DNA of 51,025 bases. Origin: Bradyrhizobium sp. AT1. Its GTDB lineage: Bacteria > Pseudomonadota > Alphaproteobacteria > Rhizobiales > Xanthobacteraceae. Below, one piece after another: positions 1 to 51,025 of this stretch. The stretch is from contig NZ_JXDL01000001.1 of NCBI RefSeq assembly GCF_001590795.1, forward strand, positions 456,262 to 507,286, in the 5' to 3' direction. Made by a program: the position numbers and the translations under genes. The notes under the pieces were generated by a model. The model was not told where the DNA came from, did not search any database, and saw nothing but the letters and a program-made list of their open reading frames with translations. Each line of letters starts with the position of its first letter. Position 1 is the first letter of the stretch.

Positions 1-1
1 C

Positions 2-547
2 GAGGTCGTCACCGAACCTCCGGCCCAGAAGATCGTGAACAAGAAGGCGACCTTCTCCGGCCTCGACAAGATCACCGGGCGCATCATCAATTTCGACGAG
101 GAGATCGGCGAGACCGTCCAGTTCGGCGCGCTGCGCGTCAAGACCGACGCCTGCTATACGCGGCCGGCGACCGAGGCCACAAACACCGACGCCTTCGTCG
201 AGGTCGACGAGATCACCTTGCAAGGCGAGGTGAAGCGGATCTTCTCGGGCTGGATGTATGCGGCAAGCCCGGGACTGCACGGCGTCGAGCACCCGATCTA
301 CGACATCTGGCTGACCGACTGCAAAGAGCCGCAGCAGACCATTGCGACCGCCGCGCCGGATCCTGCGACCAAGCCCGCACCTCCGCCGCCGCCCGCGCAG
401 AAGAAGGCCGCGCCCAAGCAGGTCCAGCAGCGTCCGCCGCAGCCTCTGCCGCCGATCCAGCCGCAGCAACCGGCACCACCACCGCCGCCCCCGCCGCCGG
501 AGCAGCGGCCGGGCCTGTTCGGTATCCCTGGGTTCGGCAGCCGGTAA
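2..547 (+). CDS. DUF2155 domain-containing protein, 5' end outside window
   Basis: The reading frame is open from the first complete codon, so the start and probably a signal peptide lie upstream of the window. The visible first half matches the DUF2155 family of alphaproteobacterial envelope-associated proteins: it has the core FSGWMYAASPGL, then HGVEHPIYDIWLTDC with the conserved cysteine near the end of the domain. The last 70 residues are a Pro/Gln/Ala-rich tail with long runs of proline, probably disordered. It is convergent with aat, with only 7 bp between the stops. The function of the family is not known; a role at the envelope is inferred from its usual signal peptide. A GTG at 35 could be taken as a start but lies inside the conserved domain. 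Confidence 0.85.
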   Translation, partial: EVVTEPPAQKIVNKKATFSGLDKITGRIINFDEEIGETVQFGALRVKTDACYTRPATEATNTDAFVEVDEITLQGEVKRIFSGWMYAASPGLHGVEHPIYDIWLTDCKEPQQTIATAAPDPATKPAPPPPPAQKKAAPKQVQQRPPQPLPPIQPQQPAPPPPPPPPEQRPGLFGIPGFGSR

Positions 548-554
548 ATCTGGA

Positions 555-1244
555 TTATTGTCGAGAAGCGATGATCTCGAGCGCGCGCGCGCCCGGGATC
601 GGCTCGCCCGGTGAGAGCCTGAGAAAATCGCCGGGCTCGCCGGCCAGCGCCTTGTCGAGCAGGGCGGTGTAGCGCCGCCGCGAGATCTCGGCCGCCCCGA
701 AGCTCTTCAGGTGCTCCGTGACATATTGCGTGTCGAGCAGCTCGAAGCCGCCATGGATCAGCCGCGCGACCAGATGCACCAGCGCGACCTTCGAGGCATC
801 GCGTGCGGTGTGGAACATGCTCTCGCCGAAGAAGGCCCGTCCGAGGCTCACGCCGTACAGGCCGCCGACGAGATCCTCGCCCTGCCAGGCCTCGACGCTG
901 TGGCAATGGCCGAGCTCGTACAGGCCGCCATAGAGGTCGCGGATGCGCTTGTTGATCCAGGTGTCCTCGCGCCCGGGCTGCGGCGCGGCGCAGCCGGCGA
1001 TGGTGGCCTTGAACGCGGTGTTGACGGTCACGCGAAACATATCCGAGCGCACGGTGCGCGCGAGCCGCGAGGCGACGCGAAATCCATCGAGGGGAATGAC
1101 GCCGCGCAACTCCGGCTCGACCCAGAACAGGGTCGGATCATCAGCGCTCTCCGCCATCGGGAAGATGCCGCAGGCATAGGCGCGCAGCAGCACGGCCGGT
1201 GTGATTTCAGACGAGGCGGAGTCGCGCGAAGTCATGGTTCGCAA
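555..1244 (-). CDS. aat: Leucyl/phenylalanyl-tRNA--protein transferase
   Basis: Aat transfers Leu or Phe from aminoacyl-tRNA to the N-terminus of proteins that begin with Arg or Lys, marking them for ClpS/ClpAP degradation in the cytoplasm. The 229-residue product has the family signatures: [12 protein letters not shown] near the N-terminus, [39 protein letters not shown] and a C-terminal [15 protein letters not shown]. The length is normal for the family. Start codons at residues 1 and 4 are both possible; the first is used here. In many alphaproteobacteria aat directly follows accC. Here it is the same strand as accC but separated from it by a three-gene two-component operon. Confidence 0.95.
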
Positions 1245-1292
1245 TCATAGCAGGATCGCAATGTAGTTGCGATGGGGCAGCCGGCCGCGACG

Positions 1293-2396
1293 TCAGCCCG
1301 CTGCAGCGGTGCTGGTTTTGCCGGGGCTTGCCGGCACGCGACCGAACTTCAGAATGATCCGGGTTCCGGAATGCGCGGGATCGCGCTCGACCGAGGCGTC
1401 GAGCTTGGAGGCCATGGCCGCGACGATGCGCTGGCCCATGCCGGTGGAGCGCGGATCGGCCTTGACGTTGTCGCCGACGCCGTCGTCGGTGATGGTGAGC
1501 TGGAGATCCTCGCCCTGCGAGGTCAGCTCGACATGGATCGGGCCGGCGCCATCGGGATAGGCGTATTTCACCGCGTTCATCACCAGCTCGTTGACGATGA
1601 TGCCGACGGCGACCGCGCGGTCCGGATCGATCTCGACCGGCTCGGCCTTCAGCGTCAGGCGCGACATCCGGTTGCCTTCGGCGGAGCGGCGGAGATCCTC
1701 GAGCAGGGAGTCCAGATACTGGTTCAGGACCACGCTCTTCAGATCCTGCGAGGTGTAGAGGCGGCGGTGCACCTGTGCGACCGCGGCGACGCGGCCCATC
1801 GCATTGGTCAGTGCCGCCTTGACCTCGTCCTGCGCGGCGGAGCTGGCCTGAAGATGCAGCAGCGAAGCAATGATCTGGAGCGAGTTGCCGACGCGGTGGT
1901 TGACCTCGCGCAGCAGCATCTCGCGTTCGGCGGCAAGGGCCGCGTAGCGGTCGCGCGAGGCATGGATCTCGGCCTCGGCTTCCTCGCGCGCCTTCTGCAG
2001 TTCGGCCTGGCGCAGCGCGCCTTCGCACGCGACATGGAGCAGGGGGATGAAATCGCCGGTGACGTCCTTGACGAGATAATCGGAAGCGCCCGCCTTCAGC
2101 GCGGTGACCGCGATATTGGAATCCTGGGAGGCCGTGACGAACACCACGGGCGGCGCGCCCGGGATCGCCATGATCTGCTCCAGCGTGTCCAGGCCGTCGA
2201 GGCCGGGCATGTACTGGTCGAGCGCGACCACGTCGATGCTTCCCTGGGCACCCGCGCGGCGGATGTGCTCCAGGCCTTCCTCGCCGCTCGCGGCATGGAC
2301 GACCCTGTAGCCGCGCCGCGTCAGGCCGCGATCGACCAGGCGCGCGAGCGCACCGTCGTCATCGATGTAGAGTAGGGTGGGCGTGCGCTGGTTCAT
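1293..2396 (-). CDS. Response regulator receiver domain fused to HRXXN (HisKA_2) histidine kinase
   Basis: The product is a soluble 367-residue hybrid without membrane segments. Residues 1-120 are a receiver domain with the acidic pocket IDDD (11-14), phospho-acceptor D60 in ALDQYMPG and K110. Residues 130-160 form a charged helical linker. The dimerisation domain has LLREVNHRVGNSLQ with H167-R168-x-x-N171, the HRXXN signature of HisKA_2/HWE kinases. The ATPase domain follows, with IIVNELVMNAVKYAYPDG and a D-x-G-x-G type box. The gene overlaps the upstream response regulator by 4 bp and closes the operon. Kinases of this class phosphorylate PhyR in the alphaproteobacterial general stress response, so the protein may link the receiver input to PhyR. 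That link is inference. Confidence 0.9.
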   Translation of the reverse strand: MNQRTPTLLYIDDDGALARLVDRGLTRRGYRVVHAASGEEGLEHIRRAGAQGSIDVVALDQYMPGLDGLDTLEQIMAIPGAPPVVFVTASQDSNIAVTALKAGASDYLVKDVTGDFIPLLHVACEGALRQAELQKAREEAEAEIHASRDRYAALAAEREMLLREVNHRVGNSLQIIASLLHLQASSAAQDEVKAALTNAMGRVAAVAQVHRRLYTSQDLKSVVLNQYLDSLLEDLRRSAEGNRMSRLTLKAEPVEIDPDRAVAVGIIVNELVMNAVKYAYPDGAGPIHVELTSQGEDLQLTITDDGVGDNVKADPRSTGMGQRIVAAMASKLDASVERDPAHSGTRIILKFGRVPASPGKTSTAAAG

Positions 2397-2836
2397 GGGG
2401 CGGCGGGCGGGACCTGGATGACCGAGAAGAACAGGCCGAGCTGCCGGATGGCATTGGCGAAATTCTCGTAGTTGACGGGCTTGGTGATGTAGACGTTGCA
2501 GCCGAGCTCGTAGCAGCGCTTGATTTCCTGGGAATCGTCGGTGGTGGTCAGCACCACCACGGGCGAAGCCTTCAGATATTTGTTTTCCTTGATCTGCCGG
2601 AGGATGTCGATCCCGGTCATGTCGGGCAAATTGAGGTCGAGCAGGATCAAGAGCGCGTTGCCTTTCTGCACGAGCCCAGAGCCGTCGGCGCCGAACAGGT
2701 GCTGCATCGCGTCCGTGCCGTTCTTGAACGAGACGATCTCGTTGTTGACGCCCGAGCGGCGGATGTTGCGCTCGATCAGGCGGGCATGGCCCTCGTCGTC
2801 CTCGATCATGATGATGGTGACAGGCTGGGTCATCAA
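2393..2836 (-). CDS. Single-domain response regulator (Rcp1-like)
   Basis: This is a 147-residue stand-alone receiver: acidic pair in IMIEDDEGHARL, phosphorylation site D67 in LLDLNLPDM, conserved T in VVVLTTTDD and K119 in YITKPVNY. There is no DNA-binding output domain. The sequence resembles the Rcp1-type regulators that pair with phytochrome-like kinases. It overlaps both neighbours by 4 bp (stop and start share ATGA), so it is translationally coupled to the CHASE3 kinase upstream and the receiver-kinase downstream. The likely role is to accept phosphate from the CHASE3 kinase and act through protein contact, possibly as a relay or sink. The partner assignments rest on gene context. Confidence 0.9.
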   Translation of the reverse strand: MMTQPVTIIMIEDDEGHARLIERNIRRSGVNNEIVSFKNGTDAMQHLFGADGSGLVQKGNALLILLDLNLPDMTGIDILRQIKENKYLKASPVVVLTTTDDSQEIKRCYELGCNVYITKPVNYENFANAIRQLGLFFSVIQVPPAAP

Positions 2837-4356
2837 TCTCTGTTCCGGTTGCTTACGTTCCAGGCGATCGGCAGCGTGATCGTGAAGGTGCTGCCCGCAT
2901 TCAGTTCCGATGATACCGACATGGTGCCGCCAAGACGACGCACAAGTGCACGCACATGCGCAAGACCGATACCCTGGCCAGGCTTGTCCTGGGTTCCCGC
3001 GCGGCGGAACAGGTCGAAAATCCTCTGGTGATCCTTGGGGTCGATCCCGCGGCCGTTGTCGCTGATCTCGAAAATAGCGTAACCGAGCTTGGTGCGCCCG
3101 CGAATTCTGATCTCCCCGGGCACGCCGTTCTTCAGATACTTGATGGCGTTGTCGATCAGGTTGGAGAAGATCTGCTCGAGCGCGAGCCGGTCGCTCACGA
3201 CGTTGGGCAGGGCTTCAAGGTGGATTTCGGCCTGCGCCTCGGCCGCCTGGTGCGCCAGCGTCGACACGATGGCCTCGATCAGCTCGTTGGTGTCGATCTT
3301 CACGGGCTGGAATTCGCGCCGGCCCTCGCGGGTGAGGTTGAGGATGGCCGAGATCAGCCGGTCCATCTTGGCGATCGACGATTTGATGAAGCCGAGCGCT
3401 TCGGAAAAATCCTCCGAGAGCTGCTTGTCGGCGCCATCGAGCACGATTTCGCCCGGTCCGGCGGGGGCGAGCGGCGCCCCGTTCGCAGAAACCTGGGCGA
3501 GGCCGCCGATGCGGCGGAAGATGTCGCCACCGAGCTCTTCGAGCTCGCTGGTGAAGCCCATGATGTTGACGAGCGGCGAGCGCAAATCATGGCTGACGAT
3601 ATAGGCAAAGCGCTGGATCTCGTCGTTGGCCTCGCGCAGGTCCGCCGTGCGCTCGTCGACGACGGATTCCAGATTGACGTTGGCATCGCGCAGGCGCGCT
3701 TCCGCCTCGTCACGGGCGCGCGCCGAGCGCCGCACCAGCCAAGTCGAGATCAGGGCCAGCAGCACGACGAGGCCGGAGCCGATCCCGGTCATCGACGCCG
3801 CGAGCGTCTGGCTGCGGTCGGAGTTTTCCGTTCGGATCCGGAACAGCCGTTCCTCCTCCTGGATCATGCCGGTCGCGACCCTGGTGATGGCGGTCGTGGC
3901 GTCGGTGGAGACGACTTCGCGGATCAACGCCGCCGCCTTATCGGGCTGGCCTTGGCGGATGAACTCCATTTCCTGCGCGAACTGGCCGAGGCGCATCTCG
4001 ATCGCTGCACTCAGCTTTTCGATGTTTTCGCGTTGCGCGGGATTGTCGCCGCTTTGGCGTGTCAGCTTGTCCAGTGCCGGAATGACCCCCGCCACGGCCT
4101 TTTCGTGGTCGATTTTGAAGCTCTCTGCCTGGGTCAGCAGGAAACCACGGGCGGAGCTTTCCGCGCGCCGGATTTCCAGCAGGAGGCTGTTGATTTGGTT
4201 CTCCACCTCGATGGTGTGAACCACCCATTTGTTGTCCTCGCGGGCCTTGTTGACGAGGTAGACCGAGCCGGCGCTGATCACGGTCAGCACCAGAAGACCC
4301 GCCGAGATCAGCAGGATCTGCCAGAATGCCCGCCGTCGTTGGGCTTCAGCCGTCAC
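2833..4356 (-). CDS. Membrane sensor histidine kinase with CHASE3 domain
   Basis: The 507-residue protein has a transmembrane helix at about 13-33, a helical CHASE3 sensor region (about 37-185, with EIRRAESSARGFLLT), a second transmembrane helix at about 190-209, and a coiled-coil linker. The HisKA domain carries H256 in AYIVSHDLRSPL and the HATPase domain has NLIDNAIKYLKNG, ISDNGRGID and GQGIGLAHV boxes. It is the first gene of a three-gene operon, overlapping the next by 4 bp. An EcfG-type promoter match ends 68 bp upstream of the start. The start codon used is GTG. The HisKA domain is the classical type, unlike the HRXXN domain of the last gene. The ligand is unknown; CHASE3 senses signals outside the cytoplasmic membrane. 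Confidence 0.93.
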   Translation of the reverse strand: MTAEAQRRRAFWQILLISAGLLVLTVISAGSVYLVNKAREDNKWVVHTIEVENQINSLLLEIRRAESSARGFLLTQAESFKIDHEKAVAGVIPALDKLTRQSGDNPAQRENIEKLSAAIEMRLGQFAQEMEFIRQGQPDKAAALIREVVSTDATTAITRVATGMIQEEERLFRIRTENSDRSQTLAASMTGIGSGLVVLLALISTWLVRRSARARDEAEARLRDANVNLESVVDERTADLREANDEIQRFAYIVSHDLRSPLVNIMGFTSELEELGGDIFRRIGGLAQVSANGAPLAPAGPGEIVLDGADKQLSEDFSEALGFIKSSIAKMDRLISAILNLTREGRREFQPVKIDTNELIEAIVSTLAHQAAEAQAEIHLEALPNVVSDRLALEQIFSNLIDNAIKYLKNGVPGEIRIRGRTKLGYAIFEISDNGRGIDPKDHQRIFDLFRRAGTQDKPGQGIGLAHVRALVRRLGGTMSVSSELNAGSTFTITLPIAWNVSNRNRD

Positions 4357-4423
4357 GACGGTTCACCTGTTTACGTTCAGTGGATTTCAAAACGCCCCCT
4401 TGGAACTAGCCCCAACCGTCCAG

Positions 4424-4448
4424 AACGCGATTGAAGCCAAAGGGTTCC
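4424..4448 (-). promoter_or_regulatory. Candidate EcfG (general stress sigma factor) promoter of the two-component operon
   Basis: Read on the minus strand, GGAAC (4448-4444) is followed by 16 bases and CGTT (4427-4424). This is an exact match to the GGAAC-N16/17-CGTT consensus of EcfG promoters in Bradyrhizobium and relatives. It is in the right orientation 68 bp upstream of the CHASE3 kinase start, in a 107-bp gap after the accC stop. The match is seen directly; use by EcfG is inferred. Confidence 0.6.
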
Positions 4449-4463
4449 ACAAGGCGATGAATT

Positions 4464-5822
4464 TTATCGCGGGGCGGGTTCCGCCTTGCCGGCGAGGTAC
4501 TGCTCCAGCCAGTGGATGTGGTAATCGCCGTTGATGATGTCGTCTTCACGTACCAGCGCCCGGAACAGCGGCAGCGTGGTCTCGATGCCCTCCACAACCA
4601 TCTCGTCCAGCGCCCGGCGCAGCCGCATCAGGCATTCGGCGCGGGTCTTGCCGTGCACGATCAGCTTGCCGACCAGGGAATCGTAATAGGGCGGGATCAT
4701 GTAGCCCTGGTAGACGGCGGAATCGATGCGGACGCCGAGGCCGCCCGGCGGATGGTATTGCAGGATGCGACCGGGCGAGGGACGGAAGGTCTCGGGATTC
4801 TCGGCGTTGATGCGGCACTCGATCGCATGGCCGATGACCTGGATCTCTTCCTGCTTGGCCGGCAGGTCGCCGCCGGCGGCGATGCGGATCTGCTCCAGCA
4901 CGAGGTCGATGTCGGTGATGCTCTCGGTGACGGGATGCTCGACCTGGATGCGGGTGTTCATCTCGATGAAGTAGAACTCGCCGTCCTCGAACAGGAATTC
5001 GATGGTGCCGACGCCGAGATATTTCATCTCGCGCATGGCCTTCGCACAGGTCTCGCCGATCTTGGCCCGCGCGGCGGCGGAAAGGACGGGCGAGGGGCCT
5101 TCCTCCCAGACCTTCTGGTGGCGGCGTTGCAGCGAGCAGTCGCGCTCGCCGAGATGGATCGCGCCGCCGCGGCCGTCGCCGAGGATCTGGATCTCGATAT
5201 GGCGCGGCTTCTGGAGATATTTTTCGAGGTATACGGAAGCATCGCCGAAGGCTGATTTGGCCTCGTTGGCCGCCGTCGACAGCGCCACCTGGAGGTCGGC
5301 CTCGCCATGCGCGACCTTCATGCCGCGGCCACCGCCGCCGGCCGCCGCCTTCACCAGCACGGGAAAGCCGATTTTCCTGGCGATCCCCAATGCGTCGTCA
5401 TCGGGACCGACCGCACCATCGGAGCCGGGCACCACGGGGATGCCGAGCTTCTTGGCGGTCTTCTTCGCCTCGATCTTGTCGCCCATCAGGCGAATATGCT
5501 CGGCCTTGGGACCGATGAAATGCAGATTGTGCTCGGAGAGGATCTCCGCGAAGCGGGCATTCTCCGACAGAAATCCGTAGCCCGGATGCACGGCATCGGC
5601 ACCGGTGATCTCGCAGGCCGCGAGCAGCGCGGGGACGTTGAGATAGCTGTCCTTGGATGCCGGCGGTCCGATGCAGACGCTCTCGTCCGACAGGCGCACA
5701 TGCATGGCATCGGCGTCGGCGGTGGAGTGCACGGCGACGGTCGCGATGCCGAGCTCCTTGCAGGCCCTGAGGATGCGAAGGGCGATCTCGCCGCGATTGG
5801 CTATGAGGATCTTGTCGAACAT
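4464..5822 (-). CDS. accC: Acetyl-CoA carboxylase biotin carboxylase subunit
   Basis: AccC carboxylates the biotin carried by AccB, using ATP and bicarbonate, in the first step of fatty-acid synthesis. The start is the ATG at 5822, because the family always begins close to [16 protein letters not shown]; a longer frame upstream adds unrelated residues. Clear signatures are the glycine-rich loop [13 protein letters not shown], the ATP-grasp region [20 protein letters not shown] and HPVTE. The length of 452 residues is standard. It lies 80 bp downstream of accB on the same strand; the gap holds an inverted repeat. The aroQ-accB-accC order is typical of alphaproteobacteria. Confidence 0.97.
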
Positions 5823-5850
5823 GGTGCCTCGGGGGCGAACGGGAAATAGC

Positions 5851-5900
5851 GAATGGCGAACAGGCAGGAGCAACTATTCGCTACCAGCTGTTCGCCAATC
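5851..5900. repeat. Inverted repeat between accB and accC
   Basis: GAATGGCGAACAG (5851-5863) and CTGTTCGCCAATC (5888-5900) are inverted copies with one mismatch, separated by 24 bp. A further copy-like segment, CTATTCGCTA, lies between the arms. The arms fill most of the 80-bp gap between accB and accC. Repeats of this GCGAATAGC style are common between genes in Bradyrhizobium, which is general knowledge rather than something tested here. In RNA it could form a hairpin and tune accC relative to accB. Confidence 0.6.
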
Positions 5901-5902
5901 CC

Positions 5903-6391
5903 TCACTCAATGATGACGAGCGGCTCGCCGTACTCGACCGGCTGGCCGTCCTCGACCAGGATCTGCGTCACCGTGCCGGCGCGCGGCGAGGGGATCTGGT
6001 TCATGGTCTTCATGGCTTCGATGATCAGCAGCGTCTGTCCGACCGAGACCTTAGCTCCGACCTCGATGAACGGCTTGGCGCCGGGCTCCGGCGCCCAATA
6101 GGCGGTTCCGACCATCGGCGAGCTGACGGCGCCAGGATGCTTCGACAGATCGGGCCCGGCGGCGGCAGGCGCGGCGGAGGCTGCCGGCAGGGCGGCGGGA
6201 GCCGCTGCCATCGGCACCGGCATGGTCGCGGCAACGCTGATGTTGCGAGCGACGCGCAGGCGCAGGCCGGCACGTTCGATCTCGATCTCGGTGAGACTGG
6301 TCTCATCGAGCAGAAGTGCGAGCTCGCGGACGAGCGCGGAATCCTCGCTGGAAAACTTTGCGGCTGCTTTGTCGTCTGGCTGGCGCGCCAT
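5903..6391 (-). CDS. accB: Acetyl-CoA carboxylase biotin carboxyl carrier protein
   Basis: AccB carries biotin between the carboxylase AccC and the carboxyltransferase AccAD. The ATG at 6391 gives 162 residues, the usual size; the frame continues upstream but that part overlaps aroQ and is not AccB-like. Residues 14-50 form the N-terminal helical domain, 52-80 an Ala/Pro-rich flexible hinge, and 88-162 the biotinyl domain. The biotin attachment site is K128 in EAMKTMN. It lies 38 bp after aroQ and 80 bp before accC, so the three genes are probably co-transcribed. bioY, a biotin importer, is 5.5 kb away in the same window. Confidence 0.97.
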
Positions 6392-6429
6392 GTTCTTTGA
6401 TCCGAATGTTCTGTTTGATGAGGGAGACT

Positions 6430-6897
6430 TCAGGCTTTGGGCTTGATGGCAAGCTTGGCGGCAAGGCCCTGGATGGCGAGGCGGTAACCCTCGATGCCGA
6501 AACCGCAAAGCGAGGCGAAGGCCGCGCGTGCGGTATAGGAGTGGTGACGAAAGCTCTCGCGGGCGTGGATGTTGGTCACATGCACTTCGACCGTCGGGAT
6601 CTGCACCGCGAGCAGCGCGTCGTGCAGAGCGATCGAGGTATGCGAATAGCCGCCGGCATTGATGATGATGCCCTTCATCTTGCGCGCATGCGCCTCGTGG
6701 ATGAAGTCGATCAACTCGCCTTCGCGGTTGGACTGCCGGCAATCGGCCTTGAGGCCAAACGTTGCCGCCGTCTCCCGGCACAGCGCCTCGACGTCGGCCA
6801 GCGTCGCATGGCCATACTTTTCCGGCTCGCGCGTCCCCAACATGTTGAGGTTCGGCCCGTTCAGGACGAGGATCGTGTCGGTTGCTGGTTCGGCCAT
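6430..6897 (-). CDS. aroQ: Type II 3-dehydroquinate dehydratase
   Basis: AroQ converts 3-dehydroquinate to 3-dehydroshikimate in the shikimate pathway. The 155-residue protein is the normal length. It shows [20 protein letters not shown] with the catalytic Tyr/Arg loop, [16 protein letters not shown], and the active-site histidine segment [19 protein letters not shown]. It is the first gene of the aroQ-accB-accC cluster; the linkage to fatty-acid synthesis genes is a conserved alphaproteobacterial arrangement. About 260 bp of non-coding DNA separates it from the DUF1236 gene, with a terminator-like hairpin near the far end. Confidence 0.97.
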
Positions 6898-7106
6898 TCC
6901 AATCCCGCAAAGAGGTGCGTCGGCGTGGCGGGGTTATAGGTAACAAAGCGCGTGAGGGGAAGCCTTGAAGGGCCTCCCAGCGGGCTTCAACGACCTCATC
7001 CCAGGTGCAAAAACCTGTGCGGAAGCTACGGAAATTGCTTGTTAACCAGTCCAAAGCATGGGCTGCCGGCCAAGCCGGATGGGAGGGGGCGGCCAGGACG
7101 CCAAAC

Positions 7107-7132
7107 GCCCCCGCCGATCTCTCGGCAGGGGC
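7107..7132 (-). terminator. Possible terminator of the DUF1236 gene
   Basis: GCCCCCGCCGA and TCGGCAGGGGC form an 11-bp stem with one mismatch and a 4-base loop, starting 25 bp after the DUF1236 stop. On the minus strand the stem is followed only by a short GTTTGG, so termination is plausible but the U-tract is weak. Confidence 0.45.
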
Positions 7133-7156
7133 TGATCTGGGGTTCAGCGAGGCGGG

Positions 7157-7981
7157 TTAGCCTTCGATGATGTAGACGATCTCGCGGGTCTGCGGACGGA
7201 CGATCACGTACTGGCCGCGGACGAAGATGACTTCATAGCCACGCCACTGCGGATAGATCTCGACGATCCGGGGCGGCAGCGGGTGGAAGTGGACGGAAGC
7301 CGGGACCGCGGCGCCGACCGAGATGTTGAAGTTGACGTTCGTGGTCTCCTCGATCTTGGTCGACTTGATCGCGGTCGAGATTTCCGTCCGCTTCTCGGCC
7401 GGCGGGGCAGCGGCGGTGGCCGACGCGTTACCGGTCGTGGTCTGCGACGACTTGGTGTCGGTGGTGGCCGGACGGTTCTCGGCGTTGTTGCTCTTGGTGG
7501 CGCTGCCGGCCTTGTTGTCCTCGGCCTTCATGTCCTTGGCGCCGGACTTGGTGGAATCGGACTTGGTGGAGTCCGAGCTCATGCTCTTCGACTTGTCCAT
7601 CTGGCCTTGAGCATGCTCGCCCTTCGCGCCAGCCTTTTCGTCAGCCGCGTTCTTGTTCATCGCGCCGGAGCCGGACTTGTCCATGCCGGACTTGTCTGCC
7701 GCGCCCGACTTCTCCATCGCACCGGACGACTTCTCGTCCGCGGCTCCGCCGGGCTTCATCGCGCCGCCGGCCTGGCCGACAGTACCCTTGTCGTGGCTCA
7801 TGGAATCGCGGCCCATCGAGCCACCGCGCTCGGCGGCGCCGCCGGAAGGCTGCGAATGCTGCGTCTGCGCGCCACCGGCGCCGCCGCCGCTGTCGCGGCC
7901 CATGGTGCCCTGCGCGTTCGCCACACCGGTACCCGCGACCAGCGCGAGTGCGGCAACCGAGATCATAAAGCGGTTCAACAT
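7157..7981 (-). CDS. DUF1236 domain-containing secreted protein
   Basis: The 274-residue protein starts with a signal peptide (MLNRFMISVAALALVAGTG, cleavage after ANA). Residues 25-180 are low-complexity, rich in Gly, Ser, Lys, Asp, Met and Thr, with short repeats such as KSDSTKSDSTKSG, and are probably disordered. The C-terminal 70 residues are the DUF1236 domain, with VNFNISVGAAVPASVHFHPL, the final part including VFVRGQYVIVRPQTREIVYI. GAGGAG lies 9 bases before the ATG. An exact EcfG promoter match lies 47 bp upstream, suggesting induction by general stress. The molecular function of DUF1236 proteins is unknown; they are abundant in Bradyrhizobium. Confidence 0.88.
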   Translation of the reverse strand: MLNRFMISVAALALVAGTGVANAQGTMGRDSGGGAGGAQTQHSQPSGGAAERGGSMGRDSMSHDKGTVGQAGGAMKPGGAADEKSSGAMEKSGAADKSGMDKSGSGAMNKNAADEKAGAKGEHAQGQMDKSKSMSSDSTKSDSTKSGAKDMKAEDNKAGSATKSNNAENRPATTDTKSSQTTTGNASATAAAPPAEKRTEISTAIKSTKIEETTNVNFNISVGAAVPASVHFHPLPPRIVEIYPQWRGYEVIFVRGQYVIVRPQTREIVYIIEG

Positions 7982-8027
7982 CTAAAATTCTCCTCACGTG
8001 TTTCTTTGCGTCATTGCCCACGCCGAC

Positions 8028-8052
8028 AACGAAAGGAGATTTGAGTTGTTCC
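8028..8052 (-). promoter_or_regulatory. Candidate EcfG promoter of the DUF1236 gene
   Basis: On the minus strand GGAAC (8052-8048), 16 bases, then CGTT (8031-8028): an exact match to the EcfG consensus with the preferred spacing. It lies 47 bp upstream of the DUF1236 ATG, leaving room for a leader with a good GAGGAG ribosome binding site. This is the second such match in the window in front of a gene; the other precedes the two-component operon. Confidence 0.62.
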
Positions 8053-8147
8053 GGAACATGAGCCGCTTTGCGGCATTTGTTTCTTAAACGCGAGATGAAT
8101 GCGCGCGCCGGATTCGCGCCCCATTCCTCCTGGGCTCTCGCCCAACG

Positions 8148-8172
8148 AAAAAGGCCGGCTTTTCAGCCGGCC
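8148..8172 (-). terminator. Rho-independent terminator of the DsbA-like gene
   Basis: GGCCGGCT (8153-8160), loop TTTC, and AGCCGGCC (8165-8172) form a perfect 8-bp stem. On the minus strand it is followed by five U residues (8152-8148). It begins 33 bp after the stop of the DsbA-like gene. Confidence 0.85.
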
Positions 8173-8204
8173 TCTTCGTGTTTCCAGTATCGTAAAAAGG
8201 GTGA

Positions 8205-8978
8205 TCAGCAAGTTGCCTTGCCGCAGCGGGCAATGCCGATCTTTTCTTTCAGGCCTTCGACGCCAACGGCGCCGATCACGATCTGCTTGCCGATGACGTA
8301 GCTCGGCGTGCCGTTCATGCCCATCGCCTCGGCGAGCTTGAAGTTCTCCTCGATGGTGGCGCGCACCTCGGGGCTGGCGATGTCCTTCTCGATTCTGGCG
8401 GTGTCGAGCCCGGCCTCCTTGGCAGCCTGCATCGCGCGGGCCTTGTCGGCGGCGCCGCGGCCGCCGAGCAGCTTCTGGTGGAAGTCGAGATATTTCTTGC
8501 CGGTGGGGTCCTGCATACGCACGGCGACCGCGACCTGCGCCGCCTCGACCGAGCCCTGGCTCAGCACCGGAAACTCCTTCAGCACGACCTTGAGCTTCGG
8601 ATCGCCCTTCATGATCGTGAGCATGTCGTCCATCGCGCGCTTGCAGTAGCCGCAATTGTAATCGAAGAACTCGACGAAGGTGACGTCGCCGTCCTTGTTG
8701 CCGAGCACGACCTGGCGCGGCGAGTTGAAGATCGCGTCCGAATTCTGCGCGATGCTGGCTTCGTGCTTCTGGGTCTCGGCTGCGGCCTGACGCTTGCTGA
8801 GCTCGGCCATGGCCTCCTCGAGCACCTCGGGATGGCTGATCAGATAGTTCTTGACGATCTTCTCGATGTCGGTGCGCTGGGTGTCGGAGAAGCTGTCGGC
8901 CGACGCGGGCGCGGCTGCGCCCAACAGAGCGAGCGCGAACAACGCGGGAGCAAGCAGGCGCAGCGAAGGCATAGGCAA
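8205..8978 (-). CDS. DsbA family periplasmic thiol oxidoreductase
   Basis: The 257-residue protein has a signal peptide ending in APASADS, an N-terminal helical region (about 30-85) and a thioredoxin fold with an inserted helical domain. The redox site is CGYC in VEFFDYNCGYCKRAM, and the cis-proline loop is GTPSYVIGKQ. Two extra cysteines sit at the very C-terminus (ARCGKATC). Members of this family make or shuffle disulfides in secreted proteins, or act as ScsC/Com1-like thiol proteins; the N-terminal region favours the latter. It lies 86 bp downstream of the M48 protease on the same strand, a pairing seen in many alphaproteobacteria and consistent with envelope protein quality control. Confidence 0.92.
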   Translation of the reverse strand: MPMPSLRLLAPALFALALLGAAAPASADSFSDTQRTDIEKIVKNYLISHPEVLEEAMAELSKRQAAAETQKHEASIAQNSDAIFNSPRQVVLGNKDGDVTFVEFFDYNCGYCKRAMDDMLTIMKGDPKLKVVLKEFPVLSQGSVEAAQVAVAVRMQDPTGKKYLDFHQKLLGGRGAADKARAMQAAKEAGLDTARIEKDIASPEVRATIEENFKLAEAMGMNGTPSYVIGKQIVIGAVGVEGLKEKIGIARCGKATC

Positions 8979-9064
8979 ATCCTCTTATCCAAAGCAGGTT
9001 TCGGAATACGTCCCGGCGGACTCAAAGCGAAGGTCGTGACGTCGTGGTGTCAGGCGTCGTGGTG

Positions 9065-10465
9065 TCAGTTGCGCGGCGGCTTCGCCGCCACGATGTCGTC
9101 GGCCTTGACCCATCCGGGTGTGCCGACGGCGAAACGGGTTTTCGCGCGCGTGGCGAGCTCGCGGGCGGTCTTGTTGTCGCCGCGCAGATAAGCGGCCTGG
9201 GCCGAGGCGAGATCTGCCTCGGCATATTCGCCTTTCCGGCCATAGGCCATCGCGAGCTGGGTATAGCCGAGCGCCGCCTCAGGCTCTCGTGCCACCGCTG
9301 AGCGGAGAATCCGAACGGCGTCGTCGGTGTAGGCCTTATTATCGGTTCCAACCAGCGCCTGCCCAAGTAACATCTCGATGAGGGGCGAATTGTTCGAGAG
9401 CGCGACAGCCTTGCGCAGGGCAGGAATCGCCTCGGCTGGCTTGCCGCTTTCCAACAGAGCCTGGCCGCGCACCTCGTAGAAGTACGGGTTGTTCGGCTGG
9501 ACCTGGATCAGCGCGTCGATCTGAGTGAGCGCGCTTCGCAGATCCCCGTGCAGATAGGTGCTGATGGCCCGCGCATACCGCGCCGGCATGCTGTCGTTGG
9601 TCTGGGGATAGCGGCGGTATACCGTCTCCGGCCGCTCCATGAAGGCGGATATCTTGGCGCGCACCATGTCGTGGCGGAGCTGGAGCGCGGGATCGTCCTT
9701 CTTGTTCCAATACGGGCTGGTGCTTGCGAATTCCTGGAGCGCGGCGACGCGCTCGGCCGGCATCGGATGCGACTGGAGATAGGGATCGGCGCCGCGCGCG
9801 GCGAACAGGCTCTCGCCGGTGAAGCGCTTGAAGGTCTCGTACATGCCCTTCGGCGATTGCTGGGTCGCGGTCAGGAATTTCACGCCGGCGCGGTCGGCGT
9901 TTTCCTCCTGCTGGCGCTGGTAGGACAGCAGCGTGCGGCGGATCACTTCCTGCGGAGCGGAGATCGCGGCGGCGCCGGCATTGGCGAGCCCGTTGTTGCC
10001 GGCGCTGCTGCGCTGGGTGCTGCCGGCGGCGATCGCGCCGGCGCCGAGCAGCATCGCGATGATCATCTGGGTCTGGGCGGCGGCGAGCTGCTCGCGCAGC
10101 TTCGACAGATGGCCGCCGGCCAGATGCCCGGTCTCGTGCGCGAGCACGCCGATGATCTGGTTCGGCGTTTCCGATTGAAGGATCGCGCCGTAATTGACGA
10201 AGATGCGGCGGCCATCGGCGACGAACGCGTTGAACGAGCTGTCGTTCAGGATCACCATCTGGATGTTCTGCTTCTCCAGACCCGCGGCGCGCAGTATCGG
10301 GCGCGTGTATTCGCGCAGCAGCTGCTCGGTCTCGGTGTCGCGCAGGACCGGCGGCCCCTTGGCTTGCGCGTGCGCGGCCGAGAACGGCGTCAGCGAGACC
10401 GCCGCAGCCGTGACGAGGGCGGTGAGGGCGGAGGCCTTCTTGCGCAATGCGATCTGGAACGACAT
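9065..10465 (-). CDS. M48 family periplasmic metalloprotease with TPR repeats (BepA-like)
   Basis: The 466-residue protein has a signal peptide (ends SAAHAQA), an M48 peptidase domain with the zinc motif HETGH in VLAHETGHLAGGHL, a downstream glutamate helix (QQEENADRAG) and a C-terminal half of TPR repeats (about 290-440). The layout is that of BepA/YfgC, which degrades or helps assemble outer-membrane proteins such as LptD. A 15-bp tandem duplication overlaps the stop codon. It is divergent from the aminotransferase gene, with 192 bp between the starts. The protease class is certain; the BepA role is inferred from the domain order. Confidence 0.92.
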   Translation of the reverse strand: MSFQIALRKKASALTALVTAAAVSLTPFSAAHAQAKGPPVLRDTETEQLLREYTRPILRAAGLEKQNIQMVILNDSSFNAFVADGRRIFVNYGAILQSETPNQIIGVLAHETGHLAGGHLSKLREQLAAAQTQMIIAMLLGAGAIAAGSTQRSSAGNNGLANAGAAAISAPQEVIRRTLLSYQRQQEENADRAGVKFLTATQQSPKGMYETFKRFTGESLFAARGADPYLQSHPMPAERVAALQEFASTSPYWNKKDDPALQLRHDMVRAKISAFMERPETVYRRYPQTNDSMPARYARAISTYLHGDLRSALTQIDALIQVQPNNPYFYEVRGQALLESGKPAEAIPALRKAVALSNNSPLIEMLLGQALVGTDNKAYTDDAVRILRSAVAREPEAALGYTQLAMAYGRKGEYAEADLASAQAAYLRGDNKTARELATRAKTRFAVGTPGWVKADDIVAAKPPRN

Positions 10466-10594
10466 CAGGCGGTCTGGGTCAAACGGTCTTGATCAAGCAG
10501 TTTCGTGATTGGTTTTGGCGATTGGCGGCGGACCGGATACGCGATATGCCCTTGCGGGCCGTTCCCCTTATGAGCCGTACAATGCGGCCAGTCT

Positions 10595-10635
10595 GGGGCG
10601 CAAGCGCCCCGTTCCAGGACCGGAGACACCGGTCC
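10595..10635 (+). other. Two adjacent hairpins in the aminotransferase-bioY leader
   Basis: GGGGCG (10595-10600) pairs with CGCCCC (10605-10610), and GGACCGG (10617-10623) pairs with CCGGTCC (10629-10635). Both stems are perfect and the second ends 22 bp before the aminotransferase start. No U-tract follows, so they are not ordinary terminators. They may stabilise or regulate the leader, or belong to the divergent promoter as protein binding sites. Confidence 0.4.
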
Positions 10636-10657
10636 GCCAGCGAAATAGCAGAAATCG

Positions 10658-11845
10658 ATGCACGATGCGACATTGAGGAACCGGCTGGGGCAGTGGCTCG
10701 AGCCCTCCCGCCGGAGCGATGTTCCCCCGTTCATGGTGATGGACGTCATGGCCGCGGCGGCCCGAATCGAGGCCGCCGGCGGCCATGTCATCCACATGGA
10801 GGTCGGTCAGCCCGCGGCCGGCGCGCCCAGGACCGCGATCGCGGCGGCCCATGCGGCGCTCGAGGCGGGGCGGATCGATTATACCTCCGCGCTCGGCATC
10901 CCCAGTCTGCGCGAGCGCATCGCACGGCATTATCGCGATGCCTATGGCTGCGACGTCAGCGCTGACAGGATCGTGGTGACAACCGGTTCCTCCGGCGGGT
11001 TCATCCTGGCCTTCCTGTCGATGTTCGAGCCGGGCGACCGCGTCGCCGTGACAGTGCCGGGCTATCCGCCCTATCGTCATATCCTCAAGGCGCTCGGTTG
11101 CGAGCCGGTGCTGATCGAGACCAGCAATGAAACGCGCCATGCGCTCACCGGCGAGGCATTGCTCGCGGCCCATCGCAAGGCGCCGTTGAAGGGCGTGCTG
11201 GTCGGCAGCCCCGCCAATCCGACGGGGACGATGATGTCCCGCGAAGCGCTCGCCAGCCTGATTGCTGCGGCCGAAGACGCGGGCATCCGCTTCATCTCGG
11301 ACGAGATCTATCACGGGCTCGACTATGCGTTTCCGGCCGCCACCGCCGCCACGCTCTCCGAGCACGCGCTCGTGATCAACTCGTTCTCGAAGTATTTCTG
11401 CATGACGGGCTGGCGCGTTGGCTGGATGGTCGTGCCCGAAATCCTGGTGCGGCCGATCGAGCGGCTGCAACAGAACCTGTCGATCTCCGTGCCGTCGCTG
11501 TCGCAGATCGCGGCAGAGGCGGCTTTCGACGGAGCGGCTGAGATGGAGTCGATCAAGCACGGCTATCAGGAAAACCGGCGGATCTTGATCGAGGGATTGC
11601 CGAAAGCAGGCCTGGCCAAGTTTCTCCCGGCCGATGGTGCATTTTATCTCTATGCCGACGTCTCGGACTTTACCTCCGACAGTTTCGAGTTCGCCAAGCA
11701 GATGCTGGAGCAGGCGAAGGTTGCGGCCACGCCCGGGCTCGATTTCGATCCCGTTCACGGCCGTTCGTTCATACGGTTCTCTTATGCCCGTTCGGCAGAA
11801 GAGATGCGGGAGGCAGTTGACCGGATCGCTCACTGGCTTAAATAG
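10658..11845 (+). CDS. PLP-dependent aminotransferase, class I/II
   Basis: The 395-residue protein is a fold-type I aminotransferase. Visible landmarks are YTSALGIPSLRERIARHY, the cofactor-binding TTGSSGGF, GSPANPTGT with N187, DEIYHGL with D215 and Y218, the Schiff-base lysine K245 in NSFSKYFCMTGWRVGW, and the arginine in RFSYARS near the end. It resembles aspartate/aromatic-type aminotransferases; the substrate cannot be told. bioY begins 31 bp after the stop on the same strand, so the two are probably co-transcribed, which suggests but does not prove a link to biotin. Two hairpins precede the start. The ribosome binding site is weak. Confidence 0.93.
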   Translation: MHDATLRNRLGQWLEPSRRSDVPPFMVMDVMAAAARIEAAGGHVIHMEVGQPAAGAPRTAIAAAHAALEAGRIDYTSALGIPSLRERIARHYRDAYGCDVSADRIVVTTGSSGGFILAFLSMFEPGDRVAVTVPGYPPYRHILKALGCEPVLIETSNETRHALTGEALLAAHRKAPLKGVLVGSPANPTGTMMSREALASLIAAAEDAGIRFISDEIYHGLDYAFPAATAATLSEHALVINSFSKYFCMTGWRVGWMVVPEILVRPIERLQQNLSISVPSLSQIAAEAAFDGAAEMESIKHGYQENRRILIEGLPKAGLAKFLPADGAFYLYADVSDFTSDSFEFAKQMLEQAKVAATPGLDFDPVHGRSFIRFSYARSAEEMREAVDRIAHWLK

Positions 11846-11876
11846 CCGCCAGTTTTCGAGCCACCTGGAGTTCATC

Positions 11877-12491
11877 TTGTCTGACCGATCTGTCCCGACC
11901 GCTGCCGCGCCGCATTTTTCTCTCGCCGCATTGATGTGGCCGACCCGACCGGGCGAAACCGTTGGTGCGGTGCGCGCTGTCGTGCTGATCGCGCTCGGCA
12001 CTGCCTTGATGGCGCTGTCTGCCAAGGTGAACCTGCCGCTGCCTTATGTCCCCATGACATTGCAGACGCTGGTGGTGCTGATGATCGGTGCCGCCTATGG
12101 CTGGCGTCTTGGCAGCGCAACCATGGTTGCCTACCTCGCCGAGGGCGCACTTGGCGCGCCGGTCTTTGCCGGACCGGTGGGTGGCATTGCACCGCTGCTC
12201 GGCCCGACCGCGGGATATCTGTTCGGCTTCATCGCGGCCGCTTTCGTGACTGGCTGGCTCGCCGAGCGCGGCTGGGATCGCAGCGTCATGCGGCTGTTCG
12301 CAGCGATGGCGGTTGGCCATATCCTCATTCTGGCCGCCGGCTTCAGCTGGCTGGCGTTCGGCCTTGGGCTCGGCGTTGCGAAGGCCTGGCAGGTCGGCAT
12401 CATGCCGTTCGTTGCGGCTTCGCTGGTCAAGAACGCGCTTGGCGCGACGTTGATGCCGGCCGCACGCAGACTGATCGAGCGCCGCCGATAA
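11877..12491 (+). CDS. bioY: Biotin transporter BioY
   Basis: BioY is the substrate-binding membrane protein for biotin uptake; in alphaproteobacteria it can work alone or with an ECF module. I choose the TTG at 11877 because GGAG lies 6-8 bases before it and the frame upstream of it overlaps the aminotransferase. This gives 204 residues. Five to six hydrophobic helices are evident, with the family signatures [32 protein letters not shown] and [10 protein letters not shown]. No bioMN-like genes are adjacent. I found no BioR-type box (TTATMKATAA) upstream of the aminotransferase or bioY. A terminator-like hairpin follows. Confidence 0.93.
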
Positions 12492-12523
12492 AGCGCGCCA
12501 AGAATTCGCGGTTCCAATTGACA

Positions 12524-12560
12524 GGGCCGGCCAAGTTGATCTTGGCTGGCCCAGCGTTTT
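12524..12560 (+). terminator. Terminator-like hairpin between bioY and dctA
   Basis: A 12-bp stem (12524-12535 with 12541-12552) with loop TTGAT contains one G-U pair, which pairs only in plus-strand RNA, and is followed by AGCG and TTTT. It fits a terminator for the aminotransferase-bioY transcript, but it ends only 24 bp before the dctA start and could also act in the dctA leader. Confidence 0.6.
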
Positions 12561-12576
12561 GAGGGGGAGTGAAACG

Positions 12577-13911
12577 ATGACGACGACAACGATGGCGGGG
12601 GCGCCGATCGCGCCGCCCGCAGCAAAGCCGTGGTACAAGGTTCTCTATGTCCAGGTGCTGATCGCCATCGTGCTCGGCGCCATCGTCGGCTGGCTCTGGC
12701 CACAGGTCGCCACCAATGAATGGATCAAGGCGCTCGGCGACGGCTTCATCAAGCTGATCAAGATGGTGATCGCGCCGATCATCTTCTGCACCGTCGTCTC
12801 CGGCATCGCCCATATCCAGGACGCCAAGAAGGTCGGCCGCATCGGCGTCAAGGCGCTGGTCTATTTCGAGGTCGTCTCGACCTTCGCCCTGGTGATCGGA
12901 TTGATCATCGGCAATTTGGTGAAGCCGGGCGCGGGCTTCGGCAGCGGAGCGGCCAACGAGGCGGCCGTTGCCAATTACGCCAAGCAGGCCGCCGGCCAGA
13001 AGTCCGTCGACTTCGTGCTGCACATCATTCCGGACACGGTGGTCGGCGCCTTCGCGCAAGGCGAAATCCTCCAGGTGCTGCTGTTCTCGGTGCTGTTCGG
13101 CTTCGCCATCATGAGCTTGGGCGAGCGCGGTCACACCATCCGCAGCTTCATCGACGACGCCGCGCATGCCGTGTTCGGCGTCATCTCCATCGTGATGCGT
13201 GCCGCGCCGATCGGCGCGTTCGGCGCGATGGCCTACACGATCGGCAAGTTCGGCACCGGCGCGATCCTCAACCTGGTCGGGCTGATCGCCACGTTCTACG
13301 TCACCGCGGCGCTGTTCGTGTTCGTCGTGCTCGGCATCATCGCCCGCCTGGCCGGGTTCTCGATCTTCAAGTTCCTGGCCTACATCAAGGACGAGCTGCT
13401 GATCGTGCTCGGCACCTCGTCCTCGGAAAGCGCGCTGCCGTCGCTGATGGAAAAGCTGGAGCGGCTCGGCTGCTCCAAATCGGTGGTCGGCCTCGTGGTG
13501 CCCACCGGGTACTCGTTCAACCTCGACGGCACCAACATCTATATGACGCTGGCGACGCTCTTCATCGCGCAGGCGCTCGGCTACGATCTCAGCTTCAGCC
13601 AGCAGCTGACCATCCTGGTCGTGGCGATGCTGACGTCGAAAGGCGCCTCCGGCATCACCGGCGCGGGCTTCATCACGCTGGCGGCGACGCTCGCCGTGGT
13701 CGATCCGCGCCTCGTGCCGGGCATGGCGATCGTGCTCGGCATCGACAAGTTCATGAGCGAGTGCCGCGCGCTGACCAATCTGTGCGGCAACGGCGTCGCC
13801 TGTGTGATCGTCGCCTGGTGGGAGGGGGAGCTCGACCGCGACAAGCTCAACGCCAACCTCGCCAAGCGGATCGACCCGACCGACATGGAGACGGCGATCA
13901 CCACGGACTGA
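12577..13911 (+). CDS. dctA: C4-dicarboxylate/proton or sodium symporter (DAACS family, DctA-like)
   Basis: DctA imports succinate, fumarate and malate, the carbon supplied to rhizobia by the plant. The ATG at 12577 follows GAGGGGGAG by 7 bases; an in-frame TTG 18 bp upstream overlaps the ribosome binding site. The 444-residue protein has the family markers: a C4-dicarboxylate-type N-terminal helix, [16 protein letters not shown] hairpin, [16 protein letters not shown] and [18 protein letters not shown] with the substrate-binding Arg/Asn. About eight transmembrane helices and two re-entrant loops are expected. Free-living or symbiotic use cannot be told. No dctBD genes are adjacent, so the assignment to DctA rather than another DAACS member is by similarity. 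Confidence 0.9.
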
Positions 13912-13936
13912 TAGCGCCTTCAGGCATGGAAATGTG

Positions 13937-13969
13937 AAGGGCTGGTCGTGATCCTCGATCAGCCCTTTT
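13937..13969 (+). terminator. Rho-independent terminator of dctA
   Basis: AAGGGCTG (13937-13944) pairs with CAGCCCTT (13960-13967), extended inward by four more pairs including a G-U, around a 7-base loop. TTTT closes the stem. It starts 26 bp after the dctA stop and lies just before the convergent oxidoreductase stop. Confidence 0.85.
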
Positions 13970-13977
13970 GTTTGGAC

Positions 13978-15210
13978 CTAAAACCGCTCCGGCCGGTAGG
14001 GTGCTGGATCGATCGCCGGCGTCTCGCCGCTCATGATCTCGGCGAGCAGGCGTCCGGTCGCCGGTCCCAGCGTGAAGCCCTGGTGGCCGTGGCCGAAATT
14101 CATCCAGAGGCCCGGATGGCGCGGAGCTTGCCCGAGCACCGGCAGCATGTCGGGCGTGCAGGGACGGGTGCCGAACCACGGCTCCGGCTCGACGCGCTTG
14201 CCGAGGTCGATCAGCTCGCGCGCGGAGCCTTCCGCACTGGCGAGCTGCACGGGCGTCGCGAGAGCGTCCATGCCGGTCAATTCCGCGCCGGTGGTGATGC
14301 GGATTCCCTTCGCCATCGGGCCCATGGCGTAGCCGCCGCCCTTGTCGACGAGAGGCAGGTCGAGCGAGGCGCCGCCGCTGTAATGCATGTGGTAGCCGCG
14401 CTTGCGCACCAGGGGAATGCGATAGCCGAACTTGTGCAGCAGATCCGGCGACCACGGCCCGAGCGTCACGACGGCATGGGGGGCGTCGAGGCGGCCCTGG
14501 TCCGTATCGACGGACCAGCCGGTCGCGGTCTGCCGCAGCGATTGCGCATCGCCGAGCACGATGCGGCCGCCGCGGCGCTCGAACAGCCCGGCATAGGACG
14601 TGACCAGCGCACCGGGATCGGAGACGGTCCAGGTATCGAGCCAGTGGATCGCGCCGGGGAGATCGTCGCGCAGGATCGGCTCGGCCTTGGCAAGCTCGCT
14701 GCCGGAGAGCACGCGAAAATTCACGCCGAATTCGCGCTGGTCTTCCTTCGCGGCCTTGATCGAGAGATCGAGGTCCGCGGCGTTGCGGTACAGCGCGCGA
14801 TAGCCGGCGCGGCGGATCAGATTGTCGGCATGGGCTTCGCGAATGAGGATGTCGTGCTCCGAAGTCGCGTAGGCGATCAGCCGCGCCCAGGCCTCGATCG
14901 CGTCGCGATGCCGCTTCGGCGCCGAGTGCCACCAGTAGCGGAGCAGGGGCTCGACATGGAGGTGAAGCGACGACAAGCTATAGCGCACGTCGTTGGTGCG
15001 GCCGGTCGCGATCTTCAGCAGCGTCGTGAGATCGCGCGGCATCGGATAGGGGCGGACCGCTTCGGCCTGGATCATTCCGGCATTGCCATAGCTGGTCTCG
15101 CGGCCCGGCTCCCTGCGATCGACGAGTGTAACGGCCCAGCCGCGCTGCTGCAGGTGCAGCGCCGCGCTCACGCCGATCATGCCGCCGCCGAGAACGATTG
15201 CGCTTTGCAT
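13978..15210 (-). CDS. FAD-dependent D-amino acid dehydrogenase-like oxidoreductase (DadA family)
   Basis: The 410-residue protein is a DAO-fold flavoprotein. The N-terminus IVLGGGMIGVSAALHLQQRG is the dinucleotide-binding motif, and ETSYGNAGMIQ is characteristic of DadA-like enzymes. The C-terminus has TPDMLPVLGQAP and NFGHGHQGFTLGPATG, which contact the flavin and substrate. DadA oxidises D-amino acids to keto acids and passes electrons to the respiratory chain. It is 20 bp downstream of the amidase on the same strand, so the pair may release and oxidise an amino acid from an amide. The substrate is not determined; the dadX racemase is not next to it. Confidence 0.9.
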   Translation of the reverse strand: MQSAIVLGGGMIGVSAALHLQQRGWAVTLVDRREPGRETSYGNAGMIQAEAVRPYPMPRDLTTLLKIATGRTNDVRYSLSSLHLHVEPLLRYWWHSAPKRHRDAIEAWARLIAYATSEHDILIREAHADNLIRRAGYRALYRNAADLDLSIKAAKEDQREFGVNFRVLSGSELAKAEPILRDDLPGAIHWLDTWTVSDPGALVTSYAGLFERRGGRIVLGDAQSLRQTATGWSVDTDQGRLDAPHAVVTLGPWSPDLLHKFGYRIPLVRKRGYHMHYSGGASLDLPLVDKGGGYAMGPMAKGIRITTGAELTGMDALATPVQLASAEGSARELIDLGKRVEPEPWFGTRPCTPDMLPVLGQAPRHPGLWMNFGHGHQGFTLGPATGRLLAEIMSGETPAIDPAPYRPERF

Positions 15211-15230
15211 CGGAAGAATTCTCCTGTCGG

Positions 15231-16727
15231 TTATTCCCAGGTGAGGAAGCCGGGAGCGGACGATAGGGCCGGTGCTGCGGCGAGCCGTGCCAGGTCAGGC
15301 ACGGGCCGGCACATCTGCGCATCGCGCGCGAACGCGGCCTCGATGCTCGCGGCAACCGAGAGCACGATGGCATCGCCGCCGCGCGGACCGACGATCTGCA
15401 GGCCGAAGGGCAAGCCGGCTTCATCGAGCCCGAGTGGAATGCTGATCGCGGGATGACCTGCAAGCGTGACGGCGTAGGCCAGCGCGAGCCAGTGGAAGTA
15501 GGATCTGGTCGGCACGCCGTCGATCTCAGCCGGATGGGGCTCCGACCACGGCCGCGGGCTCAGCGTGATGGTCGGGCTGACCAGCACGTCGGTCGTTTCG
15601 AAGAAGCTCTGATAGGCGCGATAGATCCGCGTCTGCGTCGTCGAGGCCCGCGCATGGTCTTCGAGCGTGTAGCCGAGCCCTTCCTCGACATTGGCGCGGA
15701 CATTCGGGCCGAGCATCTCGGGACGCTCCCTGTAGTTCTTGCCGTGCGTCGCCAGGAACATGCCTGCGCGCAGCACGGCAAAGGCATCGTCGGCACCGGA
15801 GCAGTCCGGCGTTGCTTCGCGGGCTTCTGCGAAGAGCGGCGCGAGCTTCTTCACCCGCGCGCGAAACACCCGCCTTATTGTCTGCTCGGTCGGAGCGAAG
15901 CCGAAATCCTCGGTGAAGGCGAGGCGCAGCCTGCCGAGCTCGGCAGGCCGCGGGGCGGCCCAGCGTTCGGCGCGCCCACGCACGGGCTCGCCCGGCAGCG
16001 TATAGGCGAGCGGATCGCGAACATCGTCGCTCGCCATCACCGAGAGCATCAGCGCGGTGTCGGCGACGTCGCGCGCCATCGGTCCGTCGGTCGACAGATT
16101 GGACCAGCCGAACACACGTTTTTCGCTGGCGACGAGGCCGTAGGACGGACGCATGCCGACGATGCCGGCGAAGCCGGCAGGATTGCGCAAGGAGCCGCCG
16201 GTGTCCGAGCCCGAGGCGAGCGGAGCCATGCCGCAGGCGAGCGCCACCGCCGAGCCGCCGGAGGAGCCGGCCGCCGAGCGCACGGGATCGAACGGGTTGC
16301 CGGTCGCGCCGAACACGGGATTGCGGGTGTTGCCGCCCGCGGCCCATTCCGGCGTGTTGGTCTTGCCGAAGATGACGGCGCCAGCAGCGCGCAGGCGCGC
16401 GACCGAGCCCTGGTCGGCGGCCGGGACGTTGTCCTTCAGCAGCGGGCTGCCATAGGTGGAGCGCATCCCGGCGGTGTCCTGGGTGTCCTTGATGAGAACG
16501 GGAAGCCCGTGCAGCGCGCCGCGATCCTCGCCGCGCTGGATGGCGGCCTCGGCCGCCCTGGCAGCGGCGCGAGCGCCTGGCTCGTCGAGCGTCACGACAG
16601 CGTTCACGGCGGGATTGACGGTGGCGATCCGCGACAGGCAGGAATCCAGCAGCTCGACGGGCGAGATCGCCCGCGCGGCCAACAGGCGGCGCAGCTCGAC
16701 GGCGCCGGAATCGCAAAGCTCTGACAA
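15231..16727 (-). CDS. Amidase signature family hydrolase
   Basis: The 498-residue protein belongs to the amidase signature family, which hydrolyses amides, including amino acid amides and some nitrogen wastes. The catalytic triad is in place: K80 in LPVLIKDTQDT, cis-serine S155 in AAGSSGGSAV and nucleophile S179 in GSDTGGSLRNPAG. The spacing matches malonamidase-type enzymes. It is not the GatA subunit of the tRNA amidotransferase: no gatC or gatB is nearby and the sequence is more like bacterial indole-acetamide or acylamide hydrolases. It precedes the DadA-like gene by 20 bp and is preceded by the rne terminator, so it starts its own operon. Confidence 0.9.
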   Translation of the reverse strand: MSELCDSGAVELRRLLAARAISPVELLDSCLSRIATVNPAVNAVVTLDEPGARAAARAAEAAIQRGEDRGALHGLPVLIKDTQDTAGMRSTYGSPLLKDNVPAADQGSVARLRAAGAVIFGKTNTPEWAAGGNTRNPVFGATGNPFDPVRSAAGSSGGSAVALACGMAPLASGSDTGGSLRNPAGFAGIVGMRPSYGLVASEKRVFGWSNLSTDGPMARDVADTALMLSVMASDDVRDPLAYTLPGEPVRGRAERWAAPRPAELGRLRLAFTEDFGFAPTEQTIRRVFRARVKKLAPLFAEAREATPDCSGADDAFAVLRAGMFLATHGKNYRERPEMLGPNVRANVEEGLGYTLEDHARASTTQTRIYRAYQSFFETTDVLVSPTITLSPRPWSEPHPAEIDGVPTRSYFHWLALAYAVTLAGHPAISIPLGLDEAGLPFGLQIVGPRGGDAIVLSVAASIEAAFARDAQMCRPVPDLARLAAAPALSSAPGFLTWE

Positions 16728-16785
16728 TGCCGTCCCCTAATCTGATTGCGAAAACGGCTTAGCACATCGGGACAATGGCGAAACG

Positions 16786-16809
16786 AAAACGCCCGGCAGT
16801 GCCGGGCGT
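16786..16809 (-). terminator. Rho-independent terminator of rne
   Basis: ACGCCCGGC (16789-16797), loop AGT and GCCGGGCGT (16801-16809) form a perfect 9-bp stem. On the minus strand it is followed by UUUUCG. It lies 26 bp after the rne stop and before the amidase start. Confidence 0.88.
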
Positions 16810-16834
16810 CGTGTCTTGCATAGGTCGTTCGGCT

Positions 16835-19800
16835 TTACTCGCCGCCGCCGAAGCGGCGGGACCACCAGCCGGCGCGGCGCGGGGCGGCCGGCGTTTCGCT
16901 AGCCGCTTCCGGGACCGGTTCAGCCGCCGGCGTCGGCGCGGTGACCGGCTCGGCTGCTTGCGCGACCGGCGCTGCCGGCTCGCTCGGGCTGCTCGACAGG
17001 AAGCTCACCTTTTCGCGGACCGTGGAGCGGCGCCGTGCCGCCTTGTCGTCAGCGGGCTCTTCCTCCGGGGCAACGGGCTCGGGCTGGGCCGGCGCCGCGG
17101 TCTGCACCTCGGCGCGCGGCTCGGGCTGCGAGACGTGGGGTTCGGCGCTGTGCTCGGCTTGCGCAATCGAGGGGGCAGCCTCGCTGCTGAAGCCGTCGAA
17201 ATCGGCAACGGCGTCGGCAGCTTCCGACGGTTGATTGGTGCCGAGCTCATCGCCGATGGAGCCGGCAAGACCTTCCTCGCCGCCACCGCGACGGCGGCGT
17301 CCGCCGCGGCGACCACGCCGGCGTCGGCGGTCGGCGCTGCTCTGCTGCTCGCCACGGGCTGCCTGTTCTTCGCCTTCCTCGCCGTCCTGCTCGGACTCGG
17401 CATCCTCTTCGCCTTCGCCGGCCGCAACGGCCGCCTCGGGAAGGGTGGGGGCGCCATCCTCGCGCAACTCGCCGTCGCGCTGGCCACCGCGGCCGCGGCG
17501 GCGACGGCGCCGCTTGCGACGCTGGCCGTCCTGCTCGGAGGCGGCATCGCCTGCAGTCTGCTCCTCGGCGAGACCTTCGGTCTCCTCGGTCTCGACCTCG
17601 GATTCGGTCTCCGGATCGAACTCTTCGTCGTCGTAAGCTTCCTCGGGCAGGGGTGGCGGGCTCGCGGCTGCCTGCGCCACCAGCAGCGCCTTGGCGGCCT
17701 CCAGCGTATGCACCTGCTCGCCGCGGTCGATGAGGTAGGCCTGCGGCCCGCTGACGCTGGGATCTGCGATCACCGAGAGGGTGACCTTGAAGCCATTCTC
17801 GAGATCACGCAGATGGCCGCGCTTGTGGTTGAGCACGTAGAGCGCGACATCGGTGCGAGTGCGGACCACGAGATTGTGGGTCGCGCCCTTCATCAGGATC
17901 TCTTCGAGGCCGCGCAGCAGCTGCAGCGCCACCGAGGACACCGAGCGGACATGGCCGGTGCCGCCGCAATGCGGGCACGGATCGGTCGAGCTCTCGAGCA
18001 CGCTGGCGCGGATGCGCTGGCGCGACATCTCGAGCAGGCCGAAATGCGAGATGCGGCCGACCTGGATGCGCGCACGGTCCTGCCGCAGGCAATCGGACAG
18101 CTTGCGCTCGACCGCACGGTTGTTGCGCTTCTCGTCCATGTCGATGAAGTCGATGACGATCAGGCCGGCGAGGTCGCGCAGGCGAAGCTGGCGGGCGACC
18201 TCTTCGGCCGCCTCCAGATTGGTCTTGAGCGCGGTGTCCTCGATATGGTGCTCGCGGGTCGAGCGTCCGGAGTTGACGTCGATCGAGACCAGCGCCTCGG
18301 TCTGGTTGATCACGATGTAGCCGCCGGAGCGCAGTTGCACGGTCGGCGAGAACATCGCGTCCAGCTGGCTCTCGACGCCCATGCGCGAGAACAGCGGCTG
18401 GCCGTCGCGATACTGCTTCACCGCGCTGACATTGGCGGGCATCAGCATCTTCATGAAATCGCGCGCTTCCCGGTAGCCGGATTCACCGGCAACCGAGATT
18501 TCGTCGATCTCCTTGTTGTAGAGGTCGCGCAGCGAGCGCTTGATCAGCGAGCCTTCCTCGTAGACGAGGGTCGGGGCCTGCGACTTCAGCGTGAGGTCGC
18601 GCACCGTCTCCCACATCCGGATCAGATATTCGAAGTCGCGCTTGATCTCGGGCTTGGTGCGGGCGGCGCCCGCGGTGCGCAGGATGATGCCCATGCCCTC
18701 GGGCACGTCGAGATCCTGCACCACTTCCTTCAGGCGGGAGCGGTCCTGGGCGCTGGTGATCTTGCGGCTGATGCCGCCGCCGCGCGCGGTGTTCGGCATC
18801 AACACGGCGTAGCGGCCGGCCAGCGACAGATAGGTCGTCAGCGCCGCGCCCTTGTTGCCGCGCTCTTCCTTGACGACCTGCACCAGCATCACCTGGCGGC
18901 GCTTGATGACTTCCTGGATCTTGTACTGGCGGCGCGGACGGAAGGTGCGCTCCGGCACTTCCTCCAGCACATCGTCGCCGCCGACGGATTCGACGACTTC
19001 CTCTTCGGCGTCCTCGCCGTCCTCGTCATCATCCTCGTCGTCTTCGTCAGTTGCTTCCGCGGTCTGGGCAGGTGCTGCTTCGCCACTCTCACCATAAACG
19101 GCGTCGGCAGGTTCCGCGGCAGCGGTCACCGCTTCGGCGAAGGCTTCGGCGTGCATTTCAGAGGTGGCGGCCTCCTGCGGCTCGGCAACCGTCTCGGTCG
19201 CGACCACGGGCTCGGCGCCGACGGCTGCGACGGGCGCGGGAGTCTCGTCGGCATGATCATGGTCGTGATGATCGTGCTGGTGGTCGTGCTCGTGACCAGG
19301 GTCGTGATCGTGCTCGACATCATGGGCATGATGATCGTCGTGATCATGCTCGTCATGATCGTGGTCGTGGCCTTCGTGCTCGCCGTGATGCTCCGCATCG
19401 GCGTGCAGATGCTCGCCGTCATGCGGCGCGCCTTCGGCATGCAGGGTCTCGCCCTCGATCGGCTGGGCGGCGGGATCGGCGCCCTCGACGATGTCGCTGC
19501 GCACGCGCTCGCCATGACCGCGGCGGCGGGAGTTGCGGTGGCGCGAGCGGCGGCGGCCGTGGGAGCGGTTCTCGCTCTCTTCCTCGGCCTCGCGATGGGC
19601 CTGTTCCTCGGCCTCGATCAGCGCCTGCCGGTCGGCGACCGGAATCTGATAATAGTCGGGATGGATTTCGCTGAAGGCGAGGAAGCCGTGGCGGTTGCCG
19701 CCATATTCGACGAAGGCGGCCTGGAGCGAGGGTTCGACCCTTGTGACCTTGGCGAGGTAGATATTCCCGCGTAGTTGCTTGCGTTGCGCGGTCTCGAAAT

Positions 19801-19885
19801 CAAACTCTTCGACGCGATTGCCGCGGACCACGACGACCCGGGTCTCTTCCGGGTGGGTGGCATCGATCAACATCTTGTTGGGCAT
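16835..19885 (-). CDS. rne: Ribonuclease E/G family endonuclease
   Basis: RNase E cleaves AU-rich single-stranded RNA and organises the RNA degradosome. The 1016-residue protein begins with the first half of an S1 domain (about 38-78, GNIYLAKVTRVEPSLQAAFV). A roughly 240-residue insertion (80-320) then separates it from the second half, VMLVQVVKEERGNKGAALTT. The catalytic core has the metal-binding acidic sites SIDVNSGRS and IVIDFIDM and the zinc link CPHCGGTGH. The C-terminal 350 residues alternate acidic and arginine-rich stretches, as expected for an RNA- and protein-binding scaffold. The insertion holds about 23 histidines in 56 residues (158-212). The gene has its own terminator and a long divergent upstream region. 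Confidence 0.96.
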   Translation of the reverse strand: MPNKMLIDATHPEETRVVVVRGNRVEEFDFETAQRKQLRGNIYLAKVTRVEPSLQAAFVEYGGNRHGFLAFSEIHPDYYQIPVADRQALIEAEEQAHREAEEESENRSHGRRRSRHRNSRRRGHGERVRSDIVEGADPAAQPIEGETLHAEGAPHDGEHLHADAEHHGEHEGHDHDHDEHDHDDHHAHDVEHDHDPGHEHDHQHDHHDHDHADETPAPVAAVGAEPVVATETVAEPQEAATSEMHAEAFAEAVTAAAEPADAVYGESGEAAPAQTAEATDEDDEDDDEDGEDAEEEVVESVGGDDVLEEVPERTFRPRRQYKIQEVIKRRQVMLVQVVKEERGNKGAALTTYLSLAGRYAVLMPNTARGGGISRKITSAQDRSRLKEVVQDLDVPEGMGIILRTAGAARTKPEIKRDFEYLIRMWETVRDLTLKSQAPTLVYEEGSLIKRSLRDLYNKEIDEISVAGESGYREARDFMKMLMPANVSAVKQYRDGQPLFSRMGVESQLDAMFSPTVQLRSGGYIVINQTEALVSIDVNSGRSTREHHIEDTALKTNLEAAEEVARQLRLRDLAGLIVIDFIDMDEKRNNRAVERKLSDCLRQDRARIQVGRISHFGLLEMSRQRIRASVLESSTDPCPHCGGTGHVRSVSSVALQLLRGLEEILMKGATHNLVVRTRTDVALYVLNHKRGHLRDLENGFKVTLSVIADPSVSGPQAYLIDRGEQVHTLEAAKALLVAQAAASPPPLPEEAYDDEEFDPETESEVETEETEGLAEEQTAGDAASEQDGQRRKRRRRRRGRGGQRDGELREDGAPTLPEAAVAAGEGEEDAESEQDGEEGEEQAARGEQQSSADRRRRRGRRGGRRRRGGGEEGLAGSIGDELGTNQPSEAADAVADFDGFSSEAAPSIAQAEHSAEPHVSQPEPRAEVQTAAPAQPEPVAPEEEPADDKAARRRSTVREKVSFLSSSPSEPAAPVAQAAEPVTAPTPAAEPVPEAASETPAAPRRAGWWSRRFGGGE

Positions 19886-20601
19886 GTCTTAACTCTTGGC
19901 GGCGGCGGGCGCTATTCACCGTGGGCGCGTATCGCGCCGCCGGGTGACGCGACGGTCCACCTGATTCGGGGGTGAGGGGAAGGCCGAAACGCCGTCTCTC
20001 GCGCCTTGCCGAACCGGAAGCTTCAGGACCAAGGCGGCGCGCGGGATTTTCACTCCGCAGCGTCGCGAATGGTCCTTCAGAATTCGTCGGCACAGTCTGG
20101 CGCATCAAGCGTCGGCCCGTATGAAACATTGGGCGGCGAGGCCGCCCTTCAATCAGTTGCTGCTGGCCAGGCATGGCGCGAGCGCGCTCGCCTTGGGGAT
20201 CACGAACCGCTCCCTTGGGATCAAGGGACCGGGTAATGGGTTACGTCGCTGTCAGAACTGTCCCGGTAACGCGAGTGGTAACTCAGGACCGTCCGCCGCC
20301 GGCGCTTGACCCGTTCCATCTCGCTGCCGCGCACCGCGCTGGTCTTAGAGGGGAACGGAAAACGCTGGAATTCTCAAACCTTGAGAGTTCCGGCGCTGCA
20401 CCGGGAGGCTGAATGCGACACAACCGGAAATATCGGCCGTCAGCATTCCGTACATACGAGGAATGAGCCATCCGTGCAAGGGAGCGTCAAGGGAGCGTCG
20501 CACGGCGGTCACAGTCAGCGAGTTTCGCGTTTTTGTCATTAAGGATCGATTAACCCTGTGGTTCTATTGCGTTAAAAGGGCTGCTCGGAGGCACGGAATC
20601 G
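19886..20601. other. 716-bp divergent intergenic region (rne / murein amidase)
   Basis: I see no convincing protein gene in this stretch. It must hold the promoters and leaders of rne (minus) and the amidase (plus). Structures seen: a perfect 7-bp hairpin GGGCGGC/GCCGCCC at 20131-20147; a 15-bp stem at 20363-20395 described separately; a GGGAGG ribosome-binding-like sequence at 20403-20408 followed by a 17-codon frame (20413-20466); and an 11-bp tandem repeat CAAGGGAGCGT at 20477-20498. In E. coli rne mRNA is autoregulated through a long structured leader; whether that applies here is inference. The small reading frames have no known similarity that I recognise. Confidence 0.6.
20363..20395 (+). 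other. Stable hairpin, possible leader RNA or small RNA element
   Basis: A 15-bp stem (20363-20377 with 20381-20395) closes on the loop ACC. Two pairs are U-G in plus-strand RNA; the same positions would be A-C mismatches in minus-strand RNA, so the element is more likely part of a forward transcript. It lies 206 bp upstream of the amidase start, followed by GGGAGG and a 17-codon frame. No U-tract follows, so it is not a simple terminator. Confidence 0.45.
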
Positions 20602-21897
20602 GTGGCGAGCCGCACAAAACAACGAGTCCTGCTGGCATGCGCGCTGCTGTGCGCTGCAGCATTGCCATGCGCTGATTCCTCGCGCCTGAAGGCGGCGGAA
20701 AGCCAGCTGCAACCCGCTGTTGCGGTAGCGAATTTCCCTGTTGCCTCGGCCGCCCGGCTGGCCGGCGACGGCAAGCAGACCCGCTTCGTTCTCGACATCG
20801 ATCAGGCCATTACCTTCCGCGCCGTCACCCTGGCCGACCCATACCGGGTGGTTATCGACGTGCCGCAGGTCAATTTTCAGCTGCCGGCGGGCGCCGGGGC
20901 CGGGGGGCGCGGATTGGTCAAGGCCTTCCGCTACGGGCTCGTCATGCCCGGCGGCTCGCGAATCGTATTCGACCTGACGGGACCGGCCAGGATCGCCAAT
21001 TCCTACGTGGTGGAGGCGGCCAACGGCCAGCCGGCCCGCCTTGTGCTGGAGCTGGAGGAGGTCGACCGTGCCGCCTTCGTGCAGTCGCTCGCGCCCGAAA
21101 ACCGTCCCGAGCTGCGGCCCACTATCGCCGAGGCGAAGCCTGCAACGGCTTCCGCGACAGCTACCCCCGACGCGACACAGCCGAAGGCCGATGGCCGCCC
21201 GGTGGTCGTGATCGATCCCGGCCATGGCGGAATCGACAACGGCACGCAGTCGAGCGGCGAGAGCGAGAAGAACCTGGTGCTGGCCTTCGGGCTGGCGTTG
21301 CGCGACAGGCTGGAGAAAGCCGGCAAATATCGTGTGGTCATGACGCGGGACGATGACACTTTCATTCCCCTCAATGACCGGACCAAGATCGCCCGCAACC
21401 TCAAGGCGGCCTTGTTCGTCTCGATTCATGCGGATGCGCTGCCCCGGGCCGAGGGCGATGCGCAGGGCGCGACCATCTATACGCTGTCCGACAAGGCGTC
21501 GGACGCCGAAGCCCAGCGGCTGGCGGATGCGGAAAACCGGGCAGATGCGATCGCCGGCTTCAACCTGGCGGAGGAGCCGACCGATGTCGCCGACATCCTG
21601 ATCGACCTCACGCAGCGAGAAACCCGCACCTTTTCAAACCGTTTCGCCCGCCTTTTGATGGGTGAAATGAAGTCGACGGTGCGGATGCACAAGCATCCCC
21701 TGAAGTCGGCCGGCTTCCGGGTCCTGAAGGCACCGGACGTGCCCTCGGTGCTGGTCGAGATCGGTTATGTCTCCAACAAGGGCGACCTCGAGCATCTGGT
21801 CTCGGAGGGCTGGCGGTCCAAGGCCGTTGGGTCCATGGCGCAGGCCATCGACGGGTTTTTGACCAAACGGATGGCCACGGCGGGATCGTCAAACTGA
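20602..21897 (+). CDS. N-acetylmuramoyl-L-alanine amidase with AMIN domain (AmiC-like)
   Basis: This is a periplasmic zinc amidase that cuts the bond between muramic acid and the peptide, needed for daughter-cell separation. The GTG at 20602 gives 431 residues with a signal peptide ending near ADSSRLKAA. Residues 45-150 form the AMIN septum-targeting domain, 155-195 an Ala/Pro-rich linker, and 200-420 Amidase_3. Zinc ligands are visible: H in VVIDPGHGG, E in SGESEKNL, H in VSIHADA, and the catalytic E in LVEIGYVSN. The ribosome binding site is GGAG about 12 bases upstream, rather distant. It is followed after 229 bp by PBP1A, a conserved alphaproteobacterial neighbourhood with rne on the other side. 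Confidence 0.93.
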   Translation: MASRTKQRVLLACALLCAAALPCADSSRLKAAESQLQPAVAVANFPVASAARLAGDGKQTRFVLDIDQAITFRAVTLADPYRVVIDVPQVNFQLPAGAGAGGRGLVKAFRYGLVMPGGSRIVFDLTGPARIANSYVVEAANGQPARLVLELEEVDRAAFVQSLAPENRPELRPTIAEAKPATASATATPDATQPKADGRPVVVIDPGHGGIDNGTQSSGESEKNLVLAFGLALRDRLEKAGKYRVVMTRDDDTFIPLNDRTKIARNLKAALFVSIHADALPRAEGDAQGATIYTLSDKASDAEAQRLADAENRADAIAGFNLAEEPTDVADILIDLTQRETRTFSNRFARLLMGEMKSTVRMHKHPLKSAGFRVLKAPDVPSVLVEIGYVSNKGDLEHLVSEGWRSKAVGSMAQAIDGFLTKRMATAGSSN

Positions 21898-22126
21898 CAG
21901 GGTTTTTGCGTCCGACCGCAAAAGCCCTAGTTTGGCCACAGCGGGCGCTTTATAAAAACGCCGCAGGGGGTTCCGGAATCGACGAGAATCCTGTTCGGCA
22001 AGCGTCTTAAGTCCGGCACTGATGTATTGCGTAAGCCGGTGAATTCGCGACGTGAGGTTGGCGCCTGTTTGGGGTGTCAAAGGGCTGATACTGGGCTGAT
22101 CCAGAGTTTGAACGGATAAACAGATA

Positions 22127-24637
22127 ATGCGCTTGCTGGTGCGGTTCATGGGCTTCCTGTTCGCCGCGGGAACCGTGGTGTTCCTTGTCGGTGTCGGGGC
22201 CGTGGCAGGCCTGATCTGGCATTTCTCCAAGGACTTGCCGGACTACTCTCAGCTTCAGGATTACGAGCCGCCCGTGATGACCCGCGTGCACGCGGTCGAC
22301 GGTTCGCTGCTCGGCGAATACGCCAAGGAACGGCGGCTGTACTTGCCGATCCAGGCGGTGCCCAAGCTCGTGATCAACGCGTTCCTGGCGGCCGAAGACA
22401 AGAATTTCTATGAGCATGGCGGCATCGACTACACCGGCATGGCGCGCGCCGGCGTTGTCTACATCCAGAACTACGGCTCCAATCGCCGTCCGCAGGGCGC
22501 TTCCACCATCACCCAGCAGGTCGCCAAGAATTTCCTTCTGACCAACGAGGTCTCCTTCGCCCGCAAGATCAAGGAAGCCTTGCTGGCGATGCGGATCGAG
22601 AAGACCTACTCGAAGGACAAGATCCTCGAGCTGTACCTGAACGAGATCTATCTCGGCCTCGGCGCCTACGGTATCGCGGCCGCTTCGCTGGTTTATTTCG
22701 ACAAGTCGGTGAATGAGCTGACGGTTGCGGAAGCCTCCTATCTGGCGGCGCTGCCGAAGATGCCGGCGACGCTGCATCCCGTCCGTAACCGTGACCGCGC
22801 CATCGAGCGCCGCAACTACGTGATCGACCGTCTTGTGGAGAACGGCTGGATCAAGCAGGCCGACGCCGACAAGGCCCGCAAGGAGCCGCTGGCCGTCACC
22901 AACCGTTCCAACGGCGCCCACACCTTCGCCGGCGAATATTTTGCCGAGGAAGTCCGCCGCGACATCTTCGAGCGCTATGGCGAGAAGAAGCTCTACGAAG
23001 GCGGTCTCTCCGTCCGCACCACGCTCGATCCGAAGATCCAGGTCATGGCGCGCAAGACCATGGTCTCGGGTCTCGTGAACTATGACGAGCAGCAGGGCTA
23101 TCGCGGCGCCATGAGCAAGCTCGATATTTCGGGCGACTGGGGCGTGAAGCTCGCCGAGATCAAATCGCTATCCGACATCTCGCCTTGGCGCATGGCGGTG
23201 GTGCTGGAGACCAGCGACCAGTCGGCGCGCATCGGCTTCCAGCCGAGCCGCGAACTCGGTGGCGCCGTCAGCAAGCAGCGCGAGACCGGCCTCGTCACAC
23301 TCGATGGCGTGCGCTGGGCACGGGCGGCTCAGGGCAACACCAAGGGTAAGACGCCGACGTCGGTGGCGCAGGTGCTTGCCCCCGGCGACGTGATTTACGC
23401 CGATCCGCTCTACAGCAAGGAGGGACAGCCGGTCGAAGGCCAATACCGGCTGCGCCAGATACCCGAAGTGTCCGGCGCGATGGTGGTGATGGATCCCTGG
23501 ACCGGCCGCGTGCTCGCGATGGTCGGCGGCTTCTCGTTCGACCAGAGCCAGTTCAACCGCGCCACGCAGGCCTATCGGCAACCCGGTTCGTCGTTCAAGC
23601 CGATTGTCTATTCGGCTGCGCTCGACAACGGCTATACGCCCTCGACCGTCGTGCTCGATGCGCCCATCGAAATCGACCAGGGGCAGGGGGCCGGCGTGTG
23701 GCGGCCGGAAAACTTCTCCTCGGGCAAGTTCCAGGGACCGGTGACGCTGCGCAATGCGCTGCGGCAGTCGCTCAACACCGTAACGGTGCGCCTGGCGCAG
23801 GACATCGGCATGCCGCTGATCGGCGAATATGCCCGTCGCTTCGGCGTCTATGACGAACTGCCGAACTATCTCTCCTATGCGCTTGGCGCCGGCGAAACGA
23901 CGGCGATGCGCATGGTCACCGCCTATTCGATGCTCGCCAATGGCGGCCGCCGGGTGAAGCCGACGCTGATCGACCGTATTCAGGACCGCTACGGCCACAC
24001 CATCTTCAAGCACGACCAGCGCGAATGCCGTGGCTGCGACGCGCCGGGCGGCTGGAAGAACCAGCCCGAGCCGCAGCTGATCGACCGCCGCGAGCAGGTG
24101 CTGGACTCCATGACCGCCTATCAGATCACCGAGCTGATGGAGGGCGTGGTCCAGGCCGGTACCGCGACCGTGGTCAAGGAGGTTGGCAAGCCCGTCGCCG
24201 GCAAGACCGGTACCACCAACGAGGCCAAGGACGCCTGGTTCGTCGGCTTCTCGCCCGACGTCGCGGTCGCCATCTATATGGGCTACGACAAGCCGCGTCC
24301 GCTGGGTAAGGGCAATGCCGCGACCGGCGGCCATCTCGCGGCGCCCATCGCGCGCGATTTCCTCAAGCTCGCGCTCGCCGACAAGCCGGCGGTTCCGTTC
24401 AAGGTGCCGGCCGGCATCAAGCTCGTGCGAGTCGTCTCCAAGACCGGCATGCGCGCCGGTCCCGGCGAGACCGGCGGAACCATCCTCGAAGCCTTCAAGC
24501 CGGGCACGGCGCCGCCGGACAATTACTCGGTTATCGGCGTTGCTGACGCTGACATGCGTGGCGGCATGCCGGCCTCGCAGCAGCAGCAGCCGGATTCCGG
24601 TTTTCTCATGCGGCCGGGCACCGGCGGTCTGTGGTAG
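22127..24637 (+). CDS. mrcA: Penicillin-binding protein 1A, bifunctional murein synthase
   Basis: PBP1A polymerises glycan strands and cross-links peptides. The 836-residue protein has one N-terminal transmembrane helix (about 10-32), then the GT51 glycosyltransferase domain with catalytic E90 in FLAAEDKNFYEH and RRPQGASTITQQVAKN. An OB-like ODD region follows (about 330-430), then the transpeptidase domain with SxxK at S488 (PGSSFKP), SxN at S548-L-N550 and KTGT at K693. The C-terminus ends in a short Gln-rich tail. The length fits the class A PBP1A family. Upstream is the murein amidase and downstream prfB; 104 bp separate it from prfB. Confidence 0.97.
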   Translation: MRLLVRFMGFLFAAGTVVFLVGVGAVAGLIWHFSKDLPDYSQLQDYEPPVMTRVHAVDGSLLGEYAKERRLYLPIQAVPKLVINAFLAAEDKNFYEHGGIDYTGMARAGVVYIQNYGSNRRPQGASTITQQVAKNFLLTNEVSFARKIKEALLAMRIEKTYSKDKILELYLNEIYLGLGAYGIAAASLVYFDKSVNELTVAEASYLAALPKMPATLHPVRNRDRAIERRNYVIDRLVENGWIKQADADKARKEPLAVTNRSNGAHTFAGEYFAEEVRRDIFERYGEKKLYEGGLSVRTTLDPKIQVMARKTMVSGLVNYDEQQGYRGAMSKLDISGDWGVKLAEIKSLSDISPWRMAVVLETSDQSARIGFQPSRELGGAVSKQRETGLVTLDGVRWARAAQGNTKGKTPTSVAQVLAPGDVIYADPLYSKEGQPVEGQYRLRQIPEVSGAMVVMDPWTGRVLAMVGGFSFDQSQFNRATQAYRQPGSSFKPIVYSAALDNGYTPSTVVLDAPIEIDQGQGAGVWRPENFSSGKFQGPVTLRNALRQSLNTVTVRLAQDIGMPLIGEYARRFGVYDELPNYLSYALGAGETTAMRMVTAYSMLANGGRRVKPTLIDRIQDRYGHTIFKHDQRECRGCDAPGGWKNQPEPQLIDRREQVLDSMTAYQITELMEGVVQAGTATVVKEVGKPVAGKTGTTNEAKDAWFVGFSPDVAVAIYMGYDKPRPLGKGNAATGGHLAAPIARDFLKLALADKPAVPFKVPAGIKLVRVVSKTGMRAGPGETGGTILEAFKPGTAPPDNYSVIGVADADMRGGMPASQQQQPDSGFLMRPGTGGLW

Positions 24638-24741
24638 CGGATAAGGCTGACGATCGCAGTTCCGGCGGTTGCGCTTTGCGGCTGCCGCCGCTACATCCCG
24701 ATCTCGAATGTACGCGGGATTCCGCGAGATCAGAGAACGAC

Positions 24742-25873
24742 ATGCGCGCCGAAATCGAACGGTTGGTAGAAGAGATCAAGCAGTCAGTCGGGCTGCTGAG
24801 GAGGCATCTTTGACGTCGAGAAATCGACGGCGCGCCTCGCCGAGCTGAACAAGCTCGCAGAAGATCCCAATCTCTGGAACGATCCCCAGAAAGCCCAGAA
24901 GTTGATGCAGGAGCGCACCTCGCTCGAGGATTCGCTCTCCGGCATCGGCAAGGTCGAGCAGGAGCTCGAAGACGATATCGGCATGATCGAGCTCGGCGAG
25001 GCCGAGGGCGATGACGGTGTCGTCGCCGAGGCCGAGGCCGCGCTGAAGACCCTCAAGAAGGAAGTGGCGCGGCGCGAGCTCGAGGCGCTGCTGTCGGGCG
25101 AGGCGGACCGCTTCGATTCCTATCTCGAAGTCCATGCCGGCGCCGGCGGCACCGAGAGCCAGGACTGGGCGCAGATGCTGCTGCGCATGTACACGCGCTG
25201 GGCCGAAACGCACGGCTTCAAGGTCGAATATCTCGAAGAGTCCGAGGGCGAAGAGGCCGGTATCAAGTCGGCGACCATCCAGGTCTCGGGCCACAACGCC
25301 TATGGCTGGCTGAAGACCGAAGCCGGCGTGCACCGCCTCGTGCGCATCTCGCCGTTCGATTCCAACGCGCGGCGGCACACCTCGTTTTCGAGCGTGCAGG
25401 TGTTCCCGGTCATCGACGACAGCATCAAGATCGACATCAAGGAATCCGACGTCCGTGTCGACACGATGCGGTCGGGCGGCGCCGGCGGCCAGCACGTCAA
25501 CAAGACCGAATCCGCAGTACGCCTCACGCATATCCCGACCGGCGTTGCCGTGGTCTGCCAGGCCGGCCGCTCTCAGCACAAGAACCGCGCGCAGGCCTGG
25601 GACATGCTGCGCGCTCGACTTTATGAAATGGAGCTGAAGAAGCGCGAAGAGAAGGCCGCCGCCGACCAGGCCGCCAAGACCGATATCGGCTGGGGCCACC
25701 AGATCCGCTCCTACGTGCTGCAGCCCTACCAGATGGTGAAGGATTTGCGCACGGGCGTGCAGACCTCCGACACATCGGGCGTTCTCAACGGCGAGCTCGA
25801 CGAGTTCATGGCCGCGACCCTGGCGCAGCGCGCCTTCGGGACCCCGGGTGCCGACATCGAGGACGTGGACTGA
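24742..25873 (+). CDS. prfB: Peptide chain release factor 2, expressed through a programmed +1 frameshift
   Basis: RF2 recognises UAA and UGA and hydrolyses peptidyl-tRNA. The first 23 codons (24742-24810) encode MRAEIERL...GLLRRHL and end at an in-frame TGA (24811). The main part continues in the +1 frame from GAC at 24812 to the stop at 25871-25873. The joined product is 376 residues, the normal size. It has the SPF tripeptide for stop-codon recognition in [13 protein letters not shown] and the GGQ catalytic loop in [14 protein letters not shown]. The first segment must be included: the N-terminal domain is otherwise incomplete. The split is a known regulatory arrangement in prfB and not a pseudogene. 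The 3-hydroxyisobutyrate dehydrogenase-like gene starts 2 bp downstream. Confidence 0.97.
24799..24814 (+). promoter_or_regulatory. prfB programmed +1 frameshift site
   Basis: AGGAGG (24799-24804), CAT, CTT (24808-24810), TGA (24811-24813), C. This has the same layout as in E. coli: an internal Shine-Dalgarno sequence three bases before CUU, a slow UGA stop in the zero frame and C after it. When RF2 is scarce the ribosome slips from CUU to UUU and reads GAC, making RF2. The resulting feedback loop is established for the family; here the sequence elements are seen directly. Confidence 0.96.
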
Positions 25874-25875
25874 TC

Positions 25876-26757
25876 ATGCCCCGCGTCGCCTTCATCGGGC
25901 TTGGACGGATGGGCCACGGCATGGCCGGCCGTTATCTCGATGCCGGCTTCACGGTCAGCTTGTGGAATCGCAGCAAGGCCAAGGCGGAGGACCTGATCGC
26001 GCGTGGCGCGCATTGGGCGACGTCGCCTGAGGACGCCGCGATCGACGCTGACGCCGTCGTGACCATGGTGGCCGATGACGAAGCCTCGCGCGCGGTCTGG
26101 CTCGGGCCCAAGGGCGCGGCCAAGACCGCCAAGGCCGGCACCATCGCGATCGAATGCTCGACCGTCTCCTATGACCATGCCCGCGAGATGGGCCGCGAGC
26201 TGAATGCCCGCGGGCTGATCTACATCGACTGCCCCGTGACCGGATTGCCGGACGCGGCGGCCGCCGGGAAACTGACGCTGCTGATCGGCGCCGACGCCGC
26301 CGATCTCGAACGCGCACGGCCCTATCTAACTCCGATCGGCTCGACCATCCGCCATTTCGGCGCGGTCGGCTCCGGCACCGTCTACAAGCTCGTCAACAAT
26401 CTGATGGGCGCGATCCAGATCGCCGGCCTTGCCGAAGCCCTTGCGATCGCCGAGCAGGCCGGGCTCGACATGAATCTGGTGCTGGACTCGATCCAGGCGG
26501 GCGTGGCCGCCAGCCCGCAGGTGCAGCGTCATTCCAAGCGCATGGTCGCCCGCGATTTTTCCGGTGCAACGTTCACGGCGGCGCTGCGGCACAAGGATGC
26601 CGCCTATGCCGTGAAGCTCGCCGAGAGCCTGCTGGCCGATAAGCCGCTGGTCTCGCGCGCCGCGGTCGAGGCATACGCGCAGGCCAAGGCCGCGATGCCG
26701 GATGACGATGAAGGCAAGATGATCGAGCTGGTGTCGCGGCCGAAGAAGCCGTCCTAG
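25876..26757 (+). CDS. NAD(P)-dependent beta-hydroxyacid dehydrogenase (3-hydroxyisobutyrate dehydrogenase family)
   Basis: The 293-residue protein has a Rossmann domain with FIGLGRMGHGMAGRYL at the N-terminus. A substrate-binding variant, IDCPVTGLPDAAAAGKL, takes the place of the usual DAPVSGG motif. The catalytic lysine is K171 with N175 in TVYKLVNNLMG. It belongs to the family of 3-hydroxyisobutyrate, tartronate semialdehyde and imine reductases; which acid it uses is not clear. It starts 2 bp after the prfB stop, so it is probably translated from the same message. The two functions have no obvious link. Confidence 0.9.
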   Translation: MPRVAFIGLGRMGHGMAGRYLDAGFTVSLWNRSKAKAEDLIARGAHWATSPEDAAIDADAVVTMVADDEASRAVWLGPKGAAKTAKAGTIAIECSTVSYDHAREMGRELNARGLIYIDCPVTGLPDAAAAGKLTLLIGADAADLERARPYLTPIGSTIRHFGAVGSGTVYKLVNNLMGAIQIAGLAEALAIAEQAGLDMNLVLDSIQAGVAASPQVQRHSKRMVARDFSGATFTAALRHKDAAYAVKLAESLLADKPLVSRAAVEAYAQAKAAMPDDDEGKMIELVSRPKKPS

Positions 26758-26887
26758 GCGGCTGTATCGTCACAGGCAATTTCGATCGTTCCACTCGTCT
26801 CGGCATTCGCTTCTAGCGATCGGCCTTTCATCGGAAATCGGGTGGCGCTGTTCGCCGCGTTGCTCTAGGCCAACGGCTTGGCCGCCG

Positions 26888-27811
26888 ATGCGAGAACTCA
26901 TGTCGCCGAACGATAGCCGGATCCACGCGCGCGACTGGTCGCTGCTCGCCGTACTCTCGATCCTCTGGGGTGGCTCGTTCTTCTTCAACGGCGCGGCGTT
27001 GCGGGAATTGCCGCCGCTGACGTTGGTGTTCCTGCGCGTCGCGCTCGGTGCGGCCATTCTGCTGCCGCTGCTACGCATGCAGGGGATCGGCTGGCCCAAG
27101 GGCATGACGGGGTGGAAACCGTTCATTGCGATTGGTCTGCTCAACAATGTCATCCCGTTCTCGTTGATCGTGATCGGCCAGACTTTCATCCCGAGCGGTC
27201 TGGCATCGATCCTGAACGCGACGACGCCGCTGTTCACGGTGCTGGTGATGGCAGCGGCGGGCGAGGAGACCCTGCATATCCGCCGCGTCATCGGCGTGGC
27301 GCTGGGCCTCGTCGGCGTCGTCATCCTGCGTGGATGGGGCATCGAGACGAGGCCGGGGCAGGGGCTCGGCATCCTGCTCTGCCTGGGCGGGGCGCTCAGC
27401 TATGGATTCGCCGCACTGGCAGCGCGGCGATTGCTCAAGGACGCAGCCCCGCTGGGCACGGCGACGTTTCAACTGATGGTGTCGACGGTGATGATGGCGA
27501 TCGTCGCCGGCGCGGTGGAGCAGCCTTGGCGCCTTACAGTGCCGGGCCTTGCGACATGGTCCGCCGTGATCGGTCTTGCCGCCCTGTCGACCGCACTCGC
27601 CTACATCGTCTTCTTTCAGATCGTGCGGCGCTCGGGCGCGAGCAACGTCATGCTGGTGACGCTGCTCATTCCTGTCACTGCCATCCTGCTGGGATGGCTG
27701 GCGTTGGGGGAGCCAATCTCCGCGCGTGAGATCGCGGGCGCCATCGTCATCGGCAGCGCGTTGCTGGTGATTGACGGACGCGCTCTGGACCTGCTGCGGC
27801 GCAACGCGTAG
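26888..27811 (+). CDS. EamA/DMT superfamily exporter
   Basis: The 307-residue protein has about ten transmembrane helices in two EamA repeats. The first begins with SLLAVLSILWGGSFFFNGAAL, and the second has AWLALGEPISAREIAGAIVI-like features, including WLALGEPIS near the end. Members export amino acids, metabolites or drugs; the substrate cannot be inferred. The ATG at 26888 is used; an ATG 12 bp downstream (26900) is equally good and neither has a strong ribosome binding site. 130 bp without features separate it from the dehydrogenase. It is in the same direction as both neighbours but the spacing does not demand an operon. Confidence 0.88.
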   Translation: MRELMSPNDSRIHARDWSLLAVLSILWGGSFFFNGAALRELPPLTLVFLRVALGAAILLPLLRMQGIGWPKGMTGWKPFIAIGLLNNVIPFSLIVIGQTFIPSGLASILNATTPLFTVLVMAAAGEETLHIRRVIGVALGLVGVVILRGWGIETRPGQGLGILLCLGGALSYGFAALAARRLLKDAAPLGTATFQLMVSTVMMAIVAGAVEQPWRLTVPGLATWSAVIGLAALSTALAYIVFFQIVRRSGASNVMLVTLLIPVTAILLGWLALGEPISAREIAGAIVIGSALLVIDGRALDLLRRNA

Positions 27812-27919
27812 TTCCGCATCCGCTGTTTCACCTTGCGGAAAATCGCGGCGCTTGCCAGGCGTAATCCGCCTTGCGACACTCCCGGCAAAACAAGACTACA
27901 AAACATAGGGGAGAGACCA

Positions 27920-29155
27920 ATGCCGGGTCGTCGCGAAAGCCTTGCTGCCCTCGCCATGCTTGCTGCCGGCGTGCTCGTCACGACACCGGCTTTGGCGCAG
28001 AAGACATACGATCCCGGCGCCAGCGATACCGACATCAAGATCGGCAACATCATGCCCTATAGCGGGCCGGCGTCGTCCTATGGCGTGATCGGCAAGACCG
28101 AGGCCGCCTATTTCAGGATGATCAACGAGCAGGGCGGCATCAACGGCCGCAAGGTCAACTTCATCAGTTATGACGATGCCTATTCGCCGCCGAAGGCGAT
28201 CGAGCAGGCGCGCAAGCTGGTCGAGAGCGACGAGGTGCTGCTGATCTTCCAGCCGCTCGGCACGCCCTCGAACTCCGCGATCATGAAATACATGAACGCC
28301 AAGAAGGTGCCGCAGCTTTTCGTCGCCTCCGGCGGCACCAAGTTCGGTGACCCCAAGAACTTCCCCTGGACCATGGGCTTCCAGCCGAACTACCAGAGCG
28401 AGGGACGGATCTACGCGAAATACATTCGCGATCATTTTCCCAACAGCAAGATCGCGGTGTTCTGGCAGAATGACGATGCCGGCAAGGATCAGTTCAAGGG
28501 CCTGAGAGACGGGCTCGGCGACAAGGCGAACATGATCATCGCCGACAAATCCTACGAGGTCAGCGATCCCTCGATCGACTCGCAGATCGTCGCCCTTCAC
28601 GATTCAGGTGCCGATATCTTCTTCTCATGGGCCGCGCCGAAGGGATCGGCGCAGGCGATCCGGAAAGTGGGCGAGCTCGGCTGGAAGCCGAAATTCTTCC
28701 TGGCCAACACAGCGACCTCGGTGGCCTCGGTGCTCAAGCCCGCCGGGCTCGATTATGCCAAGGACATCATCTCGACGGTCTATCTGAAAGACCCGACCGA
28801 TCCGACCTGGGACAAGGATCCGGCCGTGGTGAAATGGCGGGCGTTCATGGACAAGTACTACGCCGACGGGGACAAGACCAACTCCAACAACATCTATGGC
28901 TACGTCCAGGCCGAAGCGATGGCGCAAGTGCTGAAGCAGTGCGGCGACAATCTCACGCGTGAGAACGTCATGAAACAGGCCGCAAACCTCAAGGATTTCC
29001 ATTCCGATCTGATGCTGCCAGGCATCATGGTCAACACCTCGCCGGACGACTACTTCCCGATCGAGCAGATGCAGCTGATGCGCTTCAACGGGCAGGCCTG
29101 GGAACTGTTTGGCGACGTCATCACCGGCGAGGTCGGCCACGAGCGCAGCCAGTAG
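27920..29155 (+). CDS. ABC transporter substrate-binding protein, branched-chain amino acid type
   Basis: The ATG at 27920 follows GGGGAGAG, giving 411 residues with a signal peptide (LAALAMLAAGVLVTTPALA, cleavage before QKTYD). The mature part is a type I periplasmic binding protein (Peripla_BP_6): DIKIGNIMPYSGPASSYG, EQGGINGRKVNFISYDDAYSPPKAIEQARKLVE-type core, and LIFQPLGTPSNSAIMKY. It would bring a small amino acid, amide or aromatic acid to an HAAT-type permease. No permease or ATPase genes are adjacent, so it is an orphan binding protein. It has 133 bp of unexplained DNA between it and the convergent RND gene; I see no gene or terminator there. Confidence 0.92.
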   Translation: MPGRRESLAALAMLAAGVLVTTPALAQKTYDPGASDTDIKIGNIMPYSGPASSYGVIGKTEAAYFRMINEQGGINGRKVNFISYDDAYSPPKAIEQARKLVESDEVLLIFQPLGTPSNSAIMKYMNAKKVPQLFVASGGTKFGDPKNFPWTMGFQPNYQSEGRIYAKYIRDHFPNSKIAVFWQNDDAGKDQFKGLRDGLGDKANMIIADKSYEVSDPSIDSQIVALHDSGADIFFSWAAPKGSAQAIRKVGELGWKPKFFLANTATSVASVLKPAGLDYAKDIISTVYLKDPTDPTWDKDPAVVKWRAFMDKYYADGDKTNSNNIYGYVQAEAMAQVLKQCGDNLTRENVMKQAANLKDFHSDLMLPGIMVNTSPDDYFPIEQMQLMRFNGQAWELFGDVITGEVGHERSQ

Positions 29156-29288
29156 TCAGGGCCGGCTGACGGTCTTCGCCTTTCGTGGCTTCGGCGGCCC
29201 CGGAGGCGGGATGGGCGGCGGCCGGCGTCAGGGGAGCCGACCAGGTCGGTCGCATTGGCTGGTGATCCGTGTTCGTCACGTGTTTCCA

Positions 29289-32200
29289 TCATCGGGCGGC
29301 GCGCAGCTCGCCGTTCGCTCCGAGCCCGGCCGCATCGCGTTTCACCGCATCGTCGCCGGTCGTCGCGGAATGATCGGCCGCAAGCAGAACGTAGAACGCG
29401 GGCACCACGAACAGGGTGAACAGCGTGCCAATCGAAAGTCCGGAGGCGATCACCAGCCCCATGTTGAAGCGCGACGCTGCGCCCGCACCGGAAGCGTTGA
29501 TCAATGGCATCACGCCGATCACCATTGCCGCTGTCGTCATCAGAATCGGGCGCAGCCGGATCGCGGTGGCTTCGATGACTGCATCACGCTTGGAGCGGCC
29601 GGCATGCTGCAACTCGTTGGCGAACTCGACGATGAGAATGCCGTGCTTGCTGATCAATCCCATCAGCGTCACGAGTCCGACCTCGGTGTAGATGTTCAGG
29701 CTCGCGCCCTTGATGCCCAGCATGATGAAAATCAGGGCTCCTGCGATCGACATCGGCACCGAGACCAGGATGATGAGGGGATCGCGGAAACTTTCGAACT
29801 GTGCCGACAACGCCAGGAAGATGATGATCAGCGCAAACCCGAAGGTGGCGGCGAAGCCGGATGATTCCTGGATGAACTGCCGCGACTGTCCGCCATAGTC
29901 GATGCTGTAGCCTTTGGGCAGGCTCCGGTCCGCGATCTCCTTCAGTGTCGCGAGCGCTTCGCCGGTGATCACTCCCGGCATGGCCACGCCGGAGATGGTG
30001 GCGGCATTGACCTGCTGGAAATGGTTCAAGGACTGCGGAACCGTGGTCGTTTTCAGCGATGCCACCGTCGACAGCGGAACGGACGTGCCGTCGGAGGTCT
30101 TGATGTAGTAGTTCAGCACCTGATCGGCGTTCAGTCGCTGGCGCTGCTCGACCTGGGGGATGACCTTGTAGGAGCGTCCGTCCAGGCCGAAATAGTTGAC
30201 GTATCCGCCGCCCAGCATGTTGCTGAGCGCGCCGCCGACATCGCTGAGCTTCAACCCGAGCTGCGCGGTCTTTTCGCGATCGATCTGCACCGTGGTTTGC
30301 GGCTGGTCCACCTTCAGGTCGTTGTCGAGGAAGATGAACTTGCCGCTTTTCAACGCTTCGGCGGTGAACGCCTTGGCGATGCCGTCGAGCCGGTCGAACG
30401 GGTCGGTGGTCTGGATCACGAACTGGATCGGAAGTCCGCTCGCCCCGGGGAGCGGCGGCAATTGGAACGCCACGATCTTGGCACCGGCAACCCCGGCCAT
30501 CTCCTGCTGCAGCACCGGCTGCAGTTGCGCCGCGGTCTTGTCGCGCTTGTCCCAGGGCTTCAGGACCCAGCCCGCAATCGAGCTGCCGACGAGATCGAGC
30601 TGAAACACGCCCGCGGTTTCGGCATAGGCGGAAATGCGCCGGTAGACCTCGGCCGAATACAACAGCTTCTGCTGCAGCGTTGCGTTCGGCGCCAGCGTCG
30701 ACTGCATCAGGATCGCGCCCTGATCCTCCTCCGGCGCCAGCTCGTTCTTCGAGTTCGTATAGAGCCAGTAGATGCTGCTCAGGACCAGGGCCGCGAACAG
30801 GACCGTGACCGGGATCGTCGTCAGGCTGCCGGCGAGCAGGCGCCGGTATCCATGCTGCAACGTCTCCATGCGTGCATCGATGAACGCGACGATGCGATCG
30901 TCGAGCGTCGGCTTGCCGGTCGTCGGCGGCTTGAGGATGTAGGCGCAGCACATCGGGGTCAGCGTCAGTGCCACGACGGCCGAGACCGCGACGGCCCCGG
31001 CGAGGGTAAAGGCGAACTCGGTGAAGAGCGCTCCGGTCAGGCCGCCCTGGAATCCGATCGGCACGTAGACCGCGATCAGCACGACGGTCATGGCCAGGAT
31101 CGGACCCGCAAGCTCGCGCGCGGCGGCGATCGCGGCCTGCAACGGCTTTGCGCCCTCGGCCAGATGCCGGTTGACGTTCTCGACCACGATGATGGCATCG
31201 TCGACCACAAGACCGATCGCGAGCACCAGCGCCAGCAGCGTCAGGAGGTTGATCGAGAACCCGAGCGCGAGCAGCAGGGTGAAGGTGCCGATCAGCGAGA
31301 GCGGAATCGCGATCACTGGAATCAGCACAGAGCGCCAAGAGCCGAGAAACAGGAAGACGACCACCGTGACGATGAGCAGCGCTTCGACCAGGGTATGAAT
31401 CACCTCGTCGATCGAACTGTTCACGAATTCGGTGGAGTCGTAGATGATCTCGGAATTCAGCCCGTCCGGCTGCTGCGCCTTGATGTCGGGATAGACCTTG
31501 CGGATGCCCTTGATGACGTCGAGCAGGTTGGCGTTCGGTGCCACCTGGATGCCGACATAGACCGCACGCTTGCCGTTGAAGCCGACTGACGAATCGTAAT
31601 CTTCCGAGCCCAGGGTGACGTTGGCCACGTCCGACAGCTTGACGTTGGAGGCCCCGGCCTGCTTCACGACCAGATCGCGAAACTCCTGCAGCGACTTCAG
31701 ATTGGTCGCGGCCGTCAGGTTGACTTGCACCATCTGGCCCTTGGTGGTGCCGAGCCCGGCGATATAGTCGTTGGCGGACAGCGCGGTCGAAACGTCCGAC
31801 GCGGTCAGCCCATACGCCGCGAGCTTGATCGGATCCAGCCAGGCACGTAGCGCGAAGGTCTTGTTGCCGAGCAGTTCCGCGGTCTGCACGCCCGATACGG
31901 CCTGGAGCTTCGGCTGCACCACCCGGATCAGGTAGTCGGTGATCTGGTTCGGCGCCAACACGTCGCTGCTGAAGCCGAGATACATGGCGTCGATGGTCTG
32001 ACCGACCTTGACGGTCAACACCGGCTGCTGCGCGCCGCTCGGAAGCTGATTGAGTACCGAGTTCACCTTGGTGTTGATCTCGGTCAGCGCCTTGCCGGAA
32101 TCGAAGTTCAGACGGAGATTGACGGTAATGGTCGAGGTGCTCGATTGGCTGTTCGACGTCATGTAGTCGATGCCGTTGGCCTGAGCGATGGCATTTTCCA

Positions 32201-32399
32201 GCGGCGTGGTGATGAAGCCGGCGACGATCGCCGGATCCGCGCCGTAATACGTCGTGGTCACGGTGACGATCGCATTCTGGGTGCGCGGATATTGCAGGAT
32301 CGGCAGCGCAGTCATCGACTTGAGACCCAGCACAAGGATCATGAGGCTGACGACGATCGCAAGCACCGGCCGACGGATGAAGAGGTCGGTAAAGGACAC
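29289..32399 (-). CDS. RND efflux transporter, inner-membrane permease (HAE1/MdtB-MexF type)
   Basis: The permease drives drug export using the proton gradient. I choose the GTG at 32399, giving 1036 residues starting MSFTDLFIRRPVLA, because GGAG lies 8 bases before it and RND proteins begin exactly there; another GTG at 32414 overlaps the adaptor's stop. It shows the twelve-helix layout with two large periplasmic loops, the proton-relay pair DD in AIGLVVDDAIIVVENV, and SAQFESFRDPLIILVSVPMS near the second half. It is the last gene of the operon outer-membrane factor, adaptor, permease, and the coding ends before the convergent binding protein. Confidence 0.95.
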   Translation of the reverse strand: MSFTDLFIRRPVLAIVVSLMILVLGLKSMTALPILQYPRTQNAIVTVTTTYYGADPAIVAGFITTPLENAIAQANGIDYMTSNSQSSTSTITVNLRLNFDSGKALTEINTKVNSVLNQLPSGAQQPVLTVKVGQTIDAMYLGFSSDVLAPNQITDYLIRVVQPKLQAVSGVQTAELLGNKTFALRAWLDPIKLAAYGLTASDVSTALSANDYIAGLGTTKGQMVQVNLTAATNLKSLQEFRDLVVKQAGASNVKLSDVANVTLGSEDYDSSVGFNGKRAVYVGIQVAPNANLLDVIKGIRKVYPDIKAQQPDGLNSEIIYDSTEFVNSSIDEVIHTLVEALLIVTVVVFLFLGSWRSVLIPVIAIPLSLIGTFTLLLALGFSINLLTLLALVLAIGLVVDDAIIVVENVNRHLAEGAKPLQAAIAAARELAGPILAMTVVLIAVYVPIGFQGGLTGALFTEFAFTLAGAVAVSAVVALTLTPMCCAYILKPPTTGKPTLDDRIVAFIDARMETLQHGYRRLLAGSLTTIPVTVLFAALVLSSIYWLYTNSKNELAPEEDQGAILMQSTLAPNATLQQKLLYSAEVYRRISAYAETAGVFQLDLVGSSIAGWVLKPWDKRDKTAAQLQPVLQQEMAGVAGAKIVAFQLPPLPGASGLPIQFVIQTTDPFDRLDGIAKAFTAEALKSGKFIFLDNDLKVDQPQTTVQIDREKTAQLGLKLSDVGGALSNMLGGGYVNYFGLDGRSYKVIPQVEQRQRLNADQVLNYYIKTSDGTSVPLSTVASLKTTTVPQSLNHFQQVNAATISGVAMPGVITGEALATLKEIADRSLPKGYSIDYGGQSRQFIQESSGFAATFGFALIIIFLALSAQFESFRDPLIILVSVPMSIAGALIFIMLGIKGASLNIYTEVGLVTLMGLISKHGILIVEFANELQHAGRSKRDAVIEATAIRLRPILMTTAAMVIGVMPLINASGAGAASRFNMGLVIASGLSIGTLFTLFVVPAFYVLLAADHSATTGDDAVKRDAAGLGANGELRAAR

Positions 32400-32410
32400 G
32401 TTCTCGCTCC

Positions 32411-33535
32411 TCACTGATCTGCGGGTGCCGGATTGGGGTCGTTCGCCACGGCAATGGAGTTGTCTACCTTCAGCAGGGTGCCGTTGCGCAGCTTGATCTG
32501 GCCGGCAGTGACGACTGTCACGCCCTGGTCGAGGCCCGAGATCACCGCCACCTGATCGCCGCGGGTGGCGCCGGTCTTGATGAAGGTCTGTCGGGCGACC
32601 AGCTCCTGCTTGCCCGCGGCCTCACCCTTGACTGCCAGGAACACCGAATCTCCGTAGGTGTTGTAGACGATGGCGGTCTGCGGCAACGTCACGTAGCTCG
32701 TGGGGTGACCGATGCTGAGATTGATCCGCGCGAACATGCCGGGCAGGAGCTTGCGATCCGGATTGTCGAAGATCGCGCGGACCTGAACGTTGCGGCTTGC
32801 TTGATCGACCTTGGAATTGAACGCCTGCACGACGCCCTTGAAGGTGTGCCCCGGAAACGCGTCGATGCGGGCGACGACCTCCTGCCCGACCTTGACCTGG
32901 TCGATCGTCTGCTGCGGCAGTGTGAAGTCGGCAAAGAGGCGGTCGAGCGCTTGCAGCGTGACGATGGCGGTGCCTGCGGTGAGATATTGGCCGACATCGA
33001 CCTGCCGCACGCCGAGACGTCCTGCAAACGGTGCCTTCAGGGTCTTCTGCTCCAACAGCGCCTGTTGCTGAGCGACCAGCGCCAACGCGTTGCGCTCGTT
33101 CACGAGATCGCTGTCGACCGTCGCCTGGCTGACCGCATTGATCTTCAGCTGGCCCTGATCGCGCCGCAACGTGATGGCGGAGCCGTCGGCGGTGGCCTGC
33201 AAGGATTGCAGCTTGGCGATATCGTCCTCCTTGCGCAGGTCAAGCAGCACGTCACCCGCGGCGACATCCTTGCCCGACTCGAAGTGCACGCTATCCACGA
33301 TGCCGGATTGCTGGAGCGAGAGATCGGCGCCGTTTACCGCGCGAAACGTGCCAATGGCGGTCAGGGCCGACTGCCAGTCGCTGAGCACCGCGGTCGTGGT
33401 CGACACCGTCTGCGGCGGATCGGCAAGGGCGGCCATGGCCTGCCGGATCATGCCGGCACGGAAATTGACGAACCACGCCAGCGCGGCGAACACCGTACCG
33501 ACGACACCCAGCATGATCATCATGCGCTTCAACAT
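32411..33535 (-). CDS. RND efflux periplasmic adaptor (membrane fusion protein)
   Basis: The 374-residue protein links the inner-membrane pump to the outer-membrane channel. It has an N-terminal membrane anchor (about 4-24), a lipoyl-like half-motif ALSLQQSGIVDSVHFESGKDVAAGD, here given in part, a helical hairpin at about 100-150 and the second lipoyl half APFAGRLGVRQVDVGQYL. The beta-barrel region follows, with VEVGDRIDAFPG-like EVVARIDAFPGHTFKG. It starts 17 bp after the stop of the outer-membrane factor. Its TGA overlaps a GTG in front of the permease. The substrate is not known. Confidence 0.95.
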   Translation of the reverse strand: MLKRMMIMLGVVGTVFAALAWFVNFRAGMIRQAMAALADPPQTVSTTTAVLSDWQSALTAIGTFRAVNGADLSLQQSGIVDSVHFESGKDVAAGDVLLDLRKEDDIAKLQSLQATADGSAITLRRDQGQLKINAVSQATVDSDLVNERNALALVAQQQALLEQKTLKAPFAGRLGVRQVDVGQYLTAGTAIVTLQALDRLFADFTLPQQTIDQVKVGQEVVARIDAFPGHTFKGVVQAFNSKVDQASRNVQVRAIFDNPDRKLLPGMFARINLSIGHPTSYVTLPQTAIVYNTYGDSVFLAVKGEAAGKQELVARQTFIKTGATRGDQVAVISGLDQGVTVVTAGQIKLRNGTLLKVDNSIAVANDPNPAPADQ

Positions 33536-33552
33536 GGCTTCGGACTCTCGGA

Positions 33553-35115
33553 TCAGTTGGCTGGCGGGGCCGGCTGCGCCGGCAAGGCGCCTGCGGGAGC
33601 GAATATCGCGGCAATGCCTGCGGGCTTTGCCGCGGCTGCCGGAGTTTCATCGACACGATTCCACCAGCCGCCGCCGAGCGACTGGTACAGCGCCACGGTG
33701 TCGGCATAGCGCGAGGCCTGCGCCTTCACGCGGTTGATCCGTGCCGTCAGCAGCGTCTGTTCGGCGTTGATGACGGAGATGAAGGTGGTGGAGCCGGCCT
33801 TGAATTGGGCCTGGGACATCTTCAGGCTTTCAGCGGAGGTCTTTTCCGCCTCGAGCTGGGCCTTCAGCAGATCGGCATCCGATTGAATCGCTCGGAGCGC
33901 GTCGGCGACATTCTGGAACGCGGTGATCACGGTGGAGCGATATTTTGCGCCGCTCTGCTCCAAGGCTGCGACCTTGGACTCCTTGGTGTGGAAGAGGGAG
34001 CCGGCATCGAAGATCGGGCCGGTGACGCTCGCCGCCACGCTCCACGCTGCCGATTGCGGACCATAGAGTCCCGACAGCGCCGACGCCGAGCTGCCACCCG
34101 AGGCGGACAGCGTCACGCTTGGCAGCATGTTGGCCGTGGCGACACCGACGTTCGCGCTGGCCTGATGCATCTGGCTTTCGGCGGCACGGATGTCGGGGCG
34201 CTGTCGCACCAGCAACGACGGCACGCTGACCGGCAGGTCGCGCGGCAGACGCAGACTTGCCAACGGCACCGCCTCACCGCGGTCCTGGCTCGGCAGCCGG
34301 CCGAGATAAGCCATCAGCTGGTTGCGATTTTGCGCGCGCGACTTTTGCAGCGGCGGCAGCGTCGCAAGTGTCTGCGCCAGTTGGGCCTTCTGGGTCAGGA
34401 CATCGCTGTTGGCGACGGCGCCGAGGGTGAACTGCTGTTCGAGCAACGCGACGAGCTGACGCTGACCCTCGATCTGCTCCTGGGTGACGCGAATTTGCGC
34501 CGCATAGGACGCATCGCTGATTGCCGTCGTCACGACGTTTGCGGTCAATGTCAGATAGGTCGCCTCGAGCTGGAAGCGCTGGTAGTCCGCATTGGCGAGA
34601 TCTGCCTCGATGCCGCGCGCCTTGCCACCGAAGATGTCCGGCGTGAATGAAACCGGAACCGAGGTCTTGTAGAGGGTGTACAGCGATGATGGTCCGGCTT
34701 GTCCGGATTGTGCCAGCGGCACTTCGTTGCGTGTCGCGCTGCTGTCCCCGGTGATCGATGGCAGGAGTGCGCTGGTGTCCGCCGCCGCAACTTCGCGGGC
34801 TTGGCGCAGCGCCGCTTGGGCGGCGGCGAGATCCGGATGGTTGTCGATCGCCTCCCGGACGAAGGCCTCGATCTGCCGCGAACGGAACACTTGCCACCAG
34901 ACCGCGGGCACGTCGGCACCGTACGCGAACCGCTGCGCGATGCCGCCGGGCCCGTCCGCGCCTTGCGTCGCGGCCAGTCGGCCCGCCGTGTAACCGCTTA
35001 CCGCCGGCGCGGCCGGCGACTCAAAATCAGGACCGACTGCGCAGCCCCCAAGGGAAAGGGCAGTCTGAATGAGAGGTATCAAAACACCTCTCCGGACCAA
35101 GGTTCTGATCGACAT
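33553..35115 (-). CDS. Outer-membrane factor lipoprotein of RND pump (NodT/OprM family)
   Basis: This is the channel subunit. The 520-residue precursor has a lipoprotein signal peptide with lipobox LGGC, so mature Cys25 is lipidated. The two TolC-like repeats are visible, with ALRQAREVAAADTSALLPSI and a second RQRPDIRAAESQMHQASANV. The C-terminal end is Ala/Pro-rich. It is the first gene of the operon, transcribed away from the divergent TetR gene. A box of the operator type lies 14 to 33 bp upstream of its start. A symbiotic NodT role is not implied by the name. Confidence 0.95.
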   Translation of the reverse strand: MSIRTLVRRGVLIPLIQTALSLGGCAVGPDFESPAAPAVSGYTAGRLAATQGADGPGGIAQRFAYGADVPAVWWQVFRSRQIEAFVREAIDNHPDLAAAQAALRQAREVAAADTSALLPSITGDSSATRNEVPLAQSGQAGPSSLYTLYKTSVPVSFTPDIFGGKARGIEADLANADYQRFQLEATYLTLTANVVTTAISDASYAAQIRVTQEQIEGQRQLVALLEQQFTLGAVANSDVLTQKAQLAQTLATLPPLQKSRAQNRNQLMAYLGRLPSQDRGEAVPLASLRLPRDLPVSVPSLLVRQRPDIRAAESQMHQASANVGVATANMLPSVTLSASGGSSASALSGLYGPQSAAWSVAASVTGPIFDAGSLFHTKESKVAALEQSGAKYRSTVITAFQNVADALRAIQSDADLLKAQLEAEKTSAESLKMSQAQFKAGSTTFISVINAEQTLLTARINRVKAQASRYADTVALYQSLGGGWWNRVDETPAAAAKPAGIAAIFAPAGALPAQPAPPAN

Positions 35116-35127
35116 CCGCCGCCTGCA

Positions 35128-35148
35128 TTGAACTATACCGTTCAGTAC
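35128..35148. promoter_or_regulatory. Operator-like box 1, near the efflux operon
   Basis: The minus-strand reading is TACTGAACGGTATAGTTCAA. It contains the perfect dyad TGAAC-N6-GTTCA and agrees at 16 of 20 positions with box 2. It lies 14 bp upstream of the efflux operon's first start codon, where a bound repressor would block transcription. A TetR site is inferred from the neighbouring gene. Confidence 0.6.
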
Positions 35149-35177
35149 TTGACGGACTCGGCTAAGGTTGTCAATGG

Positions 35178-35197
35178 TACTGAACTGTTTAGTTTTA
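35178..35197. promoter_or_regulatory. Operator-like box 2, near the TetR gene
   Basis: TACTGAACTGTTTAGTTTTA matches box 1 at 16 of 20 positions in inverted orientation. Together the two suggest ACTGAAC-N-GTWTAGT as the site. It lies about 130 bp before the preferred TetR start, consistent with autoregulation. A TTGACG at 35149 lies between the boxes as a possible -35 element. Confidence 0.6.
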
Positions 35198-35329
35198 TTG
35201 CGGCGTGAAGCACTTTGGTTTCCACGCCTGCAATCAGGACCGGGTTCTTTGTTCTTTCAAGTCGTTGATGTGCCGTCATTGTGCGCTGACACCAGCGACA
35301 TCGATTCGCGAGCCGACGGAGTGCCACCA

Positions 35330-35968
35330 TTGATCGACACGATCGCCCATCCCGTTTCCGAGCAGCCGAGCGCGCCGGCGGGCCGCAAAATGGACACCGT
35401 CATCCGCGCGGCATGGCAGCTGTTTCTCGACCACGGCTTTTCCGCAACCAGCATGGACGCTGTCGCGAAAGCCGCCGGTGTGTCGAAGGCAACGCTCTAT
35501 GCGTATTTCCCGAGCAAGGAAGCCCTGTTCGCCTCGTTGATCGTGGCGGAATGCGAGAGCCTGCAAAACGACCTGCCGATACCCAGATTGTCGGCCGGAC
35601 TATCCGAGGCGTTGCGGGAGTTCGCCAGGCAATACATCCGCACGTTCATCCACCGGAAAGACGTCGCCTTTGTCCGCATCATCGCCAACGAAAGCGGACG
35701 GTTTCCGGCGCTCGCGCGGTTGTTCTATGAAAGCGGACCTGAGGCGACGATCCTGCGGCTCTCTCAATTCCTTGAAGAGGCGCGGGCGGCGAAGCTCCTG
35801 GAATTGGACGACTCGATTGGAGCCGCCAAACAATTCCTGAGCCTGATCCGGGGCGAGCTACCGCTGCTGATCGTGTTGGGTCTCAACGAGCTCACGGAGG
35901 AAATGATCGAACGGGAGATCGAGGCGGGACTTAATTTCTTTCTGAAGGCGTGTCAGCCCCGCGGTTGA
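35330..35968 (+). CDS. TetR/AcrR family repressor, divergent from the efflux operon
   Basis: The frame is open from 35168, but the start is most likely the TTG at 35330, 8 bases after CGGAG, giving 212 residues; a GTG at 35321 is an alternative. The N-terminal helix-turn-helix is clear: GFSATSMDAVAKAAGVSKATLYAYFPSKE, given here in shortened form as residues 35-63 of the product. The C-terminal half is a ligand-binding domain. TetR repressors of this type control adjacent RND pumps and dissociate on binding the pump's substrate. Two related operator-like boxes lie in the intergenic region. Confidence 0.92.
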   Translation: MIDTIAHPVSEQPSAPAGRKMDTVIRAAWQLFLDHGFSATSMDAVAKAAGVSKATLYAYFPSKEALFASLIVAECESLQNDLPIPRLSAGLSEALREFARQYIRTFIHRKDVAFVRIIANESGRFPALARLFYESGPEATILRLSQFLEEARAAKLLELDDSIGAAKQFLSLIRGELPLLIVLGLNELTEEMIEREIEAGLNFFLKACQPRG

Positions 35969-36005
35969 AGCCCTCGCGCGTGATTCATGAAGGCAGGCGC
36001 CAGCT

Positions 36006-37364
36006 CTAGCCCGCGCTCAGGCGCACGCCGGCGCGCAAGAACTTCTGCGGATCGACGGCTTCACCCTCGATGCGGGTCTCGTAATGCAGATGCGGGCCGG
36101 TGGAGCGCCCGGTCGAGCCGACCAGGCCGACGACCTGGCCGATCTTCACGAACTCACCGACCTTGACGTTGATCTCGGAGAGATGGCCGTAGCGGGTCGA
36201 GAGCCCATTGCCGTGGTCGACCTCGACCATGCGGCCGTAACCGCCGGACCAGCCGGCTGACACGACCTTGCCGTTGGCGGTGACGCGAACCGGATCGCCT
36301 GTGGCGGCGCGGAAGTCGAGCCCGGTATGCATCGCGGGCCGGCCCAGGAAGGGATCGCTGCGCACGCCAAAGCCGGAGGTGAACTCGACCTCGCCGATGA
36401 CCGGTTTGCGGTAAGGCACCAGCGCCAGCGTGCGGTTGAGACGATCCATCTCGGCGCGCGTGATGTTGATGCGATTGAGCTGCTTCTCGAACGGTCCGGC
36501 ATTCGCCGTCAGCTTGACGGGTACGAAAGGCCCGCCCATCGCGGTGCGCGGTACGGCGGCTTCGAGATTGGCGAGATTCAGCCCGAGATCGCTGACCACG
36601 CCGCGCATCCGCCGCATACGTGAATCCATGCCTTCCTCGACCGCGCTGAGCGTCGCCATCTGGCGACGTTCGACCTGGTCGAGCGAGCTGGTGAGCCGAA
36701 CGAGGACGTTGTCAAAACCCTGGTTCTTGGCGAATTGGCTGGTCGGCGGTGCCGCGACGGCCGGCGCTCGCGATTCGAGCCGCGCCTCGCGATCCGGCGG
36801 CGCCACGAAGATCACGGTGTCGCTGATCGGCGAGGGTTTTGGCGTGATCTGGCTCGAATCGCCGCGCTGTGGGAGCGCGCGGGGAATCGAGCCGGTCACG
36901 TCGGGCATGGCCCCGAGCGCCGTGGCCCGGGACTCCAGCGCCGTCTGCCGCTTCATGATCTGGTCGAGCTTCTGGTCGAACTGCTCCTGGTCGAGCAGCT
37001 GCCGGCTCGTGGTGCGGTCGACCTTGGCGCGCAGCTCGGCGATGCGGTCCTCATAGGCGTATTGCATCTCGGCCTGGCGGGCGATCAACCGGGTCAGGAC
37101 GTCGTCACGAAAAGCAAAATAAGTGGCAGTTGCCGCCGACCACAGACCGAGCAGCACCACCGTTCCGACCACGATCCAGAACACCACGGGCCCGAAGCGG
37201 ACCTGCTTGCCGGCGTGGACGATGGTGTAAGCGTCGTCGGTTGCGGGAAGGGGGATCGCTGCGGCTGCCGCGACGGCGGGACGACGTTGGAAGGCGCGTC
37301 CGTGGTCATGAGGATGATGTTGGGGGTACTGCGAAAATTGGGCAGAACTTTTCGACATCGGCAC
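36006..37364 (-). CDS. M23 family metallopeptidase with N-terminal membrane anchor
   Basis: This is a 452-residue murein endopeptidase or divisome/elongasome regulator. Residues 1-55 are a cytoplasmic, His/Pro-rich tail; 58-82 is a transmembrane helix (VFWIVVGTVVLLGLWSAATA); 95-150 is a coiled coil; a Pro-rich linker follows; 330-440 is the LytM domain. Zinc ligands are visible: H and D in MHTGLDFRA and the second histidine motif HLHYET. The active-site residues are intact, so it should cut peptides, unlike the degenerate EnvC/NlpD. A second ATG 6 bp downstream could be the start. Confidence 0.93.
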   Translation of the reverse strand: MPMSKSSAQFSQYPQHHPHDHGRAFQRRPAVAAAAAIPLPATDDAYTIVHAGKQVRFGPVVFWIVVGTVVLLGLWSAATATYFAFRDDVLTRLIARQAEMQYAYEDRIAELRAKVDRTTSRQLLDQEQFDQKLDQIMKRQTALESRATALGAMPDVTGSIPRALPQRGDSSQITPKPSPISDTVIFVAPPDREARLESRAPAVAAPPTSQFAKNQGFDNVLVRLTSSLDQVERRQMATLSAVEEGMDSRMRRMRGVVSDLGLNLANLEAAVPRTAMGGPFVPVKLTANAGPFEKQLNRINITRAEMDRLNRTLALVPYRKPVIGEVEFTSGFGVRSDPFLGRPAMHTGLDFRAATGDPVRVTANGKVVSAGWSGGYGRMVEVDHGNGLSTRYGHLSEINVKVGEFVKIGQVVGLVGSTGRSTGPHLHYETRIEGEAVDPQKFLRAGVRLSAG

Positions 37365-37468
37365 TCCCGCGCCGGTCGGATGAGTCCGTACGGCCTAATT
37401 GCCGCAGCAATCTGGGCCGGTCATGGTTAATTTTCCGGAAACGGGAACAGGCGAATTCCAGGGATTGG

Positions 37469-38152
37469 TTAAAGACTTCTTGCCGCTTCCAGCACGGCGT
37501 CGGCATGGCCGTCGACCCGGACATTGCGCCAGATCCTGGCCACTCGACCGTCGGCGCCGACCAGTATCGTGGTGCGAAGAATCCCCAGGAAGCTCTTGCC
37601 ATACATGGACTTTTCGCCCCAGGCGCCATAAGCTTCCAGCATCTCATGTTGCGCGTCCGAAAGGAGCGGGACACCGAGAGCGTGCTTGTCGCGGAACTTC
37701 TCCTGGGCCTTTAACGGATCGGCGGAGACCCCGAGCACGGCGGTACCGGCGGCCGCGAAGGCGCCGGCCAGGCGGGTGAAGTCGATCGCTTCCCGGGTGC
37801 AGCCGGGCGTGTCGGCGCGGGGGTAGAAGAACAGGACCAGCTTTTGGCCGGCATAATCCGCCAGTGTGACGACCTCGCCGCCGTCGCGGGGCAGGCGGAA
37901 GGCGGGGGCCTTGTGGCCCTCGGTCAGACCGGACCTCGCGGGGGCGGATGGCGATTTGGAGGGATTTAACTGTTTCGACGCGGCCTTATGTGATCCTGCT
38001 TTTGCTACGCTCCCGGTTGATTTGCTCGCCGGTGTCCGCTGCGTTTTCGCGGACTTGGTTTCAGTCGATGCCCGCGTTTTCAGGGGCCTCTTTTTAGCCG
38101 TCGCGCTGCCGGAGGGCGTTTTGGACGATTTCGTTCGGGATTTCTTGGACAT
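37469..38152 (-). CDS. bcp: Thioredoxin-dependent peroxiredoxin, Bcp/PrxQ type, with basic N-terminal extension
   Basis: The ATG at 38152 gives 227 residues. The first 75 are an extension rich in Lys, Ser, Thr and Ala (MSKKSRTKSSKTPSGSATAK at the start), followed by a normal Bcp domain. The peroxidatic cysteine is C118 in DTPGCTREAIDF. The resolving cysteine that PrxQ proteins usually have five residues later is replaced by isoleucine (I123), so this is a 1-Cys or atypical enzyme. It detoxifies hydroperoxides. The extension resembles histone-H1-like tails that bind DNA; this is inference. It is divergent from the AsmA-like gene, with about 290 bp between the starts. Confidence 0.92.
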   Translation of the reverse strand: MSKKSRTKSSKTPSGSATAKKRPLKTRASTETKSAKTQRTPASKSTGSVAKAGSHKAASKQLNPSKSPSAPARSGLTEGHKAPAFRLPRDGGEVVTLADYAGQKLVLFFYPRADTPGCTREAIDFTRLAGAFAAAGTAVLGVSADPLKAQEKFRDKHALGVPLLSDAQHEMLEAYGAWGEKSMYGKSFLGILRTTILVGADGRVARIWRNVRVDGHADAVLEAARSL

Positions 38153-38443
38153 ACGCCTTCCTTTCGACGCTTTCGGCGGGTCAACCGAAACGGTATTGCA
38201 GCTCTCGTCCGGCGTGCCGGAATCGCGCCCTCGGCTGGGCAAGTCTGGCGACGCCGGAGTATGGTTACAAGGAATTCCACGTACCACCCCACTGCTCGTT
38301 GAACGCGCTCCCGGGGCGAAATGACGAACAGCAGGAATATTCGAGGTATGGCTGCAATGCCGGCGCAGGGAGCTTCGCTTCCGGTGGACGGCTGCGGTCC
38401 CGGCGGCGCTCAATCCTACGACGGGCGCCTGTATCGAGAGGCA

Positions 38444-41400
38444 ATGGCAAGGAATAAGTCGCCCCAGGATTACAATCGGGACTTCGATCGGCGCGGCGGT
38501 GAACAACAGCCGCAGGAATGGGACGACGCCGATTGGGACCCGGATCAGGAGGCGGCCGCGGGCTATCGCGCGCGCCGGCTGTTGTCGCGTTCCAATTCGG
38601 GCCTTCATCGCTTCGGTGACGGGTTTGGGGCGTTGCGACGCTGGCTGGCCGCCGATCGCTGGCTGAAGCGCTTCGTCCTTGTCGCCGGGACTCTCGCCGT
38701 CATCTTCGTTGGCTGTTTCGGTGCGCTGTGGTGGCGGCTCGGTGCCGGTCCCATCAATCTCGACATCGCGACGCCATGGCTGGCGGCCGCGATCGAGGAC
38801 AATATCGGTCACGGCAACACGGTTGAGATCGGAGGCACCCAGATCGAGCGGGCCGGGCGGATCCGCATCGCTGTGCGCATCCGCGACATCATCGTCCGCG
38901 ACCGCGATCACGCCATCGTCGCCAGCGCGCCGAAGGCCGAGGTGAAGCTGTCGGGGGCGGGCCTTCTGATGGGGCATCTGCGCGCCGAAAGCCTCAATCT
39001 CGTCGATGCCGAGCTCGCAATCCGCATTGCGCCCGACGGCACCGTCACCGTGTCCGCCGGCGATACCGCAAAGCCGCTGGCGACCGGCGTCGCCTCGAAG
39101 AAGGACGCGGGGCTGCCGCCGACATTCCCTCGCAATGGCGTCCCGCCGCCGCCATTCGCGACCGCGCCCACGAGTCCTGATGCCTCTCAGGCCGCGCCTC
39201 AGGCGACCGCACAGAGCGGCATCCTTCAGGGCCTCGACTGGCTCGACAGTCTGAGCATGACCGGTCTCGACGGCCAGAATCTCAACGAGATCGGTCTGAA
39301 GAACGGCAATCTGATCGTCGACGATCAGCAGCGCGGCAGCAAATGGTCGTTCGAGAACATCACCCTCAGCCTGCGCCGGCCGAGCCGCGGCGGCGTCACG
39401 CTCAGCCTGGGCGAGGAGGGCGCGCGCCCGTGGATGCTGCGGGCCACGATCGGGCCGGCCGAGAACGGCGTACGCTCGGTCGATATCAAGGCCGACAAGG
39501 TCTCGACCTCCAACATCCTGCTGGCGTTGCGGGTCAAGGACCTCACTTACACAGCCGATCTTCCGCTGACGGGCGAGCTCAAGGGCGAGCTCGGCCGCGA
39601 TGGCGTGCCGACATTCTTCCGCGGCATGATCGCGATCGGCGCCGGCAGTATCATCGATACCGACACGCCCGATTATCCGATGGCGATCGATCAGGCCGAG
39701 ATCAACCTCGAATGGGACGCCAATCGCCGGGTGCTGGTTGCACCGTTCAAGATCCTGGCGGGCGCCAACCGCCTGACCCTTCTGGCCCATCTGGAGCCGC
39801 CCAACGGCACCGTCAATGACTGGCAGCTCGGCTTCAGCGGCGGTTCGATCCTGCTCGGCGGCATCGACAACGAACCGCCGCTCGTCTTCAACCGCATCGC
39901 GATCGGCTTCCGTTTCGACACCGATCACAAACGCTTCCTGCTGACGCAAGCCGACGTCAGCAACGGCGAGATCGGCGTCGCCGGCACGGGGGCCATCGAC
40001 TATTCGGGCGAGCCGCGGCTGACGCTGGGCTTTGCGGGGACGCCGATGTCGGCCTCTGCGCTGAAGCGGATGTGGCCGACGCTCGTCGTTCCCGAGCTGC
40101 GCGAATGGGTGATCGAGCGGATCGAGCGCGGCACGCTTCAACGCATCGAAATCGGCATCAATTCGCCGACGAAGAACCTTCCGCGCAAAGGCCCGCCCAT
40201 TCCCGATGACGGCCTGTCGGTCAACATCGTGGCGAGCGGCGTCGCGGTCCGTCCCGTGGACGGCATGCCCGTCGTGCACGATGCCGATTTGAAGGCGCGC
40301 GTGACCGGCCGCACCGCGACCGTGAATATCGGCCAGGGCATTGCCGATACGCCCGCCGGCCGCAAGGTCACGATTTCCGATTTCGTGTTCGAAGTGCCTG
40401 ACATGGCGCCCAAGCCGTCGCCGTCGCGGACCCGATTCCGGGTTGACGGTCCGGTGCCCGCGGCGGCTGAGATGCTGTCCAATGATCGCCTGAGCGATCT
40501 GTCGTCGACAGTCGTCGATCCCAACACCAGCAAGGGGACATTCACGGCGAACATCCAGCTCGGCCTGCCGGTCAAGGGTGAGTTGACCAAGGCCGACACC
40601 ACCTATGCCGTCACCGCCGACCTCAACGGCTTCTCAGCCGACAAGCTTGTGATGAACCAGAAGCTGGAGGCCAACAACCTCAAGATCGCCGCGAACAACG
40701 CGGGTTATCAGGTCAAGGGCGACGTCAAGATCAACGGCCAGGCGGCCTCGCTCGATTACCGCAAGCCGGCCGAAGGCGATGCCGATGTCAGGCTGCAGGC
40801 GACGCTGGATGATGCGAGCCGGGCGCGGTTGGGATTCGATCTCGGTCCCGCCGTCAGCGGATCGTTGCCGATCAAGCTGTCGGGCAAGATCGCCGGCGGT
40901 CCCGAGCAGACGACGAAACTCGGCGTCGAGGCCGACCTGACGTCGGTGAGGCTCGACAACGTCCTGCCGGGTTGGGTCAAGCTTCCGGGCAAATCAGGCA
41001 AGGCCAGCTTCAAGGTGGTGCCGACGGCGCAATCGACGCGCCTGGAGGACATCGTCATCGAAGGCGGCGGCGCCTCGATCAAGGGCTCGCTCGAGGTCGA
41101 TGCGAACGGCGACCTCATGAACGTGAACTTCCCGACCTATTCGCCCTCTGACGGCGACAAGACCTCGTTGAAAGCCGAGCGTGGTCAGGACGGCGTCATC
41201 AGGGGCACCATGCGCGGCGACGTGTTCGACGGCCGCGGCTTCCTGAAATCGGCGATCTCAGGCAATTCCAAGGACGACAAAAACAACAAGATGAAAAACG
41301 TCGATTTCGACATCGACGTGAAGCTCGGGGCTGTCGCCGGTTTCAACGGCGAGGCGATGCGCAGCGTCGATGCCAAAATGTCGAAGCGCAACGGCGCCAT

Positions 41401-42157
41401 CAAGGCCTTTACCCTGAGCGGCAAGATCGGCCGCGATACGCCAGTGGCGGCGGATCTGCGCGGCGGGCGTGCGCAGGGCAGCCGCGAGGTGATCTACCTT
41501 CAGACCAACGATGCCGGCGCGCTGCTGCGCTTCACCGACACCTACACCAAGGCGGTCGGCGGCCAGATGGTGGTGGCGATGGAGCCGCCGACGTCGGAGC
41601 CGAACACCTCACGCGAGGGTCTCATCAACGTCCGTGACTTCACCGTGAAGGGCGAGGCGCAGCTCGAGCGCGTCGCCGCAGGCGCACCCAACGGCACCGG
41701 AAACGGCGTCTCGTTCAGCGCGCTGCGCGCCGAGTTCACCCGGCAGAACGGCGCGCTCACGATCCGCGACGGTGTGGTCAAGGGCCCGATGATCGGCGCC
41801 ACCATCGAGGGCTCGATCGATTATCCCGGCAACCAGGTGTGCATGAGCGGCACCTTCGTGCCGATGTATGGCGTCAACAATATCTTCGGCCAGATCCCGC
41901 TGTTCGGCATCTTCCTCGGCGGCGGCAACAATGAAGGGTTGATCGGCGTGACCTATGAGGTGGTCGGCACGCCGGCGGCGCCCGTGATGCGCGTCAATCC
42001 GATCTCGGCGATGGCGCCCGGCCTGTTCCGCAAGATCTTCGAATTCAACACCGGCAAGCAGAACTCGCCGTTCGAGGAATTCCCCTCGCAGTCGAACGAC
42101 GGCTCGACCGGCTCGACGCGCCAGCTCTCGAGCGGATGCAGCCTCGCGCGTAGGTAA
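38444..42157 (+). CDS. AsmA-like/DUF3971 large envelope protein (YhdP family)
   Basis: The ATG at 38444 (MARNKSPQDYN) gives 1237 residues; an upstream in-frame ATG at 38321 would add 41 without a clear ribosome binding site. Residues 1-75 are polar and cytoplasmic, followed by a transmembrane helix (about 82-102, FVLVAGTLAVIFVGCFGALW) and a very long, beta-rich periplasmic body. Proteins of this type (YhdP, TamB-like) are thought to bridge the membranes and move phospholipids or help assemble the outer membrane. The closing part, GQIPLFGIFLGGGNNEGLI, is the AsmA_2-like conserved end. It ends 124 bp before the convergent chemoreceptor, with a palindromic repeat between. Confidence 0.9.
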   Translation: MARNKSPQDYNRDFDRRGGEQQPQEWDDADWDPDQEAAAGYRARRLLSRSNSGLHRFGDGFGALRRWLAADRWLKRFVLVAGTLAVIFVGCFGALWWRLGAGPINLDIATPWLAAAIEDNIGHGNTVEIGGTQIERAGRIRIAVRIRDIIVRDRDHAIVASAPKAEVKLSGAGLLMGHLRAESLNLVDAELAIRIAPDGTVTVSAGDTAKPLATGVASKKDAGLPPTFPRNGVPPPPFATAPTSPDASQAAPQATAQSGILQGLDWLDSLSMTGLDGQNLNEIGLKNGNLIVDDQQRGSKWSFENITLSLRRPSRGGVTLSLGEEGARPWMLRATIGPAENGVRSVDIKADKVSTSNILLALRVKDLTYTADLPLTGELKGELGRDGVPTFFRGMIAIGAGSIIDTDTPDYPMAIDQAEINLEWDANRRVLVAPFKILAGANRLTLLAHLEPPNGTVNDWQLGFSGGSILLGGIDNEPPLVFNRIAIGFRFDTDHKRFLLTQADVSNGEIGVAGTGAIDYSGEPRLTLGFAGTPMSASALKRMWPTLVVPELREWVIERIERGTLQRIEIGINSPTKNLPRKGPPIPDDGLSVNIVASGVAVRPVDGMPVVHDADLKARVTGRTATVNIGQGIADTPAGRKVTISDFVFEVPDMAPKPSPSRTRFRVDGPVPAAAEMLSNDRLSDLSSTVVDPNTSKGTFTANIQLGLPVKGELTKADTTYAVTADLNGFSADKLVMNQKLEANNLKIAANNAGYQVKGDVKINGQAASLDYRKPAEGDADVRLQATLDDASRARLGFDLGPAVSGSLPIKLSGKIAGGPEQTTKLGVEADLTSVRLDNVLPGWVKLPGKSGKASFKVVPTAQSTRLEDIVIEGGGASIKGSLEVDANGDLMNVNFPTYSPSDGDKTSLKAERGQDGVIRGTMRGDVFDGRGFLKSAISGNSKDDKNNKMKNVDFDIDVKLGAVAGFNGEAMRSVDAKMSKRNGAIKAFTLSGKIGRDTPVAADLRGGRAQGSREVIYLQTNDAGALLRFTDTYTKAVGGQMVVAMEPPTSEPNTSREGLINVRDFTVKGEAQLERVAAGAPNGTGNGVSFSALRAEFTRQNGALTIRDGVVKGPMIGATIEGSIDYPGNQVCMSGTFVPMYGVNNIFGQIPLFGIFLGGGNNEGLIGVTYEVVGTPAAPVMRVNPISAMAPGLFRKIFEFNTGKQNSPFEEFPSQSNDGSTGSTRQLSSGCSLARR

Positions 42158-42164
42158 GTGAGGT

Positions 42165-42253
42165 CGTCATGCCCGGGCTTGTCCCGGCCATCCACGGCTT
42201 TCTTTTCGTCAGCGCTGAGAACGTGGATGGCCGGGACAAGCCCGGCCATGACG
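42165..42253. repeat. 32-bp inverted repeat, intergenic palindromic element
   Basis: Arms 42165-42196 and 42222-42253 are inverted copies over 32 bp with one mismatch, around a 25-bp loop. The arm contains CGGGCTTGTCCCGGCCATCC. It sits between two convergent genes, where such elements are usual in Bradyrhizobium and relatives. It may terminate both transcripts or protect their 3' ends. Copy number in the genome cannot be seen from here. Confidence 0.85.
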
Positions 42254-42280
42254 CAAGTGGGGATATTTGCGCGTAAAGGC

Positions 42281-43975
42281 TTACGCCGCGCGCACGCCCG
42301 CCAGGAACGTTCCGACTTCGCCGGAGAGCTGCTCGGCCTGCTTGGAGAGGCTGCTGGCGGCGGCGAGCACCATGCCGGCGGCATTGCCGGTCTCGTTGGC
42401 GGCGGTCGAGACGCCGCCGATATTGGTGGTGACTTCCTTGGTCGCCTCCGCGGTCTGCGAGACGCTGCGGGCGATCTCGGCGGTGGCGGCGCCTTGCTCC
42501 TCGATGGCAGCCCCAATCGAGGTGGCGATACGGCTGACCTCCTCGATGGTGGCGGTGATGCCGCCGATCGCGTCCACGGCTTCCTTGGTGGCGCCCTGGA
42601 TCTGCGCGATCTTGTCGCCGATCTCACGGGTCGCTTCCGCGGTCTGGCTCGCCAGCGACTTCACCTCGGAAGCGACGACGGCAAAGCCGCGGCCGGCTTC
42701 GCCGGCGCGCGCGGCTTCGATGGTGGCGTTGAGCGCGAGCAGATTGGTCTGGGCGGCGATGCTGGAGATCAGCTCGGCGACGTGCTCGATCTGCTGGGCG
42801 CCGTCGGAGAGCGCGCGCACGATGGTGTCGGTGCGGCGGGCGCTGTCGACTGCGCGTCCGGTCACTTCGGCTGACTGGGCGACCTGGCGGCTGATCTCGG
42901 TGATGGAGGACGAGAGCTCCTCCGCGGCGGCCGCGACGGTCTGGACGCGCTGACTGGCTTCGGTCGCGGCCGAGCCGACCAATGCGGCGCGACGGTTGGT
43001 GCCTTCGGCGGTCGAGGACATCGACTTGGCGGTATGCTCGAGCTCACCGGAGCCGGAGGCCATCAGGCCGACGAGCTGGCCGACGGACGCGTCGAAGCGG
43101 TCGGCGAGCGCGATCAGGGCGTCGCGCTTCTCCTGCTCGGTGCGGGTCTTGGTGGCGGCCTGTTCGGCTTCCAGCGAACGTGCCGTGAGCGCCGTCTGCC
43201 TGAGGACTTCGAGGGTTTCGGCCATGCGGCCGATCTCGTCGCCACGGTCGGTTTCCTCGACCGGCTTGTCGATGGCGCCTTGGGAAATCTCCTGCATGCG
43301 GTTCTTCTGGCGATCGAGCGCGCTGAGCACGTCGCGGGCGATCAGCCAGGACAGCGTCGCCATCAGCAGCATCAGGCCGATGCCGATCGCGGCGAGCTCC
43401 AATGTCAGGGAGCGCACATCGGCGTCGATGTCGTCGACATAGAGGCCGTATGCAATCGCGACGTTCCAGGGTGCAAAGTAGCGTGCGAATACCAGCTTGC
43501 GGACCGGCACTGTCTCGCCCGGACGCGGGAAGAGATAGGACAGGATGGCGCCTTCAGCGGCCTGCCTGGCCGTTTTGACGGTGGCATCGCTGATCACGAT
43601 GCCATTGGCATCCTTGATCCCGTTGTTCTTGCCTTCGAGCTGAGGTGCGCCGCCGTTCATCATGACAGTTGAATCGGCGGTGTAGACGACGGGATAGCCC
43701 TGGCCGCCGCCAAACTTCATCTGCCGGCCGCGCAGCTTGAACTGGGCTTGGGCATCGGCGAGCGTCATCTTGCCGGCCGCGACCTCGTCCTGCAGCGATT
43801 GCGCGAAGCCGTGCAGCAGATCGACCGCGGTCTGCATCTGGCGCGCACGGTCTTCGAGCATGCGGGTCTTGCTGAGATGGCTCGACGCGACGATGAGGGC
43901 GGTGACGGTCAGCGCTGCGAGTACAACCATGCTGGTGAGCTTGGTGCGGATCTTCAAGTGACTGAGCAGCGACAT
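42281..43975 (-). CDS. Methyl-accepting chemotaxis protein with single Cache sensor, copy 1
   Basis: The start is the ATG at 43975 ([16 protein letters not shown]); a longer frame is open but unlike the second copy. The 564-residue product has a first transmembrane helix (about 15-34), a periplasmic sCache_2 domain (about 40-185, with [12 protein letters not shown]), a second helix (192-215), a HAMP domain and the MCP signalling hairpin, with the tip [20 protein letters not shown]. No C-terminal pentapeptide is present. It is aligned without gaps to the next receptor: residues 1-175 are 64% identical (112 of 175) and 176-564 differ at only five positions. It is the downstream member of a tandem pair, separated by 258 bp. 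Confidence 0.94.
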
Positions 43976-44019
43976 GACGGCCTCGGGAACGGTTGTAGGA
44001 TGCTTGTTCTCGCGCAGCC

Positions 44020-44048
44020 GTAGCAGGAAGTTCTTACAAATCTTGAAC
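44020..44048 (-). promoter_or_regulatory. Conserved box upstream of chemoreceptor copy 1
   Basis: A 29-bp segment is shared with the region before copy 2 with three mismatches. Its core on the minus strand is GTAAGAACTTC and it is flanked by GTTCA and GCTAC. It lies 45 to 73 bp before the start. Conservation in both copies marks it as the promoter or an operator; the surrounding leader sequence is not conserved. Confidence 0.5.
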
Positions 44049-44233
44049 GCAGGACATCGCGTGCTGGCGCGGCGCAACCCGCGCAGCCATGAGCACGCAT
44101 GTGCAGAACGACAGCCGTCGCGCGGGGCGACGTGTCCGAGGAAAGATGGATCGTGTGCGTGCTCAGGCCGTCAGTCGACGCATTGATTCGCCGACGATGC
44201 GTCGTGCTCTGACCGGTGCGGACGTCGCGCCGC

Positions 44234-45928
44234 TTACGCCGCGCGCACGCCCTTCAGGAACGTTCCGACTTCGCCGGAGAGCTGCTCGGCTTGCTTGGAG
44301 AGGCTGCTGGCGGCGGCGAGCACCATGCCGGCGGCGTTGCCGGTTTCGTTTGCTGCGGCCGAGACGCCGCCGATATTGGTGGTGACTTCCTTGGTCGCCT
44401 CCGCGGTCTGCGAGACGCTGCGGGCGATCTCGGCGGTGGCGGCACCTTGCTCCTCGATGGCAGCCCCAATCGAGGTGGCGATACGGCTGACCTCCTCGAT
44501 GGTGGCGGTGATGCCGCCGATCGCGTCGACAGCCTCCTTGGTGGCACCCTGGATCTGCGCGATCTTGTCGCCGATCTCGCGGGTGGCTTCCGCAGTCTGG
44601 CTCGCCAGCGATTTCACCTCGGAAGCGACGACGGCAAAGCCGCGGCCGGCTTCGCCGGCGCGCGCGGCTTCGATGGTGGCGTTGAGCGCGAGCAGATTGG
44701 TCTGGGCGGCGATGCTGGAGATCAGCTCGGCGACGTGCTCGATCTGCTGGGCGCCGTCGGAGAGCGCGCGGACGATGGTGTCGGTGCGGCGGGCGCTGTC
44801 GACCGCACGTCCGGTGACCTCAGCGGACTGGGCGACCTGGCGGCTGATCTCGGTGATGGAGGAGGAGAGCTCCTCGGCGGCGGCCGCGACGGTCTGGACG
44901 CGCTGACTGGCTTCGGTGGCGGCCGAGCCGACCACGGCGGCGCGACGGTTGGTGCCTTCGGCGGTCGCGGACATCGACTTGGCGGTATGCTCGAGCTCGC
45001 CGGAGCCGGAGGCCATCAGGCCGACGAGCTGGCCGACGGAGGCGTCGAAGCGGTCGGCGAGCGCGATCAGGGCGTCACGCTTCTCCTGCTCGGTGCGGGT
45101 CTTGGTGGCGGCCTGTTCGGCTTCCAGCGAACGCGCCGTGAGCGCCGTCTGCCTGAGCACTTCGAGGGTCTCGGCCATGCGGCCGATCTCGTCGCCGCGG
45201 TCGGTTTCCTCGACCGGCTTGTCGATGGCGCCTTGGGAAATCTCCTGCATGCGGTTCTTCTGGCGATCGAGCGCGCTGAGCACGTCGCGGGCGATCAGCC
45301 AGGACAGCGTCGCCATCAGCAGCATCAGGCCGATGCCGATCGCGGCGAGCTCCAGCGTCAGCGCGCGGACGTCGGCGTCGATGTCGTCGACATAGAGGCC
45401 GTAGCTGATGGTCGCGTTCCAGGGCGCGAATTTTCGCGCGAAGACAGTCTTGCGGACGGGCTCGGTCTGGCCGGGGCGGGGGTAGAGATAGGAGGTCACG
45501 CCGCCCTGCGCGGTCTCGGCGCCGGCCTTGATGATGGCGTCGGCGATCAGGACGCCGTTGGAGTCCTTGGCCCCGGTGATCTTGCCTTCGAGCTGCTGAT
45601 TGGCGCCGTTCACCAGGATGGAGGTGTCGGGGTTGTAGACGACCGGGTAGCCCTGGTTGCCGTTGAAGTTCATGCGGCGTCCGCGCTGGTGGAATTGGGC
45701 CTTGGCATCGGCCAATGCCAGCTTGCCGGCGGTAACCTCTTCCTGCAGCGATTGCGCGTAGTTGTAGAGCAGCTCGACGGCGGTCCGCATCTGCTGGACC
45801 CGGTCCTCCATCATGCGGCTCTTGCTGAGAACGGACGAGACGCCGATGATGGCCGTGACTGTGAGAGCCGCAAGGCAGACCATGCTGGTAAGCTTGGTGC
45901 GGATCGTCAGATGGCTCAACAGCTTCAT
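44234..45928 (-). CDS. Methyl-accepting chemotaxis protein with single Cache sensor, copy 2
   Basis: The product is 564 residues from the ATG at 45928, and a GTG immediately before it is not needed. It has the same layout as copy 1: membrane helix, sCache_2 domain ([14 protein letters not shown]), second helix, HAMP, MCP hairpin. The five differences in residues 176-564 are S/A, S/A, L/V, T/A and A/K. The sensor halves have diverged much more, so the ligands may differ while the signalling modules can form mixed arrays. No methylation or CheA genes are nearby. It starts 45 bp upstream of nothing but the conserved promoter-like box. Confidence 0.94.
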
Positions 45929-45965
45929 CACAGCCCCTACGGAATGGTTGTTATTGCTCGCATGG

Positions 45966-45994
45966 GTAGCATGAAGTTCTTACCAATCATGAAC
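45966..45994 (-). promoter_or_regulatory. Conserved box upstream of chemoreceptor copy 2
   Basis: This is the partner of the box before copy 1, at 38 to 66 bp from the start. The two agree at 26 of 29 positions, with core GTAAGAACTTC on the minus strand. It supports the view that promoter and receptor were duplicated together, or kept alike by conversion. Confidence 0.5.
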
Positions 45995-46146
45995 ATAGGC
46001 CTGTCGGTGCCGGCCGCGCGGGCGACGCTCCGCAGCCTCATGCGCAAGCGTGCAGGCAGAATGCCATGCATGACCTCGCGCCCGTATTTTTGCGGGAGGA
46101 TCTCGGACCCGGACTTTGGTGCTGATCGAGCGCCATCGGAGCGGCA

Positions 46147-46233
46147 ATGAACCGATTCGTTCACCGCATCATCATGTCCGTGCTGCTCGTCGCGGCCCTC
46201 ATTCTCATCTGGAACGTGCTGGGGACGCGCTGA
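46147..46233 (+). CDS. Small single-pass membrane protein, 28 residues, unknown function
   Basis: The frame starts at ATG 46147 with GGAG five bases before it and ends at TGA 46231. The product begins MNRFVHRIIMSVLLVAALIL, so it has a basic head followed by one hydrophobic helix of about 20 residues and a short tail ending LGTR. A perfect 10-bp terminator hairpin starts 3 bp after the stop. The combination of good ribosome binding site, membrane helix and its own terminator makes it a convincing gene. It is divergent from chemoreceptor copy 2. I do not recognise a family; small membrane proteins often modulate larger transporters or sensors. Confidence 0.7.
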   Translation: MNRFVHRIIMSVLLVAALILIWNVLGTR

Positions 46234-46235
46234 GT

Positions 46236-46267
46236 CGGCACCGGCAGATCCGCCGGTGCCGTCTCTT
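46236..46267 (+). terminator. Terminator of the small membrane protein gene
   Basis: CGGCACCGGC (46236-46245) and GCCGGTGCCG (46252-46261) form a perfect 10-bp stem with a 6-base loop, followed by TCTCTT. It directly follows the 28-residue protein gene. Confidence 0.8.
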
Positions 46268-46313
46268 GCTTTCAGGTTAATCCGCGAGCGCTCAGCGCCG
46301 TGCGTGCGCGCCG

Positions 46314-46718
46314 CTAGTCCTTGCCCATCGCCGCATCGGCGCTGACCGAGCCGCCGCCGGCTGCCGACAGATAGAGGCAGGCGAAGCAGAACAGGATCGC
46401 CGCGGTGCCGCCATTGAGCAGCGGCAGGAACACCGGCGTTTCACCCTTGAACATGTGGCCCATGAAGTAGGCGAAGGCCATTTCACCGGCGAGGATGAAA
46501 GCGACGAGGCGGGTGAACAGGCCGAGCATCAGGAGCGCGCCGAGCACGAGCTCGATCGCGCCAGCCGTCCAGATCAGCGGCGGGATGTTCGCGAAGTAGG
46601 GAAGCACCGGAAACTTGAAGATCTTGGCGACGCCGTACTGGAACAGCAAGAGGCCGGTGATGAAGCGAAACAGGCTCAAGAGAACCGGTTGAAAGCGAGT
46701 GAGATAGGGAAAGTTCAT
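46314..46718 (-). CDS. DoxX family membrane protein
   Basis: The ATG at 46718 follows GGAGGG by 7 bases and gives 134 residues; an upstream ATG at 46733 lies inside the ribosome binding region. Four transmembrane helices are visible, with RFITGLLLFQYGVAKIFKFP typical of DoxX. The family is linked to thiol and thiosulfate metabolism and to oxidative stress in other bacteria, and the role here is unknown. A TTGACG at 46784-46789 (minus strand) is a possible -35 site, and a symmetrical 20-bp dyad lies just upstream of it, so the gene may be under a dedicated regulator. Confidence 0.88.
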   Translation of the reverse strand: MNFPYLTRFQPVLLSLFRFITGLLLFQYGVAKIFKFPVLPYFANIPPLIWTAGAIELVLGALLMLGLFTRLVAFILAGEMAFAYFMGHMFKGETPVFLPLLNGGTAAILFCFACLYLSAAGGGSVSADAAMGKD

Positions 46719-46802
46719 TGGTTTGCCCTCCATCCAATGCTGCGACTAGGACCGCATTCAGTTCGACCCCGCAAGCGGCTCCGCGTCAATTTGCGCTGAC
46801 AT

Positions 46803-46822
46803 TTTTGTCATGACGGACAAAA
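46803..46822. promoter_or_regulatory. Operator-like dyad upstream of doxX
   Basis: TTTTGTC-N6-GACAAAA is a perfect 7-bp inverted repeat. It lies about 13 bp upstream of a minus-strand TTGACG, a possible -35 element, and about 85 bp before the DoxX start. The position suits an activator or repressor. No regulator gene is adjacent, so the protein is unknown. Confidence 0.5.
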
Positions 46823-46936
46823 CACCGCAGTTCGCCCGTTCACGCCGGTTACGTCCGAATTTTTCGCGCGCCGTGCCCCGCATGCCGTCCGTAATTTCCC
46901 GGTGACATCGAGGGATGCAGGTTACGTCGGGGAGAC

Positions 46937-48208
46937 TTACTCCCGCAAGGCGGGGACGATCAGGAACGGGATCATTCCGAGGATCACGCTCGCAAGTGCG
47001 AAAACCAGCAGCAGATTGTAACCGTGCGTGACATCGTGGATGAGGCCGCCGCTCCATGAGCCGAACGCCGAGCCCAATCCGCTGCCGATCGAGATGGTGC
47101 CGAAGATCGTGCCGACGCGCTTGCCGCGGAAGATCTTCATCGCGGTCGCCGTGATCAGCGGGCCGCGCGAGCCCATCATGCTGCCGAAGCAGACGACGAA
47201 GCCGGTGAGGAGGATGATGTTCGGGTAGTACTGCAGGAGCCAGAGCAGGAGAATCCCGACGATCGAGATCGCGTAGCTGAGCAGCACCGACGGTCGTCGC
47301 CCGATCATCCCGTCGAGCGCGGACACGCCGAGCATTCCGAACACGAGCACGACGCCCGAAAAGCCCCAGGCCGTCGCAGCTTGCAGCGGCGGGAAGCCGG
47401 CATCGATCAGATAGGCCACGATCTGGGCGGCGATCGCATACATGCCGACGGCGGTGAAGAAGAAGGTCGAAAACAGCGCCCAGAAGGCGTGGTGGCGCAT
47501 CGCGCTCGCGAGCGTCCAGCCATTGTCGATGAAGTCGGGATCGGTCCTCTTGGTCATTTGGGGTGAGCCGGCCGCGAACATGCGCCATGGCAGCAACATC
47601 AGCGGCACCAGCAGGGCCAGCGCAGCGAAGCCGTACAGCTGATAGGTTTCACGCCAGCCGAGGTGATCGATCAGCAGCTGCGAGGCCGGCAGCAGCACCA
47701 GCACGCCGCCGCCCATCGCCGAGTACACCACCGCCATCGCGGTCGGCAGCTTGGGGCCGAACCAGCGACCGAGCAGGATCGTGTTCGGCACGTTGCCGAT
47801 AAAGGCGACGCCGATGCCGACGCAGAGTCCGATCGAGATCTGGAATTGCCAGAGCGATTGCGCGTGCGCCGCGATCAGAAAGGCCGAGCCGAGCAGGAAC
47901 AGCCCAAGGGCGTAGACGATGCGCGGTCCGGAATGATCGAACAGGCGCCCGACCAGCGGCGCGGTCAGCCCGCTGACCAGCCAGGTCAGTGAGTAGATCG
48001 AGACGACCTGTGCACGGTCCCAGCCGAAACTCTCGGAGATTGGCTTGAGGAAGACGGTGAAGCTATCGCTGAGGCCGCGGCCGAGCACCGCGAGCGTGAA
48101 GCATAGCCCGAGCACCACGAGCGCGGTGCGCACAGCGCCTTGCTGCGACGCAGAGCCGTGTTCCTTGTTTGCTTCCGCTGACGTTTCCCTGGGCGTGTTC
48201 TGATCCAT
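46937..48208 (-). CDS. MFS transporter (monocarboxylate/oxalate-formate exchanger-like)
   Basis: The 423-residue protein has about twelve transmembrane helices. The segment ESFGWDRAQVVSIYSLTWL and the loop GPKLPTAMAVVYSAMGGG resemble the OxlT and monocarboxylate branch of the MFS. A polar N-terminal tail of about 25 residues precedes helix 1. The substrate is not identified, but an organic acid is likely. It starts 57 bp after the tyrS stop on the same strand; the gap has overlapping hairpins. About 200 bp follow it without a gene before DoxX; that stretch holds the doxX promoter region. Confidence 0.9.
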   Translation of the reverse strand: MDQNTPRETSAEANKEHGSASQQGAVRTALVVLGLCFTLAVLGRGLSDSFTVFLKPISESFGWDRAQVVSIYSLTWLVSGLTAPLVGRLFDHSGPRIVYALGLFLLGSAFLIAAHAQSLWQFQISIGLCVGIGVAFIGNVPNTILLGRWFGPKLPTAMAVVYSAMGGGVLVLLPASQLLIDHLGWRETYQLYGFAALALLVPLMLLPWRMFAAGSPQMTKRTDPDFIDNGWTLASAMRHHAFWALFSTFFFTAVGMYAIAAQIVAYLIDAGFPPLQAATAWGFSGVVLVFGMLGVSALDGMIGRRPSVLLSYAISIVGILLLWLLQYYPNIILLTGFVVCFGSMMGSRGPLITATAMKIFRGKRVGTIFGTISIGSGLGSAFGSWSGGLIHDVTHGYNLLLVFALASVILGMIPFLIVPALRE

Positions 48209-48214
48209 TGCCCA

Positions 48215-48251
48215 TCAGGGAGCGCGCATCTGCGCGCCCTGACAAGCAGGG
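48215..48251 (-). other. Overlapping alternative hairpins between tyrS and the MFS gene
   Basis: In minus-strand RNA, CCCTG (48251-48247) can pair with CAGGG within 48241-48237. The same TCAGGG segment (48242-48237) can instead pair with CCCTGA (48220-48215) around a CGCGCA/TGCGCG stem. The two foldings exclude each other. The structure ends about 6 bases before the MFS start codon, where it could affect ribosome entry. Confidence 0.4.
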
Positions 48252-48265
48252 AAAAGCTCATACGC

Positions 48266-49519
48266 CTATGCAGGCTTGATCAGGATGTGCTTCTTCTTGC
48301 CGAACGACAGCTTGATCACGCCTTCCGGCGTCAGATTGGCTGCCGAGAGCGCCATCTTCTCGTCGGTGACGGGCTCGTCGTTGACGCGCAGGCCGCCGCC
48401 CTTGATCTGCCGCCGGGCTTCGCCGTTGGACGCGACGAGGCCTGCCTTGACGAAGGCGTTGAGCACGCCGAGGCCGGCGTCCAGCTCGCCGCGCGGAATT
48501 TCCACGGTCGGCAGGCTCTCGGCGAGTGCGCGTTCCTCGAAGGTACGGCGCGCGGTTTCGGCGGCTTCGTTCGCGGCGTCGCGGCCGTGCAGCAGCGCGG
48601 TCGCTTCGGTGGCGAGCACCTTCTTGGCCTCGTTGATCTCCGAGCCTCCGAGCGTTTCGAGCTTCCTGATCTCGGCCATCGGCAGCGTCGTGAACAGCTT
48701 CAGGAACTTGCCGACGTCGGCATCCTCGGTATTGCGCCAGTACTGCCAGAAATCGTAAGGGCTGAACTGGTCGGCGTTGAGCCACACCGCGCCTTGCGCG
48801 GTCTTGCCCATCTTGGCACCCGATGCCGTGGTCAACAGCGGCGTCGTCAGCGCGAACAGCTGGTGCGTCCCCATGCGGCGGCCGAGATCGACGCCCATGA
48901 TGATGTTGCCCCATTGGTCCGAGCCGCCCATCTGCAGTTTGCAGCCGGTGCGCTTGGCGAGCTCGACGAAGTCGTAGGCCTGGCAGACCATGTAGTTGAA
49001 CTCGATGAAGCTCATCTCCTGCTCGCGCTCGAGGCGCAGCCGCACGGAGTCCATGGTCAGCATGCGGTTGACCGAGAAATGCCGGCCGACGTCGCGCAGC
49101 ATCTCGATCCAGTTCAGCTTGGTCAGCCACTCCGCATTGTCGAGCATGACGGCGTCGCTCTTGCCCTCGCCATAGCGCAGCACCTTGGCGAACACGCCGC
49201 GGATCGATTCCTTGTTGGCCTCGATCTCGGCGACGGTGCGCATCGCGCGCGTCTCGTCCTTGCCGGAGGGATCGCCTACCATGGTGGTACCGCCGCCCAT
49301 CAGCGTGATCGGCTTGTTGCCGGACTGCTGCAGCCAGTGCAGCATCATCATGGTCAGGTAATTGCCGATATGCAGCGAGCGGGCGGTGCAATCGTAGCCG
49401 ACATAGGCGGTCGCTTCGCCCTTGGCGGCGAGTGCGTCCAACCCCTCGAAATCGGAGCATTGGTGGATGAAACCACGTTCCTGCAGGATATTGAGGAAAT
49501 CCGATTTAAATGCAGTCAT
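48266..49519 (-). CDS. tyrS: Tyrosine--tRNA ligase
   Basis: TyrRS charges tRNA-Tyr. The 417-residue protein has a class I catalytic domain with the HIGH-like motif LHIGNYL, the loop [17 protein letters not shown], a KMSKS-type motif KMGKT, and a C-terminal S4 RNA-binding domain (about 350-410, with [14 protein letters not shown]). The length matches the TyrRS family of bacteria. It starts ATG at 49519 and is divergent from anmK, which begins about 165 bp away. In many alphaproteobacteria the two genes are neighbours. Confidence 0.97.
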
Positions 49520-49619
49520 CTGTCGGCGCGCCTGACAATTCTTGGTTTACTGTTTTGGGGGCAATTTAAAGGTCTTACGTTGGAACTCGCGTGCCGCCCG
49601 CTACTTTGGCCTGTGGCAT

Positions 49620-49625
49620 TATAAG
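49620..49625 (+). promoter_or_regulatory. Candidate -10 element of anmK
   Basis: TATAAG lies within CATTATAAGATG. It would place the transcript start at about 49632, downstream of the GTG at 49628, which supports the later anmK start. No clear -35 element is seen. Confidence 0.35.
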
Positions 49626-49684
49626 ATGTGTCCCTCTGGCACAAGATCGGCATGCCGGAGAGGGTCTTTGAGGACGCTGATCCC

Positions 49685-50788
49685 ATGATGTTGACGGCAC
49701 TCGGTTTGATGAGCGGCACCTCGCTGGACGGGGTGGACGTCGCGCTGATCGAAACCGACGGAAAGCAGGTGAAGGCGTTCGGGCCGTCCGGTTATCGACC
49801 CTATAGCCCGGCTGAGCGCCATCTGCTGCGCCAGGCGCTTGCCGAGGCCGTGCACCTGCCGCAACGCGATGCCCGGCCGGGCATCCTGGCCGAGGCCGAG
49901 CGCGCGGTGACGCGGGCCCATGCCGAGGCAGTGGCGGCTTTCGTCGCCCAAAACCGAATGAAGCCAGAGGATATCGACATCGTCGGCTTCCACGGCCAGA
50001 CCGTGCTGCACCGCCCCGAGCGGCGCCTGACGGTGCAGATCGGCGATGCGCCAGCCTTGGCCAAAGCGATCCATATTCCCGTGATGCACGATTTCCGCGC
50101 CGCCGACGTCGAGGCCGGCGGGCAGGGCGCGCCCTTCGTACCCGTCTACCACCGCGCGCTCGCTAATTCGCTGGACCGCGAAGGGCCGATCGTCGTGGTC
50201 AATATCGGCGGCGTCTCCAACATCACCTATATCGACGGCAACGACACGCTGATCGCCTGCGACACCGGCCCCGGCAACGCGCTGCTTGACGATTTCATGT
50301 ACCGCACCATGAACCAGGCGTTCGATGCGGAAGGCAAGTTCGCGAGCCTCGGCAAGATCGACGAAGCCTGGATCGCTCGCGCGCTGGAGCTGCCGTTCTT
50401 TGCGTTGCCTCCGCCGAAATCGCTCGACCGCAACGATTTTGCGGCGCTGAGGCTCGGCGACGTCGCGCCGGCCGACGGCGCGGCGACGCTCACCGCCTTC
50501 ACCGCGGCGGCGATCGCGCGCGTCATCCCTTTGTTGCCGCGGCGGCCGCGGAGCTGGATCGTCTGCGGCGGCGGCGCCCGCAACCTCACCATGCTCAGGA
50601 TGCTCCGGGAGCGGGTGGGCTCGGCCACCGTCGAGGCCGCCGAGACGCTCGGCTGGGCCTCCGACGCCATCGAGGCCCAGGCCTTTGGCTTTCTCGCCGC
50701 TCGCGGCCTGAAGGGCCTGCCGCTGTCCTATCCCGCGACCACGGGCGTGCCGATGCCGATGACGGGCGGGGTGATCGCGCGGCCCTGA
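49685..50788 (+). CDS. anmK: Anhydro-N-acetylmuramic acid kinase
   Basis: AnmK phosphorylates and opens 1,6-anhydroMurNAc, feeding murein breakdown products back into metabolism. The ATG at 49685 (MMLTALGLMSGTSLDGVDVA) gives 367 residues. Family members begin within a few residues of this motif, and a TATAAG -10 at 49620 would leave the in-frame GTG at 49628 outside the transcript. Motifs are the ATP-binding GLMSGTSLDG, VGFHGQTVLHRP, VNIGGVSNIT, DTGPGN and the closing VCGGGARN. It complements PBP1A and the murein hydrolases elsewhere in this window. It is divergent from tyrS. Confidence 0.95.
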   Translation: MMLTALGLMSGTSLDGVDVALIETDGKQVKAFGPSGYRPYSPAERHLLRQALAEAVHLPQRDARPGILAEAERAVTRAHAEAVAAFVAQNRMKPEDIDIVGFHGQTVLHRPERRLTVQIGDAPALAKAIHIPVMHDFRAADVEAGGQGAPFVPVYHRALANSLDREGPIVVVNIGGVSNITYIDGNDTLIACDTGPGNALLDDFMYRTMNQAFDAEGKFASLGKIDEAWIARALELPFFALPPPKSLDRNDFAALRLGDVAPADGAATLTAFTAAAIARVIPLLPRRPRSWIVCGGGARNLTMLRMLRERVGSATVEAAETLGWASDAIEAQAFGFLAARGLKGLPLSYPATTGVPMPMTGGVIARP

Positions 50789-50851
50789 GGGGCGGCCGTT
50801 GTTCACGCACCGTCATTGCGAGCGACAGCGGAAGCAATTCCAAGGGACGCT

Positions 50852-50952
50852 GTCATTCCCCGCGCAGGCGGGGAATCCAGTACGCCGCGGCTTATCGGTT
50901 CAATCACGATGGTCTCTGGAATACTGGATCGCCCGCCTTCGCGGGCGATGAC
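50852..50952. repeat. Composite palindromic repeat after anmK
   Basis: The 101-bp element has matching ends (GTCA and TGAC) and inverted CCAGTA (50877) and TACTGG (50922). Each side carries its own perfect 9-bp hairpin: ATTCCCCGC/GCGGGGAAT and ATCGCCCGC/GCGGGCGAT. Between 50811 and 50848 lies another repeat-like segment, GTCATTGCGAGCGACAGCG. These forms are common in intergenic DNA of Bradyrhizobium. After 50952 I see nothing to report up to the window end. Confidence 0.8.
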
Positions 50953-51025
50953 GGTGAGTGTGTGGTGCACACGCACCTTCGCTTTCTCGCGGCTTGATTC
51001 GCCCGAGTTTTGCTGCCGTCTTGCG

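Follow-up and report, generated by a model that had tools for sequence, protein, structure and literature searches.

A conserved gene cluster for a CHASE3 kinase, a receiver and an HRXXN kinase as a candidate input to the PhyR-dependent stress response in Bradyrhizobium

The window analysed here is a stretch of 51,025 nt from Bradyrhizobium sp. AT1 (NZ_JXDL01000001.1). According to the ORF list and the sequence, its positions 1293..4448 hold three signalling genes and a promoter-like element, all on the minus strand:

4424..4448, minus strand: EcfG-type promoter element GGAAC-N16-CGTT (exact sequence match; putative EcfG binding site)
2833..4356, minus strand: gene for a CHASE3-HisKA-HATPase_c sensor histidine kinase, GTG start (ORF, Pfam)
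2393..2836, minus strand: gene for a free single-domain receiver, Rcp1-type (ORF, Pfam Response_reg)
1293..2396, minus strand: gene for a receiver-HisKA_2-HATPase (HRXXN) kinase (ORF, Pfam HisKA_2)

The accC stop (4464) precedes the element by 15 nt, and the GTG of the CHASE3 kinase gene comes 67 nt after it. The CHASE3 (99.3 bits) and HisKA (35.5 bits) domains of the first gene exceed their Pfam cut-offs, as do the Response_reg domains of the free receiver and the third protein (71.3 and 78.6 bits, respectively). The ORFs, the domains and the motif match bear out the initial annotation, which placed this gene trio behind an exact GGAAC-N16-CGTT sequence. It also described a 4-bp overlap at each junction. 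This holds for the receiver/HRXXN kinase junction (ATGA). At the CHASE3 kinase/receiver junction the overlap is 4 bp only if the receiver starts at a TTG (2836), and a single base (TGATG) if the next codon, ATG (2833), is the start. Neither Rfam nor tRNA scanning gave a match in the window.

How much weight should the motif match carry? Taken alone it proves nothing, because it occurs at chance level in the window and without excess in the genome. With spacings of 15-18 the window has 2 matches against 1.48 expected, and 43 of 100 shuffles have at least two. Genome-wide, with spacings of 16-17, there are 118 matches against 163 for the reversed pattern. Motif statistics from the window or the genome alone were dropped as uninformative, and the proof is carried by conservation. 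Of the 61 genus loci, 53 have the exact motif within 200 nt (mean in shuffles 0.12), as do 17 of the 27 syntenic loci from other genera (mean in shuffles 0.08), whereas none of 437 control chunks from inside accC has it. When the window is added to the 61 genus loci, 54 have the exact motif within 150 nt and the remaining 8 show one change in CGTT, the latter being a raw count that lacks a shuffled control of its own. GGAAC/CGTT ranked first among 83 dyads tested, and the spacers have diverged (40 distinct sequences in the 44 exact N16 sites of the window and genus loci). The promoter element thus accompanies the operon through the genus and its near kin, which is the check that the initial annotation had set for its own reading. 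The EcfG regulon of B. japonicum is reportedly the subject of Gourion 2009.

This conservation has boundaries. Inside the clade the exact motif is absent from 8 of 61 genus loci and from 10 of the 27 syntenic ones in other genera. It is also absent from all 25 family loci in which the kinase is at most 60% identical, and outside the Bradyrhizobium-Rhodopseudomonas-Tardiphaga-Afipia group only 2 of 46 loci of named genomes have it. A relaxed motif (GAAC-N16/17-SGTT) occurs outside the clade in 3 of these 46 loci, with 0.26 expected, and in one (L342) of 14 order loci inspected, which makes EcfG control there occasional at most. A conserved upstream GGAAC-N16/17-CGTT, the mark of an EcfG regulon, is found within the clade and not beyond it. 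The three-gene set is far more widespread than this clade, and EcfG control is therefore no defining trait of the module. Its gene order is kept in 79 of 79 loci of named genomes, in 14 of which the first gene matches only over its kinase half. The HRXXN gene occurs without the other two in L119, L122, L238 and L240. The loci of named genomes overlap with the set of order genomes used below (e.g., L243/G207, L275/G070, L295/G425), and the two sets are not independent.

The residues on which phosphotransfer would depend are conserved throughout. In the CHASE3 kinase, all 79 rows compared have His256, Asn399, Asn403, Asp433, Gly435 and Gly437, while Gly460, 462 and 464 are present in 80 of 80; this protein is likely the first phosphodonor. 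Asp67, Thr97-99 and Lys119 of the free receiver are likewise found in 80 of 80 rows, and it is likely a phosphate carrier. However, the FATG motif is found in 0 of 80 free receivers, which places them outside the FATGUY class (SdrG, MrrA). The nearest solved structures are 3heb (E 1.5e-67), 5ic5 (E 2.2e-28) and 1i3c (E 2e-20), and sequence similarity assigns the protein to the Rcp1-type single-domain receivers. A literature search found no paper on 3HEB as a response regulator. Cph1 pairs with Rcp1. Like pairs of this type, the module joins a HisKA kinase to an Rcp1-type receiver; unlike them, it has CHASE3 in place of the phytochrome sensor and adds a receiver-HRXXN kinase.

The third protein belongs to the HRXXN (HWE/HisKA_2) class, as initially proposed. 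Its motif reads HRVGN, and it scores 83.6 bits with HisKA_2 (cut-off 22.3) and 27.1 bits with HWE_HK (cut-off 22.8). His167, Arg168, Asn171 and the receiver Asp60 are present in 80 of 80 rows, and Glu270, which lies in NELVMNAVKYA and is diagnostic of HWE/HisKA_2 kinases, in 79 of 79. A phosphotransferase of the PhyT/PhyP type with a degenerate ATPase was considered and ruled out because the ATP-binding residues are conserved (Asn274, Asp304, Gly306, Gly308, Gly319 and Gly321 in 79 of 79 rows compared). The best NCBIfam model is PhyK (NF051872), at 121.6 bits over the kinase core only, well short of the more than 750 bits across sensor and kinase that define the equivalog. The rank of this model says little about function, since in a search that asked whether PhyK replaces the module it passed its own cut-off in none of the 199 genomes of the order. 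The LOV-kinase model gives the same core only 66 bits, the next-best kinase core in the genome scores 36 with the PhyK model against 121 for the module kinase, and the PhyK model matches 15 of 15 relatives, as do the receiver models. In a tree, the module kinases and the PhyK-type row of G436 form a group (100/100) that leaves out the eight other HisKA_2 matches of the window's own genome; this one row, itself under the PhyK cut-off, is what represents PhyK there. The window's kinase groups with the ecfG-linked kinases of L334 and L339 (92/87). The HRXXN core therefore looks PhyK-like, and a role as phosphodonor to PhyR is likely.

A link with the stress locus itself comes from other lineages. 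The genome of strain AT1 has nepR with phyR and ecfG beside it (PhyR and sigma-70 domains are present in the L339 homologues of the latter two), and the module is not linked to this locus, nepR being 3.8 Mb away. Nor do any of the 79 loci of named genomes have phyR in their flanks (up to 6 kb). Of the 30 order genomes outside the family that carry a receiver-HisKA_2 gene, 8 have phyR and ecfG no more than 8 kb from the module. These eight represent 5 genera and 4 families; four of them are one genus, and the linkage and co-occurrence figures ignore shared ancestry. In 6 of the 8 a NepR match by Pfam also falls within 8 kb, with 0.13 genomes expected. In L338-L341, four genomes of a single genus, the genes for the CHASE3 kinase, the receiver and the receiver-HisKA_2 protein come directly after ecfG, with stops overlapping possible starts along the run and phyR divergent. 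Of the 36 order genomes that carry the receiver-HisKA_2 gene, 34 have NepR (E up to 1e-3), two of these matches falling under the Pfam cut-off, compared with 81 of 163 without the gene. Both carriers that lack NepR have phyR and ecfG adjoining the module. Conversely, those 81 genomes show that the pathway can be present without the gene.

There are precedents for such an arrangement. In Caulobacter the HisKA kinase CC2874 charges MrrA, MrrA charges PhyK and PhyK charges PhyR (PMC5964349). The module resembles this relay in having a HisKA kinase, a free receiver and a PhyK-type HRXXN protein, with PhyR as the proposed target. It differs in that its genes are clustered, its receiver is not FATGUY and its HRXXN protein has an N-terminal receiver. 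Moreover, phosphotransfer has been shown for the Caulobacter relay (PMC5964349), whereas for the module it is a prediction. In the Sphingomonas Pak-SdrG-PhyT-PhyR system, too, a free receiver feeds an HRXXN protein that charges PhyR. However, the ATPase domain of PhyT is degenerate while the window's kinase keeps its ATP-binding residues, the Paks are HWE/HisKA_2 proteins while the first kinase of the module is HisKA, and the sdrG and pak genes are scattered rather than together (PMC5898713). In Caulobacter LovK-LovR, a stress-sigma-controlled HRXXN protein and a free receiver are also encoded together, but the part of the source seen names no HisKA kinase gene alongside, and the pair is a phosphate sink that drains the pathway (PMC5964349).

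We lean, if narrowly, toward the reading that EcfG reads this operon from GGAAC-N16-CGTT and that the operon encodes a phosphorelay setting the phosphorylation of PhyR, and hence the general stress response. The CHASE3 kinase would sense an extracytoplasmic cue and phosphorylate the free receiver, perhaps also the receiver of the third protein. The HRXXN histidine of the latter, gated by or charged from a receiver, would hand phosphate to PhyR. PhyR-P would take NepR off EcfG, and EcfG would transcribe the operon, closing the loop. By analogy, this would be a packaged form of the CC2874-MrrA-PhyK-PhyR relay, which provides the precedent. We favour the relay because the promoter is conserved in the clade (53/61 and 17/27 loci, 0/437 accC chunks, top of 83 dyads), the module is physically joined to ecfG and phyR in other lineages, NepR co-occurs with it (34/36 carriers, 81/163 non-carriers) and the HRXXN core is PhyK-like by model and tree. 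Counted against it are the non-FATGUY receiver, a kinase far under the PhyK cut-off, the loci with the HRXXN gene alone, the missing motif in 44 of 46 loci outside the clade and the distance of most loci from phyR. Also counted against it is that a PhyP-type protein, Rpal_4707, has already been named in Rhodopseudomonas palustris (PMC5898713). The initial idea that the module is both input to and target of the stress response therefore survives in part: promoter conservation, phyR-ecfG linkage and the PhyK-like core agree with it, but the EcfG promoter is confined to one clade.

What if the operon ended the response instead? An EcfG-induced HRXXN protein, with one of the receivers as sink, might drain phosphate from PhyR or its donor. 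SigT-controlled lovK and lovR work as such a phosphate sink (PMC5964349), each module offers sinks in its two receivers, and the conserved stress-type promoter would fit. However, a HisKA kinase with conserved catalytic boxes would be superfluous for a pure sink, and the HRXXN core prefers the PhyK model to the LOV-kinase model (121.6 against 66 bits). We regard this negative feedback as unlikely. A separate Cph1/Rcp1-like pathway, one EcfG target of many in the clade, whose third protein acts on a regulator other than PhyR, seems to us distinctly improbable. The Rcp1-type structures nearest the free receiver (3heb, 5ic5, 1i3c), the general absence of the EcfG motif beyond the clade and the distance of phyR from most loci agree with it; it sits poorly with phyR/ecfG linkage in 5 genera, including overlap with ecfG, and with NepR in 34 of 36 order carriers. 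Hardly credible is a chance GGAAC/CGTT match ahead of an ordinary two-component cluster: the counts in window and genome would allow it, but not conservation across divergent spacers (40 distinct in 44 exact N16 sites) or the first rank among 83 dyads.

If the PhyR relay is correct, the relays of Caulobacter and Sphingomonas would have a packaged counterpart in this module, one that uses another class of receiver. The literature searched, which mostly excludes subscription papers, names no kinase feeding PhyR in Bradyrhizobium, and the module is a concrete candidate for one. More tentatively, and with rather more doubt than belief, it might be an alphaproteobacterial input module whose CHASE3 kinase, Rcp1-type receiver and receiver-gated PhyK-type protein carry envelope signals to PhyR. 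It would then be a missing PhyR-donor pathway of Bradyrhizobium and its kin, under EcfG there as a feedback loop and built into the ecfG operon in another genus. Such a packaged CHASE3/Rcp1-type/PhyK-type stress input module is not described in the same literature, where searches for CHASE3 combined with HWE and a response regulator in Alphaproteobacteria found nothing and CHASE3 together with PhyR led to a single paper, on Bacillus. As an analogy only, from the unrelated sigma-B pathway of another phylum, RsbK of Bacillus cereus is also a CHASE3 protein, a receiver-bearing hybrid kinase whose target is a sigma factor of the general stress response (PMC4574943).

The genes considered here lie near the start of the window on the minus strand, together with an EcfG-type promoter element.

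5873-4464, minus: accC, upstream flank of the module
4448-4424, minus: GGAAC-N16-CGTT, 67 nt upstream of the kinase GTG
4356-2833, minus: CHASE3-HisKA-HATPase kinase (ORF, Pfam)
2836-2393, minus: free receiver (ORF, Pfam)
2396-1293, minus: receiver-HisKA_2-HATPase protein, the HRXXN protein (ORF, Pfam)
1244-555, minus: aat, the other flank

The exact motif that the initial annotation had placed before the operon is present. The 4-bp overlap it gave for each junction is found at the second (ATGA), whereas at the first it requires a TTG start for the free receiver; with ATG, the next codon, the overlap is 1 base. By eye, a partial inverted repeat (CCCTTTGG / CCAAGGGG, then TTTT) follows accC within 4357-4463 and shares bases with the motif; it might serve as a weak terminator of accC.

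Relays of comparable parts are known. In Caulobacter, the HisKA kinase CC2874 acts through the free receiver MrrA on PhyK and LovK, PhyK phosphorylates PhyR, and LovK-LovR, under SigT control, is a phosphate sink (PMC5964349). In Sphingomonas, SdrG is charged by Paks and PhyT brings phosphate to PhyR (PMC5898713). All three kinds of component sit together in the window's cluster, and from this we infer a phosphorelay to PhyR. The CHASE3 kinase would phosphorylate the free receiver, perhaps also the fused one, and phosphate would then pass from the receiver through the HRXXN protein to PhyR. EcfG control of the module would close a loop in this clade. No published description of this three-gene cluster was found in the literature searched.

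One line of evidence is gene linkage. The usual arrangement is an ecfG and nepR operon with phyR divergent (PMC4814048). The window's genome (7.53 Mb) has a single NepR gene; phyR is divergent from it, ecfG lies downstream, and this locus is 3.8 Mb from the module. Candidates for linkage elsewhere were picked by the positions of the receiver-HisKA_2 gene and NepR in each genome, and of the 30 order loci from other families 20 were fetched, including all eight candidates. All eight (L334 to L341; five genera, four families) have phyR and ecfG no more than 8 kb from the module. NepR was detected by Pfam within 8 kb in 6 of the 8 linked genomes versus 0.13 expected from genome size, a figure that ignores kinship; the NepR of L338 and L339 falls under Pfam's cut-off. 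L338-L341 all belong to one genus; here the CHASE3 kinase, receiver and receiver-HisKA_2 genes come after ecfG, with ends that overlap, a short NepR-like frame lies upstream of ecfG, and phyR is divergent. The L339 products contain the PhyR, sigma-70, CHASE3, receiver and HisKA_2 domains.

The linkage is not universal. phyR is absent from 11 of the 12 other fetched order loci, and in the 10 unfetched ones NepR lies either on a different contig or 0.29 Mb or more from the gene. The exception, L347, has a PhyR-like gene (46%, 1984-2733) and an EcfG-like piece (2-139) at least 5 kb from the module; the Pfam NepR of that genome (G410) is on a different contig, and L347 is perhaps its second stress locus. 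EcfG-like genes also occur in L349 and, with weak similarity (26%), in L351. The flanks of the 79 named loci (the best 79 of 474 relatives) contain no phyR. In one Methylobacterium and one Methylorubrum genome the region some 3 kb downstream of the module has an EcfG homologue (47-48%; L297:10563-11087, L307:10655-11179), and a weaker one (33%) is in the flanks of L288.

The receiver-HisKA_2 gene occurs in 145/146 genus, 59/119 family, 36/199 order-sample and 29/398 phylum-sample genomes, all 29 belonging to the window's class (the class makeup of the 398 is unstated). NepR is present in 34 of the 36 order carriers (in two of the 34 under the cut-off) versus 81 of 163 genomes without the gene, and in the two carriers where it was missed (G331, G395) phyR and ecfG adjoin the module. 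In the phylum sample it is present in 28 of 29 carriers (the miss is G458) versus 64 of 369 others. Carriers therefore nearly always own the switch, yet many genomes own the switch without the module.

The three genes keep their order in 79/79 named loci (the best 79 of 474 relatives, not a census), and receiver and CHASE3-type kinase genes adjoin the receiver-HisKA_2 gene in 16 of 18 phylum-sample loci inspected. In 14 of these best 79, mostly Methylobacterium and Methylorubrum, the first gene aligns in its kinase half only, and its sensor may be different there; one of the 14, L284, is cut by a contig end. The HRXXN protein can also persist alone: order loci L238 and L240 lack the two adjoining genes, and family loci L119 and L122 have it near accC with both absent, for which reason the latter two were left out of the promoter count below.

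What kind of kinase is the HRXXN protein? Among NCBIfam models it scores best with PhyK, at 121.6 bits over the kinase core and under the cut-off of 750. This model matches 15/15 relatives, as do receiver models, and the next kinase core in the window's genome scores 36 bits. The HisKA_2 model alone matches nine places in that genome, the module kinase at 88 bits and the others at 22-30. In a tree of 19 cores, ten module kinases joined a PhyK-type kinase of G436 at 100/100, with the genome's eight other HisKA_2 matches outside; within the group the window's kinase clusters with L264, L334 and L339 at 92/87. PhyK is represented here by that single row (216 bits, below the model cut-off), and support is weak at 9 of the 16 inner branches.

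The chemistry is conserved in alignments of the window proteins with the named loci (best 79 of 474 relatives). Receiver aspartates 67 (free) and 60 (fused) and HRXXN histidine 167 occur in 80/80 rows, HisKA histidine 256 of the CHASE3 kinase in 79/79 rows compared, and its ATP-binding Asn399, Asn403, Asp433 and Gly435, 437, 460, 462 and 464 in every row compared. The FATG motif is found in 0/80 free receivers. The closest structure to the free receiver is 3heb (E 1.5e-67), with Rcp1-type receivers next. This close relative of the 2393-2836 (minus) product was deposited as a receiver (CheY), and the literature search found no paper with both '3heb' and 'response regulator'.

The published promoter consensus is GAAC-N16,17-C/GGTT (PMC4814048). 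A match alone is no evidence, since counts are at or under background: 2 in the window versus 1.48 expected (spacings 15-18), and 118 in the whole genome versus 163 for the reversed pattern (spacings 16-17). Conservation was followed in 115 fetched loci, 61 from the genus, spread over the identity range, and 54 from other genera of the family with the gene. The exact motif lies within 200 nt upstream in 53/61 genus loci, in 17/27 other-genus loci with accC in the stretch and a kinase more than 60% identical, and in 0/25 with a kinase at most 60% identical. Shuffled upstream regions gave means of 0.12 (genus) and 0.08 (other-genus) loci, and 437 control chunks inside accC gave none. With the limit set at 150 nt, 54 of 62 loci (the window plus 61 of the genus) have the exact motif; the other 8 have GGAAC exact and one CGTT change, a form outside the shuffled control, which covers exact matches only. 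The motif ranks first among all 83 same-shape dyads of the window's gap (70/88 loci), the runner-up (39/88) being the same site moved by one. The spacer is variable, with 40 different sequences among 44 exact N16 sites of the window and genus loci. In the set of the 79 best loci from 474 relatives, the exact motif occurs in 26 of the 33 loci of Bradyrhizobium-Rhodopseudomonas-Tardiphaga-Afipia type versus 2 of 46 elsewhere (L303, L304). The expectation that the promoter is kept with the operon in other genomes thus holds within this clade but not beyond it.

A second exact GGAAC-N16-CGTT, at 8028-8052 (minus), lies upstream of a DUF1236 gene (7157-7981, minus). Of 25 named loci with a readable start of the homologue, 22 have the motif in front of it. 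This is likely another EcfG target, at 3.6 kb from the first, and its upstream site would be a useful positive control.
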